The translations under genes were made by a program, and so were the position numbers. The notes beneath the pieces were generated by a model. That model was not told the origin of the DNA. It was given only the letters and a program-made list of their open reading frames with translations, and searched no databases. From assembly GCA_016208915.1 (NCBI GenBank), contig JACQXE010000073.1, positions 1 to 34,264 on the forward strand: 34,264 nucleotides of DNA, in the 5' to 3' direction. The stretch is from Nitrospirota bacterium (GTDB lineage: Bacteria; Nitrospirota; Thermodesulfovibrionia; Thermodesulfovibrionales; UBA1546). Within the stretch, counting starts at the first letter, position 1. Every line of letters starts with the position of its first letter. This document shows, in pieces, positions 1 to 34,264 of this stretch.

Positions 1-14
1 ATAACTGTCCATTT

Positions 15-60
15 AAACCTCCAGATAGCCTTTGACTCCGTCAAGCCTCTCTGGAGGTTT
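15..60. repeat. 11-bp inverted repeat with 24-nt loop
   Basis: Positions 15-25 (AAACCTCCAGA) are perfectly complementary to 50-60 (TCTGGAGGTTT), with a 24-nt loop between them. The stem could form a hairpin in RNA from either strand, but no clean T-run follows on either side, so terminator function is uncertain. It may belong to a gene lying left of the window. The sequence between it and the next terminator shows no convincing gene. Confidence 0.45.
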
Positions 61-193
61 ATCTTACTTAATTCTGCAAGGTCAAACCTTTTCAAGTCAC
101 ACTGGTCAAACCAGTGGCTTACCTATCAGTGAGTTAGAAGTCATTTCCCCTAAGTTTATGATGAATGGGATAAGGCTTAAATCATGCCAAATC

Positions 194-222
194 AAAAAAG
201 GGAGGGCTGAATCAGCCCTCCC
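194..222 (-). terminator. Rho-independent terminator of the secreted-protein gene
   Basis: Positions 200-210 and 212-222 form a perfect 11-bp G+C-rich stem (GGGAGGGCTGA and its complement). Read on the minus strand the stem is followed directly by six T (194-199). It lies about 30 bp after the stop codon of the minus-strand gene ending at 254, which is the textbook position for its transcription terminator. Confidence 0.88.
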
Positions 223-253
223 TTAAGAATCCTCACTAAAAGCAAATGTCTTT

Positions 254-2044
254 TTAATTTATCGTTATCGCCTTAGATTTTGTATTATTTCCATCCTTCA
301 TCTCTGGAACTGTTCCCTCTGCGTCTGCTGCACCAAAAATGTAGTATTTGCCCGGAGGTGTGTTAGCATCAATGGTGCAATTTGTACTCCCTGCATTCGA
401 ATTTCCTGCTGCAAGGGCTATCACTGCTCTGCTGCAATCAAGTGGTGGATCCCAAGGAAATAACTTAGTGTCAACAGACAGATAAAACTTGTTGGTAGAT
501 GCCCCTGCATCTCCTGTTCCGTTATTTTTTGTTGTATTACCTATTGTGATGGTTGTACCTGCTTTTGCAGTAGTTGGTGCCGTAAGAGCTGATATTATCA
601 GATCAGCGCCTATCTTAATCGAGTCGCTCTTTAAGTTATTGATCTCGTTGGTCTCAGCAACTGCATTATCTGCATCTGCTATGGCTAAGATATAATAAGT
701 ATCTGCGTCTGTTATACCACAAGGAAGGGTTACAGATGTTGATCCTGTATTCGTTGCACCTGCTGCAAGTGACGGGATAGACCTGCTTCCAATATATTTA
801 TCTTCAGCGCTATATGTAGCATCTGTAGAGAAATAGAACTTTGTAGTTGATGCACCTGCTGTGCTTGTGCCCTGATTCTTGGTCGTATCATTAACAGTTA
901 TGCTTTGGCATGCCCCTCCGGTTGTTGGGACTGAGAAAGCAGAGATGATAAGGTCGGCATTATTTGAGCAGATAGTTGTAAAGCTCCATGTGCTGGTCCA
1001 CGGGCTCTGGCCACAGGTATTGTTAGCACGAACTCGCCAGTAGTAATTTGTACAAGTATTCAATGGGGGCGAAACTGTCCACTGACTGTCCGTTACATTT
1101 GCAGACCTCACTACAATTGAACAACCACTATCACTGCATACCTGCACATCATAGAAGGTTGCTCCTGTTACATCACTCCAATCTAATGTAGGTGTCGTTG
1201 AAACTCCTGTCTGGCCATTCGATGGACTTATTAAAGAAGGCGTATTAGGAGTTGGACAGGATTCCGAAAAATTAGCAGTCACGGTTTTAGTCACATACGT
1301 GTTTACTGTACATTGATTGCCGCTCGTGCTGTCACATCCTTCCAATCTGTCAAAAGAATAGCCTATGTTCGGGCTCTCTGTAAGGACTACATTCCCAAAA
1401 TCAGGAAGGCTCTCTCCACTCTCGAAATTATCAAAAAAATATGATGTAGATGTGCTTAGGTCTTTAATCTCCACATCATCAATATACCAGCCATCACCGA
1501 CATTTTCATCACCATCCGAAGATAATCTGAACCTTATCTTTACTGATGATGTCTTATAGCTACTCAAGTCAATCTGCTCATATGACCAAGTGTTTTGAGT
1601 AGAACAGGCGATAGATTTTATCGTAGACCATGTAGAACCTCCATCTTGAGAAATCTCCACATACCCATGGTCCTTCTGCCAATCCCAATAATCACAGTCG
1701 GGAATGTCATGTTTATGCCAGAAGGTCAATACAGGAGATGTAGAAGCAGATAAATCTATGGAATTTGCAAGAGTTGCTGAGACATTTGTATTGGCTACAT
1801 AATCCCCAGATGGACTATCAGTGAGAGAATAGGTAGGACTGCGATAAGTAGATGTAGTTAGCCCCCAATCATAACCGCTTACAAGCCATCTGCCAAGACC
1901 GCTCTCAAAAGTATCTGAAAAATAGGTCACCTCTGCCTGTGCAGGCAATACACCAGCACCAAGCAATAAGATTACTGCCATAACTCCTACACACAAACTT
2001 AAAATCATCTTCTTTTTCATGTTTTCCTCTCTTTTCTTCCCCAT
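254..2044 (-). CDS. Secreted multidomain protein: InhA/MAM-like, Fn3-like, two CARDB domains
   Basis: The 596-residue product is exported: a basic N-terminus and a hydrophobic stretch ending near residue 38 (PAQA) form a signal peptide. Residues about 40-195 (FSDTFESG...GDGWYIDDVEI) resemble the jelly-roll domain found after M6 InhA-type peptidases and in MAM-like modules. About 200-262 begins like a second copy (DNFESG) but turns into an InlB-repeat-like ending (KTVTANF). About 265-358 is fibronectin type III-like, and 362-478 and 479-596 are two CARDB domains (ADLIIS...). No catalytic motif is visible, so a surface or extracellular binding role is inferred. The chosen start has AAGGAGG 8 nt upstream; the ATG at residue 9 is an alternative with a weaker site. 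The gene is monocistronic, with a strong terminator downstream and hicBA divergent upstream. Confidence 0.8.
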   Translation of the reverse strand: MGKKREENMKKKMILSLCVGVMAVILLLGAGVLPAQAEVTYFSDTFESGLGRWLVSGYDWGLTTSTYRSPTYSLTDSPSGDYVANTNVSATLANSIDLSASTSPVLTFWHKHDIPDCDYWDWQKDHGYVEISQDGGSTWSTIKSIACSTQNTWSYEQIDLSSYKTSSVKIRFRLSSDGDENVGDGWYIDDVEIKDLSTSTSYFFDNFESGESLPDFGNVVLTESPNIGYSFDRLEGCDSTSGNQCTVNTYVTKTVTANFSESCPTPNTPSLISPSNGQTGVSTTPTLDWSDVTGATFYDVQVCSDSGCSIVVRSANVTDSQWTVSPPLNTCTNYYWRVRANNTCGQSPWTSTWSFTTICSNNADLIISAFSVPTTGGACQSITVNDTTKNQGTSTAGASTTKFYFSTDATYSAEDKYIGSRSIPSLAAGATNTGSTSVTLPCGITDADTYYILAIADADNAVAETNEINNLKSDSIKIGADLIISALTAPTTAKAGTTITIGNTTKNNGTGDAGASTNKFYLSVDTKLFPWDPPLDCSRAVIALAAGNSNAGSTNCTIDANTPPGKYYIFGAADAEGTVPEMKDGNNTKSKAITIN

Positions 2045-2067
2045 CCCAATTTCCTCCTTATAAAGAT

Positions 2068-2157
2068 AGTTTTTAGTTTTTCGCCTCAGCGAGTCGCCTG
2101 TGGCGACAAGTTTATAGCAAAAACAGCTTTCAGCGGTCAGCTCCTTAAAGCCAGTTT
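2068..2157. repeat. Dispersed hairpin repeat, AGTTTTTAG / GCCTCAGCGAGTCGCC family
   Basis: This spacer holds AGTTTTTAGTTTT (2068-2080), then GCCTCAGCGAG and a perfect hairpin GTCGCC-TGT-GGCGAC (2093-2107). Positions 2128-2157 match the right end of the long repeats at about 2931-2960 and 3804-3834 (TTTCAGC..TCAGC.. CTT.AA). The same modules recur at 4301-4390 and, in part, inside gmk at 6169-6226. It lies between two divergent genes and looks like an intergenic repeat family rather than a coding region. Confidence 0.65.
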
Positions 2158-2200
2158 CATGTTTTTAACTTGAATCTCGAAACAGATGTCTCATATATTT

Positions 2201-2229
2201 TTGACAGAAAATAATCTATATGGTAAATT
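2201..2229 (+). promoter_or_regulatory. Sigma-70-type promoter of hicBA
   Basis: A perfect -35 box TTGACA (2201-2206) is separated by 17 nt from TAAATT (2224-2229). The predicted start lies about 22 nt before hicB, whose ATG has TAAGGAGA upstream, so this gene pair uses a conventional leader with a Shine-Dalgarno site, unlike several other genes here. Confidence 0.75.
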
Positions 2230-2258
2230 TCAATAAATAATCTCATTAAGGAGACCGC

Positions 2259-2459
2259 ATGAAACTACATGTAATAGTTGAAAAGGACGAGGCTGGTTAT
2301 TATGTAGCTGAAGTGCCTGCACTCCCCGGATGTCTTTCTCAGGGAAAGACCTATGAAGAAGCTCTTGCCAATATCAAAGAAGCCATTGAAGGATGGCTTG
2401 AGGTAATGGAATCCAAACAGCCGTTTGACCCTTCCAGGCTTATTGAAGTCGCTGTTTAA
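2259..2459 (+). CDS. hicB: HicB-family antitoxin
   Basis: The 66-residue product is a compact HicB-like antitoxin (RNase H-like partial fold, COG1598 group). It shows the family pattern MKLHVIVEKDEAGYYVAEVP..LPGC.SQG.TYEEAL.NI.EAIE. It lacks the C-terminal DNA-binding extension of longer HicB proteins, so operator binding may be by the complex or absent. It should neutralise the HicA toxin encoded immediately downstream. The ATG is preceded by AAGGAG at good spacing and by a near-consensus promoter. Its stop codon overlaps the hicA start by one base (TTTAATGG), which implies translational coupling. Order antitoxin-first (hicBA) is a common variant. Confidence 0.9.
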   Translation: MKLHVIVEKDEAGYYVAEVPALPGCLSQGKTYEEALANIKEAIEGWLEVMESKQPFDPSRLIEVAV

Positions 2460-2677
2460 TGGCAAAACTAAAACTCTGTTCTGGTTCTGATGCGGCCCGA
2501 AAATTTCAGAAAGCCGGCTGGATTGCTGTCCGTCAAAAAGGCTCTCATGTAATGATGACCAAACCCGGGTATCAGTGGACATTATCCATACCCCAACATG
2601 ATGAGCTTGGTCCTGGGCTGCTCCGTAAATTGATAAGCCAGGCAGGGCTTACGGTAGAAAAATTTAATGCTTTATAA
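2459..2677 (+). CDS. hicA: HicA-family mRNA interferase toxin
   Basis: The 72-residue product has the double-stranded-RNA-binding-like HicA fold, with the signature GWIAVRQKGSHVMM; His30 in GSH is the expected catalytic residue. HicA toxins cleave mRNA independently of the ribosome and are held inactive by HicB. The start codon shares its A with the last base of the hicB stop, and no separate promoter is visible. The length is normal for a minimal HicA, and key residues appear intact, so the module is predicted functional. A long repeat begins 34 bp downstream. Confidence 0.9.
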   Translation: MAKLKLCSGSDAARKFQKAGWIAVRQKGSHVMMTKPGYQWTLSIPQHDELGPGLLRKLISQAGLTVEKFNAL

Positions 2678-2710
2678 AAGCTACTGCAAAGACCTCTCTG
2701 CCCCTATTGT

Positions 2711-2978
2711 CCCCCTAAAGACACAATTGTCAAAAGAAATACCATAAAGCGTTTTTCGGGGTGAAATAACCCCCTTATGAGTGAAATCACACCCCTTCTT
2801 CATTCATAAGTGTTAAATTTTGCCTTAAATTACAGCTTATTTCTTGTACGGCTTACTCTTTGACAATATTCAAGCAATCTTTATACCTGAACTCAAAATG
2901 CAGCATTATCTGTTTATAAAATTCATTAGCTTTCAGCCCTCAGCTCCTTAAAGACAGTTTTAAGTTTACAGTTTTTAG
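2711..2978 (+). repeat. Long direct repeat, copy 1 (~270 bp)
   Basis: This gene-free stretch is nearly identical to 3576-3852, starting at CCCCCTAAAGACACAATTG and ending at the CAGTTTT/AGTTTTTAG tail. Copy 1 has an extra ~20 bp near 2762-2785 (a local duplication of GTGAAAT.AC.CCC) and lacks a ~30-bp segment present in copy 2. No coding potential is apparent on either strand. The two copies flank the RelBE-like module and each precedes a TA gene. A TTGACA-16-TATACC promoter sits in both. Confidence 0.88.
2860..2887 (+). promoter_or_regulatory. Putative promoter inside repeat copy 1
   Basis: TTGACA (2860-2865) is followed after 16 nt by TATACC (2882-2887). It points toward the RelBE-like pair, about 145 nt from its start codon. 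The same boxes and spacing are preserved in copy 2, so the repeat may supply read-through transcription to whatever lies to its right. Confidence 0.45.
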
Positions 2979-3023
2979 TAAATTTTGAAAGACAAAACTA
3001 TTGCGCTTCTGCTCTGATTTTTG

Positions 3024-3032
3024 TGATATAAT
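3024..3032 (+). promoter_or_regulatory. Extended -10 promoter, predicted leaderless
   Basis: TGATATAAT is a perfect extended -10 (TGnTATAAT). Its last T is at 3032, so +1 is predicted at 3039, the A of the antitoxin ATG. There is no Shine-Dalgarno sequence, which fits a leaderless mRNA. Confidence 0.6.
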
Positions 3033-3038
3033 ATTTTT

Positions 3039-3275
3039 ATGAGTACGACCACAAAAGACATAGAACATATCAAGGAAATGCTTCCAATGCTCCCTGAGCC
3101 GGCTTTGCACGAGCTGCGGACTTTCATGGATTATCTTGCTGACAGGGAAAGAAGACGCAAAAAACTTGTTGAACGGGTTCTGAAGGCTGAACAAAATCCT
3201 GATACTGTTATGTGCAGTTCTGCTGAAGAATTCCTTCAGGCTATTGAAAGCGCAGAAGATGACGATCAAGCCTGA
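3039..3275 (+). CDS. Putative antitoxin of a RelBE-like pair
   Basis: The 78-residue acidic/basic helical protein has no obvious DNA-binding domain of a named family. Its middle (LHELRTFMDYLADRERRRKK) is a charged helix like those of small antitoxins that wrap around toxins, and the C-terminus is acidic (ESAEDDDQA). The antitoxin role is inferred from position: it overlaps a RelE-type toxin gene by 17 bp. Translation seems leaderless, because an extended -10 ends seven bases before the ATG and no ribosome-binding site exists. The remaining doubt is which antitoxin family it belongs to. Confidence 0.72.
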   Translation: MSTTTKDIEHIKEMLPMLPEPALHELRTFMDYLADRERRRKKLVERVLKAEQNPDTVMCSSAEEFLQAIESAEDDDQA

Positions 3276-3522
3276 CAAGGTTTTTCTTAAGCGCGCCAAT
3301 AAACTTCTCAAAAAGAACCCCCAGTTAAAAAAAGCATACGCCGAGTTGTATGATAAGCTTTCGCATAATCCTTTTGATTCCACTCTGCATACGCATCCAC
3401 TGACAGGAGAACTGAAAGGCAAATATGCCTGTTCACTCACATATGAGTTAAGAATAGTGTTCAGATTATATGACGACATTGTGCATCTCCTTGATATAGG
3501 CAGCCATGACGAGGTTTATTAA
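3259..3522 (+). CDS. RelE/YafQ-like mRNA interferase toxin
   Basis: The product, 87 residues from the ATG at 3259, has the RelE/ParE-superfamily layout: an N-terminal helical hairpin (FLKRANKLLKKNPQLKKAY), the central strand pattern HPLTGELKGKYACSL, and the C-terminal YELRIVFRLYDD.VHLLDIGSHDEVY. This ending is typical of the YafQ/RelE/StbE group of ribosome-dependent mRNA interferases. A TTG codon at 3244 would extend it by five residues, but ATG at 3259 is preferred. The 17-bp overlap with the preceding gene indicates coupled translation. Conserved basic and aromatic residues near the C-terminus are present, so it is probably active. Confidence 0.85.
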   Translation: MTIKPDKVFLKRANKLLKKNPQLKKAYAELYDKLSHNPFDSTLHTHPLTGELKGKYACSLTYELRIVFRLYDDIVHLLDIGSHDEVY

Positions 3523-3575
3523 CAGCAGAGCATTCTTACTCCAAAGACTCCTTACCCCATTTAGCCTCTCTTGAT

Positions 3576-3852
3576 CCCCCCTAAAGACACAATTGTCAAA
3601 AGAAATACCACATACAAGCAACTCTTGTCAATGAAAAATAAGCGTTTTTCGGAGTGAAATCACACCCCTTCTTCACCCATGAGTGTTAAATTTTGCCTTA
3701 AATTACAGCGTATTGTCTTTAATTCTTACTCTTTGACAATATTCAAGCAATATTTATACCTGAACTCAAAATGCAGCATTATCTGTTTATAAAATTCATT
3801 AGCTTTCAGTCCTCAGCGTCCTTGAAAACAGTTTTTAGTTTTAAGTTTTTAG
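3576..3852 (+). repeat. Long direct repeat, copy 2 (~275 bp)
   Basis: This gene-free stretch is the second copy of the 2711-2978 repeat. Long blocks are identical, for example around TTAAATTTTGCC, the TTGACAATATTCAAGC box and the GCATTATCTGTTTATAAAA segment. It carries a ~30-bp insertion (about 3610-3640) and ends in a tandem of AGTTTTTAGTTTT. It separates the RelBE-like module from the DUF104 antitoxin. Confidence 0.88.
3733..3760 (+). promoter_or_regulatory. Putative promoter inside repeat copy 2
   Basis: TTGACA (3733-3738) and TATACC (3755-3760) are 16 nt apart, as in copy 1. It points to the DUF104 antitoxin gene, with a predicted leader of about 180 nt. A closer promoter for that gene is not obvious. 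Confidence 0.45.
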
Positions 3853-3947
3853 TTTTCTGTAAAAAACCTCTGGGAACAGGAAACAAGAAACTGGAAACTT
3901 TCCTTTATATTCCTCCCTGTGTTATCCTTAAGACAAGGAGATAAAAG

Positions 3948-4154
3948 ATGCCTAAAACCATTGAAGCAATTTATGAAAATGGCGTTTTCAAGCCGGTATC
4001 CGCTGTTGACATACAGGAGCATGCAAAGGTACACCTTATTGTAGAGGAAGCTAAAAGCATAGCAAAGGCAACGAGCGGTATAATACCTGCAAAAAGCAAA
4101 AAGGCCGTGGATACAATTGCCCTTGAGCCTGAGTTTCTTCCTGAAGAGGCATAG
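3948..4154 (+). CDS. DUF104-family antitoxin, orphaned
   Basis: The 68-residue product begins PKTIEAIYENGVFKPV, the hallmark of DUF104 (AF2212/PG0164-like) antitoxins, which are beta-rich at the N-terminus and pair with PIN-domain VapC toxins. Its C-terminal half is lysine/alanine-rich and then acidic (LEPEFLPEEA), as expected for the toxin-wrapping tail. AAGGAGA precedes the ATG at normal spacing. The partner gene should start right after its stop; only remnants of a vapC are found there (4158-4291), so it now appears to be an orphan antitoxin. Confidence 0.82.
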   Translation: MPKTIEAIYENGVFKPVSAVDIQEHAKVHLIVEEAKSIAKATSGIIPAKSKKAVDTIALEPEFLPEEA

Positions 4155-4157
4155 GAT

Positions 4158-4291
4158 TTGTACCTTCACGAGATAAATCTTGGCTCTAAGGTATTCATAT
4201 CGGTATCTTCATGCTTGCCTCAAATGATCTAGATTTTAAAAGAGTAGACTGGCTTAAGCTTTATCTCCCTTCTGCTAATAAAATCTCATAG
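4158..4291 (+). pseudogene. Internally deleted vapC (PIN toxin) remnant
   Basis: In one frame, after an in-frame stop, positions about 4192-4291 read ...IFMLASNDLDFKRVDWLKLYLPSA..., which resembles the C-terminal end of PIN-domain VapC toxins (the ND.DF..V..LK.Y.P pattern), ending in a proper stop. Three bases after the antitoxin stop, in another frame, TTG opens LYLHEIN, which recalls the VapC start MYLLDTN. The central ~90 residues with the other acidic active-site residues are missing. The C-terminal match is clear to me; the N-terminal match is tentative. Confidence 0.6.
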
Positions 4292-4300
4292 TTTGAAAAA

Positions 4301-4390
4301 ACAGTTTTTAGTTTCTCTCGCAGCAGCTCTCCTCGGCGAGTCCGCCTGAGTGCGGACGAGTCGCCTGTGGCAACAAGTTTTTAGTTTCCA
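4301..4390. repeat. Dispersed hairpin repeat (AGTTTTTAG family)
   Basis: The unit starts with ACAGTTTTTAGTTTC and ends with CAAGTTTTTAGTTTC. It contains CTCCTCGGCGAG, the hairpin GTCCGC-CTGAGT-GCGGAC (4340-4357) and GAGTCGCCTGTGGC. It shares its modules with 2068-2107 and 6169-6226 and lies between the vapC remnant and the coaBC end. Confidence 0.65.
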
Positions 4391-4436
4391 GTAAATCTTG
4401 AAAAACAAAAACCTTATCTCAATTGCTCCCTATCGA

Positions 4437-4466
4437 AAACAAAAAAGGGCAGTATTAACCACCCTT
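4437..4466 (-). terminator. Candidate terminator of the yicC-coaBC operon
   Basis: On the minus strand AAGGG and CCCTT form a 5-bp stem (4445-4449 with 4462-4466) followed by a T-rich run (TTTTGTTTT, 4446-4437). A second AT-rich stem, AAAAGTGT with ACACTTTT (4527-4534 and 4546-4553), lies closer to the coaB stop codon. Either could end the leftward operon; both are weak by stem stability. Confidence 0.4.
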
Positions 4467-4584
4467 AAAATCTATGACTTAAAATGCTTTCTTACAGCCT
4501 TGCCCATTTTATAACACATGGATATTAAAAGTGTAAAGTTTTTCGACACTTTTAGTATTGAACTGATGGACTGATGTTTAAATC

Positions 4585-5214
4585 TCAGGAACAACCTAAC
4601 AACGCAGAAACAGTATCCAATATCTTTTCTGCTGCCTCGTCTTTTGTCATAAGCGGCAAGGGAGTTTCTTTATTCTTCTCGATAATCGTTATCTTATTCG
4701 TTTCCACATCAAAACCTGATCCGGCAGAGGTTACGTCGTTGAAAACAATGATATCAACATTCTTTTTAATCAGCTTTTTTTTCGCTCTGTCTATTTTCAT
4801 TCCGGTCTCTGCTGCAAAACCAACGATAAAGGGTCTCTTCTTTAATTGTCCTATCTCGGAAAGTATATCAGGAGTATTTCTGAATCTGATATCCATCTCA
4901 GCATGTTTATTCATCTTGTCCTTCTTTTTTACATCCGGCGTAAAATCTGCAGGCGCTGCTGCCATGACAACAATGTCTGAATTTTGAATATGACTAAAAA
5001 CAGCATCTCTCATCTCATTGGTTGTCTCTACAGATATAAATTTATTCAGATTATGCGGCGGCCTCAGAGCGGAGGGTCCGCTTATCAGCACAACATCGGC
5101 GCCCCTTCTTATGCATGCGCCTGCAATAGCATATCCCATCTTTCCTGACGACCTGTTAGAGATAAATCTTACAGGGTCAAAATATTCACGTGTCGGCCCT
5201 GCGGTGACTATAAC
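4585..5214 (-). CDS. coaB: CoaB half of CoaBC: phosphopantothenate-cysteine ligase (frame-shifted)
   Basis: This frame encodes 209 residues of phosphopantothenoylcysteine synthetase, the second domain of bifunctional Dfp/CoaBC, which joins cysteine to 4'-phosphopantothenate. Starting at GTT 5214 it reads VIVTAGPTREYFDPVRFIS, the expected N-terminal nucleotide-binding motif, then KMGYAIAGACIRRGADVVL, MAAAPADFTPD, and PFIVGFAAET. It has no start codon of its own at the motif; the first ATG (5139) would remove the conserved N-terminus. It is therefore read by frameshift from coaC across the A12 run, or the run has a one-base error. Fused to coaC by a -1 shift the protein would be 400 residues, the normal CoaBC length. 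Confidence 0.85.
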   Translation of the reverse strand, partial: VIVTAGPTREYFDPVRFISNRSSGKMGYAIAGACIRRGADVVLISGPSALRPPHNLNKFISVETTNEMRDAVFSHIQNSDIVVMAAAPADFTPDVKKKDKMNKHAEMDIRFRNTPDILSEIGQLKKRPFIVGFAAETGMKIDRAKKKLIKKNVDIIVFNDVTSAGSGFDVETNKITIIEKNKETPLPLMTKDEAAEKILDTVSALLGCS

Positions 5215-5226
5215 TTTTTTTTTTTT
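5208..5226 (-). other. Slippery site / frameshift between coaC and coaB
   Basis: The coding strand has 12 consecutive A (T-run 5215-5226) and then G. The zero frame reads TCA AAA AAA AAA AAG TTA TAG and stops at once. A -1 shift on A AAA AAG, the same heptamer and phase as dnaX, continues in the CoaB frame. One extra A, from transcriptional slippage or corrected sequence, gives the same result. Whether it is programmed, a mutation or a homopolymer sequencing error cannot be decided here. Confidence 0.8.
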
Positions 5227-5786
5227 GAAAAATCTTTCTTGCTTAAAGCTGATTTTACTGCTTCAATAATTTCACTTGTTTCAGCCATCCTGCCTGTTCC
5301 CTCTTCGCCGCATGCAAGCTCACCCTTTTCAGGTCCGATCTGAATAACACCATGAGACAAAAGGCGCTTGAGGTTCTCCTGAAATATTGGATTTTCATAC
5401 ATCCGCCAGTTCATTGAAGGCGCAATAACCACTTTACCTCTGAAAGAAAGCAGACATGTGCTTAAAAGATCATCGGCAATGCCGTTTGCAAATTTCCCTA
5501 TTATGTTTGCAGTGGCAGGCGCAATAACCATAAGGTCAGCATCTCTTGGAAGTTTTATATGTGTCATTGGAGAGTCAAAAAGGCCTGAATAGACCTTGTT
5601 ACCGGATGCGATTTCAAGCGAGAGAGGGGTTATGAAATTTTTTGAGGCATCAGTCATTATAACTGTAACAGACGCCCCTTCATCTTTCAGTCTTCTGACT
5701 AAATCAACTGTCTTGTAAGCAGCGACTCCGCCGGTTACACCGACAAAAATACTCTTATTCTTCAGCGCCTTCTTCCTGTTTTTCAC
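5208..5786 (-). CDS. coaC: CoaC half of CoaBC: phosphopantothenoylcysteine decarboxylase
   Basis: The 192-residue product is the flavin-dependent decarboxylase that makes 4'-phosphopantetheine in CoA synthesis. Visible motifs are VGVTGGVAAYKTVDLVRRL (FMN-binding start), MTHIKLPRDADLMVIAPATAN with the active-site His, APSMNWRMYENP (the PxMNxxM substrate clamp) and LACGEEGTGRM with the catalytic Cys. The reading frame ends in a run of lysines encoded by poly-A and a stop just before the CoaB domain. The listed start is a GTG overlapping the rpoZ end by 32 bp; a CTG eight codons in, closer to the family start and behind AGGAAG, is possible. It is the last gene of the yicC operon. Confidence 0.88.
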   Translation of the reverse strand: MKNRKKALKNKSIFVGVTGGVAAYKTVDLVRRLKDEGASVTVIMTDASKNFITPLSLEIASGNKVYSGLFDSPMTHIKLPRDADLMVIAPATANIIGKFANGIADDLLSTCLLSFRGKVVIAPSMNWRMYENPIFQENLKRLLSHGVIQIGPEKGELACGEEGTGRMAETSEIIEAVKSALSKKDFSKKKKL

Positions 5787-6153
5787 TAAAAAGCTCTTCT
5801 AATGCAGCTTTGTCCTTTGACTCTTTCTCGTGGAGATATATCTTCAGGTCTTTCTCAAGCTCGGTAAGCTCTTCAGGAGCCATTGCCTTTCTCTTTTCTT
5901 CAAACAATCTCTTATAGTCGAATTTCTTTGCCTCTTCCTTTGCCTTTACAGCGCTTTCTCCGACAACAAATTCAATCTTGCCTGCAAGCGCCTCTTCAAG
6001 AGCTATTGTAGCTACCTTTCTGGATTTTGTCTGAACCCTCGGTTGCGCCCCAAAAGAAAGTTCCCTTGCCCTCTGGGAAGCTATCATTATGAGCCTGTAC
6101 CTTCCATCGATATTCTTGTCCTCGATCTCCACTGGAAGTGAAATAATATCCAT
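5755..6153 (-). CDS. rpoZ: RNA polymerase omega subunit with C-terminal extension
   Basis: Residues 1-70 match the omega subunit: DGRYRLIMIASQRARELSFGA and the helix KVATIALEEALAGKI, which clamps the beta-prime C-terminus during core polymerase assembly. The remaining ~60 residues are a charged helical tail (KEEAKKFDYKRLFEEKRK...EKQEEGAEE), longer than in E. coli omega. AGGAGG, embedded in the last codons of gmk, precedes the ATG, and the gmk stop codon abuts the ATG directly (TAAATGG). Position between gmk and coaBC is a widespread arrangement and supports the call. Confidence 0.9.
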   Translation of the reverse strand: MDIISLPVEIEDKNIDGRYRLIMIASQRARELSFGAQPRVQTKSRKVATIALEEALAGKIEFVVGESAVKAKEEAKKFDYKRLFEEKRKAMAPEELTELEKDLKIYLHEKESKDKAALEELFSEKQEEGAEE

Positions 6154-6831
6154 TTATCCTCCTGATCTTTTTGCCTCAGCGTCTCCTCGGCGACCCGCCC
6201 AAGGCGGGAATCCGTTGAGGTGAAAAAATTTTTCCTTTATCCATAATGGGTCTATTTTTTCCGTGCGCACCTTCTCAGAGATTACTATAGATTTCAATCC
6301 CTCAAGCGCATCTTTAAACCCATCGTTAATTATAACATAATCATATTTTTTATAGTCCCTTATTTCCACTAATGCCCTTTTAAGCCTGGTTTCTATTTCT
6401 TGTTTGGAATTAGACATCCGCAGATGAAGGCGCTTTCTCAGGGTTTTCATCGAGGGAGGAAGTATAAATATATAAACCCCGCCTGAGTAATTCTTCCTGA
6501 GCTGTTTTGCACCCTGCACGTCTATATCAAGAATGACATCTATTCCTTTATTTAGCATTGATTCCAGTTTTTTTCGAGATGTGCCATAAAGATATCCGTG
6601 AACCTTTGCCCACTCCACGAATTCGCCTCTCTCAATCATTTTGAGAAAAATATCCTCACTGATAAAGATATAATCCCTATTATTTACCTCGCCTTGCCTC
6701 ATGGGTCTTATTGTATATGAAACAGAGTGCCTGAGATTAGGAAGAATCAGACTCAGTTTCTGACATAGTGTAGTCTTGCCTGCGCCTGAAGGCGCTGAGA
6801 CAATGAAAAGGTTTCCTCTATCCCTCTTCAA
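6154..6831 (-). CDS. gmk: Guanylate kinase with repeat-derived C-terminal tail
   Basis: The 225-residue product phosphorylates GMP to GDP using ATP. It shows the P-loop [15 protein letters not shown], the GMP-binding [39 protein letters not shown] and [12 protein letters not shown]. The family usually ends near residue 205; here the last ~20 residues ([20 protein letters not shown]) are encoded by a hairpin repeat (6169-6226) that also occurs in intergenic spacers. The same tail supplies the ribosome-binding site of rpoZ. It overlaps remA by 14 bp at its start. The catalytic core is intact, so activity is expected. Confidence 0.92.
6169..6226. repeat. Hairpin repeat fused into the gmk 3' end
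   Basis: GCCTCAGCG.CTCCTCGGCGA, the hairpin CCCGCC-CAA-GGCGGG and a closing GTTGAGGTG lie inside the gmk reading frame. The GCCTCAGCG and CTCCTCGGCGA blocks are shared with the intergenic repeats at 2082-2107 and 4327-4357. This suggests insertion of a mobile hairpin repeat that replaced or extended the original stop region. Confidence 0.6.
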
Positions 6832-7099
6832 CTGTGGTCACCTTTCCTTCAAGGAACCGCTGCGTAATGGTCTCAACCTGCAAAGCGCTAAGTATGATGT
6901 GGTCGCTGTCTGTGACTATTATGGAGCGTGTTCTCCTGCCCTCTGTTGCATCAACAAGTTTCCCCTGCTTTCTTGCCTCCTCACGAAGCCTTTTTATCGG
7001 AGCTGAGCCAGGGGTTACTATTGCAACAACCTTTGATACAAAAACCACATTTCCAAATCCGACATTTACAAGGATATTTCCTAAGTCACTTTTTTTCAT
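6818..7099 (-). CDS. remA: RemA-family (DUF370) regulator
   Basis: The 93-residue product matches the DUF370/RemA family: [29 protein letters not shown], then [20 protein letters not shown]. In Bacillus subtilis RemA is a DNA-binding activator of matrix and osmoprotection genes; in other phyla the gene is almost always beside gmk and its role is little studied. The start has GAGGGG five to six bases upstream. It lies 14 nt after yicC and overlaps gmk, so it belongs to the same operon. Confidence 0.88.
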
Positions 7100-7113
7100 A
7101 AAAACCCCTCGTA

Positions 7114-7965
7114 CTACTGTATATTCTGTGCTTGTTCTCGCATCTTTTCAATCTCAACCTTCATATCGATTGTAATATCCAGTATCCTGTGAGCAGCTGT
7201 TTTTGCCGCAATGGTATTAACTTCCCTGTTAAGTTCCTGTAACAAAAAATCAAGTCTTTTTCCTATTGTATCACCATTAGAAAGAATTTTTCTGAGGTGT
7301 TTCAGGTGGTTCTCTATCCTTGTCAGCTCTTCTGTTATATCGCTTTTTTCAATCATAATGACAATTTCCTGTTCAATCCTCTCTCTGTCGAACTCCACAG
7401 AGCCAAGAAGACTCTGTAGCCTCTCATGAAATCTCATCCTGCAGTCAGAAATCACCTCAGGCCTCAGGGAAAGGATTTCCCTCAGCATGGATTCAAGCCT
7501 TTCTGCCCTCTGAGTAAGGTCTTGCGCTAAAGCCCTCCCTTCATCAACCCTCATTGTCTCGAGCTGCGCCATTGCATCCCTGAATGCTTCGTTTAAAGAA
7601 CTGGTATCATATTCAGGCTCTTCTGTTATGAGGAGTTCCTTATAATTGTTCAATAGAGTATCGATACCTATTGTGCCCTGCAATGAAAGCTCAGACTTTA
7701 ACGCATTAAGGCTGTTGCATATCTCTTTTGCAAGCAAAGTATTTGGTTTGAGACTTATCTTTTCACCGCCCTTTATCGCTATCAGTATATCGAACTTACC
7801 TCTCGAAAATCTTTCCTTGAGCATATTCCTTAACAGCATCTCGTGGCCATTGAAACCAGTTGTTATCTTTATAGAGATTTCCATAAACCTGTGGTTCAGA
7901 GAACGTATTTCAACCCTGAATCCGTCTTTTTCTGAAGCGCCAAACCCTGTCATGCTCTGTATCAT
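7114..7965 (-). CDS. yicC: YicC family endoribonuclease
   Basis: The 283-residue protein starts MIQSMTGFG, the invariant N-terminus of YicC, and carries the LNHRF.E and [19 protein letters not shown] motifs of the conserved C-terminal DUF1732 region. YicC proteins are divalent-metal-dependent endoribonucleases linked to small-RNA turnover in E. coli. An upstream TTG (8004) would add 13 residues, but that TTG is the first part of a -35 box, so ATG 7965 is the start. It is the first gene of the operon yicC-remA-gmk-rpoZ-coaBC. It has no ribosome-binding site: its promoter predicts a leader of only about 4 nt. Confidence 0.9.
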
Positions 7966-7975
7966 GGTAAGGTAA

Positions 7976-8004
7976 AATATAAAATAGTTTGCATATTTAG
8001 TCAA
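7976..8004 (-). promoter_or_regulatory. Promoter of the yicC operon
   Basis: On the minus strand TTGACT (8004-7999), a 17-nt spacer and TATATT (7981-7976) form a near-consensus sigma-70 promoter. Predicted +1 is near 7969, four bases before the yicC ATG. It overlaps the divergent promoter region of pcm. Confidence 0.7.
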
Positions 8005-8011
8005 TTAATAT

Positions 8012-8020
8012 TGATATAAT
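8012..8020 (+). promoter_or_regulatory. Extended -10 promoter of pcm, leaderless
   Basis: TGATATAAT ends at 8020, so +1 is predicted at 8027, the A of the ATG. No Shine-Dalgarno sequence is present. The geometry is identical to 3024-3039 and, on the other strand, 32286-32271. Confidence 0.65.
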
Positions 8021-8026
8021 TGCTGT

Positions 8027-8752
8027 ATGAGGAAATTACCTTTGCTTTTTGTATTAGCAGCCCTTGCAGTGTTACTCATAATAATCAAATCCGACCTCAA
8101 TGCATTTGATGACTACAGACAGAAACGGCAAAGAATGGTAGAAAATGACATAAGAGGAAGAGGGATCAAGGACAAAAGAGTGCTGGATGCAATGTCGAGA
8201 ATCGAGAGACATCTCTTTGTAGATAAGGGTTTGATGCACAGGGCATACGAGGACAATCCCCTCCCAATAGATGAAGGACAGACAATTTCCCAGCCTTATG
8301 TCGTTGCACTCATGACAGAGGCATTACGGCTTAAACCAACAGACAGGGTGCTGGAAATAGGGACTGGTTCGGGTTATCAGGCAGCGGTTCTTGCAGAGAT
8401 TGCATCAGAGGTCTATACAATAGAGATAAGAAAAAAACTTGTTGAAAAGTCTGAGAATCTATTAAAAAGCTTAGGATACAGGAATATCAAAGTGAAACAT
8501 GCTGACGGCTATTTTGGCTGGGAAGAACATGGACCTTTTGATGCGATAATAGTGACTGCTTCAGCAAACCATATACCTCCGCCATTGATAAGGCAGCTAA
8601 AGGAAGGAGGCAGTCTTATCATTCCGCTGGGCAGCACTGTATATTTTCAGACACTCACGTTAGCTACTAAAAAGAAAGGGGAACTCGATGTACTTCAGAT
8701 GACCTCAGTAGCATTCGTCCCGATGACAGGAGAAGTGCAGAAAAAGAAATAA
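8027..8752 (+). CDS. pcm: Protein-L-isoaspartate O-methyltransferase with signal/anchor
   Basis: The 241-residue enzyme repairs isoaspartyl residues by SAM-dependent carboxyl methylation. Motifs are [14 protein letters not shown], the SAM-binding [24 protein letters not shown], and [17 protein letters not shown] with GGSLIIPLG. Residues 1-25 ([18 protein letters not shown]) are a signal peptide or membrane anchor, absent from the cytosolic E. coli enzyme, so this one probably acts in the periplasm. Its mRNA is predicted to be leaderless. It is divergent from yicC and convergent with the next gene. Confidence 0.9.
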
Positions 8753-8788
8753 ATGGTATCTGAGCGAAATACTATATCCTGTCTCTAT

Positions 8789-11143
8789 TTATTTGATACG
8801 ATTCAAAGCAAAAAATGCGAATACATACATTATCGCACCTGCAATAATAACTATCTTAAACCCTGCTGATAAAGCCAACATGACAGCCAAAATCGGCGCA
8901 AGAACAGAAAAATAGCCATTTACTGCCCATGCCCATGGGACCAGCTGCGGATTGTTTTTGCTAAGACGGGAAAGTCCAGATGGAAAAGGTATTCCCATAA
9001 GAATGCCGGCCGGCATCAAGACAAGAAACACAAAAAATATCTTTGTATTCAATGAATACGGATAGATAATACCCATCATCCGAGGCAAAAAGAGGCCGTA
9101 TAACAGAATTATCAGAGAAAGCACAATGATCACACGGGGTTTATGCAGCAGCTTAAAATGCTGGCTCAGCAAACTTCCGATACCTGAACTTATAAGCATA
9201 GATGATATAACAGATGCAACAGCATAAGGCGGATTTTCGAGTAGAAGTATCATCCTCTGAATAAAGGAAATCTCAACAAACATAAAACCAATTCCAAGGA
9301 GTGCAAAATATGAGAGAGAAAAGATAAGACTGCTGTTAACAGAACTGCTTCCCCTCAGTTTTACAGCAGGTAGAAGTATCAACAATATGCTTAAAAACAT
9401 CACCTGCAAAAATATAACAGGCAATAGATAGCCCTCCTCGATAAAGTACTGCCATTTACTACCCATCAGTCTGTATATCTCCCTGATATTTCCGAGTTTC
9501 AGATAATAATGGAAAAATGGATTTTCATCATGGACAGGCCTGATGTCGAATATATAATCCTCATTGAATCTGTCTCGTGTTTCACTGGATATAAGGCTGT
9601 TGAATGCATCAAAATATTCATTCGAAGGCATCCTGATATATAAATTCGTTTCACTCTCTGAAATACCCGGATAATAAAGCAGGTCAAATCTTCTTGTGCC
9701 TGCAAAGTTTCTCATAGTGGTGATATCATTTTTTGATAATTCAGACATCTTGACAATAATGGTTATAGTTCCCCAACTTCTCAAAGCTGCTATATGCCTG
9801 CCGGGGTCTTTAATCCCCAACTCTTCCAAGGCAACTACAACCGTATTAATCAGTCTGAGCTCAGTTCTCGGAGGAGGAATGATGAAAAGGTTAAGCGCCA
9901 ATATGCCATCAATATTCAGATGGCTGAGATATTCTGTAAATGCCTCGACCGTAAATCTGTAATCCTCTGAAAATCCAAAAGAACCGGAAGGCATTGATCC
10001 CATGACAGATAGATCAATGATGTCAAATTTTTTATTGAATGAAAACAAATAGCCCCTCCCTATTCCTGCCCATGTATTATTGCCATAAATATCAGATGAA
10101 AATCCTCTCGAATATTCTCTTACTGCCTTTATCATAACTGGATTTGAATCTATTTTATAAATATCTCCTGCCTTGTAATATTCTGCGATGAGCGCTGTAA
10201 GCCCTCCTTTTGGTTCGAGTATGAGCACACTGTTTTTTCTGGACAGTTCATAAGGCAGGGCCGAAGGAAGGTATCTGATAAATCCAAGAGCGTCTTTACT
10301 ACTGTATTTTGTCATAGCGTATATCTCTCCTGCATCCACTGAAATGCCTACCTGCTCAGGAAGGTCTTCAAGGTATTTAAAACTCAATCCGGGCGCAAAC
10401 CTTACTGCCGGGCTTCTGAATATGTCAACTCGTGAAAAAGGGCTTTGATATGTTCTTAAATGTTCTGCTCCGGGAAACTTCATTGCAACCTGAAAAGGTT
10501 TAAACGCAGATATTTTTTGCCCTATGAATGCAGGATTAAGATACAGGATAGTCAGATTGACAAGCATAAAAATAATAGATATGATCTTTACTCTCCTGCT
10601 TCCAAAGATCAACAGGGAGATTATCGAGAGAGATGATACAATGAATACGATTCTCTCCGGTCCTCCTGAGGATAACAGATAAAGTACCAGCATAGAGCCT
10701 GTTCCTGCGCCTGTAAGGTCTGCTCCGTATATAAGCCCTGTATTGCCGGGGATTGTTGAAAAAGCTGTTGCTATAATCAATCCGAAAAAGAAAAATGGGA
10801 GTGATAAAACTATGTAGTAAAGTGTAATATAAAAAATCTGTATCCTATCCCACGAAAGCCTTGCAGGTTCAAATGGAATGAGATTTGTAATAAGATAGCT
10901 CAATGGAATGCATATGCTTAACATGAGGAGGTAAAGAGGAATATTTCGAAGGTTTCTGAGTGCTGGATAAACCGAGAGGATTGTGCCGCTTACGCCGATG
11001 CCAAGCATAGCTATACTGATTACCATAAAGGCAAAGTGATACCACAGAGATATTGAAAACATCCTGATAAGCGCTATTTCATAAGAAATGCTTGAGAGAG
11101 AGGCAAAAAAGATAGCAGTTATTATGGCACGTGATTTTTCCAT
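8789..11143 (-). CDS. Polytopic membrane protein with spermidine-synthase-like domain
   Basis: The 784-residue protein has three parts. Residues 1-215 hold about six or seven membrane segments. Residues about 230-540 form a soluble domain with a Rossmann-like nucleotide site (LILEPKGGLTALIAEYY, then KIDSNPVMI) and the FSEDYRFTVEAFTEYLSHL stretch typical of polyamine synthases. Residues 560-784 hold five or six further membrane segments. The aspartate motif of true spermidine synthases (DSTDP) is replaced by DLSVMGS, so aminopropyl transfer is doubtful and the substrate is unknown. The gene has no ribosome-binding site; a TATAAT lies 11 nt upstream of the ATG. The name 'fused MFS/spermidine synthase' is the likely automatic label. 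Confidence 0.75.
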   Translation of the reverse strand: MEKSRAIITAIFFASLSSISYEIALIRMFSISLWYHFAFMVISIAMLGIGVSGTILSVYPALRNLRNIPLYLLMLSICIPLSYLITNLIPFEPARLSWDRIQIFYITLYYIVLSLPFFFFGLIIATAFSTIPGNTGLIYGADLTGAGTGSMLVLYLLSSGGPERIVFIVSSLSIISLLIFGSRRVKIISIIFMLVNLTILYLNPAFIGQKISAFKPFQVAMKFPGAEHLRTYQSPFSRVDIFRSPAVRFAPGLSFKYLEDLPEQVGISVDAGEIYAMTKYSSKDALGFIRYLPSALPYELSRKNSVLILEPKGGLTALIAEYYKAGDIYKIDSNPVMIKAVREYSRGFSSDIYGNNTWAGIGRGYLFSFNKKFDIIDLSVMGSMPSGSFGFSEDYRFTVEAFTEYLSHLNIDGILALNLFIIPPPRTELRLINTVVVALEELGIKDPGRHIAALRSWGTITIIVKMSELSKNDITTMRNFAGTRRFDLLYYPGISESETNLYIRMPSNEYFDAFNSLISSETRDRFNEDYIFDIRPVHDENPFFHYYLKLGNIREIYRLMGSKWQYFIEEGYLLPVIFLQVMFLSILLILLPAVKLRGSSSVNSSLIFSLSYFALLGIGFMFVEISFIQRMILLLENPPYAVASVISSMLISSGIGSLLSQHFKLLHKPRVIIVLSLIILLYGLFLPRMMGIIYPYSLNTKIFFVFLVLMPAGILMGIPFPSGLSRLSKNNPQLVPWAWAVNGYFSVLAPILAVMLALSAGFKIVIIAGAIMYVFAFFALNRIK

Positions 11144-11154
11144 CTGCTATAGAA

Positions 11155-11160
11155 ATTATA
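11155..11160 (-). promoter_or_regulatory. -10 box of the membrane methyltransferase-like gene
   Basis: TATAAT on the minus strand (11160-11155) predicts +1 at about 11148, five bases before the ATG at 11143. No clear -35 or Shine-Dalgarno is visible. Confidence 0.5.
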
Positions 11161-11245
11161 ACTCATAAATCAACGGTTAGCATTAGGGCAAACTACCTCT
11201 TTGAAAGATACTAAGACGGCTATAAGTAAGAATACATTCTTGTCA

Positions 11246-11446
11246 TTCTCCGGCTTGGAGACTGTGTCACAATTGTCATCCCGAACTTGTTTCGGGATCT
11301 CAATGAAATATAACATCTTGAAAATACGAGATTCTGAAATAAATTCAGAATGACAGTCTAGGCATTTTCAGGATTGCGACACAGCCTCTTGACCGGGGAA
11401 TCCAGAAAGGCTTTGGATGCCCGATTAAAAACTTCGGGCATGACGT
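11246..11446. repeat. MITE-like composite of nested inverted repeats
   Basis: This part of a 650-bp gene-free stretch is built of repeats. Outer imperfect arms of ~29 bp (from 11246, TTCTCCGG...GTGTCACAATTG, and its partner ending at 11400, ATTGCGACACAGCCTC...CCGGGGAA) enclose the hairpins TCCCGAAC..GTTTCGGGAT (11279-11298) and ATTCTGAAATAAATTCAGAAT (11331-11351). A further unit GGAATCCAG..GCCCGATT..TTCGGGCATGACG follows to 11446. There is no ORF inside. The rest of the stretch holds the 11527 hairpin and the ilvC promoter. Confidence 0.6.
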
Positions 11447-11526
11447 TAAAATCATGATGCATGTATTCTTATTAATGACCGCATTAGTATTGCTGCCAAA
11501 GAAAAAATTCGTCTAAAAATAAAGAA

Positions 11527-11547
11527 CCCTGCGGCAAGACCGCAGGG
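11527..11547 (-). terminator. Hairpin, possible minus-strand terminator
   Basis: CCCTGCGG and CCGCAGGG form a perfect 8-bp stem with a 5-nt loop. On the minus strand a T-rich stretch follows (TTCTTTATTTTTAG), as in a Rho-independent terminator; on the plus strand there is none. No convincing minus-strand gene lies to its right, so it may end an unannotated RNA or be a relic. Confidence 0.5.
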
Positions 11548-11754
11548 AATTATCGAGTTAAAAAGAGATTAAATATTCCGAGAAATGTCTTTGATGCAGA
11601 GTCATACTGTCTGATATAAAAATCATGGGTATATTATTTGTTGATATTTTTACTTTCCAGTAGGAAAACAGAGCATGTGAAGCCAAAGGGAGTGGAAAAA
11701 GGTTAAGATAGCTAACCAAGTCATCATAAAATAGCAAAATCTTGGAATCTGTAA

Positions 11755-12815
<1,061 letters not shown>

Positions 12816-12893
12816 AGACAGTGACAGTGACAAGTGTCTGTAAAATATTCCTTATCTGACACTGACACAAATCACTGACACTTTAAGAGAGAA

Positions 12894-13523
12894 ATGATGA
12901 AACTCGCATCTGAGGGTTATCCTTATATAATCTTTTTCGCGATTGTCACAGTTATCGCTTTTTTCATAGCTGGAATATGGCTAGCCCTTTTACCATTTGT
13001 ATTAACCATTTTCATGCTCTTTTTCTTCCGCGACCCTGAGAGGAAGATTCCAGAAGGAAAAGGAATATTTCTATCTCCTGCTGACGGCAAGATAATTCTG
13101 ATACAGGATATCCGTGAAGATAAATTTCTGAAAGACAATACAACTGAAGTGAGCATCTTCATGTCGCCTTTTAATGTCCATGTAAACAGAGCGCCGTGCG
13201 ATGGGGTTGTTGAGTCTGTTGTGCATACAGCCGGCAGATTCCTCTCTGCATTCAGACATGAGGCGTCTTTGCAGAATGAAAACATTGCGATGCTTCTGAA
13301 TACAAACGAAAGGAAAGTCCTTGTACGGCAGGTGGCGGGATTTCTCGCAAGAAGGGCGGTATGCAGGGTAAAAGCCGGCGACAAACTAAAACGAGGTGAA
13401 AGATACGGTATTATAAAGTTCAGTTCGAGGCTCGATATTTACTTACCCAGGGAGGCTGATATTAAGGTAAAATCAGGGGAGAAGGTGAAAGCAGGAGAGA
13501 CTGTTATAGGGGTCATTAAATGA
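12894..13523 (+). CDS. psd: Phosphatidylserine decarboxylase, short form
   Basis: The 209-residue proenzyme would convert phosphatidylserine to phosphatidylethanolamine. A membrane hairpin at residues 8-45 precedes FFRDPERKIPEGKGIFLSPADGKI, SIFMSPFNVHVNRAPCDGVV with the catalytic His, and the C-terminal pyruvoyl region. The self-cleavage motif, normally FGSR, reads FSSR (Ser177-Ser178), so the conserved Gly is replaced by Ser. Cleavage before Ser178 may still occur. It sits between ilvC and pssA, the source of its substrate, and overlaps pssA by 4 bp (ATGA). The ilvC-psd spacer holds short TGACAGTGACA and TGACACTGACAC repeats. Confidence 0.9.
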   Translation: MMKLASEGYPYIIFFAIVTVIAFFIAGIWLALLPFVLTIFMLFFFRDPERKIPEGKGIFLSPADGKIILIQDIREDKFLKDNTTEVSIFMSPFNVHVNRAPCDGVVESVVHTAGRFLSAFRHEASLQNENIAMLLNTNERKVLVRQVAGFLARRAVCRVKAGDKLKRGERYGIIKFSSRLDIYLPREADIKVKSGEKVKAGETVIGVIK

Positions 13524-14239
13524 GAAAAGGCATATACATACTTCCAAACAGCCTTACAATGTGCGGTATGTTTGCAGGATTTTACGCAATACTTGCAGCA
13601 ATAAAAGGAGATTTTGTTCATGCTGCATGGGCGATAATAGTCGCTGATATCTTTGACGGACTTGATGGCTGGATTGCACGGCTTACTCACAGCACAACAA
13701 GATTCGGGATAGAACTGGACTCCTTATCAGATCTTGTTTCCTTTGGCGTTGCGCCTGCTGTTATAGCTTTTAAATGGTCACTCATATCATTCGGAAGAAT
13801 CGGTTGGGCAGCAGCGTTTCTGTTCGTTGCGTGCGGGGCATTGCGGCTTGCACGATATAATGTGCAAATGGGATCCGCTGAAAAAAAATCATTCACTGGA
13901 ATGCCCATACCAGGAGCAGCAAGTGTTCTCGCTGCAACAGTCATCTTCTACAATGCGATGGACTGGCCAGGACCAAAAAGCATATTTATACTCCTCCTCA
14001 CATTCTTGCTTGCGATCCTAATGGTGAGCACACTCAGATTCCACGGTGCAAAAGAACTTGACTTCAGAAAAAGGAAACCATTTTGGATACTCGTAACTAT
14101 TGCTATAGTATTTGCCGTAATAATAATGCATCCTGAGATTGCGCTCTTTGTCTTTGCAATGCTCTATTTAATTTTAGGTATAATAGAGAATATGTATCTT
14201 TATCTATTAAAAAGGAGAGAGTCCGAGCAGAAAACCTAA
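13520..14239 (+). CDS. pssA: CDP-diacylglycerol-serine O-phosphatidyltransferase
   Basis: The 239-residue integral membrane enzyme transfers phosphatidyl from CDP-diacylglycerol to serine. The CDP-alcohol phosphotransferase signature is complete: DIFDGLDGWIAR, then GIELDSLSDL, giving DxxDGxxAR...GxxxDxxxD. About seven hydrophobic segments follow, with a basic C-terminus. It is translationally coupled to psd through an ATGA overlap, and the two genes perform consecutive steps of phosphatidylethanolamine synthesis. A hairpin repeat follows the stop codon. Confidence 0.93.
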   Translation: MRKGIYILPNSLTMCGMFAGFYAILAAIKGDFVHAAWAIIVADIFDGLDGWIARLTHSTTRFGIELDSLSDLVSFGVAPAVIAFKWSLISFGRIGWAAAFLFVACGALRLARYNVQMGSAEKKSFTGMPIPGAASVLAATVIFYNAMDWPGPKSIFILLLTFLLAILMVSTLRFHGAKELDFRKRKPFWILVTIAIVFAVIIMHPEIALFVFAMLYLILGIIENMYLYLLKRRESEQKT

Positions 14240-14303
14240 ACTGTCATTCCTGCGAAAGCAGGAATCCAGAAAAATAGATTCCGTGTCAAGCACGGAATGA
14301 CAA
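14240..14303. repeat. TGTCATTCC-type hairpin repeat pair
   Basis: TGTCATTCCTGCGAAAGCAGGAATCCAG forms one hairpin and ATTCCGTGTCAAGCACGGAATGACA a second. They are oriented so that TGTCATTCC and GGAATGACA bracket the whole unit. The repeat fills the pssA-leuA gap and reaches over the first possible leuA start codon (14297). Related units are at 11246-11446, 27575-27628 and 29518-29599. Confidence 0.75.
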
Positions 14304-14320
14304 CAAGTATGGTGGTAAAA

Positions 14321-15823
14321 ATGAGAATAGTCAAGATATTTGATACAACCCTTCGTGACGGAGAACAGTCTCCGGGCGCTTCAATGAATGTTGAGGAAAA
14401 GCTTCAGGTTGCAAAACAACTTGTAAGGCTTGGTGTTGACATCATAGAGGCAGGATTTCCTATTGCATCTGAGGGCGATTTTGAGGCTGTAAACAGGATA
14501 GCCAATGAAGTAAATGGGGCTGTTATCGCAGGGCTTGCAAGGGCAAAAGAGGCGGATATTAAAAGGGCATGGGAAGCTGTTAAAAATGCGCAGCATAAGC
14601 GGATACATACATTCCACTCAACTTCAGATATACACCTGCAATATCAGTTCCGCATAAGCCGGGAAGAGGCGCTAAAACGGTCTGTCGAGATGGTCAGGTA
14701 CGCAAGAAGCCTGGTAAAAGATGTTGAATTCTCACCAATGGATGCCACAAGAACTGAACTCAGCTATCTGCTTGAGGTAATTGATGCGGTCATTGAGGCA
14801 GGAGCTTTAACTGTAAATATCCCTGACACTGTCGGATATACAACCCCTGAAGAGTTCGGCAAAATTATAAGGGCAATTAAAGAAAGAATCAATGACAGGG
14901 CAGTGATCTCTGTTCATTGTCATAATGACCTTGGACTTGCAGTTGCAAACTCGCTCTCTGCGGTCTTTAATGGCGCGGGACAGGTTGAATGCACGATTAA
15001 TGGCATAGGAGAGCGCGCAGGGAACTGTTCGCTGGAAGAAATTGCAATGGCATTAAGGACAAGAAAGGACTTCTTCAATGCCGATACAGATATAAACACA
15101 AGAGAGATAATCCGTTCAAGCAGGCTTATAACAAAGATAACAGGGATACCTGTACAGCCCAATAAGGCAATAGTAGGTGCAAATGCATTTGCCCACGAGT
15201 CAGGCATTCATCAGGACGGCCTGCTAAAGGAAAAAACAACATATGAAATTATAAGACCTGAAAGCATCGGGCTTCAGAGCACAAGACTCGTCCTCGGAAA
15301 ACACTCCGGAAGACACGCATTCAAAACAAGGTTAAAGGAATTAGGTTATGACCTGAGCCCTGAAGAGGCAGAGAGCGCATTTATGAAGTTTAAACATCTT
15401 GCTGATCAGAAAAAAGAGATTTATGATGAAGACCTGGAGACGCTCGTTTCAGAAGAGGTTGCCAAGATACCTGAGATATATAGCCTTGTTGACCTATCTG
15501 TTTTGAGCGGTTTAAAGAAAAAACCCAAAGCCATTATCAAGATGAGGGTAAAAGGCAAAACAGTTCAAAAAACAGCTACTGGCGACGGACCTGTTGATGC
15601 AACTTATAAGGCAATTGCATCTTTAACCAAAGCTAAGAGCAATCTCTTGAAATTCGAGGTAAAGAGCATAACAGGCGGGACAGACGCCCTCGGAGAGGTC
15701 ATTGTCTCACTTGAAGAAAAAGACAAGACAGTGAGAGGGCACGGCGCTGACACAGACATAATCGTAGCCGCAGCAAAGGCATACATCAATGCGCTGAACA
15801 AACTAGCGGTAAGGAAAAAATAG
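14321..15823 (+). CDS. leuA: 2-isopropylmalate synthase
   Basis: The 500-residue enzyme condenses acetyl-CoA with 2-oxoisovalerate, the first committed step to leucine. The TIM-barrel starts IFDTTLRDGEQSPGASM; the metal-binding VHCHNDLGLAVANSL and GERAGNCSLEE follow; the linker has HESGIHQDG. The C-terminal part (about 380-500) is the leucine-binding regulatory domain. In-frame ATGs at 14297 and 14309 exist, but the first lies in a hairpin repeat; ATG 14321 has GGTGG at usable spacing and fits the family start. Feedback inhibition by leucine is expected from the domain. Confidence 0.94.
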   Translation: MRIVKIFDTTLRDGEQSPGASMNVEEKLQVAKQLVRLGVDIIEAGFPIASEGDFEAVNRIANEVNGAVIAGLARAKEADIKRAWEAVKNAQHKRIHTFHSTSDIHLQYQFRISREEALKRSVEMVRYARSLVKDVEFSPMDATRTELSYLLEVIDAVIEAGALTVNIPDTVGYTTPEEFGKIIRAIKERINDRAVISVHCHNDLGLAVANSLSAVFNGAGQVECTINGIGERAGNCSLEEIAMALRTRKDFFNADTDINTREIIRSSRLITKITGIPVQPNKAIVGANAFAHESGIHQDGLLKEKTTYEIIRPESIGLQSTRLVLGKHSGRHAFKTRLKELGYDLSPEEAESAFMKFKHLADQKKEIYDEDLETLVSEEVAKIPEIYSLVDLSVLSGLKKKPKAIIKMRVKGKTVQKTATGDGPVDATYKAIASLTKAKSNLLKFEVKSITGGTDALGEVIVSLEEKDKTVRGHGADTDIIVAAAKAYINALNKLAVRKK

Positions 15824-15874
15824 TTAGATGAAATTTAAATAAAAAGGGAATAATGGCATTTTTGATTTATTTTA

Positions 15875-15883
15875 TGGTGTAAT
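15875..15883 (+). promoter_or_regulatory. Extended -10 promoter of the PilZ gene, leaderless
   Basis: TGGTGTAAT has the TGn extension and a TGTAAT hexamer ending at 15883. The predicted +1 is 15890, the G of the GTG start codon. There is no Shine-Dalgarno sequence. Confidence 0.5.
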
Positions 15884-15889
15884 ATTTCT

Positions 15890-16261
15890 GTGATAGCTGA
15901 GAAGAATTTACTTAAAAATAGGCGTGAATACCGTAGATACCCGATATCAGCAACTGCGTTATTTAAGGTCAAAAAAGAGAAAGACACAGTTCAATTTGAG
16001 ACATCAATTTCTAATATCTCACAATCAGGATTGGGTGTATACTCTTACGTTCCTATAGATGAAGGCACTTCTGTATCGATTGAGATTACATTTATAGCCA
16101 TAAACGGATTTGAGCAGAAGGACACGTTAGAGGGCAGGGTTATCCATTCATCTAAATTGGGGGGCATCTATTATACCAGTGTTGCTTTTAATCAAGAATT
16201 AAATCCTGTCACACAACCCTTTTTATATAACCACTTCTGGAAAATAATAAATTGGGGTTGA
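15890..16261 (+). CDS. PilZ-domain protein (c-di-GMP binding)
   Basis: The 123-residue single-domain protein has both PilZ ligand motifs: RREYRRYP (RxxxR) near residues 11-18 and NISQSGLG (the [D/N]xSxxG motif) near residues 43-50. Such proteins bind cyclic di-GMP and act on motility, polysaccharide export or enzymes by protein contact. The start is GTG, in leaderless geometry. It interrupts leuA and leuC and has its own promoter, so its regulation is probably separate from leucine synthesis. Its target cannot be inferred from neighbours. Confidence 0.85.
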   Translation: MIAEKNLLKNRREYRRYPISATALFKVKKEKDTVQFETSISNISQSGLGVYSYVPIDEGTSVSIEITFIAINGFEQKDTLEGRVIHSSKLGGIYYTSVAFNQELNPVTQPFLYNHFWKIINWG

Positions 16262-16284
16262 AATATTCATAACTAACCCTACCC

Positions 16285-16314
16285 TTGTCAATCCTTATTT
16301 AAGACAGATATAAT
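16285..16314 (+). promoter_or_regulatory. Promoter of leuC
   Basis: TTGTCA (16285-16290), 18 nt, then TATAAT (16309-16314). It lies 27 nt before the leuC ATG, which has GGGGAG as its ribosome-binding site. Confidence 0.65.
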
Positions 16315-16341
16315 ACTTTAAAAGCATTTTGGGGAGAGCAT

Positions 16342-17601
16342 ATGACCATTACAGAAAAAATACTCGCTGCTCACACCGGCAAAAAAAAGGTCGAAGCAGG
16401 CGAATTGATTAATGCAAGGGTTGATCTGATACTTGCAAACGACATCACCGCGCCCATTGCGATTCAGGAATTCAAAAAGACAGGAGCCAATGATGTATTT
16501 GACAGAAACCGCATAGCCCTTATACCCGACCATTTCACGCCCCAGAAAGATATAAAGGCTGCCGAACAATGCAAATTGCTCAGGGATTTTTCTAAAGAAT
16601 ACAATCTGAGCCTCTATTTTGAAGTCGGAAGGATGGGCATTGAGCACGCCCTTCTGCCAGAGCAGGGGATTGTAGTTTCAGGAGATTTGGTAATCGGCGC
16701 TGACAGCCACACATGCACATATGGCGCGCTCGGCGCATTTGCAACAGGCGTTGGCTCAACTGATGTTGCTGCTGCAATGGCAACAGGCGAATGCTGGTTC
16801 AAGGTCCCTGAGTCAATGAGATTTACATACTACGGAAAGCTGAACAAATGGGTTGGCGGAAAGGATTTGATTTTACATACCATAGGCGACATCGGGGTTG
16901 ATGGCGCATTATACAGGGCTATGGAATTCGGGGGAGAGGTGATAGAGAATCTTCCAATGTATGGAAGGTTAACCATGTGCAATATGGCGATTGAGGCTGG
17001 CGGCAAAAATGGCATCATAGTGCCTGACAAGGTTACAAAGAAATATGTTAAAGCAAGGGCAAAAAGAGAATTTAAATTCTATAAGTCTGATAAAAGCGCT
17101 AAATATATTGAGGTCAGGGAGTATGACTGTTCAAAGATACCTTTGACTGTATCCTGCCCTCACCTGCCGTCAAATACAAGGCCTGCTTCTGAGTTGTTCG
17201 AGATCACGATTGATCAGGTGGTAATAGGTTCGTGCACAAACGGAAGGCTCGAGGATTTAAGAGAGGCTGCAGAGATAATCAAAGGCAGAAAGGTAAATCC
17301 GAATGTAAGAATGATTGTGATCCCTGCAACCCAGCAGATATACAAACAGGCTTTGAAAGAAAAACTAATAGATATATTCATAGATGCTGAAGCTGTTGTA
17401 TCAACGCCAACATGCGGCCCATGCTTAGGAGGCCACATGGGGATCCTTGCAAAAGGAGAAAAGGCGCTGGCAACAACCAACAGGAATTTTGTAGGAAGGA
17501 TGGGACATCCTGAAAGCGAAGTCTATCTTTCAAATCCTGCAGTGGCAGCAGCATCAGCAGTGCTCGGAAGGATTGGAACGCCTGAGGAACTGGGATTATA
17601 A
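16342..17601 (+). CDS. leuC: 3-isopropylmalate dehydratase, large subunit
   Basis: The 419-residue protein is the [4Fe-4S] subunit that isomerises 2- to 3-isopropylmalate. It belongs to the shorter LeuC/HacA-like group. Visible are [27 protein letters not shown], the cluster ligands in [14 protein letters not shown] and [14 protein letters not shown], and the closing [20 protein letters not shown]. The small subunit LeuD and the dehydrogenase LeuB, which usually follow, are not in this window. It shares one base with the next gene (TAATG). It has its own promoter. Confidence 0.93.
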
Positions 17602-18059
17602 TGTCACCGGAAGAAAAACTCAATGCATTAGGGATAGAATTGCCGGAGATCCCGAAACCTCTGGGCTCTTATATACCGATAGTAAAAACAGGCAACCTTG
17701 TGTTTCTCAGCGGGATGCTGCCTTTAACAGACGGCAAACTCTTAAGGCAAGGGAGAGTCGGCGAAAAAGTATCTGTTGAAGAGGCTTCAGAAGACGCAAG
17801 AACCACTGCTATAAATGCACTTGCAGTTCTTAAGTCAAACATCGGAAGCCTTAACAGAGTCAGGCGCTGCATAAAAATTACAGGTTATATATCGTCATCT
17901 TCTGAGTTTACAGAACAGCCAAGAGTGCTCAATGCTGTTTCTGATCTGATGTTCGAAATATTCGGCGAGGCCGGAAGACACGCAAGAGTTGCTGTAGGGG
18001 TTAATGTCCTTCCCTTGAATTCTCCCCTTGAGATCGAGTTTATCTTTGAAATATCATAG
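17601..18059 (+). CDS. RidA family (YjgF/L-PSP) protein
   Basis: The 152-residue protein belongs to the RidA superfamily, in the ~150-residue subgroup related to YjgH/L-PSP. Conserved parts are GNLVFLSGMLPL, TTAINALAVLKSNIGSL, and HARVAVGVNVLPLNSPLEIEF, where the Arg equals the residue that RidA uses to bind 2-aminoacrylate-type imines and the Glu near the end is kept. Imine deaminase activity is therefore plausible. Coupled by a 1-bp overlap to leuC, it may protect pyridoxal-dependent steps of amino acid synthesis; that link is inference. Confidence 0.85.
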   Translation: MSPEEKLNALGIELPEIPKPLGSYIPIVKTGNLVFLSGMLPLTDGKLLRQGRVGEKVSVEEASEDARTTAINALAVLKSNIGSLNRVRRCIKITGYISSSSEFTEQPRVLNAVSDLMFEIFGEAGRHARVAVGVNVLPLNSPLEIEFIFEIS

Positions 18060-18071
18060 TGTATCAAACCC

Positions 18072-19379
18072 ATGTCTAAACCTTTTGTTGTAATAGTCGG
18101 AAGGACAAACGTCGGTAAATCCACCCTCTTTAACAGGATTGTCGGCTCTCATACCGCAATTGTTGAAGACATCCCTAATGTCACGCGGGACAGAAATTAC
18201 ATGGAGGCAGAATGGGAAGGCAAGGCTTTTGTTGCTGTTGATACCGGAGGTTTTTATCCCGAACCTGTGGATGATATATTCATGCAGGCGAGAGAGCAGG
18301 CCTTGTTTGCAATCGAAGAGGCAGATGTCATAATCCATCTCCTCGATGCAAAAGAAGGACTTACGCCTGCAGATATAGATCTTGCGCAGACATTGAGGGC
18401 GTCAGGCAAAACTGTATTGTGGGTTGTCAATAAAATAGACGGTCCGACAAGGGAAAACAGACTCTATGACTTTTACAAACTGGGTGTTGATGAACTACTG
18501 CCTGTATCAGCAGCCACAGGCTATGAATTCAGCGAGCTTATGGACAAGATTGTATCCTTACTGCCTTCTGCAAGCAAAGAAGAAAAAGGACATCCAAAAA
18601 TTGCTATTGTTGGAAAGCCAAACGTAGGCAAGTCAACACTTGTGAATGCGCTTCTCGGAAAACAGAGGATGATAGTCAGCCCAATTCCCGGCACAACCCG
18701 GGATTCTGTTGATTCAATCTGCACCTACTATAAAAAGAAATACCTCATCATAGACACTGCAGGGATACGGAGAAAAAGCAGAACAGGATTGTCTGTCGAG
18801 AGATTCTCTGTGGTAAGGGCAATAAAGAGCATAGAGAGATGCGAGGTGGCATTGATAGTTCTCGATTCAACAGAGGGTATAAACGAGCAGGATCAGAAGA
18901 TTGCAGGTATTGTTGAAAGTTACGGGAAAGGCGCTATATTCTTACTGAACAAATGGGATATTATCCCTGACCCTGAGACGAACTATAAAAAGCTTCTCTC
19001 AGAGGTTGAGCGCAAGATGTGGTCTCTCAATTATGCGCCTGTAATAACAACCTCCGGGATAGAAAAAAAAAGGATTACAAAAATATTCCCTGTAATTGAT
19101 GAGATCATCGCTGAAAGAAAGAAAAGGATTAACACAGCAGAGATGAACAGACTAATGAAGAATATTCTATCGAGTGTTCCATTGCCTCTGCACAGAGGTA
19201 AGCAGGTAAAGATTTTTTATATGACCCAGGTTCAGACAGAGCCTCCCTCATTTGTAATCTTCTCAAACCATCCTGAGAGCTTAAAAGAGCCTTATTTAAG
19301 ATACATAGAAAAATCCATAAGAAGAAATTTTTCTTTCAAAGGAACTCCGATAAGGATATATAAAAAAGTTAGGAGTTAA
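18072..19379 (+). CDS. der: Ribosome assembly GTPase Der (EngA)
   Basis: The 435-residue protein has two consecutive GTPase domains and a KH-like C-terminus, the unique architecture of Der, which acts in 50S subunit maturation. First domain: GRTNVGKSTLFNRI, DTGGF, NKID. Second domain (from about residue 175): GKPNVGKSTLVNALL, DTAGIRRKS, NKWD. The first P-loop has Thr where Pro is usual (GRPNVGKS), a mild change. The gene starts 12 bases after ridA without a good ribosome-binding site, so coupling to ridA is likely. Confidence 0.95.
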   Translation: MSKPFVVIVGRTNVGKSTLFNRIVGSHTAIVEDIPNVTRDRNYMEAEWEGKAFVAVDTGGFYPEPVDDIFMQAREQALFAIEEADVIIHLLDAKEGLTPADIDLAQTLRASGKTVLWVVNKIDGPTRENRLYDFYKLGVDELLPVSAATGYEFSELMDKIVSLLPSASKEEKGHPKIAIVGKPNVGKSTLVNALLGKQRMIVSPIPGTTRDSVDSICTYYKKKYLIIDTAGIRRKSRTGLSVERFSVVRAIKSIERCEVALIVLDSTEGINEQDQKIAGIVESYGKGAIFLLNKWDIIPDPETNYKKLLSEVERKMWSLNYAPVITTSGIEKKRITKIFPVIDEIIAERKKRINTAEMNRLMKNILSSVPLPLHRGKQVKIFYMTQVQTEPPSFVIFSNHPESLKEPYLRYIEKSIRRNFSFKGTPIRIYKKVRS

Positions 19380-19432
19380 AAGTTGAGGCTGATTCTATAA
19401 GGCAACACTAAATCAATAATCAAGGAGCAAAT

Positions 19433-19915
19433 ATGGAAACTTTATGGGCGCCGTGGAGAATGGAATACATTCTTGGGAAAAAAGAACCTGAGTGCATATT
19501 CTGTTCTTACCCTAAGAAAAACAATGACAGAGATAATCTGATACTCTATCGAGGCGGTCACAACTTTGTCATGATGAACCGTTATCCGTATAACAACGGG
19601 CATCTTATGGTTGTGCCATATACTCACACACCGACAATAGAAAACCTCCAAGATGAAGTTCTTCTTGATTTTATGAAAGTCGTTCAGCATTCTCTGAAAT
19701 GCCTCAGGGAGGCATTCAGACCGGAAGGTTTTAATACAGGCATAAATTTTGGAACAGTGGCAGGCGCAGGCATGGAAGAGCATGTTCACCTGCACATAGT
19801 TCCACGGTGGGCAGGAGACACGAGTTTTATGACAGTCTTCGGTGAGATAAGGGTAATCCCTGAGCATATCATGGAGACATACGATAAACTGTTTCCTGTG
19901 TTTAATAAAAAATGA
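19433..19915 (+). CDS. HIT-family nucleotide hydrolase/phosphorylase
   Basis: The 160-residue protein carries the histidine triad EEHVHLHIVPRW, whose central His forms a nucleotidylated intermediate. The N-terminus (LWAPWRMEYI...CIFC) and the YPYNNGHLMVVPY segment put it in the Ap4A-phosphorylase/GalT-like HIT group common beside housekeeping genes. AAGGAG precedes the ATG. It ends the rightward housekeeping cluster; a weak AT-rich terminator follows. The exact dinucleotide substrate cannot be told from sequence. Confidence 0.9.
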   Translation: METLWAPWRMEYILGKKEPECIFCSYPKKNNDRDNLILYRGGHNFVMMNRYPYNNGHLMVVPYTHTPTIENLQDEVLLDFMKVVQHSLKCLREAFRPEGFNTGINFGTVAGAGMEEHVHLHIVPRWAGDTSFMTVFGEIRVIPEHIMETYDKLFPVFNKK

Positions 19916-19952
19916 CTTAAGCGCCTTTATATAAAAAATTGACTTTTATACT

Positions 19953-19973
19953 CTTAAGATTTTAAGCTTTTTT
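19953..19973 (+). terminator. Weak AT-rich terminator after the HIT gene
   Basis: CTTAA and TTAAG form a 5-bp stem with a 4-nt loop, followed by CTTTTTT. It is the expected position for the end of the der-HIT transcript but the stem is weak. Confidence 0.4.
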
Positions 19974-20020
19974 GTGAAGATGCTGGTGCAATATAAAAAT
20001 ACTTTTATCCGGACGCACTC

Positions 20021-20938
20021 GTGACCGAAGAAAGTAACTCCGAAGTCCGGAAGCGAGAAGCCATACAGGAAATCCCGGCGAAGGCATTCGTACCCTTTAA
20101 CTCTGTCGGTGGGCCGCTCCAAGAGTGCATTTTTCCGCTTGTCGCTATTGTCGCCGATGCTGTCTATCCAGTTGGAAGCGCATTCGCCATTCACCCAGAC
20201 GGCTTGCTGATGACATCTGCGCATGTACTCGAATATGCAGAATCATTCGCTGAACTTCGACGTCGGGCTGACGGTACGAGCTACCGCCATTATGAACTCC
20301 ATGCACTATACGTCAGTGCTAAGCTTGCGACCCCTCCCTTCCTGTTTGGGGGACAGATGCCAGTGGACAGAATCTGGGCTGTAAAGGAGCACGATATTGC
20401 GCTGGCGCTCGCTCGCTTGCCTCAGAATGTTGAGACTGGACAGAAGTTTCGCTTCAGAATTGTTCGTTTGCGGCCATGCCCGCCCAAGGTGGGAGACCCT
20501 ATTTTAGCCGTTGGCTACCATATGATGGAGGCTTCACGAATAGTTGATGGCAAGGTGGATTACAAACAGGAAACGGCGACTTCCACTGCGGAAGTGACGG
20601 AAGTTTTCGATGTTACCCGCGACCGATGCTTAGCCAACTTTCCATGTTTTCACGTGAACGCTCGTTTCGACCCGGGAATGAGTGGGGGTCCGATTTTCGA
20701 TAGTCAAGGTACTGTCTGTGGCGTTGTCTCTCGTGGTATGTCGCCTGACGAAAAAGGGGAGTATCTTTCGCTTGGGGCATCCATCTGGCCAGCACTTGGT
20801 ATGAAATTGGACATTAACATTGACAAACAAGCAGAAACGCTGACACTTTACGAACTCGCGAGAAGAAGATTGTTAGACGTTGATAAGAGCATCGAGTCGG
20901 TTTTCTTGACAGAGAACGGTGTTGGCATAAGATATTAA
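20021..20938 (+). CDS. Trypsin-like serine protease, no signal peptide
   Basis: The 305-residue protein has the chymotrypsin-fold catalytic triad: His in MTSAHVLE, Asp in EHDIALALA, and Ser in DPGMSGGPIF. A typical GSAFAIHPDGLLMTS strand precedes the His. No signal peptide or membrane segment is evident, so it is probably cytoplasmic. The C-terminal 40 residues (LARRRLLDVDKSIESVF) are of unknown use. The start is a GTG without a ribosome-binding site, so it is uncertain. Codon use and G+C content are visibly higher than the flanking genes, suggesting transfer. It stands next to TA cassettes and could belong to a defence or stress cargo, but no partner gene is present. Confidence 0.8.
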   Translation: MTEESNSEVRKREAIQEIPAKAFVPFNSVGGPLQECIFPLVAIVADAVYPVGSAFAIHPDGLLMTSAHVLEYAESFAELRRRADGTSYRHYELHALYVSAKLATPPFLFGGQMPVDRIWAVKEHDIALALARLPQNVETGQKFRFRIVRLRPCPPKVGDPILAVGYHMMEASRIVDGKVDYKQETATSTAEVTEVFDVTRDRCLANFPCFHVNARFDPGMSGGPIFDSQGTVCGVVSRGMSPDEKGEYLSLGASIWPALGMKLDINIDKQAETLTLYELARRRLLDVDKSIESVFLTENGVGIRY

Positions 20939-21023
20939 TTGAAGAAATTCAATCGGAAATATGACTTTTTATTCCATCAATCAGCAAAAACGGCACAACG
21001 ATTATACCGCCAGAGTCTCAAAA

Positions 21024-21043
21024 CTCCCTCCCCATTCTCTCCC
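21024..21043. repeat. C-rich repeat, copy 1
   Basis: CTCCCTCCCCATTCTCTCCC, about 85 bp after the protease stop codon and before vapBC. Near-identical copies lie at 21743-21762 and 22357-22376. Confidence 0.7.
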
Positions 21044-21073
21044 GCTCTATCTTCCCCAAAAATAATTCCTTTA

Positions 21074-21089
21074 TGCTAAAATTATAGCA
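21074..21089 (+). promoter_or_regulatory. Extended -10 and palindromic operator of vapBC-like pair
   Basis: TGCTAAAAT is an extended -10 (TGnTAAAAT, 21074-21082). It lies within TGCTA-AAATTA-TAGCA, a 5-bp inverted repeat (21074-21089) covering the -10 and the predicted +1. Such a palindrome over the start region fits autorepression by the TA complex. Confidence 0.5.
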
Positions 21090-21106
21090 AAAGAGGTTAA
21101 ATTATT

Positions 21107-21328
21107 ATGCTTAAGGCAGAGAAAATCAAGAAGGAGATAGATATCCTTCCTGCTGCAATGCTGGATGAAGTGGAGAAATTCATCAAGAATCTTAAGCCGC
21201 GCAAGAAGAACGGCAAAAGGAAATCTGCGCTTTTGTCCGAACTGGCAGACATATCAACTAATGTAGACTTACCAGAGGATTTCTCAAGACAGCACGACCA
21301 TTATCTCTACGGCCTGCCCAAAAAATGA
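21107..21328 (+). CDS. Putative VapB-like antitoxin (DUF2281-like)
   Basis: The 73-residue protein begins with a helical LKAEKIKKEIDILPAAMLDEVEKFIK segment resembling DUF2281-type small antitoxins, followed by a basic stretch (KPRKKNGKRK) and a toxin-binding tail ending DHYLYGLPKK, as seen in many VapB proteins. The role is inferred mainly from its 4-bp overlap with a PIN-domain toxin gene (ATGAG). AGAGG lies about 10 bases before the ATG, a rather long spacing. Confidence 0.78.
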   Translation: MLKAEKIKKEIDILPAAMLDEVEKFIKNLKPRKKNGKRKSALLSELADISTNVDLPEDFSRQHDHYLYGLPKK

Positions 21329-21726
21329 GTGGCATATTCCTCGACACTGGCTATCTGATAGCATTGGTCAATAAAAAAGATAACCTGCATAAAGCTGCTG
21401 TAGAAGCATCAGAAAAATTTCATGGTCCTTTTTTAACTACGCAACTTGTTCTGATTGAACTCGCAAATAGTCTTTGTCTTCCACCTCAAAAACCACTTGC
21501 CATAAAAATAATAGATAAGATACAAAGTGATCCTCTAACAACAGTTATTCCGCTTACTTATGACAGGTTTGAAAAAGCCCTGTCACTCTACAAAAAGCGT
21601 ACTGATAAGTCTTGGGGCATGATAGACTGTTTTTCATTTATAGCAATGGATGAATTCAGCGTGAAACAGGCACTCACTTTTGATGAGCATTTCAGACAGG
21701 CTGGATATAAAGTCCCCTTGTTCTAG
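21325..21726 (+). CDS. vapC: VapC-like PIN-domain ribonuclease toxin
   Basis: The 133-residue protein is a PIN-domain nuclease. The acidic active-site residues are present: Asp7 in FLDTGYLIAL, Glu45 in LVLIELAN, Asp101 in SWGMIDCFSF and Asp120 in ALTFDEHF. The last motif, TFDEHFRQAGY, is typical of VapC toxins that cut tRNA or rRNA. It overlaps its antitoxin gene by 4 bp, giving coupled expression. Unlike the vapC remnant at 4158-4291, this copy appears intact. A C-rich repeat starts 16 bp after its stop. Confidence 0.88.
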   Translation: MSGIFLDTGYLIALVNKKDNLHKAAVEASEKFHGPFLTTQLVLIELANSLCLPPQKPLAIKIIDKIQSDPLTTVIPLTYDRFEKALSLYKKRTDKSWGMIDCFSFIAMDEFSVKQALTFDEHFRQAGYKVPLF

Positions 21727-21742
21727 ATTACTACTATTTGCA

Positions 21743-21762
21743 CCCCCTCCCCATCCTCTCCC
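21743..21762. repeat. C-rich repeat, copy 2
   Basis: CCCCCTCCCCATCCTCTCCC, 16 bp after the vapC stop codon. Same motif as 21024-21043 and 22357-22376. Confidence 0.7.
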
Positions 21763-21808
21763 ACTACTTATTCTGCTTTTTTATCTTACATTCCAATCAG
21801 CTCCAATA

Positions 21809-21817
21809 TGATATAAT
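21809..21817 (+). promoter_or_regulatory. Extended -10 promoter of the PBECR-like/DUF2283 pair
   Basis: TGATATAAT ends at 21817 and predicts +1 near 21824, leaving a 13-nt leader without a Shine-Dalgarno sequence before ATG 21837. Confidence 0.6.
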
Positions 21818-21836
21818 GCTCTACAATAAAAAGATT

Positions 21837-22142
21837 ATGATAATAACAGATATTTTTAACAACGCAATTGAACTTACTGATGAGAGATGGCGTCACATTA
21901 CAAGAGAGCATCCTGAAGTTGAGCCTTATAAAGAAAAAATACAGGAAGTTTTGTCATCACCTGATTATGTCAAGAAAAGCAAAAGAGATGCAGAAGTATT
22001 GCTTTACTATAAGTTCTACGGTGATATTTTTGACGGAAAATATTTACTTGTAGCAACAAAGAAGGGATTGCGTTCATTTATCCTTACCTGTTATATTACT
22101 GATATAATCAAAAGAGGAGAGACCTTATGGGAAAAGAAATAA
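21837..22142 (+). CDS. PBECR-like nuclease-fold protein, putative toxin
   Basis: The 101-residue protein has the pattern IELTDERWRHITREHPE near its start and LLVATKKGLRSFILTCYITD near the end. This resembles PBECR domains (phage Barnase-EndoU-ColicinE5/D-RelE-like nucleases), with His in HITREHPE as a candidate active-site residue. An ATG-less upstream extension in the same frame (from 21738) lies across the promoter and the C-rich repeat, so ATG 21837 is chosen. It overlaps the following DUF2283 gene by 16 bp. The toxin role is an inference from fold resemblance and from the paired arrangement. Confidence 0.7.
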   Translation: MIITDIFNNAIELTDERWRHITREHPEVEPYKEKIQEVLSSPDYVKKSKRDAEVLLYYKFYGDIFDGKYLLVATKKGLRSFILTCYITDIIKRGETLWEKK

Positions 22143-22357
22143 GGATGTCTTATGATGATGAGGGTGACATTCTGGATATTTCAATAGGCGACCCTAAAAA
22201 GGCTGTTTCTAAAGAAGTAGAAGATGATTTTTTCCTTAGGGTTAATCCTGCCAGCGGTGAAGTGGTTGGTTTTTCTATCTTAAATTTCAGAAAATGGTTT
22301 AGAGATGCAAAAGACATTAAAACTCTTCCTATAAAAGCTGAACTGGCTATTTCTTAA
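22127..22357 (+). CDS. DUF2283-family protein, putative antitoxin
   Basis: The 76-residue protein matches DUF2283: MSYDDEGDILDISIG, then VEDDFFLRVNPASGEVVGFSILNF. The family is usually encoded next to a small nuclease-like protein and is thought to act as its partner. Translation is coupled: GAGGAGA inside the preceding gene lies 8 bases before the ATG, and the genes overlap by 16 bp. No DNA-binding motif is visible. A C-rich repeat begins at its stop codon. Confidence 0.8.
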   Translation: MGKEIRMSYDDEGDILDISIGDPKKAVSKEVEDDFFLRVNPASGEVVGFSILNFRKWFRDAKDIKTLPIKAELAIS

Positions 22358-22376
22358 CCCTCCCCCATCCTCTCCC
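22357..22376. repeat. C-rich repeat, copy 3
   Basis: ACCCTCCCCCATCCTCTCCC, immediately after the DUF2283 stop codon. It closes the accessory segment that begins after the protease. Confidence 0.7.
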
Positions 22377-22445
22377 ACAGATCTAAAAAAACAACCTGCA
22401 TAATCGGCAATGTATTCCAATTTCCAGTCAGGAAGATTTTAAATC

Positions 22446-23219
22446 TTATTTACCCGTTTCTTTCGCTTTTGCCTCATCCCAGAGCATATCCATCTCCTTG
22501 AGCGTCATTTCTGAAAGGTTCTTTCTCTTGTCTGCTGCCTTCATCTCGATATAGCGGAATCTTGAAATGAACTTGCTGATTGTCTTTCTTAATGCATCTT
22601 CCGGGTTCACCCCAACGAACCTTGAAATATTCACAAGCACAAAGAATATATCTCCAAGCTCATCCTCAATCTCAGACTGTTTTTTCTTCTTAAGTGCGTG
22701 CTTGAATTCCTTCATTTCCTCATCCAGCTTTTTGAGCACATCTTCGGTCTTTTCCCAGTCAAAACCAACTCTCGCTGCCCTCTTCTGGAGCTTATGCGCC
22801 CTCATAAGTGAAGGCAATGCCTTTGGAACACCTTCGAGAATTGAGTCCCTGTGCTTGCCTTCTCTTTTCTTCTCATCTTCCCAATGTTTACGAAAATCCT
22901 CTTTATTCTTAAACTTTGTCTTTCCGAATACATGCGGATGCCTTTTAATCATCTTCTCGCTTATTTTTTCAATCACATCTGACATATCGAATTCATTATT
23001 TTCTTTACTAATCTGGCAGTGAAAGACTATCTGAAACAATAGATCTCCAAGTTCTTCCTTTATCTTCTCTGGATTTCCTTCATCCAACGCCTCTAAAACT
23101 TCGTATGTTTCTTCAACAAGAAATGGTTTAAGCGAATCCCTTGTCTGCTCTTTGTCCCAGGGACATCCCTTCTCGCTCCGCAGCGCAGCCATAATGTCAG
23201 TAAGTTTTTTTAAATTCAT
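22446..23219 (-). CDS. mazG: Nucleoside triphosphate pyrophosphohydrolase MazG
   Basis: The 257-residue enzyme hydrolyses (d)NTPs to monophosphates and pyrophosphate. It contains two MazG repeats: the first with GCPWDKEQT, EETYEVLEALDEG and EELGDLLFQIVFH, whose Glu/Asp residues bind Mg2+, and RHPHVFG; the second with GFDW, LDEEMKEF and EIEDELGDIFFVLVN. The ATG is preceded by TATAAT ending eight bases before its A, so its mRNA should begin one base before the start codon; no ribosome-binding site is present. It is divergent from the TPR-pseudokinase gene. It is not part of a mazEF module. Confidence 0.94.
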   Translation of the reverse strand: MNLKKLTDIMAALRSEKGCPWDKEQTRDSLKPFLVEETYEVLEALDEGNPEKIKEELGDLLFQIVFHCQISKENNEFDMSDVIEKISEKMIKRHPHVFGKTKFKNKEDFRKHWEDEKKREGKHRDSILEGVPKALPSLMRAHKLQKRAARVGFDWEKTEDVLKKLDEEMKEFKHALKKKKQSEIEDELGDIFFVLVNISRFVGVNPEDALRKTISKFISRFRYIEMKAADKRKNLSEMTLKEMDMLWDEAKAKETGK

Positions 23220-23226
23220 TTCAGCA

Positions 23227-23232
23227 ATTATA
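23227..23232 (-). promoter_or_regulatory. -10 box of mazG, near-leaderless
   Basis: TATAAT on the minus strand (23232-23227) predicts +1 at 23220, one base before the mazG ATG at 23219. Confidence 0.55.
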
Positions 23233-23347
23233 AAGAAACATCAAGGAATTTTTCATGAATATAGTTTTAACTACAAATCTTAAATATTGTCAATCAGTTT
23301 CTTAATTTAACCAGCCTTAACAATTGTATATATTACTCGTAAGATTG

Positions 23348-23356
23348 TGCTATATT
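23348..23356 (+). promoter_or_regulatory. Extended -10 promoter of the TPR-pseudokinase gene
   Basis: TGCTATATT (TGnTATATT) ends at 23356 and predicts +1 at 23363, three bases before ATG 23366. No Shine-Dalgarno sequence is visible. Confidence 0.55.
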
Positions 23357-23365
23357 TTTACTGCC

Positions 23366-24670
23366 ATGACAAACGCAAGTGTCTTGTTTTTCTTATTACT
23401 CTTTGACACCCCATCCTTTTTAGAGGAGCTTAAATATAGTGCTTTTGGAAACGATGCCCAAAAGGGCCTATATATGCTTCTTCTTATTCCTTTGGTTCCA
23501 ATTCTCCTTGCTATATTCTTTATAGTCAGATCGATCTATAAAGCCACCATAGCTAAAAAATTACAGACAACAATAACCGAGGACTTTAAAAAAGAGGCTG
23601 AGAAACATGAAAAGGCCGGAGAATTTGTCTCTGCGGCACATATCTATGAGAACAGGCTTAAAGAATATCAGAAGGCTGCATCCCTCTATGAAAAAGGAAA
23701 TAATTTAATGAGGGCTGCAATGCTCTATGGTTCGCTCGGAATGCATGACAAGGCAAAAGAAATATATGAGAGAGCAGGAGAGATTGATCGTGCAGCAGAG
23801 GTAGCCGTCAGCAATGGGGCATTTGAAGAGGCGGCAAAGCTTTATGAGAAGGCAGGCAAAAAACTTGATGCCGCAATGATGCTTGAAAAGGCAGAAAGAA
23901 AGCTCGCTGCAGTAAGGTTATACAGAGAGGCTGGTGAGTACAAAAGAGCTGCCTCACTGCTTGCAGAAGAGAATATGCTTAAGGAGGCTGCTGATATGTT
24001 CGGTATCGCCCTAAACGGCAGTGTCCCTGAGACGTCAAATCTGGACGACTATTACACCTATGCCATTATGCTTGAGAAAGCAGGCGAGATGAAAAAGGCT
24101 CAAGACGTCTTTAATTCCATATATAAAGTTTACTCTTCTTACAGAGACGTAAAAGAAAGGATTCATATCACAACCGATGAAACTGATAAAAAGGAAATTT
24201 CGTTGGAAAATGGTCATACTACTTTAAAGAGACTTATAACGAACGGAAGAATCGAGCCCAAATACAGCATGAAGCTCTGGGTACAGATTTTGAAGGCATT
24301 ACAGTCATCCTACAAAGAGGGAAGGCCATTTGGTTTTATAAGTCCCGGCAATACCATCATTGATACAAACAACAATATCAATCTTGCAACCAAAAAACCT
24401 CTGAATATGTATATCGCTCCTGAAAACAGCAAAGGATTTGAGCCTGATATAAGGGCAGACATATATTCCATGGGCATCGTGCTATATGAGATGCTCACAG
24501 GGAATACTGAAGACGCCGGTTCAAAAAATGCAAGTGAGATTTATGATGAAGTGCCGGAATGGCTTGATGAGATTATAATAAAGTGCACAAGGAAGGTCAG
24601 AGAAGACAGGTATCAGAACATAGAAGAAATATTTAAAGACATAAAGGCATTATCCGAGAAAAAAAGATAG
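23366..24670 (+). CDS. Membrane-anchored TPR-like protein with C-terminal pseudokinase
   Basis: The protein (434 residues from ATG 23366; a TTG at 23324 lies upstream of the promoter) has one strong membrane segment (GLYMLLLIPLVPILLAIFFIV) near residues 34-54. About ten short helical repeats of the AA.LYE.AG...KA type follow (residues about 80-250). The last ~130 residues look like the C-lobe of a Hanks-type kinase: the APE-like IAPE and RADIYSMGIVLYEMLTG are clear, but the HRDxKPxN loop reads FGFISPGNTIID, DFG is missing, and no N-lobe with VAIK lysine exists. It should be catalytically dead and act as a scaffold. No partner gene is adjacent. Confidence 0.78.
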   Translation: MTNASVLFFLLLFDTPSFLEELKYSAFGNDAQKGLYMLLLIPLVPILLAIFFIVRSIYKATIAKKLQTTITEDFKKEAEKHEKAGEFVSAAHIYENRLKEYQKAASLYEKGNNLMRAAMLYGSLGMHDKAKEIYERAGEIDRAAEVAVSNGAFEEAAKLYEKAGKKLDAAMMLEKAERKLAAVRLYREAGEYKRAASLLAEENMLKEAADMFGIALNGSVPETSNLDDYYTYAIMLEKAGEMKKAQDVFNSIYKVYSSYRDVKERIHITTDETDKKEISLENGHTTLKRLITNGRIEPKYSMKLWVQILKALQSSYKEGRPFGFISPGNTIIDTNNNINLATKKPLNMYIAPENSKGFEPDIRADIYSMGIVLYEMLTGNTEDAGSKNASEIYDEVPEWLDEIIIKCTRKVREDRYQNIEEIFKDIKALSEKKR

Positions 24671-24681
24671 ACAGGGTATAA

Positions 24682-26211
24682 CTAATGAATCCCTCCTTGT
24701 ACTTCAACCTTCCCTTTCTGCATCAAAAATACCAATGGCACTATGAAAAGCAGAAAGACACTCAAGAGATAAAACACGTCATTGAATGACATCATGGATG
24801 TCTGCCTTACCAATTGCCCGTAAATGGTTCTAAGCCCTCCCTGCTGCGCAGTCGAGGCATCAAGCCCTCTCTGCTGTATAAATTGTGCGGCCTGTGATGT
24901 TGCCAATTGATAGGTGGCATCAAACGGGGTAAGATGCTCAACAACACGGACATAATGAAATTGCGCACGTCGTGCAATCATGGTAGTAACAAACGCAACT
25001 CCAAAACTTCCACCGAGATTCCTCAAAAGATTATATATTGAAGATGCATTCGCCATATCCTCTTTCCTGACGCCCGACATTGTCATTGTTGTTAGCGGGA
25101 TAAAGAGAAATCCCATGCCTACACCCAAAACCACCCTTGGCCATATGATAGTAGGAAAATCCGCTGAAAGATTAAACTGGGACATCAAATGAGTGGAATA
25201 AGCGGCTATAATTATTCCGGAACCGAGCAGTATCTTCGGATTCATCTTGTTTACAAGTCTTCCTGCTATTGGCATCGCAATAAGCGTTGCGATTCCTCCG
25301 GGCCCAAGCACTATTCCTGCAAGAGTCGCGGTATAACCCATTAATGTCTGAAGATAGATTGGCAGGAGGACAATGCTTCCAAAGAGATTAAAAAATGCAA
25401 AAAACATAATGATATTGCCTGTACTGAATGAGAGATTTTTGAATGCCCTTATATTAACTATTGGATGCTCTGCAAATAACTCGATAATCACAAACAATAC
25501 CAATGAAATCACAGAAACTAAGCTCAGCATTGTGATAAAGTCAGACGAAAACCAGTCTTCTCTCTCCCCCTTATCCAGTACTATCTGAAGGCACCCGAGC
25601 CCGATGGCAAGAAATGCCAGTCCCCAGTAGTCTATCTTCATCTTCATCTTCTTCATGTATGGCGGATCCACTATAACAAATAGCACCATAAGAATTGAGA
25701 GAATGCCTATTGGAATGTTTATGAAAAAAATCCAGTGCCATGACCAGTTGTCTGTTATCCAGCCCCCAAGAAGTGGACCTATGATAGGCCCAAACATTAT
25801 ACCAATGCCAAAAATAGCCATTGCCATACCGTGCTGGCGTGGAGGAAATGTTTCAAGCAATATTGATTGGGATATCGGCTGGAGCGCCCCGCCTCCAATC
25901 CCCTGAAGGATTCTGAAAAAGATAAGACTCTGCAGATTCCATGCAGAACCACAAAAAAGTGAGCTAACTGTGAATAATGCTATAGAAAAGATAAGATAGC
26001 GCTTTCTTCCAAAAACCCTGCTCAGCCATCCTGTCATAGGGATAATTATTGCATTTGAAACAAGGTATGACGTTATTGACCATGTGGATTCATCGATTCC
26101 TGCAGAGAGGCTTCCCCGGATATGGTTAAGCGCAACATTCACAATAGAGATGTCTATTATCTCTATGAGCGTTGGAAGCATTACCGTGAGAGCAACAAGC
26201 CATTTATTCAT
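24682..26211 (-). CDS. emrB: EmrB/QacA-type MFS drug efflux transporter
   Basis: The 509-residue protein is a 14-helix (DHA2) major facilitator. Motifs include SIVNVALNHI in helix 1, the antiporter motif A (GWLSRVFGRKRYL) and QGIGGGALQPISQSILLETFP. It ends in a short cytoplasmic tail. The ATG at 26211 (MNKWLVALTV) is preferred over a TTG at 26238. EmrB-type pumps work with an EmrA membrane fusion protein and TolC; here emrA is the first full-length gene of the operon, six kilobases upstream. The 77-bp gap to macB contains the direct repeat GTGATTGGTACTTGGTGATTGG-like sequence. Confidence 0.9.
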   Translation of the reverse strand: MNKWLVALTVMLPTLIEIIDISIVNVALNHIRGSLSAGIDESTWSITSYLVSNAIIIPMTGWLSRVFGRKRYLIFSIALFTVSSLFCGSAWNLQSLIFFRILQGIGGGALQPISQSILLETFPPRQHGMAMAIFGIGIMFGPIIGPLLGGWITDNWSWHWIFFINIPIGILSILMVLFVIVDPPYMKKMKMKIDYWGLAFLAIGLGCLQIVLDKGEREDWFSSDFITMLSLVSVISLVLFVIIELFAEHPIVNIRAFKNLSFSTGNIIMFFAFFNLFGSIVLLPIYLQTLMGYTATLAGIVLGPGGIATLIAMPIAGRLVNKMNPKILLGSGIIIAAYSTHLMSQFNLSADFPTIIWPRVVLGVGMGFLFIPLTTMTMSGVRKEDMANASSIYNLLRNLGGSFGVAFVTTMIARRAQFHYVRVVEHLTPFDATYQLATSQAAQFIQQRGLDASTAQQGGLRTIYGQLVRQTSMMSFNDVFYLLSVFLLFIVPLVFLMQKGKVEVQGGIH

Positions 26212-26287
26212 GTCAAAATTCCAATCACCAAGTACCAATCACTAAACAATCAAGATATCCTGAGAATTCATTGTCTCTGTCTCTCTC

Positions 26288-27517
26288 TCACTCATATCTC
26301 AATGCATCTATGGGATTAAGGAGCGATGCCTTATAGGCGGGGTAAAAACCGAAGAATATCCCGACCAAGCCTGAAAAACCGAATGCCAGAATTATCGAGA
26401 GAGGCGCCACTATAGTCGGCCAGCCCGCAAGCATCGATAGTATCTTAGAGCCTGTTACGCCTATGATAATTCCGATCAGACCGCCGATCAAAGATAATGT
26501 AAGCGCCTCAATAATAAATTGAAGCCTTATGTCCCAGGTCTTAGCGCCTATCGCCATCCGTATCCCTATCTCTCTGGTCCTTTCAGTCACAGAAACCAGC
26601 ATTATGTTCATAATTCCGATTCCTCCAACAAAAAGAGAAACCGATGCGATTGCTCCAAGCAGCAGGGTCATGACCTTTGTTGACTGTTCTGCCGCCTGCA
26701 TCATTTGGGTTAGATTTCTTACGGTAAAATCATTATCCTGTTTTGGCGCAATGCGATGCCTTTGCCTCAGCAAATCATTTATCTGCTTCTCCGCAGATTC
26801 CAGATCTTTAGCGCTTTTTGCCTTGACCATTATCAACCTTACCATGCCGGGAAATGCTGTACCGAACATTTTTTTCTGCGCTGTAGTTATAGGAATATAT
26901 ACTGTATCGTCCTGATCGTGACCTGTTGCTGACTGCCCCTTTTTCTCAAGTACGCCAAAGATAGCAAAAGGAACATTTTTTATCCTGATAATTTTGCCGA
27001 CCGGGTCGCTATCCCCAAAAAGGTTATCCACAACAGTCTGCCCCAGCAAACACACCTTTGTCGCGCTCTTTACATCCTGTTCTGTAAACGGCCTGCCGGA
27101 AGATAAAGCCCAATCCCTCACAATCAACATACCAGGCGTCGTTCCCACTACACCGGTCGACCAATTCTGGTGACCATAAATAACCTGAGCTACTCCACTG
27201 AGAACAGGACCTGTTTCCTCTACTGCCGGGCACTCTCTTCTTATGGCTTCTGAGTCAGCCATCGTAAGGGTAGTCTGCGTTCCGGATCCCATTCTCACCC
27301 CTCCTGATGTTGTAGCTCCTGGAACTACCATAAGCAGATTGCTCCCCATACTCGAAATCTGTGCTTCAATCTGTCTGCTTGCCCCTGTGCCAACTGCGAG
27401 CATGGCTATTACAGCGCCAACACCAATAATGATGCCAAGCATTGTCAGCGCCGAGCGCATCTTGTTCACCCTTAATGCCCTGAATGATATCTTTATTGTC
27501 GAAGGAATATTGATCAT
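26288..27517 (-). CDS. macB: MacB-type ABC transporter permease (FtsX domain)
   Basis: The 409-residue protein has the MacB/LolE-type topology: one N-terminal membrane segment (MLGIIIGVGAVIAMLAVGTG), a ~220-residue periplasmic MacB_PCD domain, and three C-terminal segments of the FtsX family (GIMNIMLVSVTERTREIGIRMAIGA; LNPIDALRYE at the end). The mechanotransmission MacB permease works with a separate or fused ATPase; here the ATPase is a separate gene upstream. AGGTG lies 8 bases before the ATG. Substrate (macrolide, lipid, peptide or siderophore) cannot be told. Confidence 0.9.
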   Translation of the reverse strand: MINIPSTIKISFRALRVNKMRSALTMLGIIIGVGAVIAMLAVGTGASRQIEAQISSMGSNLLMVVPGATTSGGVRMGSGTQTTLTMADSEAIRRECPAVEETGPVLSGVAQVIYGHQNWSTGVVGTTPGMLIVRDWALSSGRPFTEQDVKSATKVCLLGQTVVDNLFGDSDPVGKIIRIKNVPFAIFGVLEKKGQSATGHDQDDTVYIPITTAQKKMFGTAFPGMVRLIMVKAKSAKDLESAEKQINDLLRQRHRIAPKQDNDFTVRNLTQMMQAAEQSTKVMTLLLGAIASVSLFVGGIGIMNIMLVSVTERTREIGIRMAIGAKTWDIRLQFIIEALTLSLIGGLIGIIIGVTGSKILSMLAGWPTIVAPLSIILAFGFSGLVGIFFGFYPAYKASLLNPIDALRYE

Positions 27518-27574
27518 AACCTTTCACCTGACATTTTTAATTCATGGCGAACTCTGTTCCGATGCTCTAATTTT

Positions 27575-27628
27575 CTGGATTCCTGCTTTCGCAGGAATAA
27601 CGTCCTTCCCGTGAAAACGGGAATCCAG
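27575..27628. repeat. GGATTCC-type hairpin repeat pair between ABC genes
   Basis: CTGGATTCCTGCTTTCGCAGGAA and a CTTCCCGTGAAAACGGGAATCCAG unit form two hairpins bracketed by CTGGATTCC and GGAATCCAG. It lies in the 132-bp gap between the permease and ATPase genes, so it will be in their common mRNA. Confidence 0.75.
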
Positions 27629-27649
27629 TTAATCCAAAAATCCAAATAA

Positions 27650-28336
27650 TCAAACTTTGCGTTCATCACTGACAATGCAGCCGTCAAGAAACCTTATTAC
27701 GCGCCGGCTGTATGCAGCTATGTCACGTTCATGTGTGACTAATATTATCGTAATCTTCGACTCAATATTCAGCCTCACAAAAAGCTCCATTATCTCTGCG
27801 CTCGTCTTTGTGTCGAGGTTTCCTGTTGGCTCATCAGCAAGAATTATGGGCGCATTATTAACCAATGCCCTTGCCACTGCAACCCTCTGCTGCTGACCAC
27901 CTGAAAGCTGATTGGGATGATGACTTTCCCTTCCCTCAAGTCCAACGCTTTTAATCGCAGCCATAGCCTTATGACTTCTTTCTTTTGCCGGTATCCCGTC
28001 ATATAGCAAAGGGAGTTCTACATTTTCAAAGGCAGACGTTCTTGGCAACAGGTTAAACCCCTGAAAAACAAAACCTATCTTTTTGTTTCTTATGCCGGCG
28101 AGTTCGTCCCTGTCGAGTTTACCTACATCTGTACCTTCAAGAAGATACTTGCCGCCTGTCGGTTTATCGAGACATCCAAGGATATTCATAAAAGTCGACT
28201 TTCCTGACCCGGACGGGCCCATTATAGCTACAAACTCTCCCTTGTCTATTGTTAGAGACACCTCACAGAGGGCTTTCAAATCGATATCCCCAAGCCTGTA
28301 AGTCTTGCTTATCCCTTTTGCTTCGATAAGTGCCAT
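27650..28336 (-). CDS. MacB/LolD-type ABC transporter ATPase
   Basis: The 228-residue protein has all ABC motifs: Walker [14 protein letters not shown]-loop region [11 protein letters not shown], signature [15 protein letters not shown], Walker [13 protein letters not shown] and the H-loop VTHERD. The D-loop and RYLxG-type end place it in the MacB/LolD group that drives FtsX-type permeases. It starts three bases after the macA stop codon without a good ribosome-binding site, so it depends on translational coupling. It is the energy source for the adjacent permease. Confidence 0.93.
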
Positions 28337-28339
28337 TTT

Positions 28340-29500
28340 TTAGAAAAATCTCGGCCCGCTCACAGGCGAAGACTGGTTCTTTGACTTAATGAGAGATTCG
28401 ACTATAACCTCCTGCCCTTCTTTTATTTCACCAGAAAGAAGTTCAGTAAAGTTTCCGTCGCTCATTCCCGTAACAACCTTAATGCGTTTAGGTTTATTGT
28501 TTTCTGCTATCCAGACGCCTGCACCTTTTTTCTCTGTAACCGAAGCGCCTTTCTCGAAAGGTCTGGGTCTCAAAGCAGCATTCGGTATCTTAAGAACACC
28601 TTTTTGGGTCGCTACTATTACTGATATATTTGCAGTCATCCCCGGCTTGAGTTTAAGTTCCTGATTATCTACTTTTATTACCACATCATAGGTCACAACA
28701 TTCTGTATGGTTATAGGAGCATTTCTGACCTGCAATACCCTGCCTCTAAATGCATTATCAGGATAAGCGTCAACCGTAAATTCAACATCCTGTCCAACTT
28801 TCACATTGCCTATATCAGCTTCTCCCACATTTGCATTTATCTGCATCTTTGTAAGATCCTGGGCTATTGTAAATAGCGTGGGGGTCTGAAAACTCGCTGC
28901 TACTGTCTGCCCGATATCAATATTCCTCGATATTACTATCCCGTCAACAGGAGACAGTATTCTTGTATATCCAAGATTGGTCTGGGCATTTTTCAACGCA
29001 GCTTCTGCCTGAGCAACCTGTGCTTTTGAAGCGCTAACCTGTGCCTTTGATGTTTCGTAATTTGTCTCTGAAGTATCAACGTCACTTCTCGCGATAAGAT
29101 TCTTAGAAAAGAGTTCCTTATTTCTTTCAAATGTTCTTTTTCCATCTACAAGAGTCGCGGCTGCCTTCTCAAGATTGGCCTTGGCATAAAGCAAATTCGC
29201 CCTTGCCTGCTCTGTCTGCGCCTCGAATACTGAAGGGTCAATCAGCGCTATCAACTGATCTTTTTTCACAGGCGAGTTAAAATCCACATAAATATTTTTT
29301 ATCGTGCCTGAAACCTGCGTGCCCACAAGGATAGTAGTCACTGCGTTAACAGTCCCTGTCGCCGTAACAATTGCCTCTATGTCGCCCTTCGTTATTTTTT
29401 CAGTCCTGTACTTTAGCCCGTTATCTTTATTTTTCAGGAAAAAAAATGCCGCTCCTCCGAAAATAATTACGATGACAATACCTGCGATTATTTTTTTCAT
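28340..29500 (-). CDS. macA: MacA-type membrane fusion protein
   Basis: The 386-residue protein has an N-terminal anchor (KKIIAGIVIVIIFGGAAFFFL), a first lipoyl half (ATGTVNAVTTILVGTQVSGT), a long coiled-coil hairpin (about 95-185), the second lipoyl half (GYTRILSPVDGIVISRNIDIG) and beta-barrel and membrane-proximal domains. It bridges a MacB-type pump and TolC. An open frame extends 75 codons upstream, but that part is a hairpin repeat; ATG 29500 has GAGAGG eight bases ahead. It is followed at once by the ATPase and permease genes. Confidence 0.92.
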   Translation of the reverse strand: MKKIIAGIVIVIIFGGAAFFFLKNKDNGLKYRTEKITKGDIEAIVTATGTVNAVTTILVGTQVSGTIKNIYVDFNSPVKKDQLIALIDPSVFEAQTEQARANLLYAKANLEKAAATLVDGKRTFERNKELFSKNLIARSDVDTSETNYETSKAQVSASKAQVAQAEAALKNAQTNLGYTRILSPVDGIVISRNIDIGQTVAASFQTPTLFTIAQDLTKMQINANVGEADIGNVKVGQDVEFTVDAYPDNAFRGRVLQVRNAPITIQNVVTYDVVIKVDNQELKLKPGMTANISVIVATQKGVLKIPNAALRPRPFEKGASVTEKKGAGVWIAENNKPKRIKVVTGMSDGNFTELLSGEIKEGQEVIVESLIKSKNQSSPVSGPRFF

Positions 29501-29517
29501 CTGAAAATCCCTCTCTT

Positions 29518-29599
29518 TGTCATGCTGGCTTGCCTGCCTGTCCGGTAGGCAGGTCCAGCATCCTTCTTCAAAAAAGATTCCCGACAAGCGGGAATGACA
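29518..29599. repeat. TGTCAT-type hairpin repeat between tolC and macA
   Basis: The unit starts TGTCATGCTGG and ends GGGAATGACA. Inside are the hairpin CCTGCC-TGTCCGGTA-GGCAGG and CATGCTGG...CCAGCATC, plus ATTCCCGACAAGCGGGAAT. It sits inside the efflux operon, in the 142-bp gap before macA. Confidence 0.75.
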
Positions 29600-29642
29600 T
29601 CTTTTTCCCCTTTTGTGCAGATTTGCTGGCATGAACGTTTCA

Positions 29643-30914
29643 TCATCTAACCCCCATTGCTTTCTCAAGATTTGCCTGTGCAACCTTGTAATCATATAAC
29701 GTCTGTATATACGATGACTTTGCATTAGTCAGCAATACCTGTGCATCTGTAACTTCAATTGGGCTCCCAATACCAGCTGCATACCTGCCATTAGCGAGTT
29801 CGAGATTCTCATCCGCCTGTTTTATAACAAGTTCTGCTATCGGGATCCTTTCCTCTGCCTCTTTAATGTTTAAATATGCCTGCTGTACTTCAAGAAAAAT
29901 CTTCTGTTTCAGCAGGTCTTCATTTGCTTTCAAGACGTCAAGATTTGCCTTTGCTTCTTCAATCTGATATTTTGTCAGAAAGCCGCTGAATATAGGGAAG
30001 GATAAAGTCACTCCTGCGTTCCAGCCTTCGCCGAGTGGAAATTTCTCTCCTGACCTGTTATATGCTGCATTGCCTGACACCACAGGATAATATCCCGTAT
30101 TTGCAAGTTTGATAGATTTCTCTGCCGCCTCTCTCTTAAAAATCAGTGATGTGAGGTCAGGCCTGCTCTTATAAGCCTTATCAATCGCCTCTTCAAAAAT
30201 TACCCCATATTTCTTAAATGAAAGATTATCCTCGATTGTATATTCAGGTGCATCAGGCACCCCGATTGCATTATTGAGTGTTACGACCGCCACCCTGAAT
30301 GAATTTACTGCCTTGATAAGGTTCAGCCTTGAGTTGCTCAGATCGACTTCTGCCTTAGTCACATCAAATTTAGGTTTTGTGCCTACTTCATAAAATCCTT
30401 TTGCCTGTTCAAGATGTTGCTGGAACTGTTTGACTGTTTCATCTGCAACATCCCTGTTTTTTTTTGCCTGCAATACTCCATAGTATGACTGCTTTACATT
30501 AAGGATTATCTGCGCTGTTACATTCTTCAAATCCGATTTCGATGAACTAAGGTTCAGGTTCTGGATATTTACCTGCTTTGCGGTTTTCCCGAAGTCATAT
30601 ATATTTTGCTTGAGCGTTACGCTGCCGGTATATTGGTCAGAGGAATTGTGATCAGTCCTCGATACAGGAGATGTTCTGCTATAGCCGGATGTCAGATCTA
30701 TCTGCGGATAATAATTTGCACTGGCCTCACCAACCTTGCTCTGATTTACATTTACAGTATTCACTGCGGCCACTATGCTGGGGTTCTTTCTAAGAGCGAT
30801 TTCAATACATCGCTCGATAGTAAGCAGTTCACCCTTTTGTATCAGATCTTCTGCCTTTCCTTTACAAGGAAATACGAGAATGAGAAATGCTAAGAAAGCA
30901 ATAACTCTTTTAAT
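29643..30914 (-). CDS. tolC: TolC-family outer membrane efflux channel, ATT start codon
   Basis: The 423-residue protein is a TolC/OEP channel: two repeats with long helices (ALRKNPSIVAAVNTV; LQAKKNRDVADETVKQFQQ; ALDKAYKSRPDLTSLIFKREAAEKSI; NGRYAAGIGSPIEVTDAQVLL). A signal peptide (IKRVIAFLAFLILVFP...KA) is encoded upstream of the first GTG (30773). Between the upstream in-frame stop and this signal peptide there is no ATG, GTG or TTG; the only sensible start is ATT at 30914, six bases after GGAGG. It lies between emrA and macA and probably serves both pumps. Confidence 0.88.
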   Translation of the reverse strand: MKRVIAFLAFLILVFPCKGKAEDLIQKGELLTIERCIEIALRKNPSIVAAVNTVNVNQSKVGEASANYYPQIDLTSGYSRTSPVSRTDHNSSDQYTGSVTLKQNIYDFGKTAKQVNIQNLNLSSSKSDLKNVTAQIILNVKQSYYGVLQAKKNRDVADETVKQFQQHLEQAKGFYEVGTKPKFDVTKAEVDLSNSRLNLIKAVNSFRVAVVTLNNAIGVPDAPEYTIEDNLSFKKYGVIFEEAIDKAYKSRPDLTSLIFKREAAEKSIKLANTGYYPVVSGNAAYNRSGEKFPLGEGWNAGVTLSFPIFSGFLTKYQIEEAKANLDVLKANEDLLKQKIFLEVQQAYLNIKEAEERIPIAELVIKQADENLELANGRYAAGIGSPIEVTDAQVLLTNAKSSYIQTLYDYKVAQANLEKAMGVR

Positions 30915-30997
30915 GCTTAACCTCCAGTGCCCTTATTCAAATAATGCTCATCTCAATTATGTCTTGTATGCGGCTTATATCCAAATCTCGGCATATC

Positions 30998-32098
30998 TTA
31001 TTTTTCAACAATTATTGTTGGCTCAACCGACATCCCGATTCTTAGGATATGCTCAGAGTCTGTTCCTTTATCCAAAACTATTTTCAAAGGAATTCTTTGC
31101 ACAACTTTAACGTAATTGCCTGTTGCATTCTCTGGAGGGAACAAGGAAAATACCACGCCTGTTCCTACCATAATACTTTCAACCCTTCCCTGAAAGACCT
31201 TTCCCGGATAGGTATCTACTTTAATCCTTACCTTCTGGCCCGGTCTTACCTTTTCAAGCTGTGTTTCTTTATAGTTTGCTATCACCCAGATATCATCGAG
31301 GGGAACTACAGCCATTAACGGCTGGCCTGCATTGATATGATTTCCTGCCTCAATAGACTTTTTTGTTACATAACCATCAGCCGGCGCGTAAATCTTTGTG
31401 TAGCTTCGGCTCAATTCCGCAGCATTCAATGATGCCTCTTTCTGTTTGATCAAAGCCCTCTGGGGTTCTATTGCAGACTCTGTCTGTTTGATCAATGCCT
31501 TCTGTGTCTCGATACGCGCCTCTGCCTGCATTACATTCTCTCTTGCAGCCCTCGCCTGTGCAACTGCGATGTCATATGATGTCTGTGCCTTTTCATATCT
31601 TTCTTTTGTAATAACGTCTTCTTTCAAGAGGTTCTCTGCCCTTCTCAGGTCTGCCTCTGCCTGCCTGCGGTTCGCTTCCTGGAGGTCAAGATTCGCCTTT
31701 GCAGAGCCAACTGCTGCCTTAAGCTCTTCAAACTGCTGTTTTACTGTAGCAATCCTGTAATTAAGCTCTGAGAGTCTTGTCCTTTCTGCATCAAGACCTG
31801 ATGATATCTCTCTTACCTTTACATCAAAATCCTGAGAATCAATATCAAGAATAACATCACCTTTTTTCACAAGCTGATTATCAGTCACATAGACATTAAT
31901 TACTGTCCCCGCAACTTTTGAGCTTACAGTGTGTATACGCCCCTCAATAAAAGCATCATCAGTTGCGATATGCGTGCTCTTATATCTGACATAAAAGAAA
32001 CCAGTGACACAACCGATAATCACGATGATTGCAAAAATCAAAGCAGCAATTTTCTTTTTTTTATGATTTTGAGGGGTTGGGGTTTTAATTTCTTCCAT
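30998..32098 (-). CDS. emrA: EmrA/HlyD-type membrane fusion protein
   Basis: The 366-residue protein has a cytoplasmic lysine-rich head, one membrane anchor (IAALIFAIIVIIGCVTGFFYV), the lipoyl entry DDAFIEGRIHTVSSKVAGTV, a long coiled-coil (about 95-210), the second lipoyl half (SYTKIYAPADGYVTKKSIEAG) and the barrel IWVIANYKETQLEKVRPGQ, all typical of EmrA. It joins an EmrB pump to TolC. AGGAGA lies five bases before the ATG. Its cognate EmrB is the last gene of the same operon. Confidence 0.92.
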   Translation of the reverse strand: MEEIKTPTPQNHKKKKIAALIFAIIVIIGCVTGFFYVRYKSTHIATDDAFIEGRIHTVSSKVAGTVINVYVTDNQLVKKGDVILDIDSQDFDVKVREISSGLDAERTRLSELNYRIATVKQQFEELKAAVGSAKANLDLQEANRRQAEADLRRAENLLKEDVITKERYEKAQTSYDIAVAQARAARENVMQAEARIETQKALIKQTESAIEPQRALIKQKEASLNAAELSRSYTKIYAPADGYVTKKSIEAGNHINAGQPLMAVVPLDDIWVIANYKETQLEKVRPGQKVRIKVDTYPGKVFQGRVESIMVGTGVVFSLFPPENATGNYVKVVQRIPLKIVLDKGTDSEHILRIGMSVEPTIIVEK

Positions 32099-32133
32099 TT
32101 TATCTCCTGTCAGATTTCGTCTGGACTTTTAAG

Positions 32134-32271
32134 TTAACTATTTTTATTGCTGTAGACCATTTCCTTATTTTTATTGATTCTGAAAAGTTTACGCGCCTTT
32201 TCCTGAATTCTATCCATAGCTATCAATATTGCAAGGGCTATTATTGTTTTTCTGATGTATATTTTTTTCAT
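32134..32271 (-). CDS. 45-residue leaderless small ORF ahead of emrA
   Basis: A 45-codon frame starts at ATG 32271 and stops 35 bases before emrA. The product begins MKKIYIRKTIIALAILIAM, a basic N-terminus and a short hydrophobic stretch, followed by a strongly basic tail (EKARKLFRINKNK). The perfect extended -10 TGATATAAT ends seven bases before the ATG, so +1 falls on its A. This geometry is the same as at relB-like 3039 and pcm 8027. I do not recognise the family. It could be a small membrane protein, a regulatory leader peptide for the efflux operon, or chance. Confidence 0.5.
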   Translation of the reverse strand: MKKIYIRKTIIALAILIAMDRIQEKARKLFRINKNKEMVYSNKNS

Positions 32272-32277
32272 ATCCAA

Positions 32278-32286
32278 ATTATATCA
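32278..32286 (-). promoter_or_regulatory. Extended -10 promoter of the efflux operon
   Basis: TGATATAAT on the minus strand (32286-32278) predicts +1 at 32271, the first base of the 45-codon ORF. emrA is 173 nt downstream of this point and probably uses the same transcript. No -35 is needed for an extended -10 and none is clear. Confidence 0.6.
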
Positions 32287-32335
32287 CCTTTTCTCTACCA
32301 AACCCTCAGTCTCTGAAGATTTTCGTTTCTCGACT

Positions 32336-33484
32336 TTAATCCCCTTCATGAATAAGTTCGATAATCGTTACCTCCGGCGGCGAGAGAAAACGAATTGGAG
32401 GTCCCCATGTGCCTGCGCCCCTGCTGACATATAAATAAGAATCATCCACAAGTCTCAACTCCCCCGCATGAATCGTGTGACGATAATAAAGCCATGTCAG
32501 AAGGCTGAAGGGGAATATCTGCCCCTTATGTGCATGTCCTGAAAGCTGAAGGTCAAAAAGACCGATAGATTCTTTATCAACCTCCGGCCTGTGTTTCAGT
32601 AATAAGGTAAACTTGCCAATTGGAAGTTTAGAGAGCAGTTCCCTCTCTGAAACCCCTTTATAAAGACCATAGGTTTTCCCCTGAGGGTCATCGACACCTG
32701 CAACATTTATCAGACCTGCAACTGTTGTCCCTTCTCCTCTAAAAATTTTGAAACCTGCTTTCTCCGTAAAATCCAGAGTCTGCCCGAGCCCTGCATAAAA
32801 TTCGTGATTTCCTGTAATTGCAAACTTCCCATATTTTGGATTGATTTCTTTAAGAAGCCCTGCGAATTCGGAAAGCCCATCAATCTGTCCGTCCACCAGG
32901 TCGCCGGTTGAGATAAGAATATCAGGATTAGCCTCCTTTACTTCCTTGAGAATCCTTTCAAATCTTTCTCCCCTTACAATTAATCCGAGATGAACATCAG
33001 AAATCTGGACTATCCTCAATCTGCCAATCTCTTCAGGGATTTTAGAGGTCTTGATTTCTACCTTCTCAGTGCGAATATCCAGTGCCTCAAAATAACCATA
33101 GATACCGATAATTAAAGAAAGCATAAGAGGGAAATAAAAAGAGAGCCTTGCCGAGGGGATTAAGGAGGAGAAATTATTGTGGGAGATGAATCCCGCAAGA
33201 TAAATCACCAAACGGTAAATGTCCATGCATACCGAGGCAGAGAAGAAGAGGAATAAAACACCCATCCATGTGTAACCGATGTAAGACATAAAACGGGCAA
33301 AGAAGTTGAGTTCAAGCCTTTCGGAGAATCGTATAATAAACGGAGAAAAAACCATTACTGTCATAAAGAGTATCAGGTAAATACCGGTATTTGTGCTGAA
33401 GGCAAGGGCAGACCTTGTCTTCAGGAATGCATAGAGATGCATCCCGCCATAAAGCAGGAAAAAGGTTGTGAGGAAAAGATACAT
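32336..33484 (-). CDS. Membrane-anchored metallophosphoesterase (YaeI-like)
   Basis: The 382-residue protein has about five membrane segments in residues 1-130 and a calcineurin-like phosphoesterase domain from about 150. All metal-binding motifs are present: QISDVHLG, STGDLVDG, GNHEFY, and LSGHAHKGQ. This topology is that of YaeI/YkuE-type proteins, for which lipid-linked or nucleotide phosphodiester substrates have been proposed. No ribosome-binding site is clear, and the gene starts 26 bases after wrbA, so the two are likely cotranscribed. The substrate remains unknown. Confidence 0.88.
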   Translation of the reverse strand: MYLFLTTFFLLYGGMHLYAFLKTRSALAFSTNTGIYLILFMTVMVFSPFIIRFSERLELNFFARFMSYIGYTWMGVLFLFFSASVCMDIYRLVIYLAGFISHNNFSSLIPSARLSFYFPLMLSLIIGIYGYFEALDIRTEKVEIKTSKIPEEIGRLRIVQISDVHLGLIVRGERFERILKEVKEANPDILISTGDLVDGQIDGLSEFAGLLKEINPKYGKFAITGNHEFYAGLGQTLDFTEKAGFKIFRGEGTTVAGLINVAGVDDPQGKTYGLYKGVSERELLSKLPIGKFTLLLKHRPEVDKESIGLFDLQLSGHAHKGQIFPFSLLTWLYYRHTIHAGELRLVDDSYLYVSRGAGTWGPPIRFLSPPEVTIIELIHEGD

Positions 33485-33510
33485 CTTAGCTGCTTATTTA
33501 GAATCTCTTA

Positions 33511-34119
33511 TCATCTGTTCAGCTTCAACCCTATTTCAGCAAGCCTTTTGCCAAAGGCTCTGCAGATGTTTGCCTCGTGTTCGTCAATCTCCCTCGAATT
33601 TTCAGCGCCTGCCACATGGTCGGGGCCGTAAGGAGCGCCCCCTCCTTGGGTGAGGTAGAGGTCAGGGACAGAATAAGGTACGCCTACGACTACAAACCCG
33701 AGGTGAAAGAGCACGTTCATTAGTGAAAGGATGGTTGACTCCTGTCCGCCATGAAGTGTCCCTGTTGATACAAAGACACCTGCTGGTTTTCCCTCAAATA
33801 TCCTTTGCATCCATAATGAACCGAGCTGGTCAATCTGGTTTTTAAGCTGCGCTGAGACATTTCCGAACCTCGTTGGAGTGCCAAAGGCTATAGCTCCAGC
33901 CTCTTTGAAGTCATCCAGCGTAACGACAGGAACTCCCTTCTGCATCTCTGCCCCTGCCTTCGTGTCTTCTCTTGACTGGATTACTGCCTCAGGCATTAAC
34001 TCAGGAACTCTTCTTATAACTGCCTCGGCACCTTCCACCTGATTCACACCCTCTGCCACTAATTTTGCCATCTTGCAGACATTGCCAAATGTGCTGTAAT
34101 AAACGATCAATACTTTCAT
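33511..34119 (-). CDS. wrbA: NAD(P)H:quinone oxidoreductase WrbA
   Basis: The 202-residue flavodoxin-like protein reduces quinones by two electrons using FMN. It has the FMN phosphate loop VYYSTFGNVCKMA, the GTPTRFGNVSAQLKNQIDQLGSLW segment and the STGTLHGGQESTILSLMNVLFHLGFVVVG core of WrbA. The C-terminal GGGAPYGPDHVAG is also characteristic. AGGAGG lies six bases upstream of the ATG. It is upstream of the phosphoesterase gene and downstream of a structured spacer. Confidence 0.94.
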   Translation of the reverse strand: MKVLIVYYSTFGNVCKMAKLVAEGVNQVEGAEAVIRRVPELMPEAVIQSREDTKAGAEMQKGVPVVTLDDFKEAGAIAFGTPTRFGNVSAQLKNQIDQLGSLWMQRIFEGKPAGVFVSTGTLHGGQESTILSLMNVLFHLGFVVVGVPYSVPDLYLTQGGGAPYGPDHVAGAENSREIDEHEANICRAFGKRLAEIGLKLNR

Positions 34120-34160
34120 TTCTGCCTCCTACTAAGAATTTGTGTTATAAGATTTATATA

Positions 34161-34247
34161 AACGGGTTTTACCCGTTAAAGTTGGACAGGCAGGAGAACT
34201 CCATTTCACCTGGGTCATGGAACCCTTAAAGGAGTCTGTTCCCTGCC
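34161..34247 (-). ncRNA. Structured segment upstream of wrbA: possible RNA
   Basis: Read on the minus strand, arms 34231-34247 and 34189-34202 pair as AGGCAGG/CCTGCCT, GAAC/GTTC and ACTCC/GGAGT, enclosing a small GGGT/ACCC hairpin. A second hairpin, AACGGGT-AAA-ACCCGTT (34177-34161), follows, then TATATAAAT. The shape would suit a small RNA with a weak terminator, a wrbA leader, or (second hairpin only) a 17-bp operator. I cannot assign it to an RNA family, and it may continue past the window edge. Confidence 0.35.
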
Positions 34248-34264
34248 TCCCAAAGCCATAATAG

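Follow-up and report, generated by a model that had tools for sequence, protein, structure and literature searches.

The high rate of ribosomal frameshifting in E. coli dnaX has been linked to the sole tRNA-Lys of that organism; Thermus has two tRNA-Lys species and uses transcriptional slippage (PMC5009743). A minority type of dnaX is also known, in which the longer product is the one that requires the shift (PMC5009743). Insertions made during transcription of A/T runs are mostly of a single base, and they rise exponentially with run length, a relationship measured to 9 nucleotides (nt) in E. coli and to 11 nt in Buchnera (PMC5574713). Corrected transcripts make up 12 to 50% of those from endosymbiont poly(A) runs (PMC5009743), and in Citrobacter rodentium RNA polymerase slippage on an A11 run rescues the full-length tssM1 product at about 20 to 25% (PMC4256274). 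Rescue by slippage is best known in AT-rich endosymbionts and in secretion genes. We found no literature linking coaBC to slippage.

The window analyzed here is the whole of a 34,264-nt contig (C66) from a Nitrospirota genome of 2.51 Mb (88 contigs, 98.8% complete, 42% GC). The coaBC gene and the two genes upstream of it lie on its minus strand. The coaC half of coaBC (5208 to 5786) is a zero-frame open reading frame of 192 amino acids (aa) with a GTG start and the C terminus SKKKKL*, and it matched the Flavoprotein profile (PF02441, E value of 1.4e-37). The CoaB half lies in the −1 frame, which is open for 225 codons from 5262 to 4585, and it matched the DFP profile over positions 2 to 186 of 186 (PF04127, E value of 1.4e-68). 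On the 392-position coaBC model TIGR00521, the CoaC half covers positions 1 to 187 and the CoaB half positions 178 to 391, so that both domains are full. The two halves meet at a run of 12 A residues (A12; 5215 to 5226), identified by direct reading and by genome run counts. From 5228 to 5208 the minus strand reads TCA AAA AAA AAA AAG TTA TAG, which places an A AAA AAG heptamer (5214 to 5220) in the CoaC frame and the TAG stop of that frame (5208 to 5210) two codons past AAG. The CoaB frame reads AAA AAA AAA AAA GTT ATA GTC ACC GCA across the same stretch. Owing to the TAG and the frame change, bifunctional CoaBC is not encoded here as a single open reading frame; a −1 shift would give a product of 400 aa. 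In the Mycobacterium smegmatis structure the natural domain linker comprises residues 180 to 189 (PMC7794376), and A12 sits at the equivalent CoaC/CoaB junction. An earlier reading of this DNA from its letters alone (the sequence-only reading) had described both the stop two codons beyond the heptamer and the −1 frame leading into an intact CoaB and a 400-aa CoaBC; direct reading confirmed the first, and the PF04127 and TIGR00521 matches confirmed the second.

Directly upstream of coaC, and overlapping its start, is rpoZ, encoding the omega subunit of RNA polymerase (5755 to 6153; TIGR00690), followed farther upstream by the guanylate kinase gene gmk (6154 to 6831; TIGR03263). The rpoZ family match is confined to residues 13 to 62 of 132, and its C-terminal extension, which runs over the start of coaBC, has a similar counterpart in a relative (L236). 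Two similar short GC-rich intergenic elements, each with ctcctcggcga followed by an inverted repeat containing ccgcc, were seen at about 4320 to 4375 and about 6170 to 6225. Present in at least two intergenic places, they are possibly a dispersed repeat.

In the order-level search, coaBC was found in 61 of 61 genomes, as a single match without an internal stop in 56. Apart from the window gene, the exceptions include two genes broken away from both the junction and any A run, one by an indel near residue 143 (G016) and one by a TAA codon that lies in frame within CoaB (G035). In two genomes of one genus (G024 and G054), the flagged stop lies at the extreme N-terminal end of the match, and the gene itself is open. 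All 12 intact coaBC genes from the same family, representing five other genera, are in frame through the junction. Their runs are A10 in seven, A9 in four, and A7 in one (G065), with junctions such as TCA AAA AAA AAA GTT and TTT AAA AAA AAA GTT. The junction in the window is GAT TTT TC-A12-GTT ATA; with A10 in place of A12 it would read through in frame and encode as many residues as in the relatives. Judged against these sequences, the window run is the family A10 plus two bases, or else one base short of a 13-A version; the extra lysine implied by A13 is present in no relative. Of the suggestion that the run had been miscalled by one base, a miscount is still a live option, but the size needs correcting, the in-frame length in the family being A10 (or A9) and the anomaly being +2. 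The proposed comparison of run length and stop codon among related genomes gave an open junction in all 12 intact family genes, none of them with A12. One genome of the family (G062) has coaBC divided over two contigs, C148 (L236) and C263 (L235), whose ends lie at the poly(A) tract or no more than about 15 nt from it. For this genome a break of the assembly at the run was considered and dropped, one contig end being about 15 nt before the tract. In G056 (C14:25915-25927; L217), an A13 run stands at the very end of an open frame on the coaBC strand, some 380 nt upstream of coaBC and close to its tract.

The sequence-only reading had missed the conservation of the run: the tract, A9 to A10 in most relatives, is an old feature of the family, spanning six genera when the window is counted. 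A run of at least eight A directly 5′ of the CoaB motif was found in 9 of 396 Nitrospirota genomes, all of them in this family. Tracts of at least 10 A are rare there (40 in 13 genomes); coaBC carries one in 8 of the 13 genomes, in one of which (G064) it is the sole such tract, and when the 40 were compared as translated sequences, none but coaBC was shared by different genera. At the three lysine positions of the tract AAA is used 35 times out of 35, versus 213 of 395 (54%) across the lysine columns of the gene. AAA AAA AAA encodes KKK in 11 of the 12 family coaBC genes but in only 2 of 103 cases in sampled genes, against an expectation of about 24 given lysine codon use; E. coli has been reported to avoid AAA AAA AAA as well (PMC5009743). 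Nowhere else in the gene are three codons in a row identical across five genera, and the tract is the longest such stretch, although agreement between genera at fourfold sites is only 0.35 to 0.50. In 12 of 12 family genes each of the two alternative frames meets a stop no more than 13 codons past the tract, versus 9 of 25 GC-matched others. This pattern is suggestive of selection for the tract but is not proof, since the family genes are related and a single gene was tested. Shared ancestry could explain part of it, agreement between genera at twofold sites being still 0.57 to 0.76. No viral contig carrying the tract together with the CoaB motif was found, nor was any plasmid near-match.

We tentatively favor the explanation that A12 is a lengthened form of this conserved slippery poly(A) tract and that full-length CoaBC is made through transcriptional slippage. 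The coding run is uninterrupted and longer than 9 nt in the window (A12), and it is A9 or A10 in 11 of the 12 family genes. One added base, giving 13 A in the message, restores the CoaB frame. Polymerase slippage and a miscounted run, both raised in the sequence-only reading, are live options. Under the favored explanation, this family of Thermodesulfovibrionales would have kept a slippery A9 to A10 tract at the CoaC/CoaB boundary. In the relatives the default frame would yield full-length CoaBC, and any slip would leave just CoaC, since each alternative frame soon meets a stop. In the studied genome the +2 change would reverse the default, so that the unslipped message gives CoaC alone, ending at the TAG at 5210 to 5208, and a fraction of transcripts, lengthened by RNA polymerase to A13, would yield the 400-aa CoaBC. 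This account takes A12 to be the length that truly predominates in the cells, presumes that the RNA polymerase of this species slips on it, and supposes that the tract has been kept owing to its slipping. By analogy with the rescue rates of tssM1 and the endosymbiont genes, slippage on A12 by this non-model polymerase could plausibly supply enough CoaBC. Three considerations weigh against the account: making an essential enzyme solely by slippage would be costly, A12 is known from one MAG contig, and in G065 the run has shrunk to A7 with no visible harm. The retention of the tract across the family is the broader point and is better supported than rescue by slippage. A more ambitious version seems doubtful to us, namely, that slippage at the family tract sets the CoaC:CoaBC ratio, supplying extra CoaC core subunits for the dodecamer, and that one genus has switched its default frame and there depends on slippage for full-length CoaBC.

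A consensus or population artefact at a hotspot is nearly as likely as rescue by slippage. Here the true run in the cells would be A10 or A13, both in frame, or a mix of lengths, as from a mixture of strains, and the contig would report A12; we regard this as a serious possibility. Counts over both strands of the 2.51-Mb genome gave 53 A9 runs, 4 A10 runs, no A11 run, and 1 A12 run. A12 is thus the sole A/T run longer than 10 nt and by far the longest in the genome, it falls exactly at the frame break, and long homopolymers are a classic site of error. Its length has no counterpart run in the genome for calibration. However, about 35 other coding runs of A9 to A10 are in frame, well within long open frames. 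For frame breaks elsewhere, a codon-usage frameshift finder proved too insensitive, and a dicodon version flagged mostly overlapping neighbor genes; we therefore used a stricter test of open reading frame pairs, exhaustive for overlapping pairs with coding signal on both sides, on 434 kb sampled from the genome. In that sample coaBC alone stood out as a clear split gene that had no restart codon 60 nt or less from its stop. A second split gene, a B12-binding/radical SAM gene found by eye and not flagged by the pair test, is broken at a T9 run (C70:20392-20400): a stop closes the first frame about 10 codons past the run, and the remainder of the radical SAM domain lies in another frame. This case favors an artefact, as do the breaks in G016 and G035 (2 of about 75 other order-level MAG coaBC genes), although those two lie away from A runs. 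The rarity of frame breaks in the assembly argues against a generally poor consensus. Moreover, a +2 consensus error from the family A10 would be unusual, and A13 would demand the lysine that all relatives lack.

The sequence-only reading had called the heptamer dnaX type and in the correct phase. The heptamer is indeed present in that phase, but the phase is weak evidence: a broken A run followed by G allows two phases, one of which gives the heptamer, so the chance is about 1 in 2. The ribosomal mechanism implied by the name fared less well. No SD-like stimulator (GGA, AGGA, or GAGG) was found within 40 nt upstream of the heptamer, and the downstream sequence folded no better than shuffled sequences (z scores of −0.63 and −0.89), giving no sign of a stimulatory stem-loop. 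The genome encodes tRNA-Lys(CUU) on C70 in addition to tRNA-Lys(UUU) on C27 and so does not have a single tRNA-Lys. Programmed −1 ribosomal frameshifting at A AAA AAG, setting the CoaC/CoaBC ratio in the manner of dnaX, is therefore improbable, despite the phase of the heptamer, the stop two codons on, and the precedent of the minority dnaX type (PMC5009743). In the relatives, moreover, the frame is open, so a programmed −1 shift toward CoaB is not conserved.

The argument of the sequence-only reading that conserved halves speak against a dead gene held up. The CoaB half has no internal stops, and its identity to the outgroup (f11) is 0.65, versus 0.65 to 0.68 for the other genera. Within the family, CoaB identity is 0.62 to 0.71 for the window and 0.66 to 0.75 among the other genera; the CoaC half shows no such extra distance. 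The slightly greater CoaB distance might hint at mild relaxation, but the effect is small. No second DFP domain or CoaB copy was found in the 98.8% complete genome. An independent CoaB start was rejected, as the CoaB frame contains no ATG, GTG, or TTG 5′ of the first motif (VIVTAGPT). A recent frameshift in a dying or dispensable coaBC, or a division into two separately working polypeptides, is accordingly very improbable for a sole and undecayed CoaB half that lacks a start of its own, even though stand-alone CoaB and CoaC proteins are known (NCBIfam coaB_strep and coaC_strep).

If the favored explanation of transcriptional slippage is correct, slip tracts can be retained instead of being purged from the gene for an essential enzyme in free-living bacteria with 42% GC, and unequal production of CoaC and CoaB becomes simple to test for. 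If A12 is instead a consensus error, the tract still marks an indel hotspot common to the family, at which coaBC annotation in MAGs will be broken.

Among known systems, tssM1 of C. rodentium and tssM3 of Yersinia pseudotuberculosis resemble the window gene in having a poly(A) run and an early stop in the default frame (PMC4256274). The opposite default frames of tssM1 and Y. pseudotuberculosis tssM3 likewise parallel those of the window gene and its relatives (PMC4256274). The tssM genes, however, encode a secretion component and their slippage was measured, whereas coaBC encodes an essential enzyme of coenzyme A synthesis for which slippage is inferred. In Buchnera and Blochmannia, otherwise intact genes broken by an indel within an A/T run are considered to be rescued by transcriptional slippage, according to accounts of Tamas et al. 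(2008) in later papers (PMC3017870, PMC5009743). Those genomes differ in being tiny and very AT-rich, with 114 to 153 coding poly(A) tracts of at least 9 bp in Blochmannia, whereas the tract described here is a conserved rarity in a genome of 2.5 Mb and 42% GC. E. coli dnaX shares A AAA AAG in phase; unlike it, coaBC has no SD-like stimulator or strong stem-loop, and its genome has a second tRNA-Lys. Thermus thermophilus dnaX resembles those relatives of the window gene that are in frame: its slippery run is nine bases long, stops lie close by in each of the two alternative frames, and there are two tRNA-Lys species (PMC5009743). In that gene slippage yields the short product at about 1:1, whereas for coaBC such a ratio is hypothetical.
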